Positions 1 to 64,000 of a DNA stretch of 64,000 bases are shown piece after piece. Source of the stretch: Acetobacter sp. DsW_063 (GTDB taxonomy: Bacteria > Pseudomonadota > Alphaproteobacteria > Acetobacterales > Acetobacteraceae); assembly GCF_002153745.1 (NCBI RefSeq), contig NZ_JOPL01000005.1, positions 186,001 through 250,000 of the forward strand. The letters are read 5' to 3'. How positions within the stretch are numbered: the stretch's first letter is position 1; each line of letters starts with the position of its first letter. The notes beneath the pieces were generated by a model. It made no database searches. It was not told where the DNA came from and saw nothing but the letters and a program-made list of their open reading frames with translations. The translations under genes and the position numbers were made by a program.

Positions 1-2
1 GA

Positions 3-590
3 GTTCATAAGGAGAGGATCTGTAGTGTTCATCTTGAGCGCCTGATTTTTATGAGTCCACCGCTACGCAAGGTGTTGGACGCGTGGTCGGTTATTGATCT
101 AAAGAATTGCTGGTTGGTGGCAGGATGTCTTGCTCAAACGGTGTGGAACGAGAAATTTGGATTTCCTCTTGAACACGGTGTTTTAGATCTGGACCTTGTG
201 TATTTCGATTCGACCGACATTTCCGCAGATAGTGAACAACAAAATTCTGAGCGCGTTCGCAGCGTTCTTTCTGACATTCCTCTCTGGGTCGATGTAAAGA
301 ATGAAGCGAGGGTTCACGTCTGGTATAAGGAAAAATTCGGCTATTCAATTGCGCCATATCGTTCCGTCACAGACGCGATTGACACGTTTCCGACAACGGC
401 GACAGCAGCGGGGATTCGCCCGGGAGAGGATGACATTGAGGTTTATGCGCCATTTGGTTTGACGGATATGTTCGACGGCATTGTCCGAGCGAACAAACGG
501 CAGATCACGGCACAGATTTATGAAGCCAAGGTGTCGCGATGGCTTTCTCATTGGCCGAATTTACAAATTGTTCCGTGGGACGAGTCCTGA
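3..590 (+). CDS. Nucleotidyltransferase family protein (NTP_transf_6/DUF925 type), 5' partial
   Basis: The protein resembles the NTP_transf_6 family, putative nucleotidyltransferases of unknown substrate. Visible hallmarks are the early WLVAGCLAQTVWN stretch, which carries the family's G-x-x-x-x-x-W-N pattern, and the acidic LDLDLVYFD segment expected at the metal/nucleotide site. The first ATG is at position 51, but the frame stays open to the left edge, and the extra upstream residues (LERLIF before MSPPL) continue the helix family members have there. I therefore treat the gene as truncated by the window, with its start further left. It is followed by about 200 bp of AT-richer non-coding DNA. 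Function beyond the family is not inferable. Confidence 0.7.
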   Translation, partial: VHKERICSVHLERLIFMSPPLRKVLDAWSVIDLKNCWLVAGCLAQTVWNEKFGFPLEHGVLDLDLVYFDSTDISADSEQQNSERVRSVLSDIPLWVDVKNEARVHVWYKEKFGYSIAPYRSVTDAIDTFPTTATAAGIRPGEDDIEVYAPFGLTDMFDGIVRANKRQITAQIYEAKVSRWLSHWPNLQIVPWDES

Positions 591-797
591 ACGATCCGTG
601 TTTCGGAACGAACGGCGTAAGTTCAGCATCCAAGATATGAGCGGCGGCATATTCAGGTGCACGGCTATTTTTCTTCGTCGTGGAGAATAGTGGACGTCGC
701 GTGCTAGTTGGTTATAGTCTACGAATTATAATTTTTTATTTTCTTCATTTATTGCTGAAAACGTTAGATGGTGACGCATGGTTGCTGTATTTTTACA

Positions 798-1328
798 CTA
801 CTTAACGGCAGCATAGATGAAGCAGTCACGTGGAGAAGAACTGACATTGGGATGAACGATATAACGACGGAGGACGCCTTCACGCGTCAATCCAGCTTTT
901 TCCATGACGCGAGCAGATCCTATGTTCTCCATGTCACAGATGCCGCTAACTCTGAAACACTCTCTCTGAGACAGCATTAATGTTACGGTCGTTTTCAAGA
1001 CATCAGTCATGACGCCGCGTCCCCACCACGGTCGCGCCAATACATATCCGACTTCTACGTGGAACGGCTTGATCTGGCGTAGAGAAAGCAAGCCACGAAA
1101 GCTGGTTTCTTTGGTGTCGTATACTGAATATGTTCTTCTTAATTCAGGCGGTGTAGAAATGCAGGTGGCAACGAACTCCTTCGTCTCTGACAGACGTTTG
1201 TGTGGGGCCCAGATCGTATATCGCGACACTTCAGGATCCTGCGCGTAGCCATTAAATATGTTCTCCGCATCCTCCATGGATAAAGGGCGAAGAACATGGT
1301 CAGGAGAGTGAAAGCGGTCGGGTAGCAT
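798..1328 (-). CDS. GNAT family N-acetyltransferase (RimJ/RimL type)
   Basis: A 176-residue acetyl-CoA-dependent N-acetyltransferase of the RimJ/RimL branch. The N-terminus has the typical LRPLSMEDAENIF start of this group, followed by a YAQDPEVSRY segment. The GYVLARPWWGRGVMT motif is the acetyl-CoA binding motif A, and the C-terminal NIGSARVMEKAGLTREG segment is the conserved asparagine/alanine helix with the usual EKxGxxxEG turn. The ATG at 1328 puts the family core near the N-terminus; an in-frame TTG at 1364 is possible but has no better ribosome site. It stands alone, and about 285 bp of non-coding DNA separates it from the next gene. The acceptor (ribosomal protein, antibiotic or small amine) cannot be told from sequence. 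Confidence 0.8.
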   Translation of the reverse strand: MLPDRFHSPDHVLRPLSMEDAENIFNGYAQDPEVSRYTIWAPHKRLSETKEFVATCISTPPELRRTYSVYDTKETSFRGLLSLRQIKPFHVEVGYVLARPWWGRGVMTDVLKTTVTLMLSQRECFRVSGICDMENIGSARVMEKAGLTREGVLRRYIVHPNVSSSPRDCFIYAAVK

Positions 1329-1614
1329 GGCAGCGACTATGGGCGTCGCAAAACTGTAATGCAAGAATATGCGGTCGTCGGACCCGTTTGACGCCCGGCG
1401 GCCGATATAAGGTGCGTTCGTTCCCAGATTCGGGACGATTTTCGCTACATCGGAGATCCATCTGGTTGGCCGAGCGTTATTCGGTCATCAAATTTTCTGT
1501 AATATATATCTATAATAGAGCGCAATGTTCGGTTTCAGGGTGACCGTTCGGAAGTCTTCACATCAAACGACGTATCGCTATATGCCCCTGATAAGGAGCA
1601 GACCGTAGCGCCAA

Positions 1615-2226
1615 TCACCACGCGAGGTGGGGATCGGTCTTCTTGGTCTTGAGAATTTTGATGGCGCGGATATTGGGTTTTTTCTCCTCAGTCGGAATGG
1701 CTCCTGAGGACAGGAATGTAGGCGCGAGCGAGGTCGTTTCTGAATCGCGACGCAGTGTCACCTCTTTTCCGGTAATTGCCGTGACGGTCCAGTCGTTGAT
1801 CGTTTGCCCAACGACCCGTGGCTTGCTGCGCGAGTCTGCCGGACCGTCATGAAAGATGGCGGTCCAGCGTCCGTCTCGTCCGACAATGCCGGATAATCTC
1901 AAGGCGTCACGCGACTGTGCGGCGTCACCTTTGGGCCGTCGGTCGGGTTCGAACAGAGGACGATCCAGTAAAGCAGCGGCGACGGGGCTGAGAGGTTCTT
2001 CCGGTGCGGCGGAATCCGTGGCCTCCGTTGAAGCATCATCCGCATCGGGTCCTGACGGAGGTGTCTCCGGCGAGGTTGGTCCATCCGCCGGATGGGGCGG
2101 GGCGCTGCTTGCCACTTGGCCGGGGCCGTGCGCGAGTGGAGGGCTATGATCGGGAGCTTCGGCGCGTGCGTATGCGAAGGAAAGCTGGGCCGCGAAGAGA
2201 AAGACGACAAGCCGAAGAACGTTCAT
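1615..2226 (-). CDS. GspC/GspN-like periplasmic protein of type II secretion
   Basis: A 203-residue protein with an N-terminal hydrophobic segment (residues 4-20, signal peptide or membrane anchor), a Pro/Ala/Asp-rich linker (about 25-85) and a C-terminal domain. That domain starts LLDRPLFEPDRRP and continues with the small beta domain seen in GspC homology regions (LRLSGIVG, then VGQTINDWTVTAI and VTLRR). In type II systems this domain couples the inner-membrane platform to the secretin. The ATG is at 2226, sharing ATGA with the end of the ATPase gene; the longer open frame upstream is only a shadow of that gene. It lies 9 kb from the other gsp genes, at the end of the SPFH/ATPase operon. 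I infer it is the missing C component; a lone periplasmic protein unrelated to secretion is the alternative. Confidence 0.55.
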   Translation of the reverse strand: MNVLRLVVFLFAAQLSFAYARAEAPDHSPPLAHGPGQVASSAPPHPADGPTSPETPPSGPDADDASTEATDSAAPEEPLSPVAAALLDRPLFEPDRRPKGDAAQSRDALRLSGIVGRDGRWTAIFHDGPADSRSKPRVVGQTINDWTVTAITGKEVTLRRDSETTSLAPTFLSSGAIPTEEKKPNIRAIKILKTKKTDPHLAW

Positions 2227-4202
2227 CTGGTTTTCGTTTCCTTGCTCGGACCGTTTTCGTCGAAACGCAGCAGCCGGCCCGCGTTCGCCAGTCCAGCCAG
2301 CGTCGAGGCATTGTGCAGTAATGCCGCCATCACCGCTCCCTGCGCACCCAGCAAGTTGAAGGCGGCCATGCCGATCAGGATCGCGGTCCAGCCGACGCCC
2401 ATGCCGACATTGGTCTGAATGGTGCGGCGGCACCGGCGGCTCAGACGGATAGCCGTTCCGAGGCGACGTAAGTTGGGCTGCATGAGCACGAGGTCGGACG
2501 AACTGAGAGCTACGTCGGTGCTTTCCGCCCCCATCGCGACGCCGACGGCGCCCGCACGTAGGGCTAAGGCGTCGTTGATGCCGTCTCCGACCACGAGCGG
2601 GCGGCGGCCCTCTTCGATTTCCTCCAGAACACATCCCATTTTTTCTGCGGGAAGCACTTCCGCTCGGATTTCGGAGACGCCGACGTCGCGCCCGACACGC
2701 TCGGCGACCGCGCGGCGATCCCCTGTCAGCAGGATTTGTCGGGTCAGCCCCATAGTGCGTAGTTCTTCCATCGCATCGGCGGCCTCATCGCGCGGCTGGT
2801 CAGACAACAGGATCCAGCCGAGGAACTGGTTGTCCATTCCCAGACACACCATCGGGCCACTGTGCTCGGGCGCGGGGCCGGGATCGACGCCCGCCGCGAT
2901 AAGCAGGGCTGGACGTCCCATGCGCAGAATGGCGCCGCCGGCCAGAGTGACGCGCATGCCAAGGCCGTGCAGTTCTTCCGTGTCGTGGGGTTGTATCTGC
3001 GGCGCCTCCGGGCGACTGCGATGAAGTGCGCGGCTGACGGGATGGGCGCTCAGCGCGCCGATCGAAGCCGCTTGGTCGAGAAGTAAGACTTCGCTAACGC
3101 CGGGGGCGGGAAGCGCGCGCTCCAGTGAGAGATGACCTGTGGTCAGGGTGCCGGTCTTGTCGATGATAAGCGAGTCCACCTCCGCCAGATGTTCGAGGAA
3201 GGCGGTTCCCTTGATCAGAATTCCGTGCCGGGCGGCGACCGCGATTGAGGCGATGGATGCGGCGGGAGCAGCCAGCACCACGGCGCAGGGGCATGACGCG
3301 ACAAGCACTGCGAGCATGGCTGCCGTCGATCCGGAAGCGAACCAGACGGCGGCCGCCACGGTCATAATCAACGCCATATAGGAACCGGCGTAGCGCTCCA
3401 GCAGACGCGTGAGCGGCGGCTTGGCGTCTTCTGCGACCTCCATCAGGGCGATGATCTGCCCGAGCGCAGTGTCGTCCCCGATCCGTGTGACTTCGACGGT
3501 CAATATGCCGGACAGGTTGATGGACCCGGCGAGAACATGGGCGCCTGCAGCGACCTCGACGGGCGCGGACTCGCCTGTCAGAGACGCCATGTCCAGCGAT
3601 GACTGGCCGTCGAGAATGAGGCCGTCCGCCAGCAGTCTGTCGCCCGCACGCAGTTCGAGTCTGTCGCCGACGCGCAGGTCGGCGGCGGAAACGGCTTCGA
3701 CGGCGCCGTCGGGGCGGATACGTAGCGTCGTTGTGTCGACCAGTCGTTCAAGCGCTCTGATCGCCTCCTGCGAGCCGAGCAGCGAGCGTTCTTCAAGGAT
3801 GTGGCCTGCGATCATGATGATCGGAAGGAGGGCTGCGGTCAGCAGGTCGCCAGCCGCCCAGGAGGCCAGCATGGCGACCGCGACCAGTTGGTCGGTCAAT
3901 CCATGAAGCGACGGGTGGCGCAGGCTGGCGATTGCTGCGGCGAGGATTGGTGGGGCGACCAGCACGGCGGCGGCGGCGGACGCCAGATCCGGCAGGGCGC
4001 TGTCGCCACCGACAAGAAAGCGCCATGCTACTGCGATGGCGAGAAGCCAGCATGCGACCATCGCCAGCGTTAACCGCATGCCAAGCGCCCACCGCTCTGC
4101 GCGCGTCGTCAGGGGGACGGCTGCTGCGTCTCGCGCCGCCTCCGCACGCTGTTCCAGCCCGCGAAGAGCGTTGGGCGCGGCGGAAAAGGCGCTGGCGCTC
4201 AT
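2223..4202 (-). CDS. Heavy-metal/cation-translocating P1B-type ATPase
   Basis: A 659-residue P-type ATPase that should move a transition-metal or related cation across the inner membrane. Order of motifs: membrane helices around residues 42-65, 75-95 and 105-135, actuator-loop TGES at 209-212, the transmembrane metal site SCPCAVV with CPC at 304-306, the phosphorylated aspartate in DKTGT at 349-352, and the hinge GDGINDALAL towards the C-terminus. There is no N-terminal heavy-metal-associated (CxxC) domain. CPC is shared by Cu, Zn/Cd and some other P1B pumps, so the ion is not determined. The ATG at 4202 overlaps the preceding SPFH stop (ATGA), and the gene's own stop overlaps the next start, so translation is probably coupled through the operon. 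Confidence 0.88.
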   Translation of the reverse strand: MSASAFSAAPNALRGLEQRAEAARDAAAVPLTTRAERWALGMRLTLAMVACWLLAIAVAWRFLVGGDSALPDLASAAAAVLVAPPILAAAIASLRHPSLHGLTDQLVAVAMLASWAAGDLLTAALLPIIMIAGHILEERSLLGSQEAIRALERLVDTTTLRIRPDGAVEAVSAADLRVGDRLELRAGDRLLADGLILDGQSSLDMASLTGESAPVEVAAGAHVLAGSINLSGILTVEVTRIGDDTALGQIIALMEVAEDAKPPLTRLLERYAGSYMALIMTVAAAVWFASGSTAAMLAVLVASCPCAVVLAAPAASIASIAVAARHGILIKGTAFLEHLAEVDSLIIDKTGTLTTGHLSLERALPAPGVSEVLLLDQAASIGALSAHPVSRALHRSRPEAPQIQPHDTEELHGLGMRVTLAGGAILRMGRPALLIAAGVDPGPAPEHSGPMVCLGMDNQFLGWILLSDQPRDEAADAMEELRTMGLTRQILLTGDRRAVAERVGRDVGVSEIRAEVLPAEKMGCVLEEIEEGRRPLVVGDGINDALALRAGAVGVAMGAESTDVALSSSDLVLMQPNLRRLGTAIRLSRRCRRTIQTNVGMGVGWTAILIGMAAFNLLGAQGAVMAALLHNASTLAGLANAGRLLRFDENGPSKETKTR

Positions 4203-5350
4203 TGGGTGTTTCCTTCGGCTTGGGGCGACGTCGGGGAAACCGAAAGGATGGTCTGGCCGGTTCCGGGGGCGACGCTGGTGATTTCTCCGACGCGGGACAT
4301 GAAAACGGCGACGCGATCGCGCCACGCCTTTAGCGCAGCGGCGTCCCGCACGGGCTGCGGGGCGTCGGCTGCTGCGGTTTCGTCAGCGGAAATGGTTGCC
4401 GTCGAGGCCGAGGCTTGCCGGACCATTTCCTCGGCCGCGGCGGATGCGTCTGTCTGAAGGCGATCTCGTTCGCGATTGGCGTTCTGAATGACTCGTTCCG
4501 CGTCGGTGCGAGCCGCAGCGACGCCCTGCGCGGCGACCTGCTCCGCCGTGAGGACCTGATCAAACGCTTCTTTCGCGCGCGGCGGCAGGATCGGCACAAG
4601 GTCTATCCGCGTGACCTCGATTCCGAGATCAGCATTGGGTCCGTTCAGTGCGCGAAGGCGCGCGTTCACTTCGTCCATCAAGGCCTGCCGGAGGGCTGCG
4701 CGGCGCCGGGTGGTCGCTTCGTCGGCGCCGGTTTCGTCGCCACCCGAACGCACGACCAGAAAGTCTCCGATCGGGTGGGATGCGGCGATGTGAGTGGCGG
4801 CGGCGTAGAACGTTCGGCGTAACGCGGGCGGCACGTGTCGTTGGGCCTGCATATAGGCGACGGGCCGAACCACCTTATAGAACAATGTCGCGTCCAGCCT
4901 GACGACGTTTCCGTCGCCGGTCAGCAGATAGCTGGAGTTCGCCGCGTCACGGTTTTTTTCCATGTGCAGCCAGTCGTCGGATTCCTGAAGTTCGAGGTCG
5001 GTTTCGTCGCTGGCGTATGCTGTGTTGTCGCGGGTGACGCGCAATGAAATCTGATGATCGCTGGACGGCAGAAACGTTACTTCCTCGAATGGGCGCGGCA
5101 GAGCGATGACGAGGCCGGAGCGTCGGACGTCGACGACTTTCCCGTAAAGGACCACGACGGCGGTGCTGTCGGTCGGGACGGAGCGCACGTTTCCGGTTAG
5201 CCAGAAAAGTCCAAGAAGCGCTGTTACGGCGGCAAGCAGCAAGAAGGTGAAGCGGACGGTCTGCTCCAGCGGGCCAGAGACCGGCACGGGCGCGATGGAC
5301 GTGTCTCCGTGGGCTTGATCGACGGGGAGGGGGCGGGCGGAGGCGGACAT
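4199..5350 (-). CDS. SPFH/Band-7 domain membrane protein (HflK/HflC-like), third of three
   Basis: A 383-residue protein with one N-terminal membrane helix (about residues 33-52) followed by an SPFH/prohibitin-type domain (about 55-280) and an Ala/Arg/Glu-rich helical tail (about 270-330). Proteins of this fold form membrane scaffolds; HflK and HflC cage the FtsH protease. The order of the three SPFH genes and their direct coupling to a P-type ATPase differs from the usual hflX-hflK-hflC locus, so an FtsH role should not be assumed. The start at 5350 overlaps the previous stop by one base (TAATG). Confidence 0.75.
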   Translation of the reverse strand: MSASARPLPVDQAHGDTSIAPVPVSGPLEQTVRFTFLLLAAVTALLGLFWLTGNVRSVPTDSTAVVVLYGKVVDVRRSGLVIALPRPFEEVTFLPSSDHQISLRVTRDNTAYASDETDLELQESDDWLHMEKNRDAANSSYLLTGDGNVVRLDATLFYKVVRPVAYMQAQRHVPPALRRTFYAAATHIAASHPIGDFLVVRSGGDETGADEATTRRRAALRQALMDEVNARLRALNGPNADLGIEVTRIDLVPILPPRAKEAFDQVLTAEQVAAQGVAAARTDAERVIQNANRERDRLQTDASAAAEEMVRQASASTATISADETAAADAPQPVRDAAALKAWRDRVAVFMSRVGEITSVAPGTGQTILSVSPTSPQAEGNTQ

Positions 5351-6375
5351 TACCGTTTTTCCGTCGCGGCCCGGATGGCGTCCTGCGGGACGACGGGGGA
5401 GGGAAGTGCGTCCAGAACGGTGCGTCCGGCGCCGGGCAGGCCGGTGAGGACGTTGAAGGGTGCGGCGTCCGTGCGCATCACGAGCCGCGTATTACGCCCA
5501 GCGATTTCGTTGATTGTGCCGAGCGTACGCAGCGCCGCGTAAAGATCGGGCGCCTTGCCGTAGCTTTCGGCGTAAATCGCGGCGGCCTGTGCGTGCGCCT
5601 TTGCTTCGGTGATAGCGGCTTCCGCTTTCGCGCGGGCGACGATAATGCGTGCGTCGCGCTCTGCGTCAGCCTTGATCGCAGCCGCCTTGCGCAGGCCTTC
5701 CGCCGTACGCGCGGCTGCTACTGTCTCCCGCTCTGCGCGCATTCTCGCAACTGTGGCGCTTAGGGTTTCGGCAGGCAGGCTCAGGCGCTCGACGCCGACC
5801 TGCTCTATACGCACGCCATAAATCGCCTCCGCCTGGGGTCGAATTACTGCGAGAAGTTTCTTTTCGAATTCGCCAGTTTTCACAGCGGAGGGGACGGTGT
5901 TGATAAGATCGCTCAACGCGAAATCGCTGGCGACGATCTGCAAGGTCGAACCCAGCAGGGAGCGGAGTTGACGAGCGGCCTCGTCCGGGTCGTTTCCCGT
6001 CGCCCTGAGAAAGTGTTTTATTTGATCAGGATCGTTCGGGATGGACCATGCGATGAACGCCTGCACGAGAACGCGTAGCCCGTCACGAGTGCCAACGTCC
6101 TGCAAGCCGCCGGATGTGGTGCGCGTCTGCATGTCCACCGTTTGCGCCATTTCCAGCGGGGCGGGCATTTTCCATGTCAGACCGGGCGATGTCTGCACGC
6201 GGACGGGGGCTCCGAAGCGGGTGACGACCACAGCTTGCCCGGATGAGACCGTAAGCGACGTTGCGGCGAGCAGCGCGCCGCCGAAAACTGCGCCTGCGAG
6301 CGCAAATCTGCCAAGCGTCGCGCCAGAGGGGGCGCTGCGGGAAGCGTCGGCGGCGTGGGATGCGTGTCCGCTCAT
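5350..6375 (-). CDS. SPFH/Band-7 domain membrane protein (HflC-like), second of three
   Basis: A 341-residue HflC-type protein: a membrane helix at about residues 25-45, then the Band-7 core with the typical QAVVVTRFGAPVRV entry strand, the GLTWKMP segment and the C-terminal coiled region rich in Ala, Glu and Arg (about 210-265). ERDARIIVARAKAEA is the usual heptad-like tail of prohibitin homologues. The ATG at 6375 sits in an ATGA overlap with the upstream gene, which indicates translational coupling. It probably forms a hetero-oligomer with the two flanking SPFH proteins; the partner protease or transporter is not known. Confidence 0.78.
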   Translation of the reverse strand: MSGHASHAADASRSAPSGATLGRFALAGAVFGGALLAATSLTVSSGQAVVVTRFGAPVRVQTSPGLTWKMPAPLEMAQTVDMQTRTTSGGLQDVGTRDGLRVLVQAFIAWSIPNDPDQIKHFLRATGNDPDEAARQLRSLLGSTLQIVASDFALSDLINTVPSAVKTGEFEKKLLAVIRPQAEAIYGVRIEQVGVERLSLPAETLSATVARMRAERETVAAARTAEGLRKAAAIKADAERDARIIVARAKAEAAITEAKAHAQAAAIYAESYGKAPDLYAALRTLGTINEIAGRNTRLVMRTDAAPFNVLTGLPGAGRTVLDALPSPVVPQDAIRAATEKR

Positions 6376-8240
6376 TTCGTGTCCAAATTGTCCTGAGGGG
6401 CGGAAGGTGACGTCGCGCCAGCGCGCATGTCGAGCAGGGCGTTCTGAACTTTGGCGTCAAGGACGGTGATGTTGGCCCCGACCAGACCGCGTTTCAGGTT
6501 TGCGAGATAGCGCTCCAGAAGGAAGGCGCGTCCGCCGACACGCCACGCGGTGGCGTCTCCGTCCATGCGGGCTGCGTCCGCTTCGGCGGAGCTGCGGATC
6601 GACTGCGCCTGCGCCGTGGCCTGCGCTTCGTCGGTATAGGAATCCCGCGCGGCGAGAGCGTGCGTTTCTTCCGCGCGTGCGTTTTCCTCGGATATCGACG
6701 TTCGCGCCTTGATCTCGGCCGCTTGCACGAGACGCCACGCTTTCGCGGCGGCGGCGGGCGGCTGCACGGAGTCAACAAGAACCGCGACGACTTCCAGCCC
6801 TGAGCGATGGGAGTCCAGATCTTGCTGCAGGTTACGCGACAGGGTTTCCGCGATGTGTTCCCGTCGGGTGGCCATTACGCCATCAAGTGTCTCCGACGCG
6901 AAAAAATCGACAAGCCGACGTCGTGCCAGAGATCGTAATAAAGTTTCCGGCGAAGCTACCGTGTAGAGCGAGTCCATGGCGCCGTGATCGGAGAGACGCA
7001 CGCGATACAGAACCCGCAGATTGGCGGTCATCGTCTCAAACCCGGCGCGTCCGTCGCTCTGCGTCCGGGCGACGAGGTATGACGCATCTTCGGGCGATCC
7101 ATCCCAGAGGCGATTGGCGCTGTCGGGTGGCTCGCCCTCCGCAGTGGAAACGTCCGAGGCTCTGGCTGCGGCAGTCGCGTCCGACACCGCCAGAGAGTGG
7201 ATGGCGCCAAATTCGACAAGACGCACCCGCCCTAGCGGCGCGGGCAGGGTGACGTGCAGGCCGGGGCGAAGCACGGCTGTGGGAACCCCGAAGCGTTCGT
7301 AGACCCCCCTCTGGTTCTGGGGGATCTGTACGACGCCGCTTCCGGCCCAGGTCAACAGCAGCATCGCCAGCGCGACCGGCGGCGCGGCACGGCGCACGAA
7401 GGCGAGAGCCCAGCTTCGTTCAAAGTCCAGCCCGAACTTCCGTCGAAGTATGTCTCCAATATGCGCCGGGGTCAGAGCGCGTGGCGCCGAGAAGGCAACG
7501 ACGTCGACGCAGGAGCGGGCGGTCCGCGCTTCTGCGGGCGGAGCGAAAAGACCGGCGACGAGGCGCAGGACTATCTCGCACGATCCGAATACTACGAGAC
7601 CGGCGGGAACTTTCCATAGCCACGCTGGCGGCGTTCCCCCTCCGGCAAGGTCGCCGAGCAGCAACCCTGCGAGCAGCAGCACACAGAGGCACAGACGTAG
7701 CACGCCTGGCGCGCCGGACACGGGCCGCAGCATGGCTGTCGGGCGCGTCGTCAGAAAACGCTCAGCTAGGAGAAGCACGAAGGCGAAGGCCAGTACGCCG
7801 GTGGCGAGCGGCCCTGCTGCGGGAATTGCGCCAGATGCAACAAACGCCGTGTGTGTAAACGCGCGTGAAGCGGATGCAAATGACAGCGCTAGGCAGGGTG
7901 TAAGCAGAACTGCCTGTGGCCAGAGAGGGATTTTCCGGTCGGGCGACCGGATCGCGCGGAGCAGGGGTAGCGCGGAGAAAGTTGCGCCGCAGGTCAGGAC
8001 GAACGATGCAACGACTGCGCCGGACAGCGGACTGCGGAGTACAAGGTCCGCGAACGCGGTATGCGCGGCCGCAGGACGCAAGGCGGCTCCGCGCACTACG
8101 AAAGCCGCGAGAGCGCCGATAAGGGACGTCGCGCCCGTGAGAGCCAGAATGCGCGTCAGGGACCGCGTCGCCGCAGAGGAAGGCGCGGTGGGCGGAGCCG
8201 CAGTCGTGTCGGCGGTGTGGGGCGTCGAAAAATCCGCCAA
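6372..8240 (-). CDS. SPFH domain protein (HflK-like) with a polytopic N-terminal membrane region
   Basis: A 622-residue protein, much longer than ordinary HflK (about 400). The first roughly 310 residues contain five or six hydrophobic segments (around 29-50, 68-92, 108-128, 140-160, 180-200 and 210-235), plus one more at about 290-310 just before the SPFH core. The core begins IPQNQRGVYERFG, the HflK entry signature, and continues to an Ala-rich helical tail near 500-560. The initiation codon appears to be TTG at 8240 because no ATG or GTG fits the N-terminus better; this start is uncertain. It is the first gene of the SPFH/ATPase operon. The 96-bp gap upstream holds a possible Pho-box-like repeat. 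Confidence 0.72.
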   Translation of the reverse strand: MADFSTPHTADTTAAPPTAPSSAATRSLTRILALTGATSLIGALAAFVVRGAALRPAAAHTAFADLVLRSPLSGAVVASFVLTCGATFSALPLLRAIRSPDRKIPLWPQAVLLTPCLALSFASASRAFTHTAFVASGAIPAAGPLATGVLAFAFVLLLAERFLTTRPTAMLRPVSGAPGVLRLCLCVLLLAGLLLGDLAGGGTPPAWLWKVPAGLVVFGSCEIVLRLVAGLFAPPAEARTARSCVDVVAFSAPRALTPAHIGDILRRKFGLDFERSWALAFVRRAAPPVALAMLLLTWAGSGVVQIPQNQRGVYERFGVPTAVLRPGLHVTLPAPLGRVRLVEFGAIHSLAVSDATAAARASDVSTAEGEPPDSANRLWDGSPEDASYLVARTQSDGRAGFETMTANLRVLYRVRLSDHGAMDSLYTVASPETLLRSLARRRLVDFFASETLDGVMATRREHIAETLSRNLQQDLDSHRSGLEVVAVLVDSVQPPAAAAKAWRLVQAAEIKARTSISEENARAEETHALAARDSYTDEAQATAQAQSIRSSAEADAARMDGDATAWRVGGRAFLLERYLANLKRGLVGANITVLDAKVQNALLDMRAGATSPSAPQDNLDTK

Positions 8241-8310
8241 TGGTCGCTCGCGTGGTCCAGTGATCGAAGAAAAGACAGGCGAATTTATAGAAGTGTTACA
8301 GGGGGTGTTT

Positions 8311-8328
8311 GTGACAATCCCATGAAAT
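8311..8328 (-). promoter_or_regulatory. Weak Pho-box-like repeat upstream of the SPFH operon
   Basis: On the minus strand two heptamers, ATTTCAT and TTGTCAC, are separated by four bases (7-4-7 layout). They resemble the PhoB unit CTGTCAT/CTGTCAC with about two mismatches each. The site is about 70 bp before the first gene of the SPFH/ATPase/GspC-like operon. It is the weakest of four such sites in the window and could be chance. Confidence 0.3.
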
Positions 8329-8336
8329 GATAACCT

Positions 8337-9023
8337 TCACGCATCGCACCATTGCCGGACGAGGTTGTGATACACATTGGTCAGCGAAAGGACCGCCGGA
8401 TCGTCAGGTTGCGTTCGGCTCCGCAGGTCGATGATCGATCTGTCCAGAGCGAAGAGCAGCGATCGTGACGCGGCGTCTCGCACGAGCGACTGTATCCAGA
8501 AAAACGAGGCGACTCTGTTGCCGCGCGTTACGGGTGTTACGCGGTGCAGCATGGTGGTTGGATAGACGATCATGTCTCCGGCGGGCAGGCGGATCAGTTC
8601 CGATCCGCAGTCCGTCACCAGATCAAGCTCACCGTCTTCATACTCTTCGAGATCGCTGAGGAATAGCGTCGCCGAGAGATCGGCTCGCATCATCTGTCCG
8701 TTCGCGCCGGGGATGGTCTGCACCGAATTGTCGACGTGCAGGCCGTAGGTCATACCTTCGTCATAACGATTGAACATGGGCGGGTAGATGAGGCGCGGCA
8801 GGGCGAGGCCGCGAAACAGCAGACTATCGGATAAGGCCTGAAGGAGAACGGCGCGCGCAGCCGCAGCTTTCGTGCATTCTGGCGCGAGTTGCATGTTTTT
8901 CTTGCTATGGGCGGCCTGTGGCCCGGCGGTCGAGCGTCCGTCCACCCACGAGCCGGTGGCCACAAGACGCCGACATTCGGCGACCTGATCCGGCGTCAGA
9001 ATTTCCGGAATATGTACGGGCAT
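8337..9023 (-). CDS. PKHD-type Fe(II)/2-oxoglutarate hydroxylase (PiuC/YbiX family)
   Basis: A 228-residue member of the PKHD-type hydroxylase family, Fe(II)- and 2-oxoglutarate-dependent dioxygenases often linked to iron uptake loci. The H-x-D pair lies in YGLHVDNS, the second iron histidine in MLHRVTPVTRG, and the Arg of the same motif is the expected 2-oxoglutarate anchor. Length matches the family (about 225). The ATG at 9023 is preceded by a purine-rich AGGACAG stretch. In many genomes the neighbour is a TonB siderophore receptor; here none is adjacent, so its substrate is unknown. A strong hairpin separates it from the phosphoesterase gene upstream. Confidence 0.88.
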   Translation of the reverse strand: MPVHIPEILTPDQVAECRRLVATGSWVDGRSTAGPQAAHSKKNMQLAPECTKAAAARAVLLQALSDSLLFRGLALPRLIYPPMFNRYDEGMTYGLHVDNSVQTIPGANGQMMRADLSATLFLSDLEEYEDGELDLVTDCGSELIRLPAGDMIVYPTTMLHRVTPVTRGNRVASFFWIQSLVRDAASRSLLFALDRSIIDLRSRTQPDDPAVLSLTNVYHNLVRQWCDA

Positions 9024-9066
9024 TGTTTCTGTCCTGCCTGGACGCGCGGGTGAAGTGACGAAAACG

Positions 9067-9114
9067 CAGCTTCTGCCCGGGCCGACTTATTATGGTCGGT
9101 CCGGGCAGAAGCTG
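9067..9114 (-). terminator. Strong hairpin, probable intrinsic terminator
   Basis: Two 20-base arms (9067-9086 and 9095-9114) pair with a single mismatch around an AT-rich loop. Read on the minus strand the stem is followed within a few bases by TTTT, so it can terminate transcripts from the phosphoesterase gene before the hydroxylase gene. Smaller GC-rich inverted repeats follow at about 9120-9180. Confidence 0.7.
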
Positions 9115-9199
9115 ATGACAGCGTCGACGCTCTTTCGGAGCGGCGACGCTTTGGATCGGGACGCGCTTCGCCTTGAAGCGGAGCGCGTCGTCTGCGGGA

Positions 9200-11307
9200 T
9201 CAGCCGAAGAGCAGGGAACTGAGAGACGTCCAGAAATTTCCAAGAGCGGATTCGATCTCGCTCAGAAGTTTCTGGATCAGACCTGTATCGGAGGACGAAC
9301 CGCCCGTTGAGGAGGACCCTCCGGTTGAGCTGGAGCCGCCGGAGCCACCTTTGGACGGCGAACCACCCGTAGTGGAGCCGTCAGATCCGGATCCGTTCGA
9401 CGACTTGCCGAAGTCGAACATGTCCATCAGATCGCCGATGGCCGGGCTGTTTGTCGGCGCGTAGAGGTTGCTGCTCGACGTCACGGGGTTCGGAAGATTG
9501 TCACGCCCTGTGGACGAAACCGGCTTCAGACCCCAGTTCTTTTCAATGAACTTCAGGAAGGACACATGGTCGCCGTAAGTGTGGTTGATATGACCGCCCG
9601 TCGAATAGGGCGAGACCATGATCGCCGGGATACGTGTGCCGTCGCCGAAGAAATCGAGAGGCTGGATATAGCCCGAATCCCACGACCCGCCGCCTTCGTC
9701 GAAGGTCACGAGAATAGCGGTGTGCTTCCAGACTTCAGGATTCGACTTGATCTTTTCGATCACATGCTTCGTGAAGGCTTCGAAAAGCGAAGGCTTGGAG
9801 GAAGCTGGGTGACCGTCGAGAACACCGTCCGGCTTGATGATAGAAACGGCCGGGAGATTGCCCATCGCGAGATCGGCGTCGAGATCGTTGATGTCCTTGA
9901 TGTGCCCTTCGCGCTGCTGGGCGTTCGCCATAATCTTCGTTTCATACTGAAACGGATTACAGATGTCGCAATAAACGCCGCCAAGTTGACTGCTGGGGTC
10001 CTTGACGTAGTTGTCCCAGCCCGCGCCGTAGTAACGCCATGAAACCTTCTTCTCGTTCAGGCGATCAGCGATGGTGGGCACGTTCGAAGGCGGAATGACA
10101 TAGGTGCCGGTGTTGACCGTGCCATCGCCGAGATAGCCGGGGCTGTAGTTGTTGACGAGATAGTAGGCGCCGTCCTTACACCGTTTCGGGTGCTTGCCAG
10201 GAAGGGACTTCAGATACTGGGCGACCGGCTTCACACCGGGCTGGCTGTCGTCCGAACAGTTGACGTAGGAGCCGCCGGAGTAGCCGTCCTGCGTGTACCA
10301 GTTAGTCGTACCGGCTTGCGGATTTGGATTTTCGATCTGCGTGCTTGGCGGGGTTGCGACCGCGCCGTTGCCGTCCGTGTAATAAATCGCAAGACCCGTG
10401 CCGAGAGCGATGTGGTTTGCCCCGGTGCCGCCCATGATGGACTGGTGGAAATTATCGCTGGTCGTGTATTTGTCAGACAGCGACTTGAGGTATGGAACGT
10501 CGCCTGTCGCCATGTTGTAGAACCCCATGCCGACCGATCCTTCTCCGGTCGTAAGGGTTCCAAAGTTCGATGCTTGGGCCTTGCCGTTTCCACCCGTTCC
10601 GGTCTGCACTTCGACCCCAGGAAAGAGGTCGTTCAGGCAGCCTGAGGGATTTTTTGCGGTCGCGTGATCGAGCGAGCAATCCGTTTCCTGCCACATCTGG
10701 AAAAAGCGATGGACAGGGCTTCCTGTGTAGGAATCGTAAGGCAGCGTCGCGCCGGTGAACTGGAACGGTCCGTCGGGCAGGTTGTTCGCGTTGGTGATGC
10801 GTGTGTCGACGCCAGACGATCCAAGGCCGCTGGCGCCGGTCGTCATCTTCAACCAGTCGGAGCGGTCGATGCCGTCATTCCCGACTGCCTTTTCAAAGGC
10901 TTCGACGCCGGCGAGGGTCGCAAAGGGAGCGGGATCCGTGTCGGAAGCTTTGGCTGGCGTTCCGGACAGGCCCGGAGGCGGGAGAATCGTGTAAGGGGTC
11001 TTGCTCTTCGGCGCGATGGCGTACTCGGTGCTGGCGGTCGCCTGCATCTGCGCAGCGGTCGCGAAGTTCGCGCCGGGCGTTCCGTCGACCTTGACGATCT
11101 TCTTCGATAAAATGTTGTCTACGGTTTCACCTTTTTTCGGGATATATGTTCCGTAGAGGTTATCGAAAGTGTGGTTTTCGCCGTGTCGGTCTTCGCGACC
11201 GCAGGCGCCGTCGTCACGATAGGAGAAACCACCATTGAGGCCGCGGTCAGATGCGCGACCGAGCGGCCAAGCGGCTTGCGCAGGCGTCTCCAAACAGGTT
11301 GAGACAT
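9200..11307 (-). pseudogene. Secreted phosphoesterase (phospholipase C/acid phosphatase family), frameshifted near the N-terminus
   Basis: A PF04185-type phosphoesterase split over two frames. A good start (ATG at 11307, with GGAAGG about nine bases upstream) opens a signal peptide (MSQPVWRRLRKPLG, then a hydrophobic core ending APAVA). The catalytic body lies in another frame: ENHTFDNLYGTYIP, a counterpart of the family's EN-x-(S/T)-FD-x-x-x-G motif. The first beta strand that should precede it (PIKHVVVI in the intact homologue at 24 kb) is missing, which points to a small out-of-frame deletion around 11180-11200 rather than a single-base error. The rest is intact to the stop, including a Ser/Gly-rich linker and a short amphipathic tail. 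A type II secretion substrate is likely when intact. Assembly error remains possible. Confidence 0.65.
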
Positions 11308-11492
11308 TTTGGAACCTTCCATTCTGCCATGCAGTTGAATTAAGGGTGTCCTATGCGGACGGCGAACAAAAGCGCGCGCTCCGCCAGTGAAGGCATCATG
11401 TTTCAAGCCGCGTCCGGCTTTGAATCGGCGTCGCGCCTTTCTGTTCGTGAAACATTTAGTTAAATTTTTGTCAGGAAGATAATGAAGAAACT

Positions 11493-11510
11493 ATGACGGT
11501 TCTATGACGT
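11493..11510 (-). promoter_or_regulatory. Pho-box-like direct repeat before the first phosphoesterase
   Basis: On the minus strand, ACGTCAT and CCGTCAT are separated by AGAA (7-4-7 layout) and match the PhoB heptamer CTGTCAT at 5 and 6 of 7 positions. The site lies about 190 bp upstream of the phosphoesterase start in an AT-rich intergenic stretch (11308-11553) that is otherwise empty. Confidence 0.5.
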
Positions 11511-11553
11511 ATGGTTCTAAATTATTTTGCAAATATCATTTATTTTAAATGTT

Positions 11554-12171
11554 TTATGATGATTCTGCGCCCGATAGACTCGGATGAATCAACATATCCG
11601 GCCATTGGACGCCGGGCGTCATCGTTACGATATGAATCCGAACAAGCAATGGAAGCTCCGGGCGAGACCAATTGCTCTGCCACCCATGAAAGGACTCTTT
11701 TCGTCCGTAATAGGAAAAACTGATCGCCTGAATATCTCGCGCCAGAACTTCCTCGTGAAAGGCTTGCTCCGCTCCTGCACAACGCGCGCGGCGGTAGGGG
11801 CGCCAGCGCAACACAAGGCGATGCTTGGCGTCCACGCCGATGCCGGCTTCGATTTCGTGGGCGTAGCCTTCCTGTTGCGGTAGCCATGAGATCAGGCTGA
11901 GTCGGTCGTTCACGCCTGTGAAAGCTGGGGGAAGACCCGGATCTGACAGTTCCGAGCGTGTCACGATACGGCGTAAGGCGTCTTCCATGCTCTGAAGGTC
12001 GCTCATGTGTTCGAACGTTTTTTGCTCAAGGGCCCAACCGCGCACCCCGATGGCGCTTCCTTGCCATAACGCGGTTGAAAGAAGTGCGAAGACGAGTGTG
12101 ACGACGATGATTTCCAGCAAAGTGAATCCGGCGTCGCCCGAACGTCGGGCGTGCGTGCGGTCTTTTGTCAT
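11554..12171 (-). CDS. gspJ: Type II secretion minor pseudopilin GspJ
   Basis: A 205-residue pseudopilin with a short basic leader and a type-IV-prepilin cleavage site (DAG then FTLLEIIVV, residues about 14-24, with the conserved Glu at +5). The hydrophobic assembly helix follows. The globular part fits GspJ in size (about 200) and in its position at the end of the E-F-H-I-J order. GspJ joins GspI, GspK and GspH at the tip of the pseudopilus. Its start overlaps the gspI stop (ATGA). About 245 bp downstream, beyond a Pho-box-like site, lies the phosphoesterase gene on the same strand. Confidence 0.88.
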   Translation of the reverse strand: MTKDRTHARRSGDAGFTLLEIIVVTLVFALLSTALWQGSAIGVRGWALEQKTFEHMSDLQSMEDALRRIVTRSELSDPGLPPAFTGVNDRLSLISWLPQQEGYAHEIEAGIGVDAKHRLVLRWRPYRRARCAGAEQAFHEEVLARDIQAISFSYYGRKESFHGWQSNWSRPELPLLVRIHIVTMTPGVQWPDMLIHPSLSGAESS

Positions 12172-12587
12172 TCTGTCGCCGTCGCGGGGCGGACCGATCG
12201 TCCGGAAAGCTTGACGGAGTGGTGGAGCGCGCCCCAGTCGACCGTAACATCCACTGTGTAGAGGCCAAGTTTTTCTTCGACGGAGCGACCGCCGCCGGTT
12301 GATATCTGACGAATTTCGACAAATGTCCTGTATCCGCCGTTGACGACGTAATCATTCGTGCCCGGATGCAGTCGTGGGGAAGTCAGCATGGCGTCGAGCT
12401 GCGAGCGGGCGACGGACACCGCACGCAGGCTCATGTCGGCCTGCTTGTTCCCGGAAAGCCCCGTCTCCATGGCGCCGAACATCACGGCCAGCGCCATACT
12501 GGCGATCACGAGCGCGACGATGACTTCCAGAAGCGTGAAGCCCGCGTCGGGCCGCGATCGCCTGGAGGATGAAGGATTACGGCGCAT
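12168..12587 (-). CDS. gspI: Type II secretion minor pseudopilin GspI
   Basis: A 139-residue pseudopilin. The leader ends in DAG and is followed by FTLLEVIVALVIASMALA, the methylated assembly helix. GspI is recognised from its length, its EVIVALVI helix and its place between gspH and gspJ. I chose the ATG at 12587; an in-frame TTG two codons upstream is the alternative. The start lies within the end of gspH and the stop overlaps gspJ, so the genes are translationally coupled. Confidence 0.85.
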   Translation of the reverse strand: MRRNPSSSRRSRPDAGFTLLEVIVALVIASMALAVMFGAMETGLSGNKQADMSLRAVSVARSQLDAMLTSPRLHPGTNDYVVNGGYRTFVEIRQISTGGGRSVEEKLGLYTVDVTVDWGALHHSVKLSGRSVRPATATE

Positions 12588-13056
12588 CGACAAGAATCCG
12601 CCCGGTCGCCGGGCTTACTGTGAACAGGACAGCTCTTTGCCCGAGGGTGAGCAAAAGCGGGGCGCCTGATGTCGCACCGTTTGCGTCGAACAGGATCTCG
12701 CCCTGCGCTGCGGCGCCCCCTTGTGAAGCCGGAATGGTCATGACGACGGAGCCGGTCAGCCGATCTATCCGTTCGCGCTTACCTGTGCGTGTCACGAATT
12801 CGCGACGGCTCGCGTCGAACACGACGACGGTCGGCTGGTCGCTGGTCATGGCGGCGCTCCTTGCGTTCTGGAGAATGGACAGGACCTGCGTTTTTGCAGC
12901 GCCGAATGTGACGGTATCGCTATGGAACGGACCGCGTTCGACTACCACTCCAAGCAGCAATCCGGCGATGACGAGAACGACCATGACCTCGAGCAGGGTG
13001 AAGCCGCTGTCCGAAGAAGGTGATCGCGACCTGGGGAAGTCACTGCGCGAGGTCAT
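12577..13056 (-). CDS. gspH: Type II secretion minor pseudopilin GspH
   Basis: A 159-residue pseudopilin with a serine/arginine-rich leader, cleavage after SDSG and a helix starting FTLLEVMVVLVIAGLLLG. The C-terminal globular part contains a GspH-type beta domain (REFVTRTGKRERI, then VMTIPASQGG). Length fits GspH/FimT proteins. It overlaps the 3' end of gspF by 17 bases and the 5' end of gspI, so it belongs to the same transcript. Confidence 0.85.
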   Translation of the reverse strand: MTSRSDFPRSRSPSSDSGFTLLEVMVVLVIAGLLLGVVVERGPFHSDTVTFGAAKTQVLSILQNARSAAMTSDQPTVVVFDASRREFVTRTGKRERIDRLTGSVVMTIPASQGGAAAQGEILFDANGATSGAPLLLTLGQRAVLFTVSPATGRILVDAP

Positions 13057-14299
13057 TGAGACTCAGCATGGCGAGCAGCAGCGCCGAGACGATCCCTGCG
13101 ACAAGGACGCCCATGATGATGGTGATCGCGGGCACCAGAATTGCAAGAAGACGCTGGATGGTGACGCGGCTCGCCTCTTCATGAATGTCTGCGGCCTTGA
13201 GGCAGATCACCGCGAGTTGGGCGGTCTCTTCGCCGACATGAAGGAAATGCGTCATGGCGACTGGATAAACCCTGCCGCGCTCCAAGGCGGCAGCCAGACT
13301 GCCACCTTCGCGCACCGCGCGTGTGGCGTCGGCGATCACCGCCGCACCAACGCGGTTGCCGATTATGCCTTCGGTGATGCGCAAGGCGCCGACCAGCGGC
13401 ACCCCGTTTCGCATCAGGGCTCCCAGCGTGCGGGTCAGGCGCGCGGCCATGATTTCGCGTGTCAGAGTTCCAAGTATCGGAATCTGCAGCAACGCACGAT
13501 CGACGGTGAGGCGGATATCAGGACGTTGCAGGGCGGCGCGCATGGCGAAGATTGCGCCGATCAGTCCGGCGAGCATGTAAACGCCCCACGCGCTGAGAAA
13601 ATCACCCGACGCGATGACGATTTTTGTCGGCGTCGGGAGCGCCGCGCCGTTTTCGGCGAACAGGGGCGTGAACTGGGGCAGGACGTGGGTGAGAAGAAGG
13701 ACCACGGAGAACACAGACGCGATCATCAAAACCGTCGGGTAGATCATGGCTGATTGGATCGTCGCGGCCATCTTGCGTTCGCGTTCGAGAAGGTCGGCGA
13801 GGCGCAGGAGAGAATCTTTCAAAGCGCCGCCTGCTTCTCCCGCTTTCACCAACCCCACATACAGGCGTGAAAAGCTGCGTGGCGACGCCTCAAGGGCTTC
13901 GGCGAAGGAGCCGCCGTCGCGGACCTTGTCGCGGATCAGGCCGATGGCGCGGGCGGCCTGCGGGTGCGGCGACGTTTCGGCAAGGAAACGCAGCCCCCGG
14001 TCAAGATCAAGGCCGGCGGAGAGCATGGTCGCAAGTTGCCGTGTGAACTCGGTCAACGCTTTTGGGCGCAGCACCGGGTCGCGTCGTCGGGCCAGCCATC
14101 CGCCAAGCCCCGATCGCAATGCGCCGCCGCGCGAAGCTGGCGCGACCAGCAGCGGCGTCAGCTTTCGCCGCTTCAGCAGCATCAGAGCCTGCTGTTCGGT
14201 GCTTGCGACGATTTCTCCAGTCGTGACGCCACCATCCGAACCAAGCGCGCGGTAGGTCCAGCGCGACGCCCCGTCGACGGTGGTTGCGATTTCGCTCAC
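13040..14299 (-). CDS. gspF: Type II secretion inner-membrane platform protein GspF
   Basis: A 419-residue polytopic platform protein. It has two repeated T2SSF domains (roughly residues 75-195 and 280-400), each followed by membrane helices near 175-200, 225-250 and 385-410. The GEETAQLAVICLKAADIHEEA stretch before the last helix is typical of GspF/PilC. It links the ATPase GspE to pseudopilus assembly. The start is GTG at 14299 in a GTGA overlap with the gspE stop. Confidence 0.92.
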   Translation of the reverse strand: MSEIATTVDGASRWTYRALGSDGGVTTGEIVASTEQQALMLLKRRKLTPLLVAPASRGGALRSGLGGWLARRRDPVLRPKALTEFTRQLATMLSAGLDLDRGLRFLAETSPHPQAARAIGLIRDKVRDGGSFAEALEASPRSFSRLYVGLVKAGEAGGALKDSLLRLADLLERERKMAATIQSAMIYPTVLMIASVFSVVLLLTHVLPQFTPLFAENGAALPTPTKIVIASGDFLSAWGVYMLAGLIGAIFAMRAALQRPDIRLTVDRALLQIPILGTLTREIMAARLTRTLGALMRNGVPLVGALRITEGIIGNRVGAAVIADATRAVREGGSLAAALERGRVYPVAMTHFLHVGEETAQLAVICLKAADIHEEASRVTIQRLLAILVPAITIIMGVLVAGIVSALLLAMLSLNDLAQ

Positions 14300-15993
14300 T
14301 CGCCGCCGCCGACGATGCGGCTGACTTCCTCGATCGTGGTCTCTCCTGCCAGGGCCGCACGCAGACCGGCCTGAAACATCGTGACCATCCCTTCCGAAAC
14401 GGCGGCCTTCTCGATCTGTTCATGATCGGCGCCGGAAAGGATCAGGCGTGTGACCGCGGGGGAGGGGCGCAGGAACTCGGCGATGGCGCTTCGTCCACGA
14501 TATCCCGTGTGACGGCATTCAGCGCAGCCGGCGGCGCGCCAAAGCGTGTGCTGGCGTGTGGCGTCCAGTGCGAAACGATGGAGCAGCTCGGGAGGGGCGG
14601 TCTCCGGATGGCGGCACGTCTGACACAGTCGCCGCACCAGCCGTTGCGCCAGGATGCCGCGCAGGACGGCGGTCAGCAGATAGTCCTCCAACCCCATGTC
14701 GCGCAGCCGGGTGATGGCGGCGGCTGCAGAGTTCGTGTGCAGCGTCGAGAGCACCAGATGCCCCGTCAGCGCCGCCTGCACGGCGATTTGCGCAGTTTCA
14801 ATGTCGCGGATTTCACCGACCATGATCACGTCGGGATCCTGACGAAGGATCGCGCGCAGAAGACTGGCGAAGTTCAGGCCGATGACTGGTCTCACCTGAA
14901 TCTGGTTGATTCCGGCGAGTTGGTATTCGATCGGATCTTCGATCGTCACCACGTTGCGGTCGACCGCGTTGATTCCGGAAAGACCGGTGTAAAGCGTCGT
15001 GGTCTTGCCGCTGCCGGTCGGTCCCGTCACCAGCACGATGCCGTTGGGCAATTCCAGGGCGTCGCGAAACGAGGCGACGATTTCGGGGGCGAGGCCGAGA
15101 CGGCTGTAATCGAAGCTGACGGTGGTGCGGTCGAGCACGCGTAGCACCGCGATTTCTCCGTGCAGGCACGGCACGGTGGAGACACGGAAATCGACCTCGT
15201 GCCCGCGGACGGCGAGTTTGATTCGTCCATCCTGAGGTAGTCGCCGCTCGGCGATGTCCAGCTTCGCCATGATCTTGATACGTGAAATCAGCGCTGCAGT
15301 GGTGCGCGGCGGCTGATTGTCTACTTCATGCAGCACACCGTCATAGCGATAGCGCACGACGAGACGATCCTCGAACGGCTCGATATGAATGTCAGAGGCC
15401 CGCGTCTCGACAGCGCGGAAAATGATCTGGTTCACAAGCCTGATGATAGGCGCTTCGCTGGCGAGGTCTTTCAGACGATCGGCGTCTTCCTCGGCTGGGT
15501 CGTGAGTCCTCTGTGATCCGTCTGCTTCTTCGCTCTCCTCGTCATCCGGGTAAAGGCGGTTGAGCGCTGCCTCCAGATCCGCCCCTGTCGCAACGTCGCG
15601 TATGACCTCGCATCCAGTGGCAAGACGGATCGCGGCCGCACTGTAGTCGTCTAGAGGATTGGCCATGACGAGGCGCAGCGTGTGTTCGTTTTGATTAATC
15701 GGTAACGCACGGGCCTGTTTCAGGAAACGGCTGCTGAGTCGGTTGGAAAAGAGCGGTTCGTCGATCCGTTCCAGTTCCGATGGGCCAACTATGGCCCGTT
15801 CGAGGATGGAGGCATATACGGAGGCTAGTCCGCCTTCGCTGACGAGGCCGAGTTGCAACAGCACGGCGTGAAGCAGTTGCCCGCTATCCGCCGCGACGCC
15901 TCTGGCGCGGTCCAGAGCGCGGATATCGCTGGCGCCTGTGGAGAGCAGCGCGTCGGCAAGGCGCTGGTCACCCGATGATACGGTCATGCTCAT
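14296..15993 (-). CDS. gspE: Type II secretion assembly ATPase GspE
   Basis: A 565-residue secretion ATPase. Domains in order: an N-terminal MshEN-like region (about 1-150), the N2 domain, then the RecA-like core with Walker A GPTGSGKTTTLY, the Asp box region VVTIEDPIEY, the Walker B-like DPDVIMVGEIRD and the His box GHLVLSTLHTN. A tetracysteine zinc module follows (CQTC and CAEC about 25 residues apart). It powers pseudopilus assembly at the cytoplasmic face. The first gene of the E-F-H-I-J operon, it is divergent from gspO; their 5' ends are only about 50 bp apart, so promoters must be shared or lie inside the opposite gene. Confidence 0.94.
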   Translation of the reverse strand: MSMTVSSGDQRLADALLSTGASDIRALDRARGVAADSGQLLHAVLLQLGLVSEGGLASVYASILERAIVGPSELERIDEPLFSNRLSSRFLKQARALPINQNEHTLRLVMANPLDDYSAAAIRLATGCEVIRDVATGADLEAALNRLYPDDEESEEADGSQRTHDPAEEDADRLKDLASEAPIIRLVNQIIFRAVETRASDIHIEPFEDRLVVRYRYDGVLHEVDNQPPRTTAALISRIKIMAKLDIAERRLPQDGRIKLAVRGHEVDFRVSTVPCLHGEIAVLRVLDRTTVSFDYSRLGLAPEIVASFRDALELPNGIVLVTGPTGSGKTTTLYTGLSGINAVDRNVVTIEDPIEYQLAGINQIQVRPVIGLNFASLLRAILRQDPDVIMVGEIRDIETAQIAVQAALTGHLVLSTLHTNSAAAAITRLRDMGLEDYLLTAVLRGILAQRLVRRLCQTCRHPETAPPELLHRFALDATRQHTLWRAAGCAECRHTGYRGRSAIAEFLRPSPAVTRLILSGADHEQIEKAAVSEGMVTMFQAGLRAALAGETTIEEVSRIVGGGE

Positions 15994-16046
15994 CGAACAA
16001 TTGTCTCTTGTCGTATGAAAACGGTGGGCGCAGTGTCCGACGCGCC

Positions 16047-16826
16047 ATGCCTGATCCAGCTCTTTGTATTCCGTTTCTCATCGCGCCGTTCATAGGAAGT
16101 TTTCTTGGCGTGCTGATTCGGCGCATTCCACGTGGCGAACCGTTCGCGGCCAGTCGTTCCCATTGTGAAACGTGCCAGACGAAGCTTGGCGCGCGTGATT
16201 TGGCGCCGATCCTGTCGTGGCTTGTCCAGAAGGGGCGTTGTCGCCATTGTGGCGCCAACGTCGATCCGCAACATCTTCATATAGAACTTGCCGCTTTTCT
16301 TCCTCCCATGTCGGCGCTGGTTGGATATGCGGTGTTGCATAGGGCAGACCCGCTCGGGCAGTGGTCTACAGATCCGGTCACGTTTTGGTTCGAATGCGTT
16401 TTGGGGTGGATGCTGTTGGCGCTGGCCTGGATCGACGTAATTTGCCTCAGGTTGCCAGACGTTCTGACATTGCCCTTGCTGATCGTCGGTTTGTTCGAGG
16501 GGATACTTTCCGGCGACGTCGATGTGATGGGTGATCGTGCGTTGGCGGCGGGGCTTGGCTGGACAGGGCTGCTGTTGCTGGGTGTGACTTATCGACGGTT
16601 GCGTGGCCGTATCGGTCTGGGAGGCGGTGACGCGAAGTTGTTGGGGGCGGCTGGGGCATGGGTAGGGTGCAGTCACCTGTCGCTCGTTCTTCTGCTCGCA
16701 TCGTGCTTTGGACTTCTCGCCGCACTGGGAGCAATTTTTCGTGGCAGGCGCGTAAGCGCGACGATGATGCTTCCCTTCGGCCCGTCGCTTGCCGCAGCCA
16801 TCTGGATTGTAAGACTGGCGCTCTGA
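16047..16826 (+). CDS. gspO: Prepilin peptidase GspO (PilD-type A24 aspartic peptidase)
   Basis: A 259-residue membrane peptidase that cleaves and N-methylates the pseudopilins. The N-terminal methyltransferase domain has paired CxxC motifs (CETC and CRHC, about 29 residues apart). The peptidase aspartates lie in LALAWIDV and in GGGDAKLLG, the family GxGD box, here with Gly-Gly. About eight hydrophobic segments span the rest. I prefer the ATG at 16047 because the N-terminal helix (LCIPFLIAPFIGSFLGVLIRR) then starts normally; an upstream ATG at 15975 would add a hydrophilic extension overlapping gspE. The gene is followed by about 300 bp of non-coding DNA before gspL. Confidence 0.9.
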   Translation: MPDPALCIPFLIAPFIGSFLGVLIRRIPRGEPFAASRSHCETCQTKLGARDLAPILSWLVQKGRCRHCGANVDPQHLHIELAAFLPPMSALVGYAVLHRADPLGQWSTDPVTFWFECVLGWMLLALAWIDVICLRLPDVLTLPLLIVGLFEGILSGDVDVMGDRALAAGLGWTGLLLLGVTYRRLRGRIGLGGGDAKLLGAAGAWVGCSHLSLVLLLASCFGLLAALGAIFRGRRVSATMMLPFGPSLAAAIWIVRLAL

Positions 16827-17132
16827 GGGGCGCGACGGTACGCGGAATCGTTCGCCGATGTGCCATGCGACGACGACAGGCGATCCGCCTGCTTTAGTGA
16901 TGGTGAGGCGGTGATTCATGGGGCGCATGCGTGGAATGATTTAGAAGAGCGCCTGACGCGGGGCCAGACTCTTCGTTAATGTGTCATAAATATATCATAT
17001 ATCATGCCTGTTCGATGATTGTGAGGCGGTGGTATCCAGCGGCGACATTGTCTCCAAAAGCGGTTGGGGAGAATGTTTCCGGCACACCCTGCGCGTGCGT
17101 TCGCTCAAGAAAGGTTGAGGTCAGTCCTTTCA
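16827..17132 (+). other. Intergenic region between gspO and gspL
   Basis: No gene is supported here. It contains an AT-rich patch (about 16975-17010) carrying a Pho-box-like repeat listed separately. On the minus strand two short stretches encode near-identical HRLTI peptides (near 16900-16915 and 17010-17035), which looks like a small duplication or decayed gene end, but no open frame connects them. The promoter for gspL-M-D-K probably lies in its right part. Confidence 0.5.
16981..16998 (+). promoter_or_regulatory. Pho-box-like direct repeat upstream of gspL-M-D-K
   Basis: GTGTCAT and ATATCAT are separated by AAAT (7-4-7 layout), matching the PhoB heptamer CTGTCAT at 6 and 5 of 7 positions; AAAT is also a common spacer in known Pho boxes. 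A third ATATCAT follows directly. The site is about 135 bp before the probable gspL start and in the same orientation. Confidence 0.5.
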
Positions 17133-18140
17133 ATGATGAGTAGCGCGTCCTCCATCGGAAAAAGTGGCCTGAAAGGGTTCGTCGAATGGTGGGGCGGCCA
17201 GTTGCGCGAGTGCCTTCCGCCGCCGTGGCGTGGGGGTGGCCAGAAAGGCGTAATCGTCTCAATAGGACGAAATGGGCGTCTGGAAGAAAGCGTTCTGGAC
17301 GAGATCGTCGCTTCCGCGGCGCCGAAAGCCGGAAAATTCGTTGGGCGTTGGCGGAGGGGCGAGGTAAGGCTTGCATTGCCGGAGGGCGGCGCTCTGTCGA
17401 GGCTGGTGCTGGTCCCTGCAGCCGCAGTATCGGATGCTGTTGGTTTGCTGACCTATGAATTCGATCGATTGACTCCGTTTAACGCTGCGGAGACGGCGTG
17501 GGTCGCTCGCCCGAAGGAGGTGGTCGCCTCGGGCGTTGGAACCATGTTCTCGATAGTCTACGCTCCAAACTTTGTCTTTGAGAATGCTCTGTCGCAGCTA
17601 AGGGAACGCGGTTTGATTCCGGTCGGTCTCGTGGGGCGTGATGAGCGTGACGAACCTGTCGAAATTCCGCTGGAGCGCCCCGCTGCGCGACCCCGTCTGG
17701 CGTTGCGGATCGGTGTGCCTGTCTTGTGCGGCGCGCTTCTGGCCGCGCCGTTCGCCATGCAGGCGGTGGCCATGGCGCGCGTTGATGGGGCGATCGCGGC
17801 TCTTGCGCCGGAGCGGGCGCGGGCCGAAGCCTTGCGACGCGAAATCAGCGGCTATACTGCGGGTCAGTCTGCAGTGACGCACGAGCGGAAAAGTGTCGGC
17901 GACATTATGGGCGTCCTGAAGGCTCTGACAGAGACATTGCCGGACGATACGTTTCTGACCGCCTTGACCGTGCGTGACCGTCATGTGACGGCCCAAGGGC
18001 AGACGCGCGAAGCGCCGCAGCTTATCGGTTTGCTTGAGCACCGGGCCGGGTTCGCGGACGCAGCGTTTTCAGGGCCGGTGACGCATTCGGGCGATACGAA
18101 TACGGATGCTTTTACGATCACCGCGACCGCGCCGAACTGA
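17133..18140 (+). CDS. gspL: Type II secretion GspL-like protein (PilN domain)
   Basis: A 335-residue cytoplasmic-plus-membrane platform protein. The N-terminal half is a shortened actin-like region, including FEFDRLTPF-type text (YEFDRLTPFNAAETAWV), seen in PilN-domain GspL proteins of alphaproteobacteria. One membrane helix lies at about 190-215, followed by a periplasmic ferredoxin-like PilN domain (DTFLTALTVRDRHVTAQG, about 275-335). GspL recruits GspE to the membrane. The ATG at 17133 has GAGGT upstream. The next gene starts eight bases after the stop. Confidence 0.78.
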   Translation: MMSSASSIGKSGLKGFVEWWGGQLRECLPPPWRGGGQKGVIVSIGRNGRLEESVLDEIVASAAPKAGKFVGRWRRGEVRLALPEGGALSRLVLVPAAAVSDAVGLLTYEFDRLTPFNAAETAWVARPKEVVASGVGTMFSIVYAPNFVFENALSQLRERGLIPVGLVGRDERDEPVEIPLERPAARPRLALRIGVPVLCGALLAAPFAMQAVAMARVDGAIAALAPERARAEALRREISGYTAGQSAVTHERKSVGDIMGVLKALTETLPDDTFLTALTVRDRHVTAQGQTREAPQLIGLLEHRAGFADAAFSGPVTHSGDTNTDAFTITATAPN

Positions 18141-18147
18141 TCGGAAC

Positions 18148-18783
18148 ATGGCGTCTCCTCTTTCCTCGTCATCCTCGCTCCCTGTCGCACGTCTGCCGGT
18201 CGGCCGCGCCGGGAAGCTGACCGCCATAGGTCTGGCGGCAATCACGTTGACGTTGCTTTGGCTGTTGGCCTCAGTCGTGACGGGTTTGTACGACGATCTG
18301 AAAGATCACGCCGAAGGCAAGCGGGATATTCTATTCAGGACGAGGGCGCTGGTCGCGTCCATCCCGCGCCTGCACGAAGAAGCGATCCGAGCGGCGGAGG
18401 AAGGAAGCAGGGGCGGTGTTTTGCTTGGAGAGGATTCTGACGCGACCGCGCAAGCGCGCTTGCAGGAGTTGGTGGAAGCTGCGGGGCAAGCGGCGCAGAT
18501 ACAATTGAGCAGTCAGGAGCCGTTGCCTTTGGTTCGGCGGGGCCTTTTTGAGCGTCTGGCGGTCAGGGTGTCGCTGACCGGTTCGTGGCCTGCATTGGTG
18601 CGGTTTCTCGATACTGTGAGTAGCACCGGTTCCCCGGCGCTGCTTGTGGAGGACCTGCAGATTCAATCGGCGGGCAGTTCTCGGCTGGCTGACGAGGCCA
18701 GTCATGGACGCATGATCGACGCGTCCGTGACTGTGGTCGCGTTACGTAGCCCTGCAGCCGCTCGCACCGAGGCGCGCCCGTGA
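18148..18783 (+). CDS. gspM: Type II secretion GspM-like protein
   Basis: A 211-residue bitopic protein: a short cytoplasmic tail, one helix (about residues 22-45) and a periplasmic domain with a helical stretch (about 50-115) followed by a ferredoxin-like fold. ERLAVRVSLTGSWPALVRFLD is typical of GspM/PilO-type partners of GspL. The ATG at 18148 avoids overlap with gspL. The position between gspL and gspD and the domain layout support GspM; sequence conservation in this family is low, so the call relies partly on context. Confidence 0.75.
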   Translation: MASPLSSSSSLPVARLPVGRAGKLTAIGLAAITLTLLWLLASVVTGLYDDLKDHAEGKRDILFRTRALVASIPRLHEEAIRAAEEGSRGGVLLGEDSDATAQARLQELVEAAGQAAQIQLSSQEPLPLVRRGLFERLAVRVSLTGSWPALVRFLDTVSSTGSPALLVEDLQIQSAGSSRLADEASHGRMIDASVTVVALRSPAAARTEARP

Positions 18784-18832
18784 TGGCAAGTTTCTGTTTT
18801 TTGTTTGTATATCATAGATTCGGTGAAATCTC

Positions 18833-21154
18833 TTGAACGACTCGGTTTCTCTTCACGTTGCCCTCGAAATGCCGGTTGGGCGTCGTCGTCGTTCCGGGGC
18901 GCGATGGTCATATCTGCTTTCCGTCGCATTGCTGGCCGGATGCGCCGATCAGACGCCTCATCCGGGTGCGCTGCCGGCTCCACGCGCCAACAACGGGGCT
19001 ACGCCGCGGATCGACGGGGCCGTTGGTGCGCAACCGCCTGTGCGCACAGGCATGGTCAGCTACGGCCGCGGACAAGGACGGACGAGCGGTGGTCTCGGAG
19101 GGGATGGAGCAGGAGATATTACGCTCAATTTCGCCGACACAGATATCCGCGCCGTCGTCGATCAGGTGCTTGGGCAACTTCTGCATGTCAACTATCTGGT
19201 CGATTCCAGCGTGCATGGGTCGATCACGCTCAAGACCACTACGCCTGTAAGGCAGGATCAGCTTCTGCCGGTACTTCGCGCGGCGCTTTCCGGGGCGGGA
19301 GCGGCTCTGGTGTTTGAGAACGGCGTTTATCGCGTCACTGCCGCGGGAACGCCTGGGGGAGAGCAGAACGACGGCGAAACGGTTGTCTCGCTGCGGTACA
19401 CCTCAGCGGATGCGTTGGCCAAAGCGGTGCAGCCGATATTGCATAACGGCGGGCATATCGTCGCCGCGCCGTCAGGAAACGCCGTGGTGGTGACGGGAGA
19501 TCCTGCGTCGCGCGCGACGTTGGTTGAACTGGTTCATGCGTTTGATACGGACGTGTTGTCGGGGCAGTCCTATGCGCTTTTTCCAGCAACCAGCGGCGAC
19601 GCGCAGGAACTGGCGACCGCTCTGGAAACAGCTTTGTCCAGCAAGAAAGGCCAGGCGATGGCGGAGAGGTTGCGGGTCGTGCCGATGCCGCGCATTGAGG
19701 CCGTGATGGTGATCGCCGCCCAGTCGTCGCTGATCGAAAACGCGCGACGCGTATTTTCCGTTATCGAAGCGGAGCGCCGTCGCACGGTGCGGAAATGGAA
19801 CGTCTATTACCTTCAGAATGGGCGAGCGAACGATATCGCCTATATCCTTCAGCAGGCGTTCACTCCGAATCACGTGACGGCGACGCCTTCGTCCAAGCTG
19901 AACGCCAACAACAGTAACCAGTTCATGTCATCGGGCCAGTCTGGGGGGACAGGCCTCGGTCTGGGCTCGTCGAGCACTTCCAGCGGCACTCAGTCAAGTT
20001 CACTGTTGGGTGGATCGTCGGGCTCTACGAGCACGGGGCAGACGCAGGGGGGCAGTGGATCTGACGCCAGCGGCCAGAATGGGCAAGGATCAGACGGTAT
20101 TTCGAATAATCCTCTTTTGGGTGGTCTTGGGAATTCTTCGGATACCCGTTCGGCCGATAGCGAGATCCGTATCATCCCGGATCTGCAGAATAACGCCGTC
20201 CTTGTCTATGGCACCACGAACGAGACAGAGACGGTTTCGTCCATGTTGCGCAAAGTGGACATAATGCCGTTGCAGGTCAGGGTGGACGCGACGGTGGCCG
20301 AAGTGACTCTCAACGACACCTTGCAATATGGAACACAGTTCTTTTTTAAATCTGGCGGCATCAACGGCATCCTGAGTACGGCCACACAGACGCTGACTTC
20401 GGGTAACCTTGCGACATCAGAATTGTCGAGCAGTTTCCCGGGCTTCGTGATTGGTGGCCACGGAGCGGCGGGAGCGCCGTTCGTCATCAACGCGTTGCAG
20501 GAAGTGACGTCCGTGAGGGTTCTGTCATCGCCGGAGCTGATGGTCGTAGACAACCAGCAGGCGTCGTTGATGGTTGGCGATGAAGTTCCCTATCTGACAG
20601 GGAGCACGACCGGAGTCCTGACGTCCAATTCGACGATCACAAACTCCATCAGCTACCAGCCGACCGGTGTTATTCTGCAGGTGACCCCGCATGTCAGCAA
20701 TGGCGGAGTGGTCACGCTCGATATTTCACAGCAGGTCAGTTCTGTGGCGTCTACGACCACCTCCTCGGGTAGCGGCACGATCAACAGTCCTACGTTCTCC
20801 CAGCGTATGGTCACGTCTCGGGTGGTCATTTCGGATGGACAGACCGTTGGGTTGGCCGGATTGATCTCGGACAAATCGAACAAGGCGAATCAGGGAATTC
20901 CGTGGCTGAAAGACGTGCCGATTCTTGGACTACTGGGTGGCACGCAGAATAATACTCGCGAACGAACTGAACTTCTCGTCCTGATCACGCCGCACGTCAT
21001 TCATAATCAGACGGACGCATACGCCCTGACCGCTGATCTGCGGGAACAGCTTCCCCGGGCGGCTGTGTTGCCGCACGACCTGAACGTCATGCCGATGACA
21101 GGGTCTGATAACCCGCAGCACCGTGTGCTGCATAGCATTGGCCTCAATGACTGA
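18833..21154 (+). CDS. gspD: Type II secretion outer-membrane secretin GspD
   Basis: A 773-residue secretin. The N-terminus is a lipoprotein-like signal (SVALLAGCADQ, Cys as lipidation residue). The N0 domain (ITLNFADTDIRAVVDQVLG) and N1-N3 repeats follow, then the secretin core ending in the VPWLKD-like region (GIPWLKDVPILGLLGG) and the final ELLVLITPHVI strand. A 65-85-residue Ser/Gly/Gln-rich low-complexity stretch (about 355-440) interrupts the N-domain region. The annotated start is TTG at 18833 with GGTGA upstream; ATG at 18869 is the alternative and keeps the signal intact. It forms the outer-membrane channel for folded exoproteins. Confidence 0.92.
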   Translation: MNDSVSLHVALEMPVGRRRRSGARWSYLLSVALLAGCADQTPHPGALPAPRANNGATPRIDGAVGAQPPVRTGMVSYGRGQGRTSGGLGGDGAGDITLNFADTDIRAVVDQVLGQLLHVNYLVDSSVHGSITLKTTTPVRQDQLLPVLRAALSGAGAALVFENGVYRVTAAGTPGGEQNDGETVVSLRYTSADALAKAVQPILHNGGHIVAAPSGNAVVVTGDPASRATLVELVHAFDTDVLSGQSYALFPATSGDAQELATALETALSSKKGQAMAERLRVVPMPRIEAVMVIAAQSSLIENARRVFSVIEAERRRTVRKWNVYYLQNGRANDIAYILQQAFTPNHVTATPSSKLNANNSNQFMSSGQSGGTGLGLGSSSTSSGTQSSSLLGGSSGSTSTGQTQGGSGSDASGQNGQGSDGISNNPLLGGLGNSSDTRSADSEIRIIPDLQNNAVLVYGTTNETETVSSMLRKVDIMPLQVRVDATVAEVTLNDTLQYGTQFFFKSGGINGILSTATQTLTSGNLATSELSSSFPGFVIGGHGAAGAPFVINALQEVTSVRVLSSPELMVVDNQQASLMVGDEVPYLTGSTTGVLTSNSTITNSISYQPTGVILQVTPHVSNGGVVTLDISQQVSSVASTTTSSGSGTINSPTFSQRMVTSRVVISDGQTVGLAGLISDKSNKANQGIPWLKDVPILGLLGGTQNNTRERTELLVLITPHVIHNQTDAYALTADLREQLPRAAVLPHDLNVMPMTGSDNPQHRVLHSIGLND

Positions 21155-21965
21155 TCCCCGTGATACCCGCCGTGGGGAGGAGGGAGGGTTTGCGCTGCTG
21201 CTGGTCCTGTGGATGCTTGGCTTTCTCGCATTGCTGGTGAGCCAGACTCTTTCGACGGGCCGCGCCGCGTTACGCCTGGGCGATGCAGCGCTTGAGCGGA
21301 CGAGACTGGAGACCATGGCGGACGCCGCCATCACTACGGAGCTGTTTTCAGTCGCAACAGGCGTAAGTGGCGCCGGCGGAGTCTGGAAGGTGTCCAGTGA
21401 TGAGAACAATCTCGTGCAGGTTCGCAGCATCATCGAGCGAAACAAGATCAATCCGAATGCGGTCAGCGTGACGTTGATGCAGGCGTTGTTGGTGGCGAGC
21501 GGCACACCGCCCGACAAGGCGACGGTGCTCGCAAATGCGATCTTCGCCTGGAAAAATCCGGATTTGCAGGAGCAGGCGCCATCGTCGCAAGGACGGGAAG
21601 AAAGTCGCTGCGTTCCGCTCGGCGCGCCGTTTCATACTTTCGACGATCTTGCTGCGGTGCCGGGGATGACGCGCTCATTGGTGCAGGCGCTCGCCCCCCA
21701 TATGTCGTTTGCGCAAATGCAGCCGACATCGTCCCTCACGCGCGATCCGGTCGTCCGGGCGGCGCTCGTCAAGGCCGGGTTGGTCATTCCGGGGCAAGCT
21801 GTCCAGAGAGAAGATGTTGAGGACGAAGAGGCGCTGGTGGTCGTCGACGCGAAGGCCTCAGGTGATGGCGGTGCGATGCTCCGTCATGCGGAGGTTGTGC
21901 TTCTGCCCGATGCGCGGCCCGTTCCCTGGCGCGTCATGCGTTGGGAAACGGATGACATTCATTGA
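21147..21965 (+). CDS. gspK: Type II secretion minor pseudopilin GspK
   Basis: A 272-residue pseudopilin, long as expected for GspK. The leader ends in GG and is followed by FALLLVLWMLGFLALLVSQTL, a helix that lacks the +5 glutamate, as is characteristic of GspK. The body contains the SAM-like helical insertion with MTRSLVQALAPHMSF. GspK caps the pseudopilus tip. The ATG at 21147 overlaps the gspD stop by eight bases, so it is coupled to the secretin gene. Its stop faces gspG only eight bases away. Confidence 0.85.
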   Translation: MTDPRDTRRGEEGGFALLLVLWMLGFLALLVSQTLSTGRAALRLGDAALERTRLETMADAAITTELFSVATGVSGAGGVWKVSSDENNLVQVRSIIERNKINPNAVSVTLMQALLVASGTPPDKATVLANAIFAWKNPDLQEQAPSSQGREESRCVPLGAPFHTFDDLAAVPGMTRSLVQALAPHMSFAQMQPTSSLTRDPVVRAALVKAGLVIPGQAVQREDVEDEEALVVVDAKASGDGGAMLRHAEVVLLPDARPVPWRVMRWETDDIH

Positions 21966-21972
21966 ATGCGCG

Positions 21973-22413
21973 TCAAGGATTGCAGATTTCTTCATGTCCA
22001 GTGCTATCACGAGCACTTCCGGATGGGCCTTGAGAGCAAAGATCGTAATCGTGATTCTCTCGATCGGAAGGCGAGCGATAGGTATAGGGATGCCGCCAGG
22101 GATCGAGTGGAGCGGTAGCGTCCTTGAGGTAAGGGCCGTTCCAGTTCTCGGCAGCCGACGGTCGATGAGTGAGCGCGTCCAGTCCGTCTTCGGTTGTCGG
22201 ATAGGCGCCGTTGTCCAGCTTGTACATGTCGAGAACGGAGCCAATTCGCGCGATTGATTGCTTCGCGACGGACACGCGCGCCCCGCCCAACTGCCGGAGC
22301 GCGGCGGGCGCGACCAACCCGACGAGAAGGCCGAGGATAGCGAGCACGACGAGAATTTCCAGCAGCGTGAAGCCGGCGTCGCCTTCGTTCCGGTGATCGG
22401 GGAGGTTTGACAT
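21973..22413 (-). CDS. gspG: Type II secretion major pseudopilin GspG
   Basis: A 146-residue major pseudopilin. The leader ends in DAG, and FTLLEILVVLAILGLLVGLVAP is the canonical helix with Glu at +5. The C-terminal half has the family text YKLDNGAYPTTEDGLDALTH, NWNGPYLK and DPWRHPYTY with the calcium-loop region behind it. Unusually it is encoded apart from gspH-I-J, on the opposite strand and convergent with gspK, so it can be expressed separately and at higher level. The 146-bp region upstream (22414-22559) contains the divergent promoters for gspG and the transglycosylase gene; I see no clear operator there. Confidence 0.93.
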   Translation of the reverse strand: MSNLPDHRNEGDAGFTLLEILVVLAILGLLVGLVAPAALRQLGGARVSVAKQSIARIGSVLDMYKLDNGAYPTTEDGLDALTHRPSAAENWNGPYLKDATAPLDPWRHPYTYRSPSDRENHDYDLCSQGPSGSARDSTGHEEICNP

Positions 22414-22559
22414 TTCTGTAAAAGAGCTTTCGCGATATCGATTCTGATACGTTAGTAAACCGACCGAACCGTGGCAGGACAGGGCAGAATTGTTAAAGAA
22501 CTATGAAACATGATGTCCGACCTTCGACTTGAAAGGATATGCCTCTATAAGAGCTGTCC

Positions 22560-22973
22560 ATGCCCGCGCCTCTACTCGCCTGCGTGCTCGCCGCAGCAAT
22601 CCGCTATGACATCCCGCCCCGGGTTTTCCCGACGATATGGGAGGTTGAGCGCGGAGCGAATGGCGTTGTTCATCGGAATGCGGATGGATCGTCCGATCTC
22701 GGCCTGATGCAGATAAACACCCGATGGGTCGAGGTGATTTCGAAAATAACACATATGCCTGCGGTCCAGACTGCGGCGCGTCTGGTTTCCGACGGATGTT
22801 TCAACGTGGCGGCGTCGGCGGTGGTGTTGCGCACATATCTCAATGAGACGCACGGCGATCTTATGCAGGCCATCGGAGATTATCATTCGCACACACAGGG
22901 TTTGAACGAGGATTATCAAAAAAAGATATTGGAGCAAGCCCGCAAGCTTTTTCCAACGCCGCCGTCGCAGTAG
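22560..22973 (+). CDS. Small lytic transglycosylase (SLT domain)
   Basis: A 137-residue SLT-fold muramidase. The catalytic Glu is in TIWEVERG, followed by the family text SDLGLMQINTRW and AIGDYHSHTQGLNEDY. An in-frame stop 12 bases upstream of the ATG means no signal peptide can be added. Small enzymes of this kind, like VirB1 or IagB, open peptidoglycan for secretion machines and pili, so linkage to the gsp genes suggests a role in inserting the secretin. How it would reach the periplasm without a signal is unclear. Confidence 0.82.
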   Translation: MPAPLLACVLAAAIRYDIPPRVFPTIWEVERGANGVVHRNADGSSDLGLMQINTRWVEVISKITHMPAVQTAARLVSDGCFNVAASAVVLRTYLNETHGDLMQAIGDYHSHTQGLNEDYQKKILEQARKLFPTPPSQ

Positions 22974-22988
22974 CGCACCTGAATACAG

Positions 22989-23531
22989 TTAGTCGGCGCG
23001 GGACGCGTGTGCGCCGACAGGTCGCGATATCGCGGATGCAATTCGCAAAAATCCTTCTTCCTCTACAATATGTACATAAGGAAGAGGCGAGGGGGCGGGA
23101 CCGTCCATGACTTGTCCATTGTGATCCACGTCATATGCCGAGCTATGACACGGACACACGAGAAGGCGTCGTTCTCCGTTCCACCCGGAGACGAGGCAGC
23201 CTGCATGTGGACAAATCACTGAGAAGCCGACAATCGCGGTAGGTGTTTGTAGAATCCACAAGCGATTGAAACTTGTTTCCTTGCGCGGTTCACCATTTGT
23301 GGAATTGATCGGCCAGCACATGATGGGCGCGTGCGCGCTCAGAACATCGTGCGGCGTCAGTCTTTTCTCCGCATTATCCGACACTTTGCACAGAAAATCT
23401 TTTGTGGCGAAGGTCGTGCTGGCGCTGACTCCGAATGTTTGCGCCCGGATGTGTGCGCTGCAGCAAAGGGCCCCACCTAACAGCCCGGCGGCGTGACGGC
23501 GGGATAGAAGGTTTGAGTCGTTAACATCCAC
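22989..23531 (-). CDS. Rieske [2Fe-2S] protein with a twin-arginine-like leader
   Basis: A 180-residue Rieske protein. The cluster ligands are in CPHAGC and CPCHSS, 21 residues apart; the prolines and serine mark a high-potential cluster of cytochrome bc1/QcrA type rather than an oxygenase. The N-terminus (NLLSRRHAAGLLGGALC) looks like a twin-arginine signal. I chose GTG at 23531, which has AGGCGG upstream; the frame is open to 23633. Neither cytochrome b nor c1 is adjacent, so this is not a bc1 operon. A small GC-rich inverted repeat (22992-23018) in the last codons may help termination against the convergent transglycosylase gene. The electron partner is unknown. Confidence 0.78.
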   Translation of the reverse strand: MDVNDSNLLSRRHAAGLLGGALCCSAHIRAQTFGVSASTTFATKDFLCKVSDNAEKRLTPHDVLSAHAPIMCWPINSTNGEPRKETSFNRLWILQTPTAIVGFSVICPHAGCLVSGWNGERRLLVCPCHSSAYDVDHNGQVMDGPAPSPLPYVHIVEEEGFLRIASAISRPVGAHASRAD

Positions 23532-23619
23532 CGCGCCACGCCGCCTATAAGTTATTCGGTATGGTCTCTTATAGGGACTGAACAAGGACGAGATAGGACG
23601 TCTCGAAATCATCATGAAA

Positions 23620-23644
23620 ATGTCATATGTCATTTCGCAGTCAT
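23620..23644 (+). promoter_or_regulatory. Pho-box-like repeats between Rieske and phosphoesterase genes
   Basis: ATGTCAT (23627-23633) and CAGTCAT (23638-23644) are separated by TTCG, each matching the PhoB unit CTGTCAT at 6 of 7 positions. An extra ATGTCAT directly precedes them (23620-23626). The repeat is oriented towards the phosphoesterase gene about 265 bp downstream, within an AT-rich divergent intergenic region (23532-23909) that holds no gene. Confidence 0.55.
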
Positions 23645-23909
23645 TCTTATTTAAGAACCATTATCAACCTCATGAATTGTTTGGAATTTTAACAGAATCA
23701 TCACACAGCTTTTTTTGATCTCGTCCTATTCACGCCGCAGGCTCCGGTGCCTTCAGTTTGCGGGCGATATAGGTAGAAGCTCAATGTCGACCGCGACATG
23801 TCGGAATCAGTAGAGCCCCCACTCCCGGGTCATCTTTCGGGGCCAGTGATGATGCGTCTTGTTCGTGCGTCGATCGCTCTGGTTCCTCCATCATGAAAGG
23901 TTGCGAACT

Positions 23910-25685
23910 GTGTTCGTAAAACGCGCGCGGATGACATTGTCCGCCCTGTTGTCACTCTCGATCTTCACGCCGCAGATTACGCTGGCGCATGATGGCTGGT
24001 CTGGTCAGTGGGGCCGCCCCTCCCCGGAATCGTTCGCGCATACCCGCACGCCTATCAAGCACATCGTCGTGATCTATCAGGAGAACGTTTCCTTCGATCA
24101 CTATTTCGCCACGTACCCGTACGCGACGAACGCTTCGGGCGAGCCGTCCTTCAAGGCGGCTCCCGGAACTCCCAGCGTAAACAACCTGCGCAACAATGAC
24201 CTGCTTCTGCAAAACCCGAACACCAACTCCGCAAACGGGACAGGCGCCGCGTTGCCGTTCCGCCTGGACAGGTCTCAGGCCAGCACGGCCGATCAGAATC
24301 ATGCGTATACGGCTGAACAGATGGCCTATGATGCAGGAAAGGCTGATCTGTTTCCGCTTTACACTGGCTCAGGCACATCCGGAGGCGTTGGTGCGTTCGG
24401 CACGAATGGCCAGGTCATGGGCTATTATGACGGCAACACCGTCACGGCCTTGTGGCATTATGCACAGCGCTTCGCGATGAGCGACAACGCCTACACCGAT
24501 ACATATGGTCCTTCGACGCCGGGCGCGCTGGAAGTTGTTTCGGGTCAAACCAACGGCATGAAAATTGTCGCCACGACGCAAAGCCCGAGCACAAAAGCCA
24601 AGTCGTCGTCCTATGTTGCGGACGGGCAGGGCGGCTGGACAATGGTCAACGACATCGACCCCGCTTACGACACCTGTTCGTCTGCAACGAATCAGGTTCA
24701 GATGACCAGCAAGAATATCGGCGATCTGCTGAACGATCGTGGCGTCACGTGGGGCGGCTTTATGGGCGGCTTCGATCTGGGTTCAACGAACAGCGACGGC
24801 ACCACCGGGTGCAAACGGCAGACATATTCATCAGTTGTTTCGGAGAATGTCGCCGACTACATCCCGCATCATAACTGGTTCCAGTATTACGTCAGCACGT
24901 CGAATCCGACCCATGCCCGGCCGAAGTCAGATCGCACTATTGGATATTCCTACATCCCTGGCAGCTCGGAAAAGGAGCCCGCCAATCACGAGTACGATCT
25001 TGAAGACTTCTACAAGGCTGTAAAGAAAGGGAATTTCCCCTCCGTTTCGTTTATCAAAATGCCTGCATATCAGGACGCTCACGCTGGCTACTCCGATCCG
25101 CTCGATGAACAGGCGGGCATCGTCAAGCTCGTGAATTTCATTCAGAAGCGTCCCGAGTGGCGGGATACGGCTATCGTCGTGGGGTATGACGACTCTGACG
25201 GCTGGTATGACCATGCTTTCGTCAAACCGACTCATTCTTCCTATGCGGCTTCGGCTGACCAGTTGAATGGCGACGGCGCCTGCGGAACCGGAGACGCTCC
25301 TGAGGGCGTGCTGGGCAAGACCGTGAATGGCCGCTGCGGCCCCGGAACGCGCACTCCGCTGATGGTGATTTCTCCGTGGGCGAAGATCAACTATGTCTCT
25401 CATAATCTGGTGACGCAAAGCTCTGTCGTCCGCTTCATCGAGGACAACTGGCTGGGAGGCGCACGCCTTGGTGGCGGCTCTTTTGATGCGACGGCTGGAA
25501 AGCTGGACGACATGTTCGACTTCACGCGTCCCTCGCAGAAAGCCACCTTGCTGCTGGATATGGAAACTGGCGACATTCGTCACGACGGTCTTCGTTCCGG
25601 CCATGACGACGACGGCGACGACCACAACCACCACGGGTTCGGTCACGGTGGCGACGAATCTCCTTTCGGCCCGCAGTTTCAGTAA
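23910..25685 (+). CDS. Secreted phosphoesterase (phospholipase C/acid phosphatase AcpA-like family)
   Basis: A 591-residue intact PF04185-type enzyme that hydrolyses phosphate esters outside the cytoplasm. The signal peptide (residues about 1-27, ending TLAHDG) is followed by the family start TPIKHIVVIYQENVSFDHYF, with the metal-ligating Glu-Asn pair and the nucleophile region. The later DDSDGWYDHAF holds further metal ligands and RTPLMVISPWA is another family block. The C-terminal 35 residues are very rich in Asp and His. I prefer GTG at 23910 because AAAGG lies just upstream and the signal peptide then has normal length. It is probably exported by the adjacent type II system; the Pho-box-like repeats upstream suggest phosphate control. 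A di-haem peroxidase gene follows 14 bases later. Confidence 0.85.
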   Translation: MFVKRARMTLSALLSLSIFTPQITLAHDGWSGQWGRPSPESFAHTRTPIKHIVVIYQENVSFDHYFATYPYATNASGEPSFKAAPGTPSVNNLRNNDLLLQNPNTNSANGTGAALPFRLDRSQASTADQNHAYTAEQMAYDAGKADLFPLYTGSGTSGGVGAFGTNGQVMGYYDGNTVTALWHYAQRFAMSDNAYTDTYGPSTPGALEVVSGQTNGMKIVATTQSPSTKAKSSSYVADGQGGWTMVNDIDPAYDTCSSATNQVQMTSKNIGDLLNDRGVTWGGFMGGFDLGSTNSDGTTGCKRQTYSSVVSENVADYIPHHNWFQYYVSTSNPTHARPKSDRTIGYSYIPGSSEKEPANHEYDLEDFYKAVKKGNFPSVSFIKMPAYQDAHAGYSDPLDEQAGIVKLVNFIQKRPEWRDTAIVVGYDDSDGWYDHAFVKPTHSSYAASADQLNGDGACGTGDAPEGVLGKTVNGRCGPGTRTPLMVISPWAKINYVSHNLVTQSSVVRFIEDNWLGGARLGGGSFDATAGKLDDMFDFTRPSQKATLLLDMETGDIRHDGLRSGHDDDGDDHNHHGFGHGGDESPFGPQFQ

Positions 25686-25699
25686 GCTCTCGCGCTGGA

Positions 25700-27061
25700 A
25701 TGAGAGATTGCTCGAAACAGACGCAGTTCCTGTGGAACTGCGTCGCCGCCCTGACGATGTTTTTCGTCGCCGGGGCGCATGCGCAGGCGGGCGGGACGTG
25801 TCAGCCCCGTTCTGACGGCTCTAACCCGTGCCCGGTTGCGTTGCACACGCCGGAATCTCGGCCATTGTCTGCGATGGCGCAGATCGGCAAGGCGATGTTT
25901 TACGACACCGCCCTGTCAGGATCGGGACGTCTGTCCTGCGCCTCCTGCCATGATCCTGCGAATCATTATGGACCGTCAGGCGTGGCCGCTGTTTTTCTTG
26001 GCGGGACGGATATGAAGAGTCAGGGACGCCGCGCGGTGCCATCTCTGATGTACCTGGAGCGTCAGCCTGCGTTCAGCATCGGTCCTGACGACCCGCTCGC
26101 GGAAACCGCGCCGCAAATACAGGCGGCGTCGGCCACGGCATCTCATGGACCGAAGAGCGCAGCGAATACAGCTGCTTCGGCGGCCAATCTTGTGCCGCAG
26201 GGTGGGCTGTTTTGGGACGGACGCGCAGATACTTTTCAGCAACAGGCGGCCGGACCTCTGTACGACCCGGTTGAAATGGCGTCGACGCGTGAGAGGGTGC
26301 TCGAGCGCCTTAATCATGCCCCATATACAGATGCGCTCAAGCAATTGGCCGGCATTTCTGGAGAAAAATCGCCCGAGTTTCTGCTCGATGAGGCGATGTT
26401 CGCGTTGTCCCGATATCAGGTCGAGGAAAAGGATTTTCATCCGTACTCAAGCAAATTTGACTCTTGGCTTGAGGGGCGTGCGAAGTTTACCTCTCTGGAG
26501 CGCCGTGGGTATTTGTTATTCAATGATCCCGAGAAAGGAAATTGCGCCGCCTGTCACGTCGACACACCTCAGGCGAATGGATTGCCGCCGCTCTTCACCG
26601 ATCATCAATACGAAGCTCTGGGTGCGCCGAGAAATTTAGATATTTTGATGAACCGTGATGCGTCTCACTATGATCTGGGCGTTTGCGACGCTCAGAGCGC
26701 AGGAAGAAAAGCGCTTGCATCCTATTGCGGTATGTTCGCAACTCCAACCCTTCGTAATTCGGCGACGCGAAGAGTTTTTTTTCATAACGGCGTATTCCAT
26801 TCGCTCGACAAAGTTCTTGAGTTTTACGCTTTGCGCGATATCGATCCCGCGAGATTCTATGGGCGCGATTCATCGGGAAACGTGCGGGCTTACGACGATC
26901 TGCCCCAGCAATATCGAACGAATCTGGATACGACAGATGCTCCGCTCGATCGTAAGCCCGGGGACCAACCTGGAATCTCCGAAGATGAGCGCGCAGCGAT
27001 TATCGCATTTCTCAAGACCCTGACGGACCGTCATGTCACGACGGGCCATGGCGCTCCGTAG
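25700..27061 (+). CDS. Di-haem cytochrome c peroxidase (CcpA/MauG family)
   Basis: A 453-residue periplasmic protein with a signal peptide (about residues 1-29) and two CxxCH haem sites, CASCHDP and CAACHVD. Between and after them are the conserved RDTPSL-like (RRAVPSLMY), GLFWDGRAD and ATPTLRNSATR blocks of bacterial cytochrome c peroxidases and MauG relatives. It should reduce hydrogen peroxide using an electron donor such as cytochrome c, or oxidise an unknown substrate. It lies 14 bases after the phosphoesterase gene, so the two are likely co-transcribed. The functional link between a phosphoesterase and a peroxidase is not obvious. Confidence 0.87.
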   Translation: MRDCSKQTQFLWNCVAALTMFFVAGAHAQAGGTCQPRSDGSNPCPVALHTPESRPLSAMAQIGKAMFYDTALSGSGRLSCASCHDPANHYGPSGVAAVFLGGTDMKSQGRRAVPSLMYLERQPAFSIGPDDPLAETAPQIQAASATASHGPKSAANTAASAANLVPQGGLFWDGRADTFQQQAAGPLYDPVEMASTRERVLERLNHAPYTDALKQLAGISGEKSPEFLLDEAMFALSRYQVEEKDFHPYSSKFDSWLEGRAKFTSLERRGYLLFNDPEKGNCAACHVDTPQANGLPPLFTDHQYEALGAPRNLDILMNRDASHYDLGVCDAQSAGRKALASYCGMFATPTLRNSATRRVFFHNGVFHSLDKVLEFYALRDIDPARFYGRDSSGNVRAYDDLPQQYRTNLDTTDAPLDRKPGDQPGISEDERAAIIAFLKTLTDRHVTTGHGAP

Positions 27062-27111
27062 TCGCGTTTTTCCTTGGCGTAAAAGGTCAGGTTCGGAAAG
27101 AATATGGCGTT

Positions 27112-27149
27112 GCTGGCGTTTTCGAAATTCTACAAATTCGAACGCCAGC
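27112..27149. terminator. Hairpin between convergent genes
   Basis: Arms at 27112-27126 and 27137-27149 pair over 13 bases with a small TT bulge. It lies between the convergent ends of the peroxidase gene and the urocanase-like gene and can terminate both. No long T-run follows on either strand. Confidence 0.55.
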
Positions 27150-27166
27150 TGCGTGTAGTGCGTGAT

Positions 27167-28813
27167 TCAGCGAAGATTTATATAGGGTATGTTCGATTTT
27201 TGAATTTCGTTGAATGACTCGGGGTATCCCGCATCTGCGTAGCGCATCACGCCAAGGCTGGTGTCATTGGTCAGGGTTAGACGCAACCTTTCATCCGCTT
27301 CCGACGAACCATCTGCTATGGTTGTAACGCCCGCGCTGGTCATGTAGCCAGCATATCCACCTCCACCGGAGTGGATGGCGACGAGATCGGCCTGCGAAGA
27401 GCACGCCAGCATCGCATTGAGCAACGGCCAGTCAGCAATGGCGTCTGAGCCATCCTTCATGTTTTCGGTCATTATATTAGGATGCGCCATGGCTCCAGCG
27501 TCCAGATGGTCGCGCGTGAAGGCGACGGGGCCTGACAGAACGCCCTCACGTACCATGCGGTTTACGGCCAGTGCGACTTTGGTACGATCTCCATGTCCGA
27601 GCCACGCAATCCGTGCGGGCATCCCCTCCACCGGGACGTGCTGGCGGGCGAGGGTAATCCAGTTCATCACGGATGGATTGTCGGAAAATGTCTTCAATAG
27701 ATAATCGTCGATTCGAATGAGATCGTTTTTGTCGTTGGAGAGCGCGATCCAGCGAAAAGGACCGATTCCGCGAGCAAAAAGAGGTCGGAGATAAGCTTCT
27801 GTGAAAATGGGGATGTCGAATGCGTTGGTCACCCCCGCAGTTTGCGCCTGCGTTCTGATAAGATTGCCGTTATCGAATACTATCGAGCCTTTCGCGCGAA
27901 AATCGAGCATCGCCTGCACATGTTGCGCGATAGAGGTCAGAGACAGTTTTGATAAACCACCGGGATCGCTCTGACGCATGGCCCGCGCTTCGTCGATAGA
28001 AAGGCCGCGAGGAATATATCCGTATATGAGGTCATGAGCAGACGTCTGGTCGGTCACGATATCGGGGGTCACGCCACGACGAAGTAATTCGGGGAAAATA
28101 TCGGCGGCGTTGCCGCATAGTCCGATAGAACTGGCCTCTCCGGCCGCGCGAGCCTGGTCCGCCAAACGAAGCGCCTCGTCGAGGTCCGCCGCCTGATGCT
28201 GAAGATAGCCGTTTTCAATTCGGCGCCGTATGCGCGCTTCATCGACTTCCACACACAAAATTATCGCGCCGGCCAGTCGTCCGGCCAACGGCTGCGCGCC
28301 GCCCATGCCGCCCAGACCGGACGTCAAGATCAGGCGACCGGTCAGGTCGCCGTTGAAATGTTGTTCGGCGATACGACGGAATATTTCGTAAGTGCCCTGA
28401 ATGACGCCTTGAGAGCCTATATACTGCCAGTCTCCGGCTGTCAGGCCGCCCCAGCAGATCAGCCCATCTTGCTCCAGCCGATAAAACTCATCAGCTTTCG
28501 CCCACTGACCCACGATATTGCAGTTCGCCATGATGACGATCGGCGCACGTTCATGCGTTTTTACGACGCCGATAGGCTTTCCCGATTGCACGATCAACGT
28601 TTCGTCATCATGCATCGTTGTCAACGCACTTACGATTGCATCATGCGATCGCCAGTCGCGTGCGGCTTTCCCCAATGCTGCGTAGACCACGAGGTTCGCT
28701 GGATCTTCGCCCACCGAAAGAACGTTTTCCAAAAGACGCAGCAGGCCCTCTTGCCGCCAGCCGCGACAGCGCAAATTACCGCCAGAGGTGACGCCAAACT
28801 CTTTCATGGTCAT
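27167..28813 (-). CDS. Urocanase-family protein, probable thiourocanate hydratase
   Basis: A 548-residue HutU homologue. NAD-binding GLGGMGGAQP (about 166-175), the GSQGVIQGTYE block and DQTSAHD (255-261) are kept. However, the catalytic-cysteine block, [10 protein letters not shown] in the canonical hutU at 62 kb, reads RIAWLGHGDR here, with Ala403 in place of cysteine; the C-terminal [12 protein letters not shown] block is also altered (HSGGGGYAGYMTS). The enzyme is therefore unlikely to be a second ordinary urocanase. As last gene of an operon with a MIO-less lyase and a DUF917 protein, it best fits hydration of thiourocanate to a thiohydantoin propionate. It starts three bases after the DUF917 stop. 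Confidence 0.75.
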   Translation of the reverse strand: MTMKEFGVTSGGNLRCRGWRQEGLLRLLENVLSVGEDPANLVVYAALGKAARDWRSHDAIVSALTTMHDDETLIVQSGKPIGVVKTHERAPIVIMANCNIVGQWAKADEFYRLEQDGLICWGGLTAGDWQYIGSQGVIQGTYEIFRRIAEQHFNGDLTGRLILTSGLGGMGGAQPLAGRLAGAIILCVEVDEARIRRRIENGYLQHQAADLDEALRLADQARAAGEASSIGLCGNAADIFPELLRRGVTPDIVTDQTSAHDLIYGYIPRGLSIDEARAMRQSDPGGLSKLSLTSIAQHVQAMLDFRAKGSIVFDNGNLIRTQAQTAGVTNAFDIPIFTEAYLRPLFARGIGPFRWIALSNDKNDLIRIDDYLLKTFSDNPSVMNWITLARQHVPVEGMPARIAWLGHGDRTKVALAVNRMVREGVLSGPVAFTRDHLDAGAMAHPNIMTENMKDGSDAIADWPLLNAMLACSSQADLVAIHSGGGGYAGYMTSAGVTTIADGSSEADERLRLTLTNDTSLGVMRYADAGYPESFNEIQKSNIPYINLR

Positions 28814-28816
28814 GAA

Positions 28817-29923
28817 TCAGCTCCGGTTTTCAGGAAGACCAATAGCGTAACTGGCCAGATCGATGCCGAGCGCGCGTTCCACAGGAGGGTAGACCGCAGG
28901 GTCCAGAACGCTTGATGAGAGTGGAAATTTTGTTTTTTCCACATGAAGAACAAGGATTTCGTCGCCATCGGAAATCTCCCCAACGCTAAGAGGATATCCT
29001 GATGGAGAGAGCGTTGTGATGATATCGGGGAACGAGGAGATGCGTTGTCCAGCGGCGTCGTTCACCGCCATATATTCATTCATGACATGAAGTGTAAGGG
29101 CGTGATCCCCCGCACCGACAGTAATCGTACCGACATCAAAGGCTTCCGGCGTGTAGACAACCGATTTTTTTGATACTTTCCCCTGTGCGATAATCGCTCC
29201 GTCCAGTTGCCGCACGATAGTGTCGATAATGGCCGAACCTCCTTTGGAGGCGGCGTCGATAATGGCCTCTCCGAGGGCCAGTGCGCGGGAAATCCCGCCC
29301 CATGCGGCATGACGTTTTACATAGCTGGCGCGCAGTGGATTACGGCACGATGCGATGAAGCCGCCTGACATATCCGAAGCCGTGCGCAGAATGGGAGAGA
29401 TACGCGCCGTAGCGCCTTTTGCGACGACTTCCAGATATGCGTTGTTCGCGCGGTTGCCGCCTACCACAGCCTGAATCATGGTTTCGGGCGATCCGGCCAT
29501 GCCAATAGAGCCCATGTCGCCTGTGGGGTGGGCGCGCATGTCCCCAACGGCGTCGATGACCTTTGTGCCGAGAATGGCGCCGGGCAACCATGCGTTGAGC
29601 GTGCTGGACTTGCCGTTCTGTCCGATCATCAGTCCGTAGATTGGTTGGCCCAGTTCTTTCTCGACCAGACGCACGGCGTTGACATAATCGACGCCCAGCA
29701 TCTGCCATTCCGTCGTGCTTGCGGGCGCTCCGATCGCGGCTGCGGTGGCAATGAACGCGTCGTCGGGAATCTCGTCGGCTTCGACCAGCTCAGGTTGCCC
29801 TGCGTTGACAGCTGCAGTTCCGAGCATACGGCCGTGTTCAACCCAGCCCCCGCCGCCACATGCGAAAACCGAGCCGCCAGCGATTGCGGCCTCAACATCT
29901 TTTTCAACCAGTATCCGGCCCAT
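28817..29923 (-). CDS. DUF917/S-Me-THD family protein, probable thiohydantoin desulfurase
   Basis: A 368-residue member of the family formerly called DUF917. The N-terminal domain shows the family text SVFACGGGGWVEHGRMLG and the central block (GSIGMAGSPETMIQAV, ATARISPILRTASDMSGG); the C-terminal beta domain follows (about 220-360). The family has been linked to removal of sulfur from thiohydantoins or S-methylthiohydantoins in ergothioneine-type catabolism. Here it sits between the carbamoylase and the urocanase-like gene, where a step turning the 2-thioxo-hydantoin propionate into hydantoin propionate, with release of hydrogen sulfide, is required. Whether the substrate is S-methylated cannot be told. 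The start has good spacing to a purine-rich stretch. Confidence 0.75.
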   Translation of the reverse strand: MGRILVEKDVEAAIAGGSVFACGGGGWVEHGRMLGTAAVNAGQPELVEADEIPDDAFIATAAAIGAPASTTEWQMLGVDYVNAVRLVEKELGQPIYGLMIGQNGKSSTLNAWLPGAILGTKVIDAVGDMRAHPTGDMGSIGMAGSPETMIQAVVGGNRANNAYLEVVAKGATARISPILRTASDMSGGFIASCRNPLRASYVKRHAAWGGISRALALGEAIIDAASKGGSAIIDTIVRQLDGAIIAQGKVSKKSVVYTPEAFDVGTITVGAGDHALTLHVMNEYMAVNDAAGQRISSFPDIITTLSPSGYPLSVGEISDGDEILVLHVEKTKFPLSSSVLDPAVYPPVERALGIDLASYAIGLPENRS

Positions 29924-29949
29924 CGGGCGCTCCTTTCGTTGTCAGAGCT

Positions 29950-31203
29950 TCAGTTCAGGAGGTCGCGCGCAAGTAATGCGTCAGCGAGAACGCGCGCGCC
30001 CCGTACAGCGTCTTCCGGCGCGCACCACTCGTCAGGGTCATGACTGCGACCCTCTCGACACGGCGTGAAGATCATTGCGGACGGCGCCAGCCTCGCGAGA
30101 AACGCGGCGTCATGCCCCGCTCCGGAGACCATGCGTCGTTGAGAGAAGCCGTTTTCAATAGAAGACCTTTCTATAATGCCGATCAATTCCGGCGCGCATG
30201 GCGTCGGCGAGGTATCCGACTGGATGGTGAAACGCGTCAGCGTCGTTCCGCTGATTGAGGCGGCGTCGCGGCAAGTCGCCCGAATTGCTGAAACAAGCGC
30301 CTCGGCGACGTGACGTTCCGAGACGCGAATATCGACAATCATTCGCGCCGTGCGTGGAATGACGTTGGAGGCGTTGGGAGAAATGTCGATCACTCCGCAG
30401 GTTGCGGTGACGTGGCCAGCACCGGACCCGGCTTGCACTCCGGCCTCGGAGTGAACGAAGCTGACCACATGCGCAGCCGCGACGGCGGCGTCCTGTCGTC
30501 GATCCATCGGCGTCGTCCCTGCATGGTCCGCGCGTCCGGAGAATATGATTTCCAGTCGTGTTACCCCGGCGATGGCCTCGACAACTCCGATCTGGAGGCG
30601 TTCCTGCTCAAGAACGACGCCCTGTTCGATGTGCAACTCGAAAAAGGCGCGGATATCGGAACGTCTTGGCTCCGTGAGTTGAGCGGGATCGCCGCCCATG
30701 CGCGTTATGGCTTCGCTCAGGCTTTCATCCCATGGGGCGCGTAGCGCGAGGTGCTCCTGAGTAAGCGCGCCGGTCATTCCTCGGCTTCCGATGCAGGAAA
30801 TCCCGAAGTCGCTCGGTTCTTCGGCAAGGAAGTCGACAATCTCAAGATGGTGACGCAACGATACGCCAGCGTCGGTAAACGCGCGCGCACACTCCAGGGC
30901 AGCGAGAACGCCCAAAACGCCATCGAAGCGACCGCCGTCCGGTACGGTGTCGGAATGCGATCCACTCATAAGAACGCCGACAGCGTTGTCGGATCCGGCC
31001 CTCCGTCCGATCAGATTGCCGCTTTCGTCGATGCGCGTTTCAAGGCCTGCGTCCTGAAAGCGTTCAACGAGCCACGTGCGCCCCTGCATGAAGCGTTCGG
31101 AGAAGGAGCGACGTGTGTAGGGACGAGCCGGATCGGTGATAGTCGCAAGTGCCTCGATGTCAGTCCACAGCCGGCTGCTTTGAACAAACCCGGCGATACT
31201 CAT
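29950..31203 (-). CDS. M20-family N-carbamoyl-amino-acid hydrolase, probable N-carbamoyl-glutamate amidohydrolase
   Basis: A 417-residue M20 amidase of the allantoate amidohydrolase/hydantoin-utilisation carbamoylase branch. Dinuclear metal ligands are visible: His in GSHSDTVPDGG, Asp in RFDGVLGV, Glu-Glu in DFLAEEPSDF, His in FELHIEQG and a late His in REGRSHDPDEW. SGRADHAGTTPM is the dimerisation-domain entry. It removes the carbamoyl group as ammonia and CO2; in this operon the fitting substrate is N-carbamoyl-glutamate made by the hydantoinase next door. The ATG at 31203 overlaps the hydantoinase stop (ATGA); the longer frame upstream is its shadow. It is distinct from the second M20 carbamoylase near 58 kb. 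Confidence 0.82.
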   Translation of the reverse strand: MSIAGFVQSSRLWTDIEALATITDPARPYTRRSFSERFMQGRTWLVERFQDAGLETRIDESGNLIGRRAGSDNAVGVLMSGSHSDTVPDGGRFDGVLGVLAALECARAFTDAGVSLRHHLEIVDFLAEEPSDFGISCIGSRGMTGALTQEHLALRAPWDESLSEAITRMGGDPAQLTEPRRSDIRAFFELHIEQGVVLEQERLQIGVVEAIAGVTRLEIIFSGRADHAGTTPMDRRQDAAVAAAHVVSFVHSEAGVQAGSGAGHVTATCGVIDISPNASNVIPRTARMIVDIRVSERHVAEALVSAIRATCRDAASISGTTLTRFTIQSDTSPTPCAPELIGIIERSSIENGFSQRRMVSGAGHDAAFLARLAPSAMIFTPCREGRSHDPDEWCAPEDAVRGARVLADALLARDLLN

Positions 31204-32564
31204 GAGGATGTTCTTGAGGAAGGAGGGCAGACGAACCGTCCTGCTCCCGGCTCCGCAAGCACATCGTGCCCGTCGAAAACCAGCTTTCCCCGCAACCAGG
31301 TTGCGGCGATACGCCAGTCGAGCGCGCGACCATCGTAGGCGCTCCACCCGGCGATGGAATGGCGACTATGCGTCGCGTCGTAGATCCAGTTCTCTCTTCT
31401 TGCGATTGTGATGTCAGCGTCGCGTCCCGGTGCGAGGCCGCCTTTTTGTGCGCTGAGACGAAACAGTCGTGCTGGATTTTCCGCCAGCAAACGCGCCGCA
31501 TGCGATAGAGACAGTCCGCGCCGCGTGAGTTCTGTGAGGAACAGGGGGTAGAGCGCCTCCAACCCTGGCGCGCCGGAGGCGTTTTTCAGCATCTCGGGAT
31601 CGGATTTTCTGCTCAGGGACCAGGATACATGGTCGGTGGAGACGACAGTGACGTTTCCGGCGGCGAGGTGCGCCCACAGACCTTCGACCTCTGCGCGCGG
31701 ACGGATCGGAGGGTTGATCTTCGCTCGGCCGCCCAGACGTGCGACGTCATGTTCTTCATCGAGGATGAGATAATGTATGCAGGCTTCGACGCTCGTATCG
31801 AACCCTTGCTGGCGGTAGGCTTCACACAGGGCGTAGCCGCGCGCGACGGAGCAATGCACGACATGAGCCGAACATCCGGTCGCCGCCGCCGTCTCGTAAA
31901 TCTGCGCCATGGCCAGCGTTTCCGCCAGTGGCGGACGCGACATGCCGTGGGCCCGCCAGTCCGTAACGCCGGCGCTTGTGACTGCGGCGATCCGCGCGCG
32001 GACCATTTCGTCGTCTTCGTTATGGACCCCGGCGATAAGGCCGGTTTTGGCGACGGCTTCGAAGCATGAAGCCAGCAGGTCCGGCGGAATTCTGGGGAAA
32101 CGCACTGGGTCTGTGCCAAACGTCGAAAACTTGAAGCCGCAGGCTCCTGCTTCCGCAACGGCCGGAATGTGGCGGGGACCGTCATCCGGTGCGATTGTGC
32201 CCCACAGCGCGAAATCGACGCGCGCCTGTTCCCCGGCCTCGCGCGCCTTTTGCCGGAGATTTTCGGCAGTGCTGACCAGAAAGCCGTCATCATAAGGCAT
32301 GTCGGCGATTGTCGTGACGCCGCCAGCCGCGGCGGCGCGGGTGCTCCAGATGAAATCCTCTTGCCCCTTCTGGGAGCGTGAGTGGACCTGCGGGTCGATC
32401 GCGCCGGGCAGGATCAGCGCGTCGCCATAATCCTGAATCTCACGTGCGTCGGGCGCTGGGCCCTGACCGATCTGGCTGATGCGGCCGTCGTCGATCACAA
32501 TCCAGGCCGCTGGCGACACGGTCTGTGTGGTGACGACTGTGCCTTTGAGAAGCAGGTCATGCAT
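31200..32564 (-). CDS. Dihydroorotase/hydantoinase-like amidohydrolase, probable hydantoin-propionate hydrolase
   Basis: A 454-residue cyclic amidohydrolase of the dihydroorotase-hydantoinase-allantoinase superfamily. The metal entry motif is GAIDPQVHS (residues 54-62), where the first His of the usual D-x-H-x-H is Gln59. The carbamylated lysine is probably in CGFKFST, further His ligands are in GVHNEDD and HVVHCS, and the catalytic Asp is in VVSTDHVSW. C-terminal text (NPARLFRLSAQKGGLAPGRDADITI) is typical of the superfamily. It should open a hydantoin ring; context points to hydantoin-5-propionate. The ATG at 32564 overlaps the lyase stop by eight bases. Confidence 0.78.
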   Translation of the reverse strand: MHDLLLKGTVVTTQTVSPAAWIVIDDGRISQIGQGPAPDAREIQDYGDALILPGAIDPQVHSRSQKGQEDFIWSTRAAAAGGVTTIADMPYDDGFLVSTAENLRQKAREAGEQARVDFALWGTIAPDDGPRHIPAVAEAGACGFKFSTFGTDPVRFPRIPPDLLASCFEAVAKTGLIAGVHNEDDEMVRARIAAVTSAGVTDWRAHGMSRPPLAETLAMAQIYETAAATGCSAHVVHCSVARGYALCEAYRQQGFDTSVEACIHYLILDEEHDVARLGGRAKINPPIRPRAEVEGLWAHLAAGNVTVVSTDHVSWSLSRKSDPEMLKNASGAPGLEALYPLFLTELTRRGLSLSHAARLLAENPARLFRLSAQKGGLAPGRDADITIARRENWIYDATHSRHSIAGWSAYDGRALDWRIAATWLRGKLVFDGHDVLAEPGAGRFVCPPSSRTSS

Positions 32565-34095
32565 CGGTTGGGGATTCCCTGACTGCAGGAGGGGGAAAGC
32601 GAAACGCGGCTGGCGGCGCGTTGGCGTAGGAGCGGGCGAAGCGATCCAGAACCGTTTCCGTTGACCGCAGGGCGTCGGAGACGGGACCGCTGTCGTCGAG
32701 CAAAGGCGTCTCTTGCTCCAGAGCGTGGAGAAGCGCTCCGGGCGCTCCACTGGCGTGAGCGTTCGACAGATGGATTGCCTGCCGCGCGGCCATGGCCTCA
32801 AGCGCGAGTAACGGGGCGAGCAAGGAAATCTGCGTTGTCAGTGCGCGTGCGACTGAGGGGAGGTAGCTGGCCTCGTCCTCGAACCCGTTGGCCACAGGAA
32901 TCTGATACAGCGATGTGGGCGTGGATTCCCGCAGGATCGAGGTCGTTAGATCTGCGGCAAGTTTGGTGGCGGCTCCAAACGCGACCTGCCGTCCGGGTTC
33001 GAGGGTCAGGTTGCGCGGCAGGCCGGAAAGATCCTCGCGACAGAGGGCAAGAATGCGCCCGAGCGCGCCCCGAACGTAATGGCAAAGCGCGAGGACGAGC
33101 GATTGAGCGTCGAGGGCCAGCCCAAGCGGAAGCGATGCGCCGGAAGTCATGGCCCGGCCATCGAGAAGTATCGGATTGTCGTCAGCGTGCGACAGGTTGT
33201 GCGCGAGCGTCTCTTCGGCACGGTCCAGCGCGCAGAGCAGGCCACCGCCGATTTGTGGCATGCAGCGGAAACTTAGTGGATCTTGAAGGTTTCGGCGCGG
33301 CGTCCAGTCACTTTCACTGCACAGACTTTGCAGAAAGCACGCCACGCGCGTTTCCGTTTCTGTTCCGGTGAGCCGCGCCGTTTCCCACGGCGCTCCGAAG
33401 GCGCCAAATCCTGCGGCGCTGAGGGTAAAAACTGACAGCAGCAGGGGCAACCGCGCGCGGAGGTCAGCGACGGCGATCGCCACCCCGGCAACGCCCAGCG
33501 CGTTGCTGGAGAGAACTGTCATCACGTCCTTTGGCCCCGGATCGATCGGCGCGAGACTGAACCGGGTGAGCAGCGCGGCGGCAGATTCCGGCTGCTCATG
33601 GTCGGGGCCGTAGGCGTCTCCTTCACCAAGGAGGGTGGCGCCGATATGGCTCATCAACCCGACGTCGGCGCAACCGATAGAGCCATATTCAGGCACGACC
33701 GGTGTGATACCTGCGTTCAAAAGCGCCGCGAGCGCATGGGCGAGATGCACGCTGGCGCCAGTGTGACCGGTCAGCAAGCCATTCAACCGGGCCGTCATGG
33801 CCGTCCTGACCACACGGCGCGGCATATGCGGGCCGGTTCCGAGCAAGTGGGAACGTAGGAGCCGCAGCGCATATTTCGGGCGCTCGTCACCCGACACCCG
33901 GCTGTCCTTGAATGCGCCGACCATGCTGGTCGTGCCGTAGATGCCGTCGCCTCTGTCGAGAGCGCGTTCAAGCGAGCGTTGGCCAGCAAGAAGACGCGCT
34001 ACGCCATCTCCGCCGAGCTTTACATAAGCGCCGTCAGCGACTGCGATCAGGTCGCTCAGCGGCAATGTTGTTCCGGTCAGAGTGATCGCGGTCAC
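32557..34095 (-). CDS. HAL-family lyase without MIO motif, probable ergothionase (ergothioneine trimethylamine-lyase)
   Basis: A 512-residue homologue of histidine ammonia-lyase. The catalytic tyrosine region (GIYGTTSM, Tyr53) aligns with the canonical VYGVNTGFG. The prosthetic-group motif does not: where ammonia-lyases have GSVGASGDL, this protein has GSIGCADVGL (138-147), so the Ala-Ser-Gly triad that makes MIO is lost. The later ED pair (NGFEDEASYL) is kept. An enzyme without MIO cannot easily eliminate ammonia, but trimethylamine is a good leaving group and known ergothionases need no MIO. I therefore call it an ergothionase-type lyase giving thiourocanate. The start is GTG at 34095 with AAAGG upstream. 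Confidence 0.78.
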   Translation of the reverse strand: MTAITLTGTTLPLSDLIAVADGAYVKLGGDGVARLLAGQRSLERALDRGDGIYGTTSMVGAFKDSRVSGDERPKYALRLLRSHLLGTGPHMPRRVVRTAMTARLNGLLTGHTGASVHLAHALAALLNAGITPVVPEYGSIGCADVGLMSHIGATLLGEGDAYGPDHEQPESAAALLTRFSLAPIDPGPKDVMTVLSSNALGVAGVAIAVADLRARLPLLLSVFTLSAAGFGAFGAPWETARLTGTETETRVACFLQSLCSESDWTPRRNLQDPLSFRCMPQIGGGLLCALDRAEETLAHNLSHADDNPILLDGRAMTSGASLPLGLALDAQSLVLALCHYVRGALGRILALCREDLSGLPRNLTLEPGRQVAFGAATKLAADLTTSILRESTPTSLYQIPVANGFEDEASYLPSVARALTTQISLLAPLLALEAMAARQAIHLSNAHASGAPGALLHALEQETPLLDDSGPVSDALRSTETVLDRFARSYANAPPAAFRFPPPAVRESPTDA

Positions 34096-34174
34096 GGCGG
34101 CCTTTCTTTCGTTGGCGTTGACTAAAGTGTTTCATCATCAGGGGACCGCTCCCCTATGCTTTTTGGTGCGTGGG

Positions 34175-35455
34175 CTATACCTCCGGACCGTCCGGGCCAT
34201 AAGGCGGTCGTGAGAACGCGGGCGAGAGCAGGGCGGCCAACGCCGGAAGCGCCGCGATCGACACATAAAGCGCGGCGCTGGGGACGCCGCGCCAGACATT
34301 TCCGAGAGCGGTCAAAATCGCCGGCGCGAAGCCGCCAAATAGAGAAACTGCGATATTATACGACAATGCGATGCCGCTTGCGCGCACTGATTTCGGGAAC
34401 AGCCCAGCGATTCCCAAGGGCGCCGCGCCAACAAACTGGGAAACCAGAAAACACAATAAGGCGGCGACTACGATCATGGTGATGACGCCGTGGCTGACAG
34501 TCAACATGGACAAGATGGGGGCGGGAAGAATCAAAAGCAGGAAAGCGGAGGCGAGCATGATGCGCCGTGCGCCGAACCGGTCAGCCAGTTTGCCCGCTGT
34601 AAGTGAGCCTGCCACCAGCGCGATGTTGCCAAAGAGGTAGGCCACGTAGCTGGCGTGGGGCGCGACGCCAAAAAAACGCTGCACGTAGAGAGGAAGGTAT
34701 ATGATCAGGGCATAGGGCGCAGCGCCCCATAACAGGGATAGCCCAAGTGCGGCGAAAACAGAGCCCTTGTGGCGCTTCGCCAAAACGCCGATGGCGAGCG
34801 TTTCGCGAGCTGCCACTCTTCGGACCGGCGAGAACGCGTTGCGACGCATGATGACGCCGAGCGGGATGATTGCAAGACCGATAGCAAATGGCGCGCGCCA
34901 CCCCCACCCGGCGATCTGCGCGTCGCTCAGAAACGCCGTGACGCAGGCGGCGACGAGTGCGCCGAGCATATTCGACAGCCCCATGGTCGCCTGCAGGAAG
35001 GAGGCGGCGAACCCTGCTCGTCCACCGGCGGCCCCCTCGACAAGGAATGCCGCAGCTCCTCCGATTTCGCCGCCTGCTGAAATTCCTTGTAATAGACGCC
35101 CGACGCACAGAACGATGATCGAGGCGCGCCCGGCGATCGCGTAAGGCGGGTCGAACAGAATGCAGGCTGTGCCGACGCCCATCAATGCGCATGTCAGCAT
35201 CAGCGTCGGACCGCGCCCACGCGCGTCGGCATAATGTCCGAGCAGCAACGCCCCCAGCGGGCGGGCGACGGCGCCCAGTCCGAACACCAGCAGGCTCTGG
35301 GCCAGAAGGGACAGTGGATCGGACGGCGGCAGCAATGCTTTCGCGATATAGGGTGCAAAGAGCGCGTAGACCGAGAAGTCATACCATTCGAGAAGATTGC
35401 CGACGCAGGCGGCCACGATCGTCGTTTTTTTCGCCCGTGGCTGCACCGTTGTCAT
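34175..35455 (-). CDS. MFS transporter of the metabolite:H+ symporter (MHS) family
   Basis: A 426-residue 12-helix transporter. The start (CVGNLLEWYDFSVYA) is the signature of the MHS group that contains ProP, ShiA and KgtP; GHYADARGRGPTLM is the loop 2-3 motif. MHS proteins take up zwitterions and organic acids by proton symport, and ProP accepts betaines, so import of ergothioneine (itself a betaine) is plausible. It is separated by 79 bp from the lyase gene and by 15 bp from the TonB receptor gene, all in one direction. Confidence 0.83.
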   Translation of the reverse strand: MTTVQPRAKKTTIVAACVGNLLEWYDFSVYALFAPYIAKALLPPSDPLSLLAQSLLVFGLGAVARPLGALLLGHYADARGRGPTLMLTCALMGVGTACILFDPPYAIAGRASIIVLCVGRLLQGISAGGEIGGAAAFLVEGAAGGRAGFAASFLQATMGLSNMLGALVAACVTAFLSDAQIAGWGWRAPFAIGLAIIPLGVIMRRNAFSPVRRVAARETLAIGVLAKRHKGSVFAALGLSLLWGAAPYALIIYLPLYVQRFFGVAPHASYVAYLFGNIALVAGSLTAGKLADRFGARRIMLASAFLLLILPAPILSMLTVSHGVITMIVVAALLCFLVSQFVGAAPLGIAGLFPKSVRASGIALSYNIAVSLFGGFAPAILTALGNVWRGVPSAALYVSIAALPALAALLSPAFSRPPYGPDGPEV

Positions 35456-35470
35456 GACGACGCCTCGTGC

Positions 35471-37849
35471 TCAGAAACTTGCGCTGATCGTGCCGAAGAA
35501 CTGCCGTGGCGCGCCCATCAGGAAATAATTGTAGCCGGTATTCGTGAAGTTGTTTCCCAGTTCGTTCGTCGTCGCGATGTAGGTTTTGTTCGTCAGGTTG
35601 TAGATATTGAATGCCGCAGTAATGCCCTTCAGAGGCCCTGCATTTCCAAAATTGTATCGCGCTCCGAAATTCATCAGGAAATATCCCGGCGCATGCAGGT
35701 CGTTGGTATAGGTCAACTGCCGATGCGACATGTAGATTCCGTCGACATGCGTATCGAAACCGCCGATGCGGTAGGTGATGTTCGCTTTATACATGAACTG
35801 CGGATAGTTCGGGACCAGTTTGCCGCGCGTCGGCTCGACGCCGGAGGACGTCGCGACGTTCTGGTCATACGTCGAGTGCGCGTAGGAGAAGGAGTTGTAG
35901 ATTGAAAGGCCTTCCAAAGGCCGAACGGTCACGCTCGCTTCCGCGCCGTTGGTCGTCACGCCGCCGACGTTCTGCACTGCGGTGATCGGGTTGATACCCG
36001 AATTGTTGGTGATCAACTGCAACCGGTTGGAAAAATTGATGCGATAGAGGGAGGCGAGAGCGCTGACAATCGGGGAGGTGTAGCGGTAGCCGCCTTCGTA
36101 TACCCAGTCCGTTTCCGGTTTCAGCGTGTTTTTCGTCGCCTGAAAACTGGCCTGCGAGGCGGTCCACGGCGTCGCCGACACGTTGGTTCCGTAGCCGTCG
36201 AGAGGGAAGGACCGCATGTTATGCGATACGTCGAAGAACAATTCGTGACGAGGCAGGAATCGCCATATCGCGGAAACCTGAGGCAGGAAGGCGTTTGACG
36301 CCTCCAGACGCCCCTGCGCGACCTGTGTGCCGTTGATGGCGGCGTCCTGCGTCAGCACGCTGTTGCCGGAATTGACGATCATCGACTTGAAGCCTGCGTT
36401 CACCGTCAGTGTGTCGGTAATCTTGTAGGTGTCCTGCAGGTGGAACACGAATGTGTTCGTGGAGAACGCTTCCTGCCATGGGGTCGCAAAAATTTTGTTG
36501 CCCGGAAAGCCGGTGGTCGGGTTGCCGAGCGTGCCCTGCCCAAGCAGCGGCGCCTCGGTGAAATAACGGCTTTCGGTGAAGTTGCCGTATTCATACCAGA
36601 CGCCCGCATTCAGTTTATGCCGCCCGATTTTCCATGTCAGGGCCGTTTCGAAACCGCCTCGCGCGATGCCCGGAGTCTGGACGCGCTGCGAGATCGGCGC
36701 ACCGTTAGGCGAAGGCATGTAGGGTGTCGTCCAGGTGCTGTATCCGCTATCGCCATGGGCGTACAACGTGGTTTTCCAGTTCAGCGACGATGTGAGATTT
36801 TCGTCGAGCGTAACGCCGCCCAGATAGTCGACGCGATTGGCCGTGCCCGCGTAGTAAGCGGCGTCGAGAGGATCGTTGGTCTTGAGCACGGTCGAAGAAT
36901 AGTGGCCGAGGGCCGCGTTATAGGCCGCAGTGTAATCGGGGTAATAGTTGGCGAGGTTGGGGCCGACCGTATGCAGCCAGTTCATCGTCATGTCCTGATA
37001 GTCGAACTGCTGGATCGAACTCCAGTCGAAGAAGACTTTCACGGAAGAGCCACGCGCGAGCGGTTGTACGAATTTCGCATTGACCTGATCCGAATGATCG
37101 TAACCGGAACCTTTCCACAAATTTTCATTCAGGCGCGCGTAAGAAACGTAAAACCGCGTTCCGGTCGGGTTCAGGTCGCCGCTTTCCAGACGCACGAACG
37201 TCCGCATCGTGGAATTGCTGCCGAAGGTCTGGCCAATTGAGCCGCCCCGCTTGTGCGACGGATCAAGCGAGTGCGTCTCGATGGCTCCGCCCAGGTTGCT
37301 GGTGGAGGCGACGTCGATTGCGCCTGCTCCCTGCGATACGTCGACGCCACCGACATTGTCAGAAATGATGGCGCGCGTCACGGCGAGGCCATTGTAGTTG
37401 TTAAACTGTTGATCGCCGAGCGGAATGTCGTCGAGCGTGAATCCAAGTTGAGACTGGCTGAACCCGCGCATGAAAATCTGGCTGGAATACTCATAAGCGC
37501 CAAATGGATCCGCCGATTGATAGACGACGCCCGGCAATTGGCTCAGCACCTTCAGGGGCGACGTGCCGGGCACGCTTTGCTGCATCATCGTGTGAGTGAC
37601 GCTGGTCATTTGCCGTGTGGAGCCGCGCCCGAAGACGGTCACGGCTTCGTTGCCCTGCGCGATCGCCTTGGCGTGTCGTGGCGTGGATTGTGGGCTGGTG
37701 GGTGAGGATGCAGAGCCTGCCGCCGCGGGGTGCGTCAGCGGCTTTCGCAACGTCTTCGGTTTGGAGGAGGTTGGGGCTGCGTAGGCGCTGGAAATAATTG
37801 CAAGGCTGCTGATGATGCTGGAAAGTGTGAGGAGTTGCCGAGACGTCAT
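35471..37849 (-). CDS. TonB-dependent outer-membrane receptor
   Basis: A 792-residue receptor with a signal peptide (residues 1-24, ending SAYA), a Pro/Ser/Thr/Lys-rich linker and a plug domain. The linker is followed by NEAVTVFGRGST, a possible TonB box, then LPGVVYQSADPFGAYEYSSQIFMRGFSQSQ; the beta barrel runs to the end with a terminal phenylalanine (GTISASF). The ATG at 37849 directly precedes the signal peptide; the longer frame overlaps the upstream MFS gene. It imports a substrate across the outer membrane with energy from TonB. Placed between two transporter genes of the putative ergothioneine operon, it may bring in the same compound or a larger conjugate. Confidence 0.87.
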   Translation of the reverse strand: MTSRQLLTLSSIISSLAIISSAYAAPTSSKPKTLRKPLTHPAAAGSASSPTSPQSTPRHAKAIAQGNEAVTVFGRGSTRQMTSVTHTMMQQSVPGTSPLKVLSQLPGVVYQSADPFGAYEYSSQIFMRGFSQSQLGFTLDDIPLGDQQFNNYNGLAVTRAIISDNVGGVDVSQGAGAIDVASTSNLGGAIETHSLDPSHKRGGSIGQTFGSNSTMRTFVRLESGDLNPTGTRFYVSYARLNENLWKGSGYDHSDQVNAKFVQPLARGSSVKVFFDWSSIQQFDYQDMTMNWLHTVGPNLANYYPDYTAAYNAALGHYSSTVLKTNDPLDAAYYAGTANRVDYLGGVTLDENLTSSLNWKTTLYAHGDSGYSTWTTPYMPSPNGAPISQRVQTPGIARGGFETALTWKIGRHKLNAGVWYEYGNFTESRYFTEAPLLGQGTLGNPTTGFPGNKIFATPWQEAFSTNTFVFHLQDTYKITDTLTVNAGFKSMIVNSGNSVLTQDAAINGTQVAQGRLEASNAFLPQVSAIWRFLPRHELFFDVSHNMRSFPLDGYGTNVSATPWTASQASFQATKNTLKPETDWVYEGGYRYTSPIVSALASLYRINFSNRLQLITNNSGINPITAVQNVGGVTTNGAEASVTVRPLEGLSIYNSFSYAHSTYDQNVATSSGVEPTRGKLVPNYPQFMYKANITYRIGGFDTHVDGIYMSHRQLTYTNDLHAPGYFLMNFGARYNFGNAGPLKGITAAFNIYNLTNKTYIATTNELGNNFTNTGYNYFLMGAPRQFFGTISASF

Positions 37850-37880
37850 TGCGGTATTTCCCTGGCTTGTAAGGTGGGTT

Positions 37881-39182
37881 TCAGAGGGCCGTTGGACGAT
37901 GTGCGGCGTCGCCCGGACGCAGCCCGAATTGGTAGATGAGTGCGCATCCGACGCCGATTGCGCTGGCGACAAGCATCGACGGCGTAAAACTGGAGAAATG
38001 ATCGGCCAGCGCGCCGGTGATCGCTGGCGCCAGGGCTCCCCCGAGAGAGCCTCCAGTATTTTGGATGGCTTCGAGCGTAGCGACGCGATTTTCCGATGCG
38101 ATAACTGTTCCGAGAGTCCACCCGCACGTCATGGCGAGCCCTCCCGCAAACAGGGCGAGCGCCATAAACGCGACCATGAGAGGGAGACCAAGGTGTAACG
38201 TCGTCAAAGCGGTGGCGCAGGCTGAGGTCAGCATAGCCAACACAAGTGGCGTTCTGCTGGCGTTGAGTGGATCCATCCCACGAGCGGCCAGCCGATCCGA
38301 GATGAATCCGCCCAGAACGCTCCCGGCGAAACCGCAGAATTGAGGCGCAGCCGATAAAAGTCCGGCTTGATCGGCAGTCAGTTTCTGAGATTTTTCGAGC
38401 CACGCAGGCATCCACGTCGCATAGAGCCATGTCACGTAGATGACGCCAGCGAAACCGGCGGTAATGACCCAACTCGAACGTCTACGCAGCAGATAGCTTA
38501 GATCGTCTTTGAGGATTCCGGTAATTCCGGAATGAACCGTGGGTGAAGGCGGAGGAAGAGCGTGACGATCATCTGGCGCGAGCGGCAACTCCTGCGGTTC
38601 GCGATAGAAAATAATCCAGGCCAGTGCAAGAAGAAGGCTGACGGCGCCGATGGTCACCGACATGCCGCGCCAGCCCCACACCGCCATGATCGCAAGCAGA
38701 ACTGGCGGGGCGATGGCTGGCCCCAAAGCGGCCGAGCCGTTGAACAACCCGATCGGCCGTCCGCGTTCTTCCGGGCTGAACCACAGGACAAGCGCGCGCG
38801 TGCCCGAAAGGAAAAGCGGCGTCTCGCCTAGTCCTAATCCGATGCGGGCAAGAAACAGACCCGTAGAACCATGCACAAGCCCAAACGCCATTTGGGCGCA
38901 GGACCAGATAGCGAGCCCCGCGCCAAGAAGGCTTCGGCTGTTGACGCGATCCGCGAGCAGACCCATCGGAATTTGTCCGGCGAGATACGCCCAGGCGAAG
39001 ACCGATAGCAGCAGGCCCATCCGAGTGTAGGACATGTGCATATCCGCCATAACTGCGGTGCTGCTGACCGACAGCGCTGCTCGGTCGATGTAGCTGATGC
39101 AGCCAGCGGCTATCAGAAAAGCGACCGTCCATGTCCGGCGGCGCGCGACGGCAGGGGAGAGAGACGCAGGCGACGCGCTCAT
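37881..39182 (-). CDS. MFS transporter, anion:cation symporter-like (ACS family)
   Basis: A 433-residue 12-helix MFS protein. The first helix carries AAGCISYIDRAALSVS, the typical (F/Y)-x-D-R-x-x-x-(S/N) signature of the ACS/GudP/ExuT group, and LLADRVNSRSLLG is the loop 2-3 motif. Substrates in the family are organic anions such as glucarate, galactonate and aromatic acids; thiourocanate or a related acid would fit here. The ATG at 39182 shares ATGA with the regulator gene's stop, so expression is coupled to that regulator. The downstream TonB receptor gene follows after 31 bases. Confidence 0.82.
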   Translation of the reverse strand: MSASPASLSPAVARRRTWTVAFLIAAGCISYIDRAALSVSSTAVMADMHMSYTRMGLLLSVFAWAYLAGQIPMGLLADRVNSRSLLGAGLAIWSCAQMAFGLVHGSTGLFLARIGLGLGETPLFLSGTRALVLWFSPEERGRPIGLFNGSAALGPAIAPPVLLAIMAVWGWRGMSVTIGAVSLLLALAWIIFYREPQELPLAPDDRHALPPPSPTVHSGITGILKDDLSYLLRRRSSWVITAGFAGVIYVTWLYATWMPAWLEKSQKLTADQAGLLSAAPQFCGFAGSVLGGFISDRLAARGMDPLNASRTPLVLAMLTSACATALTTLHLGLPLMVAFMALALFAGGLAMTCGWTLGTVIASENRVATLEAIQNTGGSLGGALAPAITGALADHFSSFTPSMLVASAIGVGCALIYQFGLRPGDAAHRPTAL

Positions 39183-40429
39183 GCCGCAGGCTTTCGTGAC
39201 GCGGAGTTTCCCTCCATACGAATTTCGGCGAAACATGCGCGCAGACGCTCGATGATCGCGAGATTCGAATGATCCTTCCTCCATATCAGGCGCGTCGTCA
39301 TGCGGTAACGATCCGGCAGAGGCCAGGCATGGACAGCCTGAGACTGAAACGATCCGGCGGGCAGAATTGCGCAGCATGTTCCGTCTTCGACGAGCCGGAG
39401 GATCAGCGACAGCGACTGCGTTTCAAAAATTGCGGTTGGCGTTACGCCTTCCTGATCGAGATAGCGATCCGTGATGCGGCGTAGGCCTGTCCCCAGAGCG
39501 GGCACGGCAAGAAGTTGCGTGCTGATGATCATTTGTGGCGTTTGTCCGCTTCTGGGGCCATGCGAGCGGTCGAACACCAGATAAATTGGCGATCTTTCGA
39601 GATCCTCGCGATCCAGACTGGATGGAATATCGATCAGGTCGGTCAATCCGGCGTCGAATCTGCCGTCGAGAAGTCCTTCCACCATCTGCGGCGCGGCGAT
39701 GGTCGAAATTGTGAGGGAGGGTTGATAACGGCGGTGGCGCCAGAGACGAACGAGGTTGGCCAGCACTGCTGTCAACGAGCTTTCGCTACTGGTCGGCATC
39801 ATGGACGCAAGGCGCAGCGTTCTTGATTCCCGGAAATAGCTGAAGTTCTCGTCTCGGGTGATTTGCCGGTATGTGTTGTCTACGAGCTGGCACCCCTGCC
39901 GCAGCAGCTCGGCGGCGGCAGTTGGTTCGGCTCCACTGGAACTGCGCACGAAGAGCGTGCGACCGAGAATGTCCTCAAGCCTGCGGATCTGCCGCGAAAG
40001 CGTCGGTTGCGTAAGCGACAGCCGTTGCGCCGCCGCAGCGATACGCCCCGTTTCGTAGACGGTGAGGAAGTAACCGATCATGCGCAAAGTCAGGCCTGAC
40101 TGAAGCAGGGCGCGCATGTCGTGGGTCGACAAAGGGGCGGGTGCGTTCTCTTCGGGCTGCCCGATGATCTGGTTGTTGGAGATCAGGGATCCGCACCAGC
40201 CCAGTAATTGACGGGCGGAGTTATACAGGCTTTCGCCATACGCGGTTGTCAGCGCCCGGCCTCCCTTGCGGAGCGACGTGCGGGACAAGAGGTGCGCCGC
40301 CATCGCCTGTTCAAGCGCAGACACGCTGTGAGTGATCGCGGACGCGCTGACGCCCAGAGCGAGGGCGGCGCGCGCGGCGGAGCCTTCGTCTATAAGGCTC
40401 GTAAAGTAGATCAGTGCCGGAAGTTCCAT
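39179..40429 (-). CDS. LysR-family regulator with two tandem N-terminal HTH domains
   Basis: A 416-residue regulator, about 110 residues longer than ordinary LysR proteins (300). The extra length is a second DNA-binding domain. Residues 1-60 (YFTSLIDEGSAARAALALG) and residues 114-172 (YFLTVYETGRIAAAAQRLS, then TQPTLSRQIRRLEDILG) are each complete LysR winged HTH units, joined by a roughly 50-residue linker. The effector-binding domain runs from about 204 to 400. It is the first gene of the nine-gene operon and overlaps the next by ATGA, so it probably controls the cluster and itself. AT-rich inverted repeats about 65-95 bp upstream are candidate operators. Confidence 0.85.
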   Translation of the reverse strand: MELPALIYFTSLIDEGSAARAALALGVSASAITHSVSALEQAMAAHLLSRTSLRKGGRALTTAYGESLYNSARQLLGWCGSLISNNQIIGQPEENAPAPLSTHDMRALLQSGLTLRMIGYFLTVYETGRIAAAAQRLSLTQPTLSRQIRRLEDILGRTLFVRSSSGAEPTAAAELLRQGCQLVDNTYRQITRDENFSYFRESRTLRLASMMPTSSESSLTAVLANLVRLWRHRRYQPSLTISTIAAPQMVEGLLDGRFDAGLTDLIDIPSSLDREDLERSPIYLVFDRSHGPRSGQTPQMIISTQLLAVPALGTGLRRITDRYLDQEGVTPTAIFETQSLSLILRLVEDGTCCAILPAGSFQSQAVHAWPLPDRYRMTTRLIWRKDHSNLAIIERLRACFAEIRMEGNSASRKPAA

Positions 40430-41121
40430 TCCTGCGTGCGCCCCGGAGACTGTGATGACGAGAGTCTTGTCGTGAACGTTTGCGGGAGTGAGAAATAAAT
40501 AACTAATTATTTTTGTTATTTATAAAAACCCCGCCCCGCAATCGTATCGCAGCACTTCTGTAACGATCTCGCAATTGCAATCGTGCAAGAGGCATGGGGC
40601 GTGCACAAAAAAGCATATATGTTGAAACGATCGAGTGATCATTGATTTTTTGAAATGAGTCGCGCGGAGGCGGGAGAAATCCGGGGGAAAAGCCTGGGCC
40701 AGCGCATCGTCGGATGCGCCGGATGTGCGAAACTGTTCCGGCGAAGTGCACGCTTTGCGGTCTGAACGGAGCGCCGCGGGTTGGGGCGTGTCAGGCCGTA
40801 ACGAACCGGACGATTTGATAAAGACGCATCAGAACGAAAAACCAAAGCCTGTAATGTTCTTGAAAGCCACGTGCGAGCGTCTTCAGGCGGGCAGTAGGGC
40901 AGGCCATCAAGGTGAAAACGAGAGATAGTTCCGACAGACGCTCTTAGTCCGGCAAACTCAGTGAAGGGAGAACGCTCCGGGCCGACGCGCTCCCCGATCT
41001 GAATCGTCCAGAAAACTCGTCGGCCGGAAGATGGCTTCCAGTTCGCTCTAAAACGGACCCGAGCCCTGTCGTCATCTACTTCGGCAAAATGACCGAAAGC
41101 GGCGCTACCTGAACGGCCGGC
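40430..41121. other. Intergenic region upstream of the LysR-led operon
   Basis: No supported gene in about 690 bp. The left part is AT-rich and holds a 9-base perfect inverted repeat with an 11-base spacer (40495-40503 and 40515-40523) and a TTGCA-N4-TGCAA repeat (40575-40588), both plausible LysR-type sites. The right part (about 40650-41120) has normal GC and only short frames with no recognisable family; a decayed gene or mobile-element remnant is possible but I could not identify one. Confidence 0.5.
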
Positions 41122-42567
41122 TCACGCGCCAGCGTAGCCGTCGCCTACCATGTCGAGCGGCTTTACATGCCGGTCGAACGTCTCCGCGTCGACGCCGAGC
41201 GCCAGCGCCGCCTCGCGGAGCGTTTCGTCGTGTTCGATTGCGTGATGAGCGACGGCCGAGGCCTTGTCGTATCCGACCACTGGACTCAGGGCGGTGACCA
41301 GCATGACCGAACCTTCGACGTAGCGGCGGATGCGTTCTTCGTTGAGCGTTGTGCCCTCGACCGAGAAAATGCGGAAATTGTGACAGCCGTCGGCCAGAAT
41401 GCGGATTGCGTGCAGGACATTCGCCACGATGACCGGGCGCATGACGTTCAGTTCCAGATTGCCTTGCGCTCCGGCGAACGCGACGGCTGCGTCGTTGCCC
41501 AGCACCTGTGTGGCGATCATGACCAGCGCCTCGCACTGCGTCGGGTTCACCTTGCCCGGCATGATCGACGAACCGGGTTCGTTTTCCGGCAGGCGCAGTT
41601 CTCCCAGCCCGCAACGAGGACCGGAGCCAAGCCAGCGCATGTCGTTTGCTATCTTCATCAGTGCGACGGCGACGCCGCGCAGGCCTGCCGACGCGCGCAC
41701 CATGGCGTCAAGACCGCCAAGAGCCGCAAATTTGTTCGGCGCGGTGACAAAAGCGCGTCCGGTGAGGCTTGCGATCTGCTCAGCGATGGCTCGGCTGAAA
41801 CCAGGAGGCGCGTTGAGGCCGGTGCCCACGGCGGTCCCTCCGGCGGCAAGCTGCAACAGGCCGCCCCGGGCGGCTCTCAACGCATCCAGAGCGTCTTCGA
41901 GCTGCTGCGCCCAGCCGGACCATTCCTGCCCGACAGTCAAAGGCACGGCGTCCTGCAGGTGCGTACGGCCGATCTTCACGACTTTCGCCCACAGTTCCGC
42001 TTTGCTGGAGATCGCGGCGACCAGAGCTTCCACCTGCGGGATGAGCGCGTCGTCGATCTGCAGGAGCGTGACGACGTGCATCGTGGTGGGAAACGAGTCA
42101 TTGCTCGATTGCCCCATATTGACGTCGTCATTGGGATGAACGGGTTTCTTCGAACCGATCTCTCCGCCCAGAAGCTGGATTGCGCGATTTGAGATCACTT
42201 CGTTGGCGTTCATATTGGTCTGGGTGCCGGAGCCGGTTTGCCACACGAACAGCGGGAACTCGTGGTCCAGTTTGCCCGCAGTCACTTCGTCCGCCGCGCG
42301 AATGATCGCGTCCGCCTTCCATTGCGGGAGCCGCCCGTCGGCCGCGTTCACCAAGGCGGCGGCTTTTTTTACCACGCCATAGGCCCGGCACAGCTCGATC
42401 GGCATTACGTCGCGGCCGATCGAGAAATGCACCAGACTGCGTTGCGTCTGCGCGCCCCAGTAATGGTCGGCGGGCACTTCGATGGAGCCCATGGAGTCCG
42501 TCTCGACGCGCACGCCGCTTGCATCGATCCCGATGGGAAGATCGCGTATCTCGTGATTGTCGCTCAT
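41122..42567 (-). CDS. fumC: Class II fumarate hydratase
   Basis: A 481-residue fumarase C, the iron-independent homotetrameric enzyme of the citric acid cycle interconverting fumarate and malate. The family signature GSSIMPGKVNPTQCE and the active-site text TSSND-like MGQSSNDSFPTTMH, plus GRTHLQDAVPLT, are all present. Length is close to the usual 460-470 with a slightly longer N-terminus (IRDLPIGIDASG). The ATG at 42567 has AGGAG seven bases upstream. It is monocistronic; several inverted repeats fill the 200 bp upstream. Confidence 0.95.
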   Translation of the reverse strand: MSDNHEIRDLPIGIDASGVRVETDSMGSIEVPADHYWGAQTQRSLVHFSIGRDVMPIELCRAYGVVKKAAALVNAADGRLPQWKADAIIRAADEVTAGKLDHEFPLFVWQTGSGTQTNMNANEVISNRAIQLLGGEIGSKKPVHPNDDVNMGQSSNDSFPTTMHVVTLLQIDDALIPQVEALVAAISSKAELWAKVVKIGRTHLQDAVPLTVGQEWSGWAQQLEDALDALRAARGGLLQLAAGGTAVGTGLNAPPGFSRAIAEQIASLTGRAFVTAPNKFAALGGLDAMVRASAGLRGVAVALMKIANDMRWLGSGPRCGLGELRLPENEPGSSIMPGKVNPTQCEALVMIATQVLGNDAAVAFAGAQGNLELNVMRPVIVANVLHAIRILADGCHNFRIFSVEGTTLNEERIRRYVEGSVMLVTALSPVVGYDKASAVAHHAIEHDETLREAALALGVDAETFDRHVKPLDMVGDGYAGA

Positions 42568-42634
42568 CGCATGCTCCTGACTTTTGAAATTTCAGCTTCA
42601 GCCGGTGGGGCCCCGGGCGCGCCCGGCGAGGTGT

Positions 42635-42739
42635 GGCGCCTGAAATGCGCCGCGGCTCAGGCGCCTTCCCGGTCACTAGCGCATCGTGATCGCGCCTAAA
42701 GTATCCTCATGGAGTCAGGCGCTTTGACCTAATCACGAT
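42635..42739. repeat. Cluster of inverted repeats upstream of fumC
   Basis: Three nested or adjacent pairs are visible: GGCGCCTGA (42635-42643) with TCAGGCGCC (42657-42665), GCGCCT (42692-42697) with AGGCGC (42717-42722), and ATCGTGAT (42683-42690) with ATCACGAT (42732-42739). They lie between the HdeD-like gene's stop and the fumC start on the same strand, so they may act as terminator for the former, operator for the latter, or both. Confidence 0.45.
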
Positions 42740-42763
42740 CTGCTGCTGCGGCGAGGCTCCCCA

Positions 42764-43321
42764 TCAGAAGCCTGTGCCCAACGTCGCAATTGCGCCGCGC
42801 CGCAGCGCCAGTCCGAGCTGAATCCAGCCGACGCCGACGAAGATCAACTCCGCAGCGATAATAGTGCCGATCAGCCACAGTCCGGACCACGGAAGAGTAG
42901 CATATAACGTCATGCCAACGACAAAGCTGAACAGCCCGCCAAGCAGGACGACCCACCAGCCGGACAGTTCCCGATGGCGTGCTGCGATCACTGCACGCGT
43001 CACGCCGCTGATGACCAGACTGACAGCCACGAAGATCGTGATGACGACCGAGCCTGCGACCGGTTCCTCTATCAGCAGGCCGCCACCCACAACATACAGC
43101 GCGCCTCCGAGAATGGAGAACAGAAAACCTCCCCAGTCTTTCACTGCGAAAGCGTGGATGACCTGCGCTACGCCAGCGGCGATCAGGAGGGCCCCCAGCA
43201 CGATTGTGCTGGCGAGCGTGACGGAAATTGCGTCAACCCATGCGATTGCGCCGAGAACGATGCTGACGACGCCAAGGGCGACGAACAGGAACCAATGTTT
43301 TTTGCCGAGAGTTGCGGTCAC
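42764..43321 (-). CDS. HdeD-family membrane protein
   Basis: A 185-residue protein with six hydrophobic segments of about 18-20 residues at regular spacing, the layout of the HdeD/DUF308 family. Typical family text includes LGVVSIVLGAIAW near the N-terminus and ISGVTRAVIAARHR in the middle. E. coli HdeD is linked to acid stress at high cell density, which would suit an acid-producing organism, but the biochemical role is unknown. Initiation appears to be GTG at 43321. It is followed by the inverted-repeat cluster before fumC. About 200 bp of non-coding DNA precede it. Confidence 0.8.
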   Translation of the reverse strand: MTATLGKKHWFLFVALGVVSIVLGAIAWVDAISVTLASTIVLGALLIAAGVAQVIHAFAVKDWGGFLFSILGGALYVVGGGLLIEEPVAGSVVITIFVAVSLVISGVTRAVIAARHRELSGWWVVLLGGLFSFVVGMTLYATLPWSGLWLIGTIIAAELIFVGVGWIQLGLALRRGAIATLGTGF

Positions 43322-43521
43322 GGATCCCGATCCTTTGTCTTTCGTTTTCTTGCCGAACGATCCTACGCCCTTCCTGGCGCCCGTGTCGCGGTCGGTGATG
43401 AACGAGAGCTAATCTGCGCGCGGATTAAACGCTCGTTCGGAGCATGGCGGATGTGCGGACAAGGGGGTGGTTGACCGACGGCCTGACGGTCACGGCGCCG
43501 GAGTAGTCCCGAACCTGCGCG

Positions 43522-44334
43522 TTATTTTGTGCTGGTCGAAGCGGAGAGGACAGCGCTTTTCGGACCGGGAAACCATGCGTCGGTCCAGCCTCTGAGCCGA
43601 TAGTCGGTCAGCCCGATCCACTCGTGTGCGGCCCAGTCCAGCGTCGCCAGACGGCCGCCGAGAGACAGAGGCCATGCGCTTAATCGTTCGCGCGACACAT
43701 ATCCCACAGGCCAGGGCAGCACGTTCCACCCGATCTTGCGGAACACCCCTACAGAGCGCGGCATATGGCTGGCGGAGGTAATCAACACCCAGACCTCGTC
43801 AGGTTTCGGATGAACAAGGGCGTAGCTGTCAGTGGCGTTTTCGCGCGTCGTGCGCGAACGATCTTCGTAGATCACGCGGTCTGGAGGCAGTCCAAGCTCG
43901 TTGAGAGCCATCCGCGCCCATTTGGCCTCGTTCGACACGCCCTGCTTGATGTCGCCAGACCCCCCGGTGAAGATCAGTTTCGCATCCGGATACCGGCGGC
44001 TCAAGGCCACGAAAGCGGTCAGACGGTTGGCGGCGTTGGCGATGATCGGCGTCCCTCGGTCCTGACTGAGCACGTCGTCGATCGATCCGCCAAGGACGAT
44101 GACCCCGTTCACGTGGGCAGGCGGGTCAACGATTTGCGGAAAGCGGTCGTCGAGCGGCCTGACCGCCCATTGTTCGACGGGAAATAAGAGGCACGCCCCG
44201 AAACCGATGGCGGCGGCCCACACCAGAGCGCGCCCGGCGCGCGTCGCGCGAAACAGCAGCCCGAGTAGCAACGCCTCGACCAGCAGGGCGGTTGGGGAGA
44301 GGGCGATCGTCAGGATTTTGCCGATGGTGAACAC
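43522..44334 (-). CDS. YdcF/DUF218 family membrane protein (ElyC/SanA-like)
   Basis: A 270-residue protein with two N-terminal membrane helices (about 8-28 and 36-55) followed by a DUF218 domain. The domain starts HVNGVIVLGGSIDD and contains KLIFTGGSGDIKQG and the conserved YEDRSRTTRENA. E. coli relatives (ElyC, SanA, YdcF) are envelope proteins connected with peptidoglycan or lipid-carrier metabolism and vancomycin sensitivity. Here the domain most likely faces the periplasm. The start is GTG at 44334; the next gene on the same strand ends 31 bases upstream, so they could share a transcript. Confidence 0.82.
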   Translation of the reverse strand: MFTIGKILTIALSPTALLVEALLLGLLFRATRAGRALVWAAAIGFGACLLFPVEQWAVRPLDDRFPQIVDPPAHVNGVIVLGGSIDDVLSQDRGTPIIANAANRLTAFVALSRRYPDAKLIFTGGSGDIKQGVSNEAKWARMALNELGLPPDRVIYEDRSRTTRENATDSYALVHPKPDEVWVLITSASHMPRSVGVFRKIGWNVLPWPVGYVSRERLSAWPLSLGGRLATLDWAAHEWIGLTDYRLRGWTDAWFPGPKSAVLSASTSTK

Positions 44335-44365
44335 GGTGCGGGGTCCTCCTGATGAAAGTGCCTCG

Positions 44366-45019
44366 TCAACCGTATTCCGGCACGCCTGGCATTGCGATGA
44401 ACCCGGGAAGCCCCTTCACGCAAGTTTGCCAGCGGCGCAGGGCTGGATAATCGTCATGGGAGAGCCCGTAGTCGCGGCACAGGGCGAAGGACGGAAACAG
44501 CGCGATATCGGCGATGGTCGGCCTGTCTCCCACAAACCAGCTTCCGCCCGAAATTCTGCGCAACGTCATATGGTCTTCCATGATGCGCAGCGCGTCGCGC
44601 GCCGTGGTTGACGTCTGCGTTTCGCAGTCATCCGAAGACGGGCCGAACAGCGCCAACCTGCGCAAACGGCGCGCCTCGGTCAATTCGTATTCGGCGAAGC
44701 TCAGCCAGTGGGCGACGGATGCAGCCTCGCCCGTATCGACCGGAGCCCATCCGGAAGCGGGTCCCGCGAGGACCGCCACGGCTCGCAGCACCGCCATAGC
44801 GCCGCATATGGTGGGAAGGTCGTCCGTTCCGGTCACTCCCTGAAGTGCAGGCAAGCGCCCGGCGGGACTCAGCGCCCGAAAGGAGGGAGCGTCCTGCTCC
44901 CGCGCCATCGTCACGTCGATGGCGTGAAGCCGCGCGGTAAGGCCGCACAATGCCAGCGCAAGGCGGGCGCGGTAGCAATCCTCGTCCAGTTCGTCGTCGT
45001 ACAGGACAAGATCAGACAT
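44366..45019 (-). CDS. Glutathione S-transferase family protein
   Basis: A 217-residue GST-fold protein. The N-terminal thioredoxin-like domain (residues 1-80) begins LVLYDDELDEDCYRARLAL and includes the cis-proline region GRLPALQG. The all-helical domain follows, with SWFVGDRPTIADIALFPSF, the N-capping box of GSTs. It should bind glutathione and conjugate or isomerise an electrophile. The ATG at 45019 overlaps the Rieske gene's stop by eight bases, so the two are translated together and may act in one detoxification step. Confidence 0.88.
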   Translation of the reverse strand: MSDLVLYDDELDEDCYRARLALALCGLTARLHAIDVTMAREQDAPSFRALSPAGRLPALQGVTGTDDLPTICGAMAVLRAVAVLAGPASGWAPVDTGEAASVAHWLSFAEYELTEARRLRRLALFGPSSDDCETQTSTTARDALRIMEDHMTLRRISGGSWFVGDRPTIADIALFPSFALCRDYGLSHDDYPALRRWQTCVKGLPGFIAMPGVPEYG

Positions 45020-45755
45020 GTTCGATCACGATGGCGTCTTTATGTTCCCGTTCCACGTTGTCGCGTAGTGTGCTTGCCCAGCGAGATGCGCGTTGAATCG
45101 TCGTCGTTGGCGCGTCTCCTTCTATCAGGACATAGAGGCGGGTTTCTTCTCGTCCGATAGCGTGCAGCACGACCACCATGGTCGCGGCGCCCGTCGCGTC
45201 GTCGTCCGGCGTTTCGGCGATATCGTGGACAGGCAGTTTCACCCAAGCGGTCCGATCGTCTGGGCCTATGCCGAGCGTAAGTGCGACGCTGCGCGTCGGT
45301 GCGTCGACGCGGATTGTGCGGACGGGCGTTGTCCGGTGTGCGGGTGACGTCAGGGCGGGTGGTGATTCCGGCGGCTCCACGCCGTCGACCCGGCACCAGA
45401 TCAGTCCATCGCTTTCAATGGTCGGGAAGGTTGTCGTTCGGATTGTCGCCGCAGGCTTGAGGCCGGGGTGCGCAGGAATGGTCCTGCAGCGACCTTCGGC
45501 GTCGAAGCACCAGCCGTGATAGAGGCAGGCCAGCATGTCATCGCGCACGAAGCCGAGGCTGAGTCTCATGCCGCGATGCGGGCACCGATCATCGGAGGCC
45601 CTCACGTCGCCATGTGAATTCCGCCAGATCGCCAGTCGTTGCTCGCCGATCCGTGCTCCAGTGACGGAAGCTGGCGGCAGATCGAGCCCCAAAGCCACAG
45701 GACGCCAACCATGTGCGTCCACCTCTTCAGGGGCATCTTGTCCTTGCTCCGTCAC
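45012..45755 (-). CDS. Rieske [2Fe-2S] domain protein, oxygenase-like but without a visible catalytic iron site
   Basis: A 247-residue protein with an oxygenase-type Rieske domain: CPHRG and CLYHGW, 18 residues apart, preceded by GWRPVALGLDLP. After it come only about 130 residues, and I find no Asn/Asp-x2-His-x4-His motif as in the alpha subunits of ring-hydroxylating oxygenases. The start is GTG at 45755 with GAGGAG nine bases upstream; the frame is open to 45839 but without a better ribosome site. It is co-transcribed with the GST. It could be an electron-transfer partner or a degenerate oxygenase. Confidence 0.75.
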   Translation of the reverse strand: MTEQGQDAPEEVDAHGWRPVALGLDLPPASVTGARIGEQRLAIWRNSHGDVRASDDRCPHRGMRLSLGFVRDDMLACLYHGWCFDAEGRCRTIPAHPGLKPAATIRTTTFPTIESDGLIWCRVDGVEPPESPPALTSPAHRTTPVRTIRVDAPTRSVALTLGIGPDDRTAWVKLPVHDIAETPDDDATGAATMVVVLHAIGREETRLYVLIEGDAPTTTIQRASRWASTLRDNVEREHKDAIVIEHV

Positions 45756-46022
45756 GGCGGACGACTCCTCGGCCGAATTGTTCCCGTTATCATTCTGACA
45801 TCGTTTCGCATGTGCGTGGAGGGAGAAAAAAGACTTCAATACTGACTGGCGAGTGTGACGTCTTTTTGTTAGAACATACCTAGTTAATAGTTACAGTTTT
45901 TTCGAAGCAGTGGTGATTGGTCAGGTAAGGGTTGGCTTCGTCGGGTCAAGTCTGGTTCGCTGTTTCAGGTGCGGCGGCAGGATAGTGCGTCGTGGTCGGC
46001 AAGATGCGTGACACGCGCTGAG

Positions 46023-46050
46023 AATCGCCAGAAACGCGTTTCTGGCGATT
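46023..46050. repeat. 28-bp perfect palindrome upstream of cydA
   Basis: All 14 base pairs match; the centre is AAACGCGTTT. It lies about 170 bp upstream of cydA. It may be a protein-binding operator or a factor-independent terminator for plus-strand transcription (a T-rich stretch follows within ten bases). Confidence 0.7.
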
Positions 46051-46147
46051 TCACTCAGGTTTTCTTTTGTTCGTTAGGAGTTGGGAGAGTTTCAGCGCCG
46101 ACAGGACTGCCGATAGCAGCGGTCTTCCGAGCAGTGAAACGTAAGCG

Positions 46148-46176
46148 GCTGTCTGTGCGTTGAACGCGCAGACAGC
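46148..46176 (+). promoter_or_regulatory. Hairpin in the cydA leader
   Basis: A 12-base-pair stem (46148-46159 with 46165-46176, one G-T pair in RNA) closes a five-base loop TTGAA, about 40 bases before the cydA start. It could be a leader attenuator, an mRNA stabiliser or part of an operator. Confidence 0.4.
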
Positions 46177-46216
46177 TATCCCACGGTATGCGCCTTTGGG
46201 ACGCGGAGAGTAAGTC

Positions 46217-47653
46217 ATGTTGCAAAGCTCGCACGATCTGGCGCTATTGCTGGCTCGATTTCAATTCGCCTTCACCGTCGGCGTGCATATCGTCTTTCCC
46301 GCGTTTTCGATCGGACTGGCGGCTTATCTCGCGGTCCTTGAGGGACTATGGCTGCGAACCGGACGTTCGGTTTATCTTGATCTTTATCGCTATTGGGTAA
46401 AGGCGTTTTCCGTCGTTTTCGCCATGGGCGTCGTGTCGGGGCTCGTCATGGCGTACGAATTCGGAACCAACTGGGCGCCATTCTCCCGCAAGGCCGGTCC
46501 TATCACCGGCGTTCTTCTGTCTTACGAAGTGATGACGGCGTTCTTCCTGGAGGCCGGGTTCCTTGGCGTCATGCTGTTCGGCATGAACAAGGTCGGGCGG
46601 GGATTGCATTTTGCCGCGACGTGTCTGGTCTCCGTTGGCACCTTGATTTCCATGACCTGGATTCTGGCGTCGAACTCCTGGATGCAGACGCCGCAAGGAT
46701 ATGCAATCGACCCGACGACCGGAAGCTTCATGCCTGCTGACTGGCTGGCGATCATTTTCAATCCGTCATTCCCGTTTCGGCTGGCGCATATGGGTCTTGC
46801 CGCATTTCTGTCAGTCGCCTTCGTCGTCGGTGCGACGGGCGCCTGGCACATGCTGCGCGCTCGCCGGCAGGGAGAGCCTGTCGCAGAGCCGGTGAAAGTC
46901 ATGTTCTCCATGGCCATGTGGATGGCCGCCATCGTCGCGCCGGTGCAGATGCTGGTCGGCGATGCGCATGGACTGAACACACTGAAATATCAGCCTGTGA
47001 AGATCGCAGCTATGGAGGGCGACTGGGTTTCTGAAGGCCGGGCGCCAGAGTTGCTGTTCGGCATCCCCAACATGAAGACGGAGCACACCGATTATGCGGT
47101 GGGGATTCCTCTGGTCGGTTCGCTGATCCTCACCCACAGCATCGACGGCAAGGTGCCAGGCATGAAGGATTTTCCGCGGGACCAGCGTCCGCCGTCTCCT
47201 GTCGTTTTCTTCTCGTTTCGCATCATGATCGCGCTGGCGGTGCTGATGGCTGGGCTGGGATTCTGGTCGCTGTTTATGCGTTGGCGCAAGCGTCTGTATG
47301 AGAGCGCCGCGCTCCATCGCGCAGCGGTCGCGATGGCCCCGGCAGGATTCATCGCGCTGCTTTGCGGCTGGGTGACGACGGAGGTTGGTCGCCAACCCTG
47401 GACGATCTATGGCTTGCTGCGGACCACGGACAGCGTGTCTCCCATAGTCCTGTCCAACATCGAACTGTCTCTGGCCGCTTTCGTGATCGTTTATGTTCTG
47501 GTTTTTGGCTCAGGCCTTGGAATTCTGATGCGAATACTCGGTAGGGCCCCGGAAACGGGAGAGCATGACGTCAACGAGACGTCGGCTGGCGAAATTCTGG
47601 GTGGACGGGCACAATCGGCGGCTGTCCGCGCCGTTACCGACGACGGAGTGTAA
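46217..47653 (+). CDS. cydA: Cytochrome bd-type ubiquinol oxidase subunit I (CioA type)
   Basis: A 478-residue quinol oxidase subunit in the inner membrane that reduces oxygen to water without proton pumping. Haem ligands are visible: an N-terminal His in TVGVHIVFPAFSIG, a mid-protein His in VGDAHGLNTLK, and a Met within the middle membrane region. GWVTTEVGRQPW marks the CydA family. The short Q-loop and length (about 480) fit the cyanide-insensitive CioA branch common in acetic acid bacteria and Pseudomonas. The gene has GAGAGTAAG just upstream of its ATG. It is followed after four bases by cydB. Confidence 0.94.
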   Translation: MLQSSHDLALLLARFQFAFTVGVHIVFPAFSIGLAAYLAVLEGLWLRTGRSVYLDLYRYWVKAFSVVFAMGVVSGLVMAYEFGTNWAPFSRKAGPITGVLLSYEVMTAFFLEAGFLGVMLFGMNKVGRGLHFAATCLVSVGTLISMTWILASNSWMQTPQGYAIDPTTGSFMPADWLAIIFNPSFPFRLAHMGLAAFLSVAFVVGATGAWHMLRARRQGEPVAEPVKVMFSMAMWMAAIVAPVQMLVGDAHGLNTLKYQPVKIAAMEGDWVSEGRAPELLFGIPNMKTEHTDYAVGIPLVGSLILTHSIDGKVPGMKDFPRDQRPPSPVVFFSFRIMIALAVLMAGLGFWSLFMRWRKRLYESAALHRAAVAMAPAGFIALLCGWVTTEVGRQPWTIYGLLRTTDSVSPIVLSNIELSLAAFVIVYVLVFGSGLGILMRILGRAPETGEHDVNETSAGEILGGRAQSAAVRAVTDDGV

Positions 47654-47657
47654 GGTC

Positions 47658-48677
47658 ATGACAGGACTCGCATACTGGCTCCCCGTTGTCTGGGCCTGCA
47701 TTCTTGGTTCCGCCATCATGATCTACGTGATCCTCGATGGCTTCGATCTAGGGATCGGCATTCTTTTTGCCGTAGAGCGCGACAGGCTGCGACGCGACGT
47801 GATGGTGCAGACCATCGCCCCTGTATGGGATGGCAACGAGACGTGGATGGTGCTGGGCGGCGCTGTGCTTTACGGCGTCTTTCCGGGCGCATATGCAACG
47901 TTGTTGCCTGCGCTTTACCTGCCGATCGTCCTGATGCTTCTGGCGTTAATTTTTCGAGGCGTTTCCTTCGAGTTTCGTATTTTGACGCGGGACGGGGGAC
48001 GCGCTGCGCTGTGGGACATCGGCTTCATGGCCGGATCCGGCGTCGCCGCTTTTTGCCAGGGCTGCATACTCGCGGGCGTCATACAGGGCGTCACGGTTTC
48101 GGATGGTGCGTTTGCAGGCGGTCCGCTGGATTGGCTGACGCCGTTCAGCGTGCTGTGCGGCCTGTCCGTCGTGTGCGGCTATACCCTGCTCGGCGCAACT
48201 TGGCTGATCTGGCGCACCTCGGGGGACCTTGAAGTCTCCGTCCGGAAACTGGCTCCGGCGCTTGCGGCCAGTCTGTTCGTCGCTATCGTGGCGGTCAGCT
48301 TCTGGACGCCTATGCTGCACGCGCCATACCTCACACGGTGGACGGCTTGGCCGAATGTTCTTTACGTCGCGCCTGTTCCGGTTCTTGTCGTGGCCCTGGG
48401 GGCGCTGTTTCTTCTGGGTCTGCGCCGCGCGCATTCTCGCACGCCGTTTCTGTGCGTGCTCGGCTGGTTTTTTCTCTGCCTTTCCGGCCTCGCTATTACC
48501 GTGTGGCCCTACGCCGTGCCGCCGACGCTGACGCTGTGGAGCGTGTCTTCCCCACCGTCCAGTCAATTGTTCCAGCTTGTTGGAACGGCTGTGCTTCTGC
48601 CGATTATTCTGATCTATTCGGTTTATTCCTATCATGTGTTCCGTGGAAAGGTGACGGAAGCAGATGTCCATCACTGA
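47658..48677 (+). CDS. cydB: Cytochrome bd-type ubiquinol oxidase subunit II (CioB type)
   Basis: A 339-residue membrane subunit with about eight to nine helices. The N-terminus LPVVWACILGSAIMIYVILDGFDLGIGIL is the classic CydB start, and the middle contains VWDGNETWMVLGGA. It pairs with CydA to hold the haems. The ATG at 47658 is preceded by AAGG within the end of cydA; the longer upstream frame is a cydA shadow. A 48-codon gene overlaps its 3' end. Confidence 0.94.
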   Translation: MTGLAYWLPVVWACILGSAIMIYVILDGFDLGIGILFAVERDRLRRDVMVQTIAPVWDGNETWMVLGGAVLYGVFPGAYATLLPALYLPIVLMLLALIFRGVSFEFRILTRDGGRAALWDIGFMAGSGVAAFCQGCILAGVIQGVTVSDGAFAGGPLDWLTPFSVLCGLSVVCGYTLLGATWLIWRTSGDLEVSVRKLAPALAASLFVAIVAVSFWTPMLHAPYLTRWTAWPNVLYVAPVPVLVVALGALFLLGLRRAHSRTPFLCVLGWFFLCLSGLAITVWPYAVPPTLTLWSVSSPPSSQLFQLVGTAVLLPIILIYSVYSYHVFRGKVTEADVHH

Positions 48678-48810
48678 CTTGCATTACAGGGATGGAGCCG
48701 CGCCGCGCGGCTTCATTCGCCGCTTCGGCTGGTTCGTAGCGATCTGGGCTGCGAGCACGGTTGCGTTCATAAGTCTTGCGACGCTGCTGCGCTTGCTGGT
48801 GCCCCACTGA
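48664..48810 (+). CDS. Small single-helix protein of cytochrome bd operons (DUF2474-like)
   Basis: A 48-residue protein: a short charged N-terminus (MSITDLHYRDGAAPRGFIRR) and one membrane helix from about residue 22 to 45 (FGWFVAIWAASTVAFIS, then LATLLRLL). Its size, position at the end of a cioAB-type operon and RLGW-like entry to the helix match the DUF2474 group of small oxidase-associated proteins. It starts 14 bases inside the end of cydB, so it is translationally coupled. It probably assembles with the oxidase, like CydX or CydZ, though a distinct role is possible. Confidence 0.7.
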   Translation: MSITDLHYRDGAAPRGFIRRFGWFVAIWAASTVAFISLATLLRLLVPH

Positions 48811-48861
48811 ACTTCGGGTCAGGGGGAATGCTCTAAGTTATTATTTTATCGAGCATCTTCA

Positions 48862-48889
48862 CCCGTTCAAACGAATTCGTCTGAACGGG
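48862..48889. terminator. Near-perfect 28-bp inverted repeat after the cyd operon
   Basis: Two 14-base arms match with a single mismatch around GAATTC. It lies between the end of the cyd operon (plus strand) and the 3' end of the LysR gene (minus strand), where a bidirectional terminator is expected. No strong T-run follows, so an operator cannot be excluded. Confidence 0.5.
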
Positions 48890-49057
48890 ATTTGCTTTGG
48901 GAGAGGCAAGCGGCGTTGCGGCGGGATACTGCACGGTGTCGCTGCCATTGTTCGACGTCGATGCACCGGCGCATAGTTTGGTCGGGCATAGCTGTTGGAA
49001 CGAGACAACCCACGGGCAGGGCCGCTTCGCTGAACGCATTCAGAGTAACCACATGGG

Positions 49058-49963
49058 CTACTCACCGAGAAACACTGCGCGTGCTGCTTCGACTTCCGCG
49101 CGCAGGAGCTCGCAAATACGGCGGATGCGGGGAGCCTCCTGCTCGCCTGAGCGAGTAATCAGCCAGTAGGTTCGGGTCAGCGCGGCCTCATCCGGCAAAA
49201 TTCTGACCAGTGCTGGGCGTTCCGCCGCTATGAAAGCGGGCAGGACGGCCAAGCATATCCCTGAACATGCGGCCTCCATCTGTGCATGAAGGCTGGAATT
49301 CTGGATACGCACCGATTTGAGCGGCACGCCGAGTTCCTCAAGGTAGTCCAGCCCGCGCGTGAACAGCAGTTCGTCGACATACCCGGCGAACACGTGCTGT
49401 GCGAGGTCCGTCGTCGTGCGGATCGGCGGGTTGCGCGCGAGGTACTCGGGAGAGCCGTAAACAAAGAGCCGGTAATCCGTGAGCGGCGTCGCAGAGAAAC
49501 GTTCGCCCGGCGGCACATGCAGGGTGATGAGAATGTCGGCCTGATGTCGTGACAGGGTGACGATCTGCTGGATCGTCACCATTTCAACGGTCAGATTGGG
49601 ATTGCTTTCGATAAGCGTGCCGATTCTGGACGCGAGAAAGAAATTGCCTATCCCCTCTAGCGCGCTGATCCTGACTGTTCCGGACAATCCGCCAGCCGGA
49701 GCGTTTTCAGCCAGCCGCCCGGCTTCACGGTTCATCGCTTCGACCGAAGCCAGAAGACGCTCGCCATGGCGCGTCAGCGCGTAGCCGCGTAGATGGCGCT
49801 CGAACAGGCTGACGCCCATGGCCTGTTCAAGAGACTGAATGTGTCTTCCAACCGTAGCGTGGTCGACGCCGAGGGTTCTGCCCGCGACAGAAAGCGAACC
49901 CGCACGGGCGACCGCATGGAAATACTGAAGGTCTCGCCAGTCCAGACCGCGCTTCATCGTCAT
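49058..49963 (-). CDS. LysR-family transcriptional regulator
   Basis: A roughly 300-residue regulator with a single N-terminal HTH (LQYFHAVARAGSLSVAGRTL, then DHATVGRHIQSLEQ) and an effector domain (about 90-295). The variant DHATVGRHI recognition helix places it in the LysR subgroup where the usual QPAVS is replaced by DHATV. It is divergent from the Fe-alcohol dehydrogenase operon, 283 bp away, and is the likely regulator of that pathway. The ATG at 49963 is chosen over a TTG one codon upstream. A GTGCA-N4-TGCAC inverted repeat lies in the shared intergenic region. Confidence 0.88.
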   Translation of the reverse strand: MTMKRGLDWRDLQYFHAVARAGSLSVAGRTLGVDHATVGRHIQSLEQAMGVSLFERHLRGYALTRHGERLLASVEAMNREAGRLAENAPAGGLSGTVRISALEGIGNFFLASRIGTLIESNPNLTVEMVTIQQIVTLSRHQADILITLHVPPGERFSATPLTDYRLFVYGSPEYLARNPPIRTTTDLAQHVFAGYVDELLFTRGLDYLEELGVPLKSVRIQNSSLHAQMEAACSGICLAVLPAFIAAERPALVRILPDEAALTRTYWLITRSGEQEAPRIRRICELLRAEVEAARAVFLGE

Positions 49964-50113
49964 CAACGCTCCGCGAGCGCCCCGGTAGCATGCTTCTCCC
50001 CGCGACGACGCAAACCGGCGTTCCGCGAAAAGATCAGGGGCGGGTTTTCCGGCTGGTAACGCCGGTTTTCGGCAGACAAAGCCACATCGCTCCCACGACC
50101 TTGGGGGCGACCT

Positions 50114-50127
50114 GTGCAGATTTGCAC
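50114..50127. promoter_or_regulatory. Candidate LysR operator (GTGCA-N4-TGCAC)
   Basis: A perfect five-base inverted repeat with a four-base spacer sits in the divergent region between the LysR gene and the Fe-alcohol dehydrogenase operon, about 120 bp before the dehydrogenase start. Position and dyad symmetry suit a LysR site; there is only one copy, so support is modest. Confidence 0.4.
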
Positions 50128-50200
50128 GGCCTGTGGGCGAAATCGCCTAATTTTACCGAGAGCGCGGCGACGGTAAGCGGGACGCAACAATAACGAGAAG

Positions 50201-50229
50201 AAAGGGGCGGGTTTCTCCCGCCCCCTTTC
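50201..50229 (+). promoter_or_regulatory. GC-rich hairpin in the Fe-alcohol dehydrogenase leader
   Basis: AAAGGGGCGGG pairs with CCCGCCCCCTTT (one bulged base) around TTTCT. It ends about 18 bases before the dehydrogenase ATG and could act as leader attenuator or simply end a transcript; the ribosome site AAAGGG lies directly behind it. Confidence 0.45.
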
Positions 50230-50246
50230 CTGAAAGGGAATGCCCG

Positions 50247-51404
50247 ATGACGGCGTTATACCTTCCCTCTTTCACACGCCTCGGCGGCGGAGCGCTGGAC
50301 GAACTTCCCGCCGCGCTGGCTCTGGCCGGCTTGAAAGCGCCATTTATCGTCACCGACCGCTTCATGGCGTCTTCGGGTTTGCTTGAGCGAGTCAAAGACC
50401 TGCTTCTAAAAGCTGGCTTCGACGCACGAGCCTTTGCTGACGCCGTGCCGGACCCCACGGTCGTGTCGGTCAACGCTGCGTTGGCGGCCCTGCGAGAGGG
50501 GCGTCACGACTGTGTTATCGGCCTGGGCGGGGGCAGCCCGATAGATACGGCGAAAATGGTGGCGGTTCTCGCTGTTCACGACACGACGCCTGCGGCCCTG
50601 AAGGCTCCATACGTCCAGGACGAGCCGGGTCTTCCCATTATCGCGATTCCGACCACCGCAGGAACAGGCTCCGAGGCCACGCGCGTCACCGTTATCACTG
50701 ACGAGACGACCGATGAGAAGATGCTCTGCATGGGGGCTGCGTATCAGCCCCGCATCGCTATCGTCGATTATGAGCTGACGCTGTCCATGCCGCTGCGCCT
50801 GACCGCCGACACGGGTACTGACGCCTTCACGCACGCTCTGGAGGCTTACGTCTCGCGCAGGGCGAACCCCTTCACGGACGCTCTGGCGCTGACCGCCATG
50901 ACGCGCATATGGGAGCATCTTCCCACCGCCTGCCGGGAGCCTGCGAACAGGGAAGCGCGCGCCGCGGTGATGCAGGGCGCCTTCGAGGCCGGGATGGCGT
51001 TCTCCAACGCATCGGTGGCGCTCGTCCACGGAATGAGTCGCCCGATCGGGGCGCATTTTCACGTTGCACACGGACTCTCCAACGCGATGTTGCTGCCGGA
51101 GATCACGGCGTGGTCTCTGCCGGGAGCTCCGGCGCGTTACGCGGCCTGCGCACGACTCTTGGGCGTGGCGTCGGCGCGTGCGCCGGATGTCGCGGCGGGC
51201 GAAGCTCTTGTCGCGGCGTTGCGTGCGCGAAACGAGGAAATAGGCGTGCCCAGCCCGAAAACGTTCGGTCTGGACGCCGCCCGTTGGGACAACCTGCTGC
51301 CGCTGATGGCCGAGCAGGCGCTCGCTTCGGGCTCTCCCGCCAATAATCCGCGCGTCCCGACTGCGAAAGAGATCGTCGATCTCTATCGCGTCGTCTGGGG
51401 TTGA
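50247..51404 (+). CDS. Iron-containing alcohol dehydrogenase
   Basis: A 385-residue group III dehydrogenase. The N-terminal nucleotide domain has the signature GLGGGSPIDTAK (about 92-103) and PTTAGTGSEAT. The metal-binding helical domain has the Asp/His ligands in TGTDAFTHALEAY and the His pair in LVHGMSRPIGAHFHVAHG. It should interconvert an alcohol and aldehyde with NAD(P)H. In front of a transporter, a semialdehyde dehydrogenase and pyrimidine-reducing genes, a 3-hydroxypropionate or hydroxyisobutyrate-type reaction is plausible but not proven. It is first in the operon, 24 bases before the transporter gene. Confidence 0.9.
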   Translation: MTALYLPSFTRLGGGALDELPAALALAGLKAPFIVTDRFMASSGLLERVKDLLLKAGFDARAFADAVPDPTVVSVNAALAALREGRHDCVIGLGGGSPIDTAKMVAVLAVHDTTPAALKAPYVQDEPGLPIIAIPTTAGTGSEATRVTVITDETTDEKMLCMGAAYQPRIAIVDYELTLSMPLRLTADTGTDAFTHALEAYVSRRANPFTDALALTAMTRIWEHLPTACREPANREARAAVMQGAFEAGMAFSNASVALVHGMSRPIGAHFHVAHGLSNAMLLPEITAWSLPGAPARYAACARLLGVASARAPDVAAGEALVAALRARNEEIGVPSPKTFGLDAARWDNLLPLMAEQALASGSPANNPRVPTAKEIVDLYRVVWG

Positions 51405-51428
51405 AACGGATCGGCGACGGAGGCCGTC

Positions 51429-52805
51429 ATGCAGAATGCAGATCAATCGTCGCGCAGTATGGCCGGACTTGTTCTGGCGTCGAGCGTCGGCACGGTCATC
51501 GAATGGTATGATTTCTTTCTTTACGGCAGTCTGGCGATATTTTTCGCAAAACTGTTCTACCCGCCGGGAGAGGGCGTCGCAGCGACGCTGATCAGCGTCG
51601 CGACCTTCGCTACGGGGTTTGCGGTCCGACCGCTCGGCAGTCTGGTCTTTGGACATATGGGTGATCGGCTCGGGCGAAAAGCCACGTTCCTCACCACGCT
51701 GTTGATTATGGGCTGTTCGACTGCAGCGATAGGGTTTCTCCCTACGTACGCAGTCGCCGGGTATCTGGCGCCTGTTTTGCTGATCCTGCTGCGGATCATT
51801 CAGGGGCTGGCGCTTGGCGGCGAATACGGCGGCGCCGCGACATATGTCGCGGAACACGCGCCGCCCGAAGAGCGCGGAAAATGGGCGAGCTATATTCAGG
51901 CTATGGCGTCCGGTGGATTCATCCTGTCTCTGGGCATGGTGCTGGCGTTACGGATCGGTCTGGGTGAGGCCGCCTTTGGCGCCTGGGGATGGCGGGTTCC
52001 CTTTCTCCTTTCGATCGTTCTGGTGGCGGTTTCCGTCCGCATACGTCTGCGTCTGTCGGAATCTCCGGTATTTGTGGAGATGCAAAAAACGCACAAGTTG
52101 TCGAAATCTCCGGTCAAGGACGCATTCACCATTCCCGGAAACGCCAGACGGATCGTTTTCTTTCTTTTCGGAGTGGCCTGCGCGCAGGCGGTGACTTTCT
52201 ATACGGCGCAGTTTTACGCCCTGTATTTTCTCCAGAGCGCATTGCACGTGGCTTTTCTTCCGGCGACGCTGGCTATTGCTGCTGGTTCATTGCTCGGATT
52301 GCCGTTCTTCGTAATTTTCGGTCGTCTGTCCGATCGGGTAGGGCGAAAGAAACTCTCGCTTGCAGGTATGGCTGCGGCAGTTGTGCTGTACATTCCGCTG
52401 TTCGCTGGTTTGCGGTCGTCTGTCCTTTCCGACGGCGTCGCTTTCGTGCCTGCTGCGGCATGTGTTTTCGTGCTCGTCGTGATTGCGGCGTTGATCTACG
52501 GGCCATACGGAGCGTTCATTGTCGAATGCTTCCCCGCCAACGTGCGCTATACCTCTATTTCGATTCCGTACCATATCGGCAATGGCGTATTTGGCGGATT
52601 TCTTCCGTTGATATCGCTGAGTCTCATGAGTCGAACAGGAAATCTTTATGCCGGACTGCTCTATCCGATGGCGGTGTGCGCCATAGGCTTTGTCGTGACG
52701 CTTCTGTTCGTGCCGGAGACCTTGCCGCGCGGGGCAGGCGCGCGCAGGGTGGCGGCGCCCATATCAGATGCAGCCGCCTCCGTCCGGCCCGAAGCGTCTT
52801 TTTGA
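51429..52805 (+). CDS. MFS transporter of the metabolite:H+ symporter (MHS) family
   Basis: A 458-residue 12-helix symporter. SSVGTVIEWYDFFLYG at the N-terminus and GHMGDRLGRKATFL at the loop 2-3 are the MHS signatures; RVPFLLSIVLVAVSV and a second GRLSDRVGRKKLSL repeat complete the two halves. It probably imports the substrate of the surrounding pathway, such as a pyrimidine degradation intermediate or an organic acid. It lies 24 bases after the dehydrogenase gene. A roughly 200-bp gap follows, which may contain an internal promoter. Confidence 0.88.
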   Translation: MQNADQSSRSMAGLVLASSVGTVIEWYDFFLYGSLAIFFAKLFYPPGEGVAATLISVATFATGFAVRPLGSLVFGHMGDRLGRKATFLTTLLIMGCSTAAIGFLPTYAVAGYLAPVLLILLRIIQGLALGGEYGGAATYVAEHAPPEERGKWASYIQAMASGGFILSLGMVLALRIGLGEAAFGAWGWRVPFLLSIVLVAVSVRIRLRLSESPVFVEMQKTHKLSKSPVKDAFTIPGNARRIVFFLFGVACAQAVTFYTAQFYALYFLQSALHVAFLPATLAIAAGSLLGLPFFVIFGRLSDRVGRKKLSLAGMAAAVVLYIPLFAGLRSSVLSDGVAFVPAAACVFVLVVIAALIYGPYGAFIVECFPANVRYTSISIPYHIGNGVFGGFLPLISLSLMSRTGNLYAGLLYPMAVCAIGFVVTLLFVPETLPRGAGARRVAAPISDAAASVRPEASF

Positions 52806-53007
52806 ACGCCCGCATGATGGCTTCAATGGGAGGCCCCTGTATCGAGCCTGACGCTAAACAGGCGGAACGATATGGCGGACGTAGATGAAATTTCGTCCTG
52901 CGCCACGATAATGTTTTGATACGCGCGAAAATTACTGATCTCGAAAACGCCGAACGTCGTCTGCTGCTACGGCGTTCGGGTGTCGATGCAAACACAGGAG
53001 AGGCCCT

Positions 53008-54501
53008 ATGAGCATAATTCCCCATGTGATCGCAGGTCGGAAGACCGAAGGAGTTGGCTCGCGGCGGGCCGACGTTTTCAATCCGGCGACGGGCGTCGTC
53101 GCGCGGCATGTCGTTCTTGGCGCGCAGGAGGATCTGGAGGCGGCGGTGACGGCGGCGAAGGCCGCCTTCCCGAAATGGGCTGAGACGCCGCCGCTTACGC
53201 GCGCTCGCATCCTTTTTCGCGTCCGGGACATGCTGGAAGCTCGTGCGGACGAATTTGCGGCGATCATCACCGCCGAGCATGGGAAGATTCTGTCCGACGC
53301 CAAGGGAGAGATCACGCGCGGCCTCGAGGTCGTGGAGTTTGCCACCGGCGCTCCGGAGCTGCTGAAAGGCGAGTTCACTGAGCAGGTCGGACGCGGCATA
53401 GACGCACATACCATGCGCCAGCCCTTGGGCGTCGTCGCGGGAATCACGCCGTTCAATTTTCCGGTGATGGTGCCGTTGTGGATGGCGCCGATGGCTATCG
53501 CCACAGGCAACTGCTTCATTCTGAAACCATCCGAGCGCGATCCGTCTGCGGCGGTTCTCCTCGCCGACGTTTTCAAGGAAGCCGGTCTTCCTGACGGCGT
53601 GTTTCAGGTGGTGCAGGGCGACAAGGATATGGTTAACGCCATCCTCGTTCACCCCGATATTCAGGCCGTCAGCTTTGTAGGATCGACGCCGATCGCGAAG
53701 CACGTCTATGCGACCGGAACGACGCACGGCAAGCGGGTGCAGGCGTTGGGCGGCGCGAAAAACCACGCGATCGTCATGCCCGATTGCGATCTCGACAGGA
53801 CGGTCGATGCGCTGATCGGCGCGGCATACGGGTCTGCGGGCGAACGTTGCATGGCGATTTCCGTCGCGGTGGCGGTCGGACCGGTCGCAGACAGCCTGGT
53901 CGCGGGGCTCGCGGACAAGGTGCGGGCGCTTCGGATTGGCGAAGGGACGAATAACGACAACGAAATGGGGCCGCTGGTCACAGCCCAACATCTGGCGCGC
54001 GTGAACGGTCTGGTCGCCAGTGGGGCGGAGCAGGGGGCGGCCGTCGTCGTCGATGGGCGGGACCATGCCGTGCATGGCCACGAAAAGGGCTTTTTCATTG
54101 GAGGCACTCTCTTCGACAACGTGACAGCCGATATGACGATCTACCAGGAGGAAATCTTCGGCCCGGTTCTCTGCGTTATGCGCGCGCCCGATTTTGAGAC
54201 GGCGTTGCGTCTGGTGAATGACAGCCCGTTCGGCAACGGCGCCGCCATCTTCACGCGGGACGGCGACACGGCCCGCGCCTTCACCCATCGGGTCAGGGCC
54301 GGAATGGTCGGCGTCAATGTGCCTATCCCCGTGCCAATGGCGTTCCATTCCTTCGGCGGGTGGAAGGACTCCCTGTTTGGAGATCATCACATGCACGGGC
54401 CGGAGGGCGTGCGCTTTTTCACGCGCATGAAGGCGGTTACGACACGCTGGCCGGATGGAGTGCGTGCGGGCGCCGAGTTCGTCATGCCCACTCACGGCTG
54501 A
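53008..54501 (+). CDS. mmsA: CoA-acylating methylmalonate-semialdehyde dehydrogenase
   Basis: A 497-residue aldehyde dehydrogenase of the MmsA/IolA branch. Visible marks are [27 protein letters not shown] at the NAD fold, and the catalytic cysteine in [24 protein letters not shown] and ERCMA distinguish MMSDH from other ALDHs. It oxidatively decarboxylates methylmalonate or malonate semialdehyde to propionyl-CoA or acetyl-CoA. In reductive pyrimidine breakdown these semialdehydes arise from beta-aminoisobutyrate and beta-alanine. AGGAGAGG lies just upstream of the ATG. Confidence 0.92.
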
Positions 54502-54606
54502 CTTCTATGAAAGCGCTCGGCGGTTACTCCCGTCGGGCGTTTCTTTCCTTGCGCGTGCGTGTCGAATTCCTCCATGCTGTCGTTTTACGGATGAAACGGA
54601 GAGCGC

Positions 54607-55953
54607 ATGGATCGATGGCCGGATATTGCGGCAGGGCGCGTGTCGCGGGAAATACTGGCGCTAAATTTCGCGGATGCACATCCGCCGCTGACCGACGCTC
54701 AGGCGGTTATAGAGGCTGACCGCTGTTACTTCTGTTACGATGCGCCCTGCATAGAAGCGTGTCCGACCGGCATCGACGTGCCAACTTTCATCAAAGGCAT
54801 CGCGACCGGAAACCTTGCTGGCGCAGCGCGCACAATTCTGGAATCCAATATTCTCGGCGGTTCCTGCGCCAGGGTTTGCCCCACCGAAATTCTCTGTGAA
54901 CAAAAATGCGTGCGTAACGCACAGGAAGAAAAACCGGTGCAGATCGGCGCCCTGCAACGCCGCGCGACCGACTGGCAAATGGCGAAGGGCGTGCAGCCGT
55001 TCACGCGCGCGGCCGCGACGGGGCGTCGTGTCGCGATTGTTGGAGCAGGTCCTGCGGGGCTCGCCTGCGCGCATCGCCTTGCGGTGCACGGGCATGAGGT
55101 GACGCTCTTCGATGCGAAGCCGAAGCTGGGCGGACTGAACGAATATGGTGTCGCGGCTTACAAAACGCCGGACGATTTCGCGCAGGACGAGGTGAATTTT
55201 GTCCTGTCCATAGGCGGCGTGACGCTGGCGCCGGATCGGGCGCTCGGGCGCGACTTCTCTATCGACACATTGCTGAACGACCATGATGCGGTCTTTCTCA
55301 GCCTCGGACAGGCCGGGGCTCGCAAGGCGGGCCTGACAGGCGAGGATTTGTCCGGAGTTATGAACGCCGTCGACTTCATCGAGTCCATTCGTACATCCGG
55401 GACAAAGGAGGATGTAGCCGTCGGCCGTCGTGTCGTCGTTATCGGTGGCGGCAACACTGCAATCGACGCGGCGGTGCAGGCGAAACGCCTTGGAGCGGAA
55501 GAGGTGACGCTGGTTTATCGCCGCGGACGGGAGACCATGTCGGCGACAGAGGTCGAGCAGGCGTGGGCGCAGACCAATGGGGTGACGATCCGCCACTGGG
55601 CGGCTCCAGCGCGGATAGAAGGAGTGGACGGGGCAGCGAGCGCAATTGCGTTCACACGGGGCCGTGTTCTGGACGGGCGCGCTGTTCATGATGGAGAGGA
55701 GTTCGTTCTGGAGGCCGACATGATTTTGAAAGCAGTCGGTCAGCACGTGGTGTTCGATCCACTTGAGGGCAGCGGCGTCGAAACGGAGGGCGGGCGGATA
55801 CGTGTGGATGGATCAGGCCGGACCTCTCGCCCCGGGGTCTACGCTGGCGGCGATTGCACGGCAGGCGAAGATCTGACCGTTGCGGCGGTCAGGGACGGGC
55901 GGGACGCGGCGGAAGCCATTCATGCGGACCTTACGCAGAAGAAGGAGGTCTGA
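54607..55953 (+). CDS. preT: NAD-dependent dihydropyrimidine dehydrogenase subunit PreT
   Basis: A 448-residue flavoprotein subunit that passes electrons from NAD(P)H to the pyrimidine-reducing subunit PreA. The N-terminal iron-sulfur domain has CYFCYDAPCIEACPTGID and SCARVCPTEILCEQKCV. An FAD domain follows (IVGAGPAGLACAHRLA) and then an NAD domain (VIGGGNTAIDAAVQAKRLG); GVYAGGDCTAGEDLTV is the C-terminal FAD contact. It resembles the N-terminal part of the fused eukaryotic DPD. The gene ends two bases before the preA start. Confidence 0.94.
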   Translation: MDRWPDIAAGRVSREILALNFADAHPPLTDAQAVIEADRCYFCYDAPCIEACPTGIDVPTFIKGIATGNLAGAARTILESNILGGSCARVCPTEILCEQKCVRNAQEEKPVQIGALQRRATDWQMAKGVQPFTRAAATGRRVAIVGAGPAGLACAHRLAVHGHEVTLFDAKPKLGGLNEYGVAAYKTPDDFAQDEVNFVLSIGGVTLAPDRALGRDFSIDTLLNDHDAVFLSLGQAGARKAGLTGEDLSGVMNAVDFIESIRTSGTKEDVAVGRRVVVIGGGNTAIDAAVQAKRLGAEEVTLVYRRGRETMSATEVEQAWAQTNGVTIRHWAAPARIEGVDGAASAIAFTRGRVLDGRAVHDGEEFVLEADMILKAVGQHVVFDPLEGSGVETEGGRIRVDGSGRTSRPGVYAGGDCTAGEDLTVAAVRDGRDAAEAIHADLTQKKEV

Positions 55954-55955
55954 AG

Positions 55956-57224
55956 ATGGCCGATCTTCGCAGCAACTTTATCGGAATCCGTTCGCCAAAC
56001 CCGTTCTGGCTGGCGTCCGCGCCTCCGACCGACAAGGCGTATAACGTTCGTCGCGCCTTCGACGCCGGGTGGGGCGGCGTTGTGTGGAAGACGCTTGGCG
56101 AAGATCCGCCGGTCGTCAACGTCAGCAGCCGTTACGGCGCGTTGTCCTACCGGGGCGAGCGCATGTTCGGCCTGAACAATATCGAACTGATCAGCGACAG
56201 GCCTCTTGCAGTCAATCTAGCGGAAATAAAGGACGTCAAAAGAGATTACCCTGACCGCGCGGTTATCGTCAGCCTGATGGTGCCTTGTGTCGAGGAGAGC
56301 TGGAAAGCGATCTTGCCCCTGGTGGAGGAAACCGGAGCCGACGGATTGGAGCTGAATTTCGGCTGCCCACACGGAATGTCGGAGCGGAATATGGGCTCCG
56401 CCGTCGGGCAGGTTCCGGAATATGTCGAGATGGTCACGCGCTGGGTAAAACAGCACAGTCGGATGCCGACCATCGTCAAGCTGACGCCCAACGTAACGTC
56501 GATCCTCGCCCCCGCCCGTGCGGCCATGCGTGGGGGCGCGGATGCGGTGTCGCTGATCAACACGATCCAGTCCGTCGTCTCCGTCGATCTTGACGCGATG
56601 GCGCCGACTCCGGTCGTGGATGGTATGGGGACGCATGGAGGGTATTGCGGTCCCGCCGTCAAACCGATTGCGTTGCGGATGCTTGGAGAAGTCGCCCGCA
56701 GCCCGGATCTGGCAGGATTGCCGATCTCGGGCATCGGCGGAATTTCGACCTGGCGCGACGCAGCCGAATTTCTCGTCATGGGCGCGTCCAATCTGCAGGT
56801 CTGCACGGCGGCTATGCATTACGGATTTCGCGTGGTCGACGACATGAAAGACGGTCTGTCGAACTGGATGGACGAGAAAAATTTTACGTCTCTTTCAGAG
56901 GTGGTCGGGCGCGCCGTTCCGAATTTCGTCAACTGGAACCAGTTGAATCTGAAATTCAAAACACTGGCGCGTATTGATCAGGATCTGTGCGTTCAATGCG
57001 GGCTATGCCACATCGCCTGTGAGGATACTTCGCATCAGGCCATCGCCCGTTTACGCGTCGATGGTTCTCGCCGTTACGAGGTCATCGACGAGGAGTGCGT
57101 GGGCTGCAATCTTTGCGCCCATGTGTGCCCGGTCGATGACTGCATCACCATGGCGCCGCAGCCGACCGACGGCGTGTTGACATGGCCGAATCACCCGAAC
57201 AACCCTATGTCGGGCGCGCACTAG
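55956..57224 (+). CDS. preA: NAD-dependent dihydropyrimidine dehydrogenase subunit PreA
   Basis: A 422-residue FMN/iron-sulfur subunit reducing uracil and thymine to dihydropyrimidines. The barrel shows NPFWLASAPPTDKAYNVRRA, ELNFGCPHGMSERNMGSAVG with the catalytic cysteine region, and SGIGGISTWRDAAEFLVMGA for FMN. The C-terminal ferredoxin part has CVQCGLCHIAC and CVGCNLCAHVCPVDDC, two [4Fe-4S] sites. The ATG at 55956 lies just after the preT stop; the longer upstream frame is its shadow. A strong terminator-like hairpin follows. Confidence 0.95.
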   Translation: MADLRSNFIGIRSPNPFWLASAPPTDKAYNVRRAFDAGWGGVVWKTLGEDPPVVNVSSRYGALSYRGERMFGLNNIELISDRPLAVNLAEIKDVKRDYPDRAVIVSLMVPCVEESWKAILPLVEETGADGLELNFGCPHGMSERNMGSAVGQVPEYVEMVTRWVKQHSRMPTIVKLTPNVTSILAPARAAMRGGADAVSLINTIQSVVSVDLDAMAPTPVVDGMGTHGGYCGPAVKPIALRMLGEVARSPDLAGLPISGIGGISTWRDAAEFLVMGASNLQVCTAAMHYGFRVVDDMKDGLSNWMDEKNFTSLSEVVGRAVPNFVNWNQLNLKFKTLARIDQDLCVQCGLCHIACEDTSHQAIARLRVDGSRRYEVIDEECVGCNLCAHVCPVDDCITMAPQPTDGVLTWPNHPNNPMSGAH

Positions 57225-57261
57225 GCTCTAGGGTTTCGGCAGGCGGGTTGGCTGGACTTCG

Positions 57262-57294
57262 CGCCTCGGGCTAAGCCCGAGGCGTTTTCTTTGT
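57262..57294 (+). terminator. Intrinsic terminator after preA
   Basis: GCCTCGGGCTAAGCCCGAGGC forms a nearly perfect stem with a tiny loop and is followed by GTTTTCTTTGTT. It ends only about 20 bases before the next start, so it may act as an attenuator for the N-carbamoyl hydrolase gene as well as a terminator of the preTA transcript. Confidence 0.85.
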
Positions 57295-57314
57295 TACTCC
57301 ATAAGGAGAAAGAC

Positions 57315-58574
57315 GTGAGCGGTTTTGACGGCATTGGCGGCAACGTGACGGTGGATGGCGAAAAATTATGGTCCGACATTCTGGAGACGGCTCGCTTCGG
57401 AGCGACCCCGAAGGGCGGCATCCGGCGTTTGACGTTGACAGAGGAAGACCGGCAGGTTCGCGACTGGTTCGTCAGAACGTGCGAGGCTCTGGGCTGTGTC
57501 GTGACGTTCGATTCCATGGGCAATCAGTTCGCTCGGCGTCCGGGGACCGATCCTTCTTTGCCGCCTATCACTATGGGCAGCCATCTCGACACGCAGCCGA
57601 CAGGCGGCAAGTTCGACGGCATTGTCGGCGTGTTGGGCGGCCTGGCCGTATTGCGCGCACTGCACGAGTCTGGGCGGGAGACGCGTCACCCTATCGAATT
57701 GATAAACTGGACAAACGAAGAGGGTTCCCGGTTCGCGCCTGCAATGCTCAGTTCAGGCGTGTTCGCTGGCGTTTTCACGGAAGAGGAGGCTTTGGCCAAG
57801 ACCGACCGGGACGGCGTCCGTTTTGAGGATGCGCTGGTCGGCATCGGCTACCGTGGCGCGGAGCGTTGCGGCGATCATCCGGTCGCCGCGTATTTCGAAT
57901 TGCATATTGAGCAGGGACCGATTCTCGAAGCGGAACGCAAAACCATAGGCGTCGTGACGGGCGTGCAGGGTATGCGGTGGTACGAGGTCACGGTGATCGG
58001 GCGCGACGGGCACGCGGGCGCCACGCCAATGGCGCTGCGGGCGGACGCGCTGGTGGGAACGGCAAAGTTGATCGAGGCGGTGCAATCCATCGCGTTGAAG
58101 CATGCTCCGGGCGCTGTGGGGACCGTCGGGCTGCTTGAGAACCGTCCTAACAGCCGTAACGTGGTGCCGGGAGAGGTGTTCTTCTCGGTCGATCTTCGCG
58201 ATCCCGATGATGCGGTCATCGTGCGTATGGAAGAGGCGTTTCGATCGACTGCGGCTCAAGTCGCATCCGAATCCGGGCTGGAGATTACGATCGAGCTTGT
58301 CTGGGATTCTCCGGCGGTGCGTTTCGATCCGACCTGTATCGACGCGGTGCGTCGCGCAGCGGATTCTTTCGCCTATCCGGCGCGGGACATCGTCTCGGGC
58401 GCCGGGCACGATGCGGTGTACATGGCGGGTGTCACGCCCACGACCATGATTTTCATCCCCTGCGCGGGTGGCGTAAGCCACAACGAGGAAGAAAGCGCCG
58501 AAGCCGACGATGTCATGGCGGGAGCCAACGTTCTTCTTCGTGCGGTGCTGGATGCGGACGAGCGGCTGAACTGA
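57315..58574 (+). CDS. M20-family N-carbamoyl hydrolase, probable beta-ureidopropionase
   Basis: A 419-residue member of the Zn-dependent N-carbamoyl-amino-acid hydrolase family. Metal ligands: His in MGSHLDTQPTGG, Asp in KFDGIVGVLGG, Glu-Glu in WTNEEGSRF, His in FELHIEQGP and a late His in GGVSHNEEES. Its position directly after preA suits hydrolysis of N-carbamoyl-beta-alanine (or the beta-aminoisobutyrate analogue) to the amino acid, ammonia and CO2. GTG at 57315 is the start, with AAGGAG six bases upstream. The preceding hairpin can uncouple it from preTA. Allantoate amidohydrolase is an alternative function. Confidence 0.85.
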   Translation: MSGFDGIGGNVTVDGEKLWSDILETARFGATPKGGIRRLTLTEEDRQVRDWFVRTCEALGCVVTFDSMGNQFARRPGTDPSLPPITMGSHLDTQPTGGKFDGIVGVLGGLAVLRALHESGRETRHPIELINWTNEEGSRFAPAMLSSGVFAGVFTEEEALAKTDRDGVRFEDALVGIGYRGAERCGDHPVAAYFELHIEQGPILEAERKTIGVVTGVQGMRWYEVTVIGRDGHAGATPMALRADALVGTAKLIEAVQSIALKHAPGAVGTVGLLENRPNSRNVVPGEVFFSVDLRDPDDAVIVRMEEAFRSTAAQVASESGLEITIELVWDSPAVRFDPTCIDAVRRAADSFAYPARDIVSGAGHDAVYMAGVTPTTMIFIPCAGGVSHNEEESAEADDVMAGANVLLRAVLDADERLN

Positions 58575-58618
58575 CGCCGGACTAGAGGCACCAAGGGGAA
58601 CTTGGGGCCAAATCGTAT

Positions 58619-58644
58619 GGGAGACGCCCTCTGGGGGGCGTCTC
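58619..58644. terminator. Hairpin between convergent genes
   Basis: GGAGACGCCC pairs with GGGCGTCTCC around a short loop, between the ends of the N-carbamoyl hydrolase (plus) and the aldehyde dehydrogenase (minus). It is a good candidate for a bidirectional stem terminator, without a long T-run. Confidence 0.6.
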
Positions 58645-58651
58645 CTGTGCG

Positions 58652-60025
58652 TCAGGGCGTGCGTATCAGCTTGTGATTGACGAACTCTTCAATGCCGAAT
58701 TCGGAAAGTTCTCTTCCGTAACCTGAGTTTCCGATGCCGCCGAATGGTAGATCGGGCGCGGTCCCTGTCACGTCGTTGATGAACACCATGCCCGTCTCGA
58801 TGCGTTCGGCGATCTTTTTGCCGCGCGCGACATCGCTAGTGTGAACCGATCCACCGAGCCCGTAAGGTGAGTCGTTGGCGAGCGCAACGGCTTCGTCGTC
58901 GCCGCTTACAGGGTAAATTGAGGCGACCGGTCCGAAAATCTCCTCATAGAAGATTGGGTTGTCCTTGGTGATTCCTTTCAGGATCGCGGCTCCCATATAG
59001 AAGCCTTCCTGATCGAGTTGTTTCCCGCCAGTGACCAGTGTGGCGCCGTTTTCTACTGCTTTTTCGACCTGCGAGATCGCGCGTTTCATGGCGTCTTCGC
59101 TGCTCATCGGCCCGTGTGTGACGCCCTGTTCCAGTGGATCGCCATAGCGAAACTCTGAAATCGCCTGCTCCAGACGAATGGTGAATTCGTCGACGAGCGT
59201 TTCATGTACGAACATCCGTTTGGCGGCGGTGCAGACCTGTCCGTTGTTGCTCATCCGCGCTGCGACGGCGCGAGGGACCACTTCGTCGAGATTGGCGTCG
59301 TCGAGCACGATGAAGGCGTCGGAGCCGCCAAGCTCCATGGTGCTTTTCTTCAGCGCGCGCCCGGCTTGTCCTGCAACGGCGCTTCCTGCGCGCTCACTGC
59401 CGGTCAGGGCGACGCCACGCACTTCCGGGCGGGCGATAAGCGCTTCGGACTGGTCATTGGTAATGAACAGGTTTGTGTATGCACCCTCGGGCGCGCCCGC
59501 TTCGCGGAACAGCGTTTCGAACGCTTCGGCACATTGCGGGACGCCGGGTGCGTGCTTCACCATAACGACGTTGCCGGACATTAGATTGGGGCCTGCAACG
59601 CGCGCCAGTTGATAATACGGGAAGTTCCAGGGTTCCACGCAGTAAATTACGCCGAGCGGCTGGCTGATGACGGTCGCGTGACCTGTTTTGACGGGAAGCT
59701 CCTTAGGAGCGAGGAAAGTTTCTGCTTTTTCAGCGTAGTAAGCAAGGATGTCAGCGGAAACCTCGATCTCCCAGAGCGCCTCCGGAAGGATTTTTCCCAT
59801 TTCCGTTGAAATAAGCCGTGCGTGCTTTTCCTTGTTCTGGCGCAGCAGATCCGCAGCTTTCTGCATGATTGCGCGACGCTCCCCAAAGGACAGCTTGCGC
59901 CATGAGCTTTCCCAAAGAGAGTGCGCTTTTTCGAGTTTCGAGAACATCTGCGCGTCGCTGTGGGTTTCGTACGTTTTTTCCGTCTTTCCAGTGGCTGGAT
60001 TGATGGTGCGATACATGCTCATCAC
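58652..60025 (-). CDS. Succinate-semialdehyde dehydrogenase-type aldehyde dehydrogenase
   Basis: A 457-residue ALDH. PWNFPYYQLARVAGPNLMSGN and the catalytic glutamate in MELGGSDAFIV are present; the cysteine nucleophile lies in NNGQVCTAAKR. The short N-terminus (TINPATGKTEKTY) and YGDPLEQGVTHGPM fit the NAD(P)-dependent succinate-semialdehyde dehydrogenases of the GabD2/Sad branch. It would oxidise succinate semialdehyde or a similar omega-carboxy aldehyde. It lies on the same strand as, and downstream of, the NCS1 permease, across a 369-bp gap, so it is probably separately transcribed. Confidence 0.85.
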   Translation of the reverse strand: MMSMYRTINPATGKTEKTYETHSDAQMFSKLEKAHSLWESSWRKLSFGERRAIMQKAADLLRQNKEKHARLISTEMGKILPEALWEIEVSADILAYYAEKAETFLAPKELPVKTGHATVISQPLGVIYCVEPWNFPYYQLARVAGPNLMSGNVVMVKHAPGVPQCAEAFETLFREAGAPEGAYTNLFITNDQSEALIARPEVRGVALTGSERAGSAVAGQAGRALKKSTMELGGSDAFIVLDDANLDEVVPRAVAARMSNNGQVCTAAKRMFVHETLVDEFTIRLEQAISEFRYGDPLEQGVTHGPMSSEDAMKRAISQVEKAVENGATLVTGGKQLDQEGFYMGAAILKGITKDNPIFYEEIFGPVASIYPVSGDDEAVALANDSPYGLGGSVHTSDVARGKKIAERIETGMVFINDVTGTAPDLPFGGIGNSGYGRELSEFGIEEFVNHKLIRTP

Positions 60026-60394
60026 TCATTGCTCCGTCACGACGTGATCAGTCGTTTTGTTCGAGTGTCTGTATATGGGTGGATATAGACGCCCCGTGCA
60101 AGGGCGGGGTCGCATTATCGGCGCGTCGTTGGAGTCACCCTGCGCTTTTTGACAGCACGGCGACAGGCTAACCCTGAGTTGCTTGCAGAGGTAAGCCTGT
60201 TTACGACAGTGACTCTGCCATTGCGTTCACATGGTTGTGTCCGCACTGCCTACAATCATAACGTGCGAGCCCCGAGAAGTTGCCGGAGCAACTGGACGGA
60301 CTTTTCTCTCGGGGGCTCCTGGCGGAGAGATCGTATTTCGTTCTGTCAGCCGCCTGCGTCGCAGGATTTCGCTCTGGTCACAAGCTTGTTTTTC
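60026..60394. other. Intergenic region between the aldehyde dehydrogenase and the NCS1 permease
   Basis: No gene is supported in this 369-bp stretch. Near the dehydrogenase start is an inverted repeat, GTCTGTATAT with ATATAGAC (60067-60090), a possible operator. Further right (60267-60318) outer arms GAGCCCCGAGA and TCTCGGGGGCTC enclose an inner AGTTGC/GCAACT hairpin, which suggests a structured RNA or terminator of unknown type. Confidence 0.45.
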
Positions 60395-61798
60395 TCAGAT
60401 TTTTGCTGCGACTTCGGTAGTGGGGTGTTCCCGCAGAGAAGGCCAACGCCGTGCGACATACCAGTAGAGTGGCGTGGTGATCAGCAGGCCAACGCACCAG
60501 GACAGATCGACGCCATGGAACAGCTTCGCCATGGGGCCGATATACATTCCATTGGCGAGGAACGGGACTTGCACGAGAATCCCGACAAAATAGCAGAAAA
60601 AAGCGGGCTTGTTGTAATGGCCATAGCGCCCGCCATCGGGTTCGAAGAATGACGCGACGTCATAATCTCCCCGGTGGATCAGGTAGTAATCCGTCAGGTT
60701 GATGGAGGTCCACGGCACCATGACCGACATCAGAAGCTCGAGAAATTCGCTGTACGTTGAAAGAAAGCTCTTGGCCATGAAGAGGGCCATTGCGAGAGAG
60801 ATCAGAAGGAGGATTAATGTGGTCGCCATGCGTGACCGGCTGGCGTGGCGCAGGTTGGGCGTGAAGGTTTGCACCACAGTGATGGTCGACAACGTGCCGC
60901 AGTAAATGTTCATCGCATTGGCGACGGAAATACCAAGGGAAAGAAGAACCAGAATCGGCACTGCGGCATGTCCGAGTTGAAGCCCGAGCGTCGATACGAC
61001 CGAAGCTCCATGCGCGATGACGCCGATCATGGCTCCGACAGTCATGACCAGCAGAGATCCAAGAACGCAGCCCGAGAAACTTGCGATGAAAGCCTCACGT
61101 TCGCCTTTTGCGTCGGGCGGCAGATAGCGCGAGTAATCTGAGACATAGGGCGCGTAAGCGATCTGCCACAGCGCCGCGGTCGATATGGTTCCCAGAACTC
61201 CGCGTGTGCTCACCACGCCATCCTGTGCGCTGGCGATGACGTCCCAGCCACTTATGCCGATGGCGAACAGGCAGTAGAGAACCGCGAGCCCACAAAACAG
61301 GCTCATCAGTTTCGCCGAAACGTGAATCATACGGTAGCCGAACACGACCGGCAGCAGTGTCGCGATCGCGATGATCAATATGCCGCCCATGCGTCCGACG
61401 CCGGGCAGGATGAACTCCAGCCCTTCGCCCCCGAGGACGAGATTCGACGCTGCGAAGCCGATATACATGAGGACGATCAGGACCGTGATTGGCGCTGCGC
61501 CGATGGAGCCGAACTGACCACGGGTCTGCACCATCTGCGGCACGCCAAGGCGAGGCCCCTGCGCGGCATGGAGCGCCATGAACACGCCGCCGATCAGACT
61601 TCCGACCACCATGGAAACCAGCGCCGGAAGCAGCGGCAGCGCGTAGACTGTGGTGGCGAGCGCTCCTGTGACCAGTGTAAGCATCATCATGTTCGAGCCG
61701 AACCAGATGGTGAACAGGTCGCGAGGATGACCGTGCCGCTTGTCGAGAGGGATCGGATAGATCGTTTCCGCCTCGATCGCGGTCACCGTATCGGTCAT
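60395..61798 (-). CDS. NCS1-family nucleobase/hydantoin-type permease
   Basis: A 467-residue permease with about 12 membrane helices. The start (IYPIPLDKRHGHPRDLFTIWFGSN) and the APYVSDYSRYLP loop are characteristic of the cytosine/purine/uracil/hydantoin permease family, as is MVPWTSINLTDYYLI near the end. ATG at 61798 with AGGAGG five bases upstream is clear. Divergent from hutU across a 241-bp region and close to the pyrimidine genes, it may import urocanate or histidine-related compounds, or pyrimidines; sequence alone does not decide. Confidence 0.85.
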   Translation of the reverse strand: MTDTVTAIEAETIYPIPLDKRHGHPRDLFTIWFGSNMMMLTLVTGALATTVYALPLLPALVSMVVGSLIGGVFMALHAAQGPRLGVPQMVQTRGQFGSIGAAPITVLIVLMYIGFAASNLVLGGEGLEFILPGVGRMGGILIIAIATLLPVVFGYRMIHVSAKLMSLFCGLAVLYCLFAIGISGWDVIASAQDGVVSTRGVLGTISTAALWQIAYAPYVSDYSRYLPPDAKGEREAFIASFSGCVLGSLLVMTVGAMIGVIAHGASVVSTLGLQLGHAAVPILVLLSLGISVANAMNIYCGTLSTITVVQTFTPNLRHASRSRMATTLILLLISLAMALFMAKSFLSTYSEFLELLMSVMVPWTSINLTDYYLIHRGDYDVASFFEPDGGRYGHYNKPAFFCYFVGILVQVPFLANGMYIGPMAKLFHGVDLSWCVGLLITTPLYWYVARRWPSLREHPTTEVAAKI

Positions 61799-61992
61799 CT
61801 GGCCTCCTTGGGGCGAACGGGCGCGGTGCATAACGCCCAAAATCGTATCGTAACCGGAAGGGGATCCGGCGCAGACAATATTCTGCCTATGCGTGAGTTA
61901 GGCTGAAATTGCGTGGCGCCCATTGTTCAGGCGCCGCAGGATCCATACCAACATGAAACGGATTGACAGGAAAAGACCTTGCTTCTACTGAC

Positions 61993-62004
61993 TTGTCTAT
62001 ACAA
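61993..62004. promoter_or_regulatory. HutC-like operator
   Basis: TTGTCTATACAA is a 12-bp dyad resembling the TTGTATATACAA-type sites bound by the GntR-family repressor HutC upstream of hut operons. It lies 35 bp before the hutU start in the divergent region shared with the NCS1 permease gene. No hutC gene is inside the window. Confidence 0.6.
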
Positions 62005-62039
62005 TTAAACTCTCATCTACTCAGCAATGAGGTCGCCCG

Positions 62040-63773
62040 ATGACTGAGCCTCGCTTCTCCACACTCCCCCAGACTGCACCGGAAGACGGCGGCTCTGGCC
62101 GTACAGCCAACGACCGCGTGATTCGCGCGGATACAGGACCGACGCGCACGGCGAAGTCGTGGCAGACGGAAGCGGCGCTGCGCATGCTGATGAACAATCT
62201 CGATCCGGACGTGGCCGAAAAGCCGTCAGAGCTGGTTGTGTATGGTGGCATAGGCCGCGCGGCGCGCAACTGGTCGTGCTACGACAAGATCGTGGAAAGC
62301 CTGACGGCGCTTGAGGACGACCAGACGTTGCTGGTGCAGTCCGGCAAGCCGGTCGGCGTTTTCCGCACCCATGCGGACGCGCCGCGCGTGCTGATCGCCA
62401 ACTCCAACATCGTCCCGCATTGGGCGAACTGGGACAAGTTCAACGAACTCGATCGGCTTGGCCTCATGATGTACGGCCAGATGACGGCGGGCTCCTGGAT
62501 CTATATCGGCAGTCAGGGGATCGTTCAGGGCACATATGAAACTTTCGTTGAGATGGGCCGCCAGTATTACGGCGGAGATCTGACAGGACGGTGGATTCTT
62601 ACCGGCGGTCTTGGCGGTATGAGCGGCGCTCAGCCGTTGGCGGCAGTCATGGCGGGCGCTTCCATGCTTGCGGTGGAGTGCGAGCCTTCGCGCATCGAAA
62701 AACGTCTACAGACGGGATATCTGGACCGTCGCGTCGACACGCTTGATGAAGCGCTGGAGATCATCGACGCGGCCTGCAAGAGTGGCAAGGCAGTGTCGGT
62801 CGGTCTGCTGGGCAATGCGGCCGAAGTCTTCCCGGAACTGGTGCGACGTGGCGTCCGCCCTGATGGCGTGACTGACCAGACCTCGGCCCATGATCCGCTG
62901 AACGGCTATCTGCCGGCCGGGTGGACGCTCGACCATGCCGCCAAGATGCGCGTGACGAACCCTGCCGAGGTTGAGAAAGTGGCGAAGGAGTCCATGAAGC
63001 TGCAGGTCGAGGCGATGGTGGCGTTCCACAAGATGGGCGTGCCGACCTTCGATTACGGAAACAATATCCGCCAGATGGCCTTGGAGGTCGGTTGCGAGGA
63101 CGCCTTTGCATTCCCGGGTTTCGTGCCGGCGTATATCCGCCCGCTGTTCTGCAGGGGCGTCGGCCCGTTCCGCTGGGCCGCGCTGTCCGGCGACCCTGAG
63201 GATATCTACAAAACTGACGCCAAGGTGAAGGAACTGCTTCCCGACGACAGGCACTTGCACAACTGGCTCGACATGGCGCGGGAGAAGATCCAGTTTCAGG
63301 GTCTGCCGTCGCGAATTTGCTGGGTTGGGCTTGGAGACCGTCATCGTCTGGGCCTCGCCTTCAACGAAATGGTCGCCAGCGGTGAACTCAAGGGGCCAAT
63401 CGTGATTGGGCGCGACCATCTGGACAGCGGCTCCGTCGCCAGCCCCAACCGTGAGACGGAAGCGATGCGCGATGGTTCGGACGCTGTGTCCGACTGGCCG
63501 CTGCTTAATGCACTGTTGAACACGGCGTCGGGCGCGACGTGGGTTTCCCTGCACCATGGCGGTGGCGTCGGGATGGGTTTCTCGCAACACTCCGGCATGG
63601 TCATCGTCGCCGATGGCACGCCGGACGCTGCGCGCAGGTTGGAACGTGTGCTGTGGAACGATCCGGCGACGGGCGTCATGCGCCACGCCGACGCGGGTTA
63701 CGACATCGCCGTCGAGTGCGCTCGGGAAAAAGGCCTTGATTTGCCGATGGTCGCTCCGAATAAGGCTGTCTGA
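62040..63773 (+). CDS. hutU: Urocanate hydratase
   Basis: A 577-residue canonical urocanase, converting urocanate to imidazolone propionate. NAD-binding [10 protein letters not shown] (191-200), [14 protein letters not shown] and the active-site cysteine block [10 protein letters not shown] (Cys427) are all intact, as is [15 protein letters not shown] near the C-terminus. It is therefore the genuine histidine-pathway enzyme, in contrast with the paralogue near 28 kb. It follows a HutC-like operator and directly precedes hutH by three bases. Confidence 0.96.
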
Positions 63774-63776
63774 ACT

Positions 63777-64000
63777 ATGGAAAAAACCTCTCTGACGCTT
63801 GTTCCGGGATGCTTGTCCCTGAATGATATTCGCGCATTTCTGCAAAATCCTGCGCATGTCGTGCTGGCGGATGACGTCGCCGAGACGCTTGCCGAAGCCG
63901 CCCGTTCGGTGGACCGCATCGTCGCCCGGGGCGAGCCTGTTTACGGCGTCAACACAGGATTTGGAAAACTCGCGAAAACGCGCATTGCCGACGTTGATCT
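63777..64000 (+). CDS. hutH: Histidine ammonia-lyase, N-terminal part (cut by window end)
   Basis: The first 74 codons of histidine ammonia-lyase. The conserved GEPVYGVNTGFGKLAKTRI, with the catalytic tyrosine, is present before the right edge cuts the gene; the MIO motif lies beyond. The ATG at 63777 follows the hutU stop by three bases, a standard hutU-hutH arrangement. It removes ammonia from histidine to give urocanate. Confidence 0.9.
   Translation, partial: MEKTSLTLVPGCLSLNDIRAFLQNPAHVVLADDVAETLAEAARSVDRIVARGEPVYGVNTGFGKLAKTRIADVD

Follow-up and report, generated by a model that had tools for sequence, protein, structure and literature searches.

A probable ergothioneine catabolic operon with its own putative uptake genes and paired predicted operators in an Acetobacter

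The antioxidant ergothioneine comes from fungi and from the diet, and its bacterial catabolism reportedly proceeds by a five-step pathway described by Beliaeva, Leisinger and Seebeck in 2021, the step chemistry of which is established knowledge. According to a 2026 paper, ergothionase is an enzyme without MIO that is confined to a limited number of genera, with Burkholderia, Cupriavidus, A. radiobacter and T. denticola given as definite sources, but divergent homologues were left uncounted and may be missed (PMC13405746). Bacterial ergothioneine uptake is attributed to the ABC-type importer EgtU/EgtUV (PMC9732360). The window analysed here, a stretch of 64,000 nucleotides from Acetobacter sp. 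DsW_063 in an assembly of 3.03 Mb that is 69% complete, contains an operon with all five enzyme families of the five-step pathway. It differs from that pathway as described in being found in acetic acid bacteria, in having a lyase distant from those of other operons, and in the addition of a TonB-dependent receptor, two MFS carriers, a LysR-type regulator with two HTH domains and two predicted operators. It would resemble EgtU/EgtUV in taking up ergothioneine, but with a TonB receptor and MFS carriers joined to breakdown genes in place of an ABC system. Very probably, the operon serves ergothioneine catabolism in an Acetobacter, which would import the compound and then degrade it to glutamate.

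The operon runs on the minus strand from position 40429 to 27167 and consists of nine collinear genes, all intact and without internal stop codons, the distances between successive genes being -4, 31, 15, 79, -8, -4, 26 and 3 bp (negative values are overlaps). The first gene (39179..40429) encodes a LysR-type regulator of 416 amino acids with a LysR_substrate domain and two separate N-terminal HTH_1 matches in Pfam, at residues 5-63 (7.7e-11) and 115-174; the two HTH domains gave no match when compared with each other by BLAST, and Pfam detects both. Its stop codon is overlapped over 4 bp by the ATG of a 433-residue MFS carrier assigned by family match to the ACS (anion:cation symporter) family (37881..39182), which is followed by a TonB-dependent receptor of 792 residues with Plug and beta-barrel domains (35471..37849). 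Judged by eye, the receptor's N-terminus resembles a signal peptide; a comparison with the PDB found no relative of this protein at 1e-6. The second MFS carrier (34175..35455, 426 residues) belongs to the MHS family and matches TIGR00883 (5.6e-80) under the cut-off of that model, as well as the TcuC and ProP models, both likewise below cut-off. The five enzyme genes follow on the same strand in the order lyase, hydantoinase, M20 amidase, DUF917/S-Me-THD protein and urocanase-like protein. Beyond the last of them, a minus-strand hairpin at 27112..27149 could mark the end of the transcript (fold z-score of -3.48 for 27080-27166). The hairpin shows no clear T run.

The enzymes were assigned with the equivalog models and curated cut-offs of NCBIfam release 20, and four of the five exceed the cut-offs for the ergothioneine pathway. 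These are a hydantoin-5-propionate amidohydrolase of the ErtD type (31200..32564, 454 residues; NF058538, 759 bits, cut-off 600), an N-carbamyl-L-glutamate amidohydrolase of the ErtE type from the M20 family (29950..31203, 417 residues; NF058540, 556 bits, cut-off 520), a thiohydantoin desulfurase with DUF917 and S-Me-THD_N/C domains (28817..29923, 368 residues; NF058529, 595 bits, cut-off 440) and a thiourocanate hydratase of the urocanase family (27167..28813, 548 residues; NF058530, 996 bits, cut-off 930). At the position of the active-site cysteine of HutU, the last protein carries alanine, as do all 14 thiourocanate hydratases compared; the cysteine is present in all six HutU rows, which represent 6 of 15 hutU-level loci. 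By analogy with the known pathway, the lyase would remove trimethylamine from ergothioneine to leave thiourocanate, which the hydratase would convert to thiohydantoin-5-propionate. The DUF917 enzyme would then replace the sulfur by oxygen, ErtD would open the hydantoin ring to give N-carbamyl-glutamate, and ErtE would turn this into L-glutamate, CO2 and ammonia. The absence of any detected EgtD in all three Acetobacter-genus genomes tested, of which that handled as G000 is only 69% complete, suits a scavenger.

The lyase (32557..34095, minus strand; 512 residues from a GTG start) is a HAL-like protein of PF00221, for which the prediction as an ergothionase draws on its best structural relative, a tree and an active-site signature. 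In NCBIfam it matched no ergothionase model and fell far below every HAL cut-off. Its best PDB relative by sequence is the T. denticola ergothionase 6s7j (1.5e-53), which also came first in a fold search (E 2.4e-24) by a small margin over the best HAL (3.6e-22); the fold used was an AlphaFold2 model with a pLDDT of 77, built from an alignment of 14 close relatives. Where HAL, PAL and TAL have the Ala-Ser-Gly triad that forms MIO, the window lyase has CAD, and this is also found in 21 of 22 operon lyases, with CGD in the remaining one (L092). A further operon lyase, L047, retains the MIO triad and was therefore not counted among these 22. Four residues, S196, D305, H339 and K378, are invariant in 22/22 operon lyases, recur in 6s7j and are lacking from 13/13 MIO rows, and Y53, R277 and E406 are common to operon lyases, 6s7j and MIO rows. 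The window lyase thus has in common with 6s7j the fold, the lack of MIO and the equivalents of all seven residues, but it is only about 29% identical, has CAD where 6s7j has EGD, and sits on a separate branch. A 43-row tree unites 15 lyases of acetic acid bacteria with 7 encoded in other thiourocanate-hydratase operons, in a clade supported at 100/100 that stands apart from the MIO enzymes. Grouping with the T. denticola enzyme failed: 6s7j is a long, unstable branch in both trees made, lying on the other side from the operon lyases with unsure placement in the first and again, with weak support, in the second, which had 48 rows. Identity between the window lyase and its MIO-less counterparts in other operons is only 31-38%, compared with 47-71% for the other four enzymes. 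The 22 operon lyases are read as probable betaine lyases of the ergothionase type. The earlier note on this DNA had described nine collinear minus-strand genes with overlaps or short gaps, a lyase without MIO and a urocanase-like protein without the catalytic cysteine; its coordinates are exact, the gene families it named all agree with the domain and family matches, and the placements it left to be checked put the lyase apart from MIO ammonia-lyases and the DUF917 protein within the desulfurase family.

A lyase search of genome contigs returned 13 named acetic-acid-bacterial loci, namely three in Acetobacter, five in Gluconacetobacter, four in Gluconobacter and one in Komagataeibacter, the closest being those of Acetobacter sacchari and A. 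nitrogenifigens, species to which the host is near, with lyases 97% identical to that of the window. All nine genes are present in the same order in 13/13 of these loci, hence the arrangement is not due to chance. A further family member (G837) has 8/9 genes in a fetched stretch that begins inside the ACS gene. Five neighbours of the window operon (fumC, cytochrome c peroxidase, a phosphoesterase and two more) recur in only 2/13 loci, in a comparison covering a few kb on each side of each locus. With constant genes and changing flanks, the operon behaves as a single block of nine genes, which may have moved as a unit. Thiourocanate hydratases above cut-off are rare, occurring in 4/61 relatives, 4/299 genomes of the family, 5/385 of the class and 6/398 of a phylum draw, each count including the genome of the window.

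Several gene clusters for the same pathway elsewhere are joined to other transporters. Among nine other hydratase loci, taken as 20 kb each, six (L045, L046, L048, L049, L050 and L051, in the same class as the window) have all five enzymes clustered as in the window operon; at a threshold of 1e-4, none of the nine stretches contains a match to the window's TonB receptor or to its ACS and MHS carriers. Counting in favour of the ergothioneine reading, the operon of L046 includes an OpuAC-type (betaine-type) ABC system, unlike the TonB receptor and MFS carriers of the window, whereas L048, L050 and L051 have other MFS carriers, as judged from selected neighbours and leaving the transporters of L045 and L049 aside. 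L052 combines BPD permeases with a double-HTH LysR protein. Plasmid-borne relatives of the L049 lyase are found in Ochrobactrum, Rhizobium and Shinella.

The operon also carries a predicted control element in two copies. A 28 bp element with the consensus TATGCTTTnTTnTGCAnnnnnnATGCMT, made up of three ATGC-like repeats spaced 10 and 11 bp, is conserved before the LysR gene in 14/14 sequences; in the window this is TATGCTTTTTTGTGCACGCCCCATGCCT (40590..40617, minus strand), which begins 188 bp upstream of the LysR ATG. When a matrix built from the 14 sites before LysR was used for searching, a second site was found in every sequence, and in the window it lies inverted on the plus strand at 34155..34182, ahead of the lyase start by about 60 bp, where it straddles the stop codon of the MHS gene. 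In a held-out scan, with the matrix trained without the group of the target and A. garciniae counted with Gluconacetobacter, the two operators were the two best matches in 14/14 sequences, although in L028 a third match came close (15.2 vs 15.9) and in L035 the order was reversed. Column-shuffled matrices (12 shuffles, four loci) gave no top-two match at the lyase site. Genome-wide, and allowing at most two mismatches, the pattern occurs at 3, 3 and 2 sites in G000, G011 and G003, two in each being the operators, compared with 0, 1 and 0 sites for reversed-pattern controls. This paired ATGC-repeat operator, one copy before the regulator and one before the lyase in each operon, is new here. We infer that the double-HTH LysR protein, encoded by the first gene of the operon, binds both predicted operators, and propose that the uptake and enzyme units would thereby respond to the same signal.

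Closely related routes have to be weighed as alternatives for the substrate. The operon could degrade S-methyl-ergothioneine, with methanethiol released instead of sulfide, since that pathway uses the same families and both hydratase and desulfurase also match the S-methyl models; these matches, however, score much lower than those to the thio models and fall short of the respective cut-offs (762 vs 880 for S-methyl thiourocanate hydratase, 281 vs 450 for S-methyl thiohydantoin desulfurase), and on these scores the compound was rejected as the substrate and is highly improbable. A thiohistidine betaine in oxidised or substituted form, such as ergothioneine sulfonate, from which sulfur would be lost as sulfite, is a candidate of similarly slight probability. 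In its favour, the lyase has diverged more than any of the other four enzymes, but a thiohydantoin desulfurase well above its cut-off is present, and this enzyme would be superfluous if sulfite had left earlier in the pathway. A sulfonate pathway has been published, reportedly for Agrobacterium radiobacter, as referenced in PMC13405746. It is more improbable still, and hardly to be entertained, that the lyase and the urocanase-like protein act on histidine or urocanate in a side branch of histidine utilisation: they belong to the same superfamilies as the hut enzymes, and the urocanase-like protein matches hutU at 706 bits, above the general cut-off of 375, yet the MIO triad and the catalytic cysteine are missing and the window has a hutU/hutH pair elsewhere, starting at 62151, and this possibility was rejected on those grounds. 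Ergothioneine is hence favoured within the wider proposal of the earlier note, that ergothioneine or a close relative is degraded, which holds as a pathway assignment, the preference over S-methyl-ergothioneine resting on model scores. The description of the operon as self-contained has to be qualified, as the nine include no recognisable gene for handling trimethylamine or sulfide. To our knowledge, none of the nine belongs to a family with such a role.

A different alternative, less favoured but to be taken seriously, is that the enzymes degrade ergothioneine whereas the TonB receptor and the ACS carrier import something else or a broad class of compounds. In a search of 100 genomes, a TonB receptor of at least 73% identity was present in 13, four with the ergothioneine operon and nine without, and the next relatives were at most 47% identical among the matches listed. 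The nine receptor-only genomes all belong to the genus Acetobacter and have receptors 72-76% identical to that of the window; none has a thiourocanate hydratase above cut-off, and in eight an ACS carrier of 41-53% identity lies in the same stretch. In five of them (L121-L125), the receptor (74-75%) stands beside a different MIO-less lyase in a sister operon. This lyase is 30% identical to that of the window and, in the two of five whose residues were read, keeps the equivalents of S196, D305 and K378 but not H339. Like the window operon, the sister operon has a relative of the double-HTH LysR protein (44-46% identical over a length including both HTH regions), and the best match to the window operator lies before the LysR gene in 5/5 (18.6-19.6 bits). 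An ACS carrier and an HTH_3 gene are present in 4/5, the four whose stretch reaches that far. Unlike the window operon, it includes, besides this HTH_3 gene, a mu-crystallin-like gene, with adjoining desaturase-like and phosphonate-binding-like genes, and its five stretches lack the hydratase and the desulfurase as well as ErtD and ErtE. In the other four receptor-only genomes, the receptor is near an ACS carrier with no lyase in the stretch, and a plasmid search with the receptor gave relatives of at most 44% identity (15 of 18 matches). Because the TonB receptor recurs beside a different lyase, it cannot be called ergothioneine-specific. Against this alternative, the receptor and the ACS carrier are inside the operon in 13/13 named loci, between two copies of the same operator. 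The idea that the TonB, MFS and LysR genes are dedicated to ergothioneine is thus supported only in part: every named copy of the operon has them, but related TonB, LysR and ACS genes elsewhere accompany another lyase.

For the window operon, the preferred reading remains that ergothioneine, or a betaine close to it, would cross the outer membrane through the TonB receptor and the inner membrane by way of one or both MFS carriers. The distribution of the receptor fits one for the betaine class, except perhaps at the four loci without a lyase. We tentatively hypothesize, as an idea with somewhat more against it than for it at present, that in acetic acid bacteria the TonB receptor, ACS carrier, double-HTH LysR protein and helically phased operators form a portable cassette serving amino-acid betaines. 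This cassette would have become linked to two or more different MIO-independent betaine lyases, that of the ergothioneine route in the window and an uncharacterised one in further genomes of the genus.

The enzymes add a member to a known pathway with known chemistry, and it is the uptake and control part, with its paired operators and the sister operon, that makes the operon a variant and looks new. By title, the open-access literature contained nothing on TonB-dependent ergothioneine uptake, the matches concerning Methylobacterium, and nothing on ergothioneine in acetic acid bacteria among the matches listed; a combination of four of the five pathway terms returned no open-access paper. As far as that literature goes, the link of TonB, MFS and LysR genes to ergothioneine catabolism is likely to be new. 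If the cassette hypothesis is true, this would be the first route known to us by which ergothioneine, or a betaine related to it, is taken up with the help of TonB. Acetic acid bacteria are organisms of fruit, insects and fermented food, and the loss of ergothioneine to trimethylamine-releasing bacteria is under debate. A divergent and easily missed predicted ergothionase is now placed in four named genera of these bacteria, and the operon offers gene targets for TonB-dependent betaine uptake together with a regulator that has predicted binding sites.

In the hydantoinase ErtD of the ergothioneine operon, the HxH site within residues 54-65 (window 32370-32405) carries Gln in place of the first His, a metal ligand. 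The same replacement is found in 21 of the 21 related loci read, whereas the L-hydantoinase 1gkr has His at this position.

The window also contains a hutU/hutH pair, which starts at 62151 (62151-64000, with hutH extending beyond the window end), lies about 22 kb from the ergothioneine operon and serves ordinary histidine breakdown. The host encodes a second HAL-like protein outside the window (L002, G000:C16:37598-38974), in which GSVGYL stands in place of the Ala-Ser-Gly triad, and similar proteins are present in other genomes.

Five other Acetobacter-genus loci (L121-L125, e.g. L125:470-11009) contain an uncharacterised operon coding for a double-HTH-like LysR regulator, a TonB receptor, a MIO-less lyase whose MIO position reads SEGD, and mu-crystallin-like, desaturase-like and phosphonate-binding-like proteins, accompanied by an operator related to that of the window. 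A double-HTH LysR gene is also located close to thiourocanate hydratase genes in genome G682 (L052:2198-3523), together with an ABC transporter. In genome G122, the lyase adjoining a thiourocanate hydratase and a thiohydantoin desulfurase (L047:5814-10603) retains the MIO triad, and these genes perhaps constitute a pathway for thiohistidine rather than its betaine.
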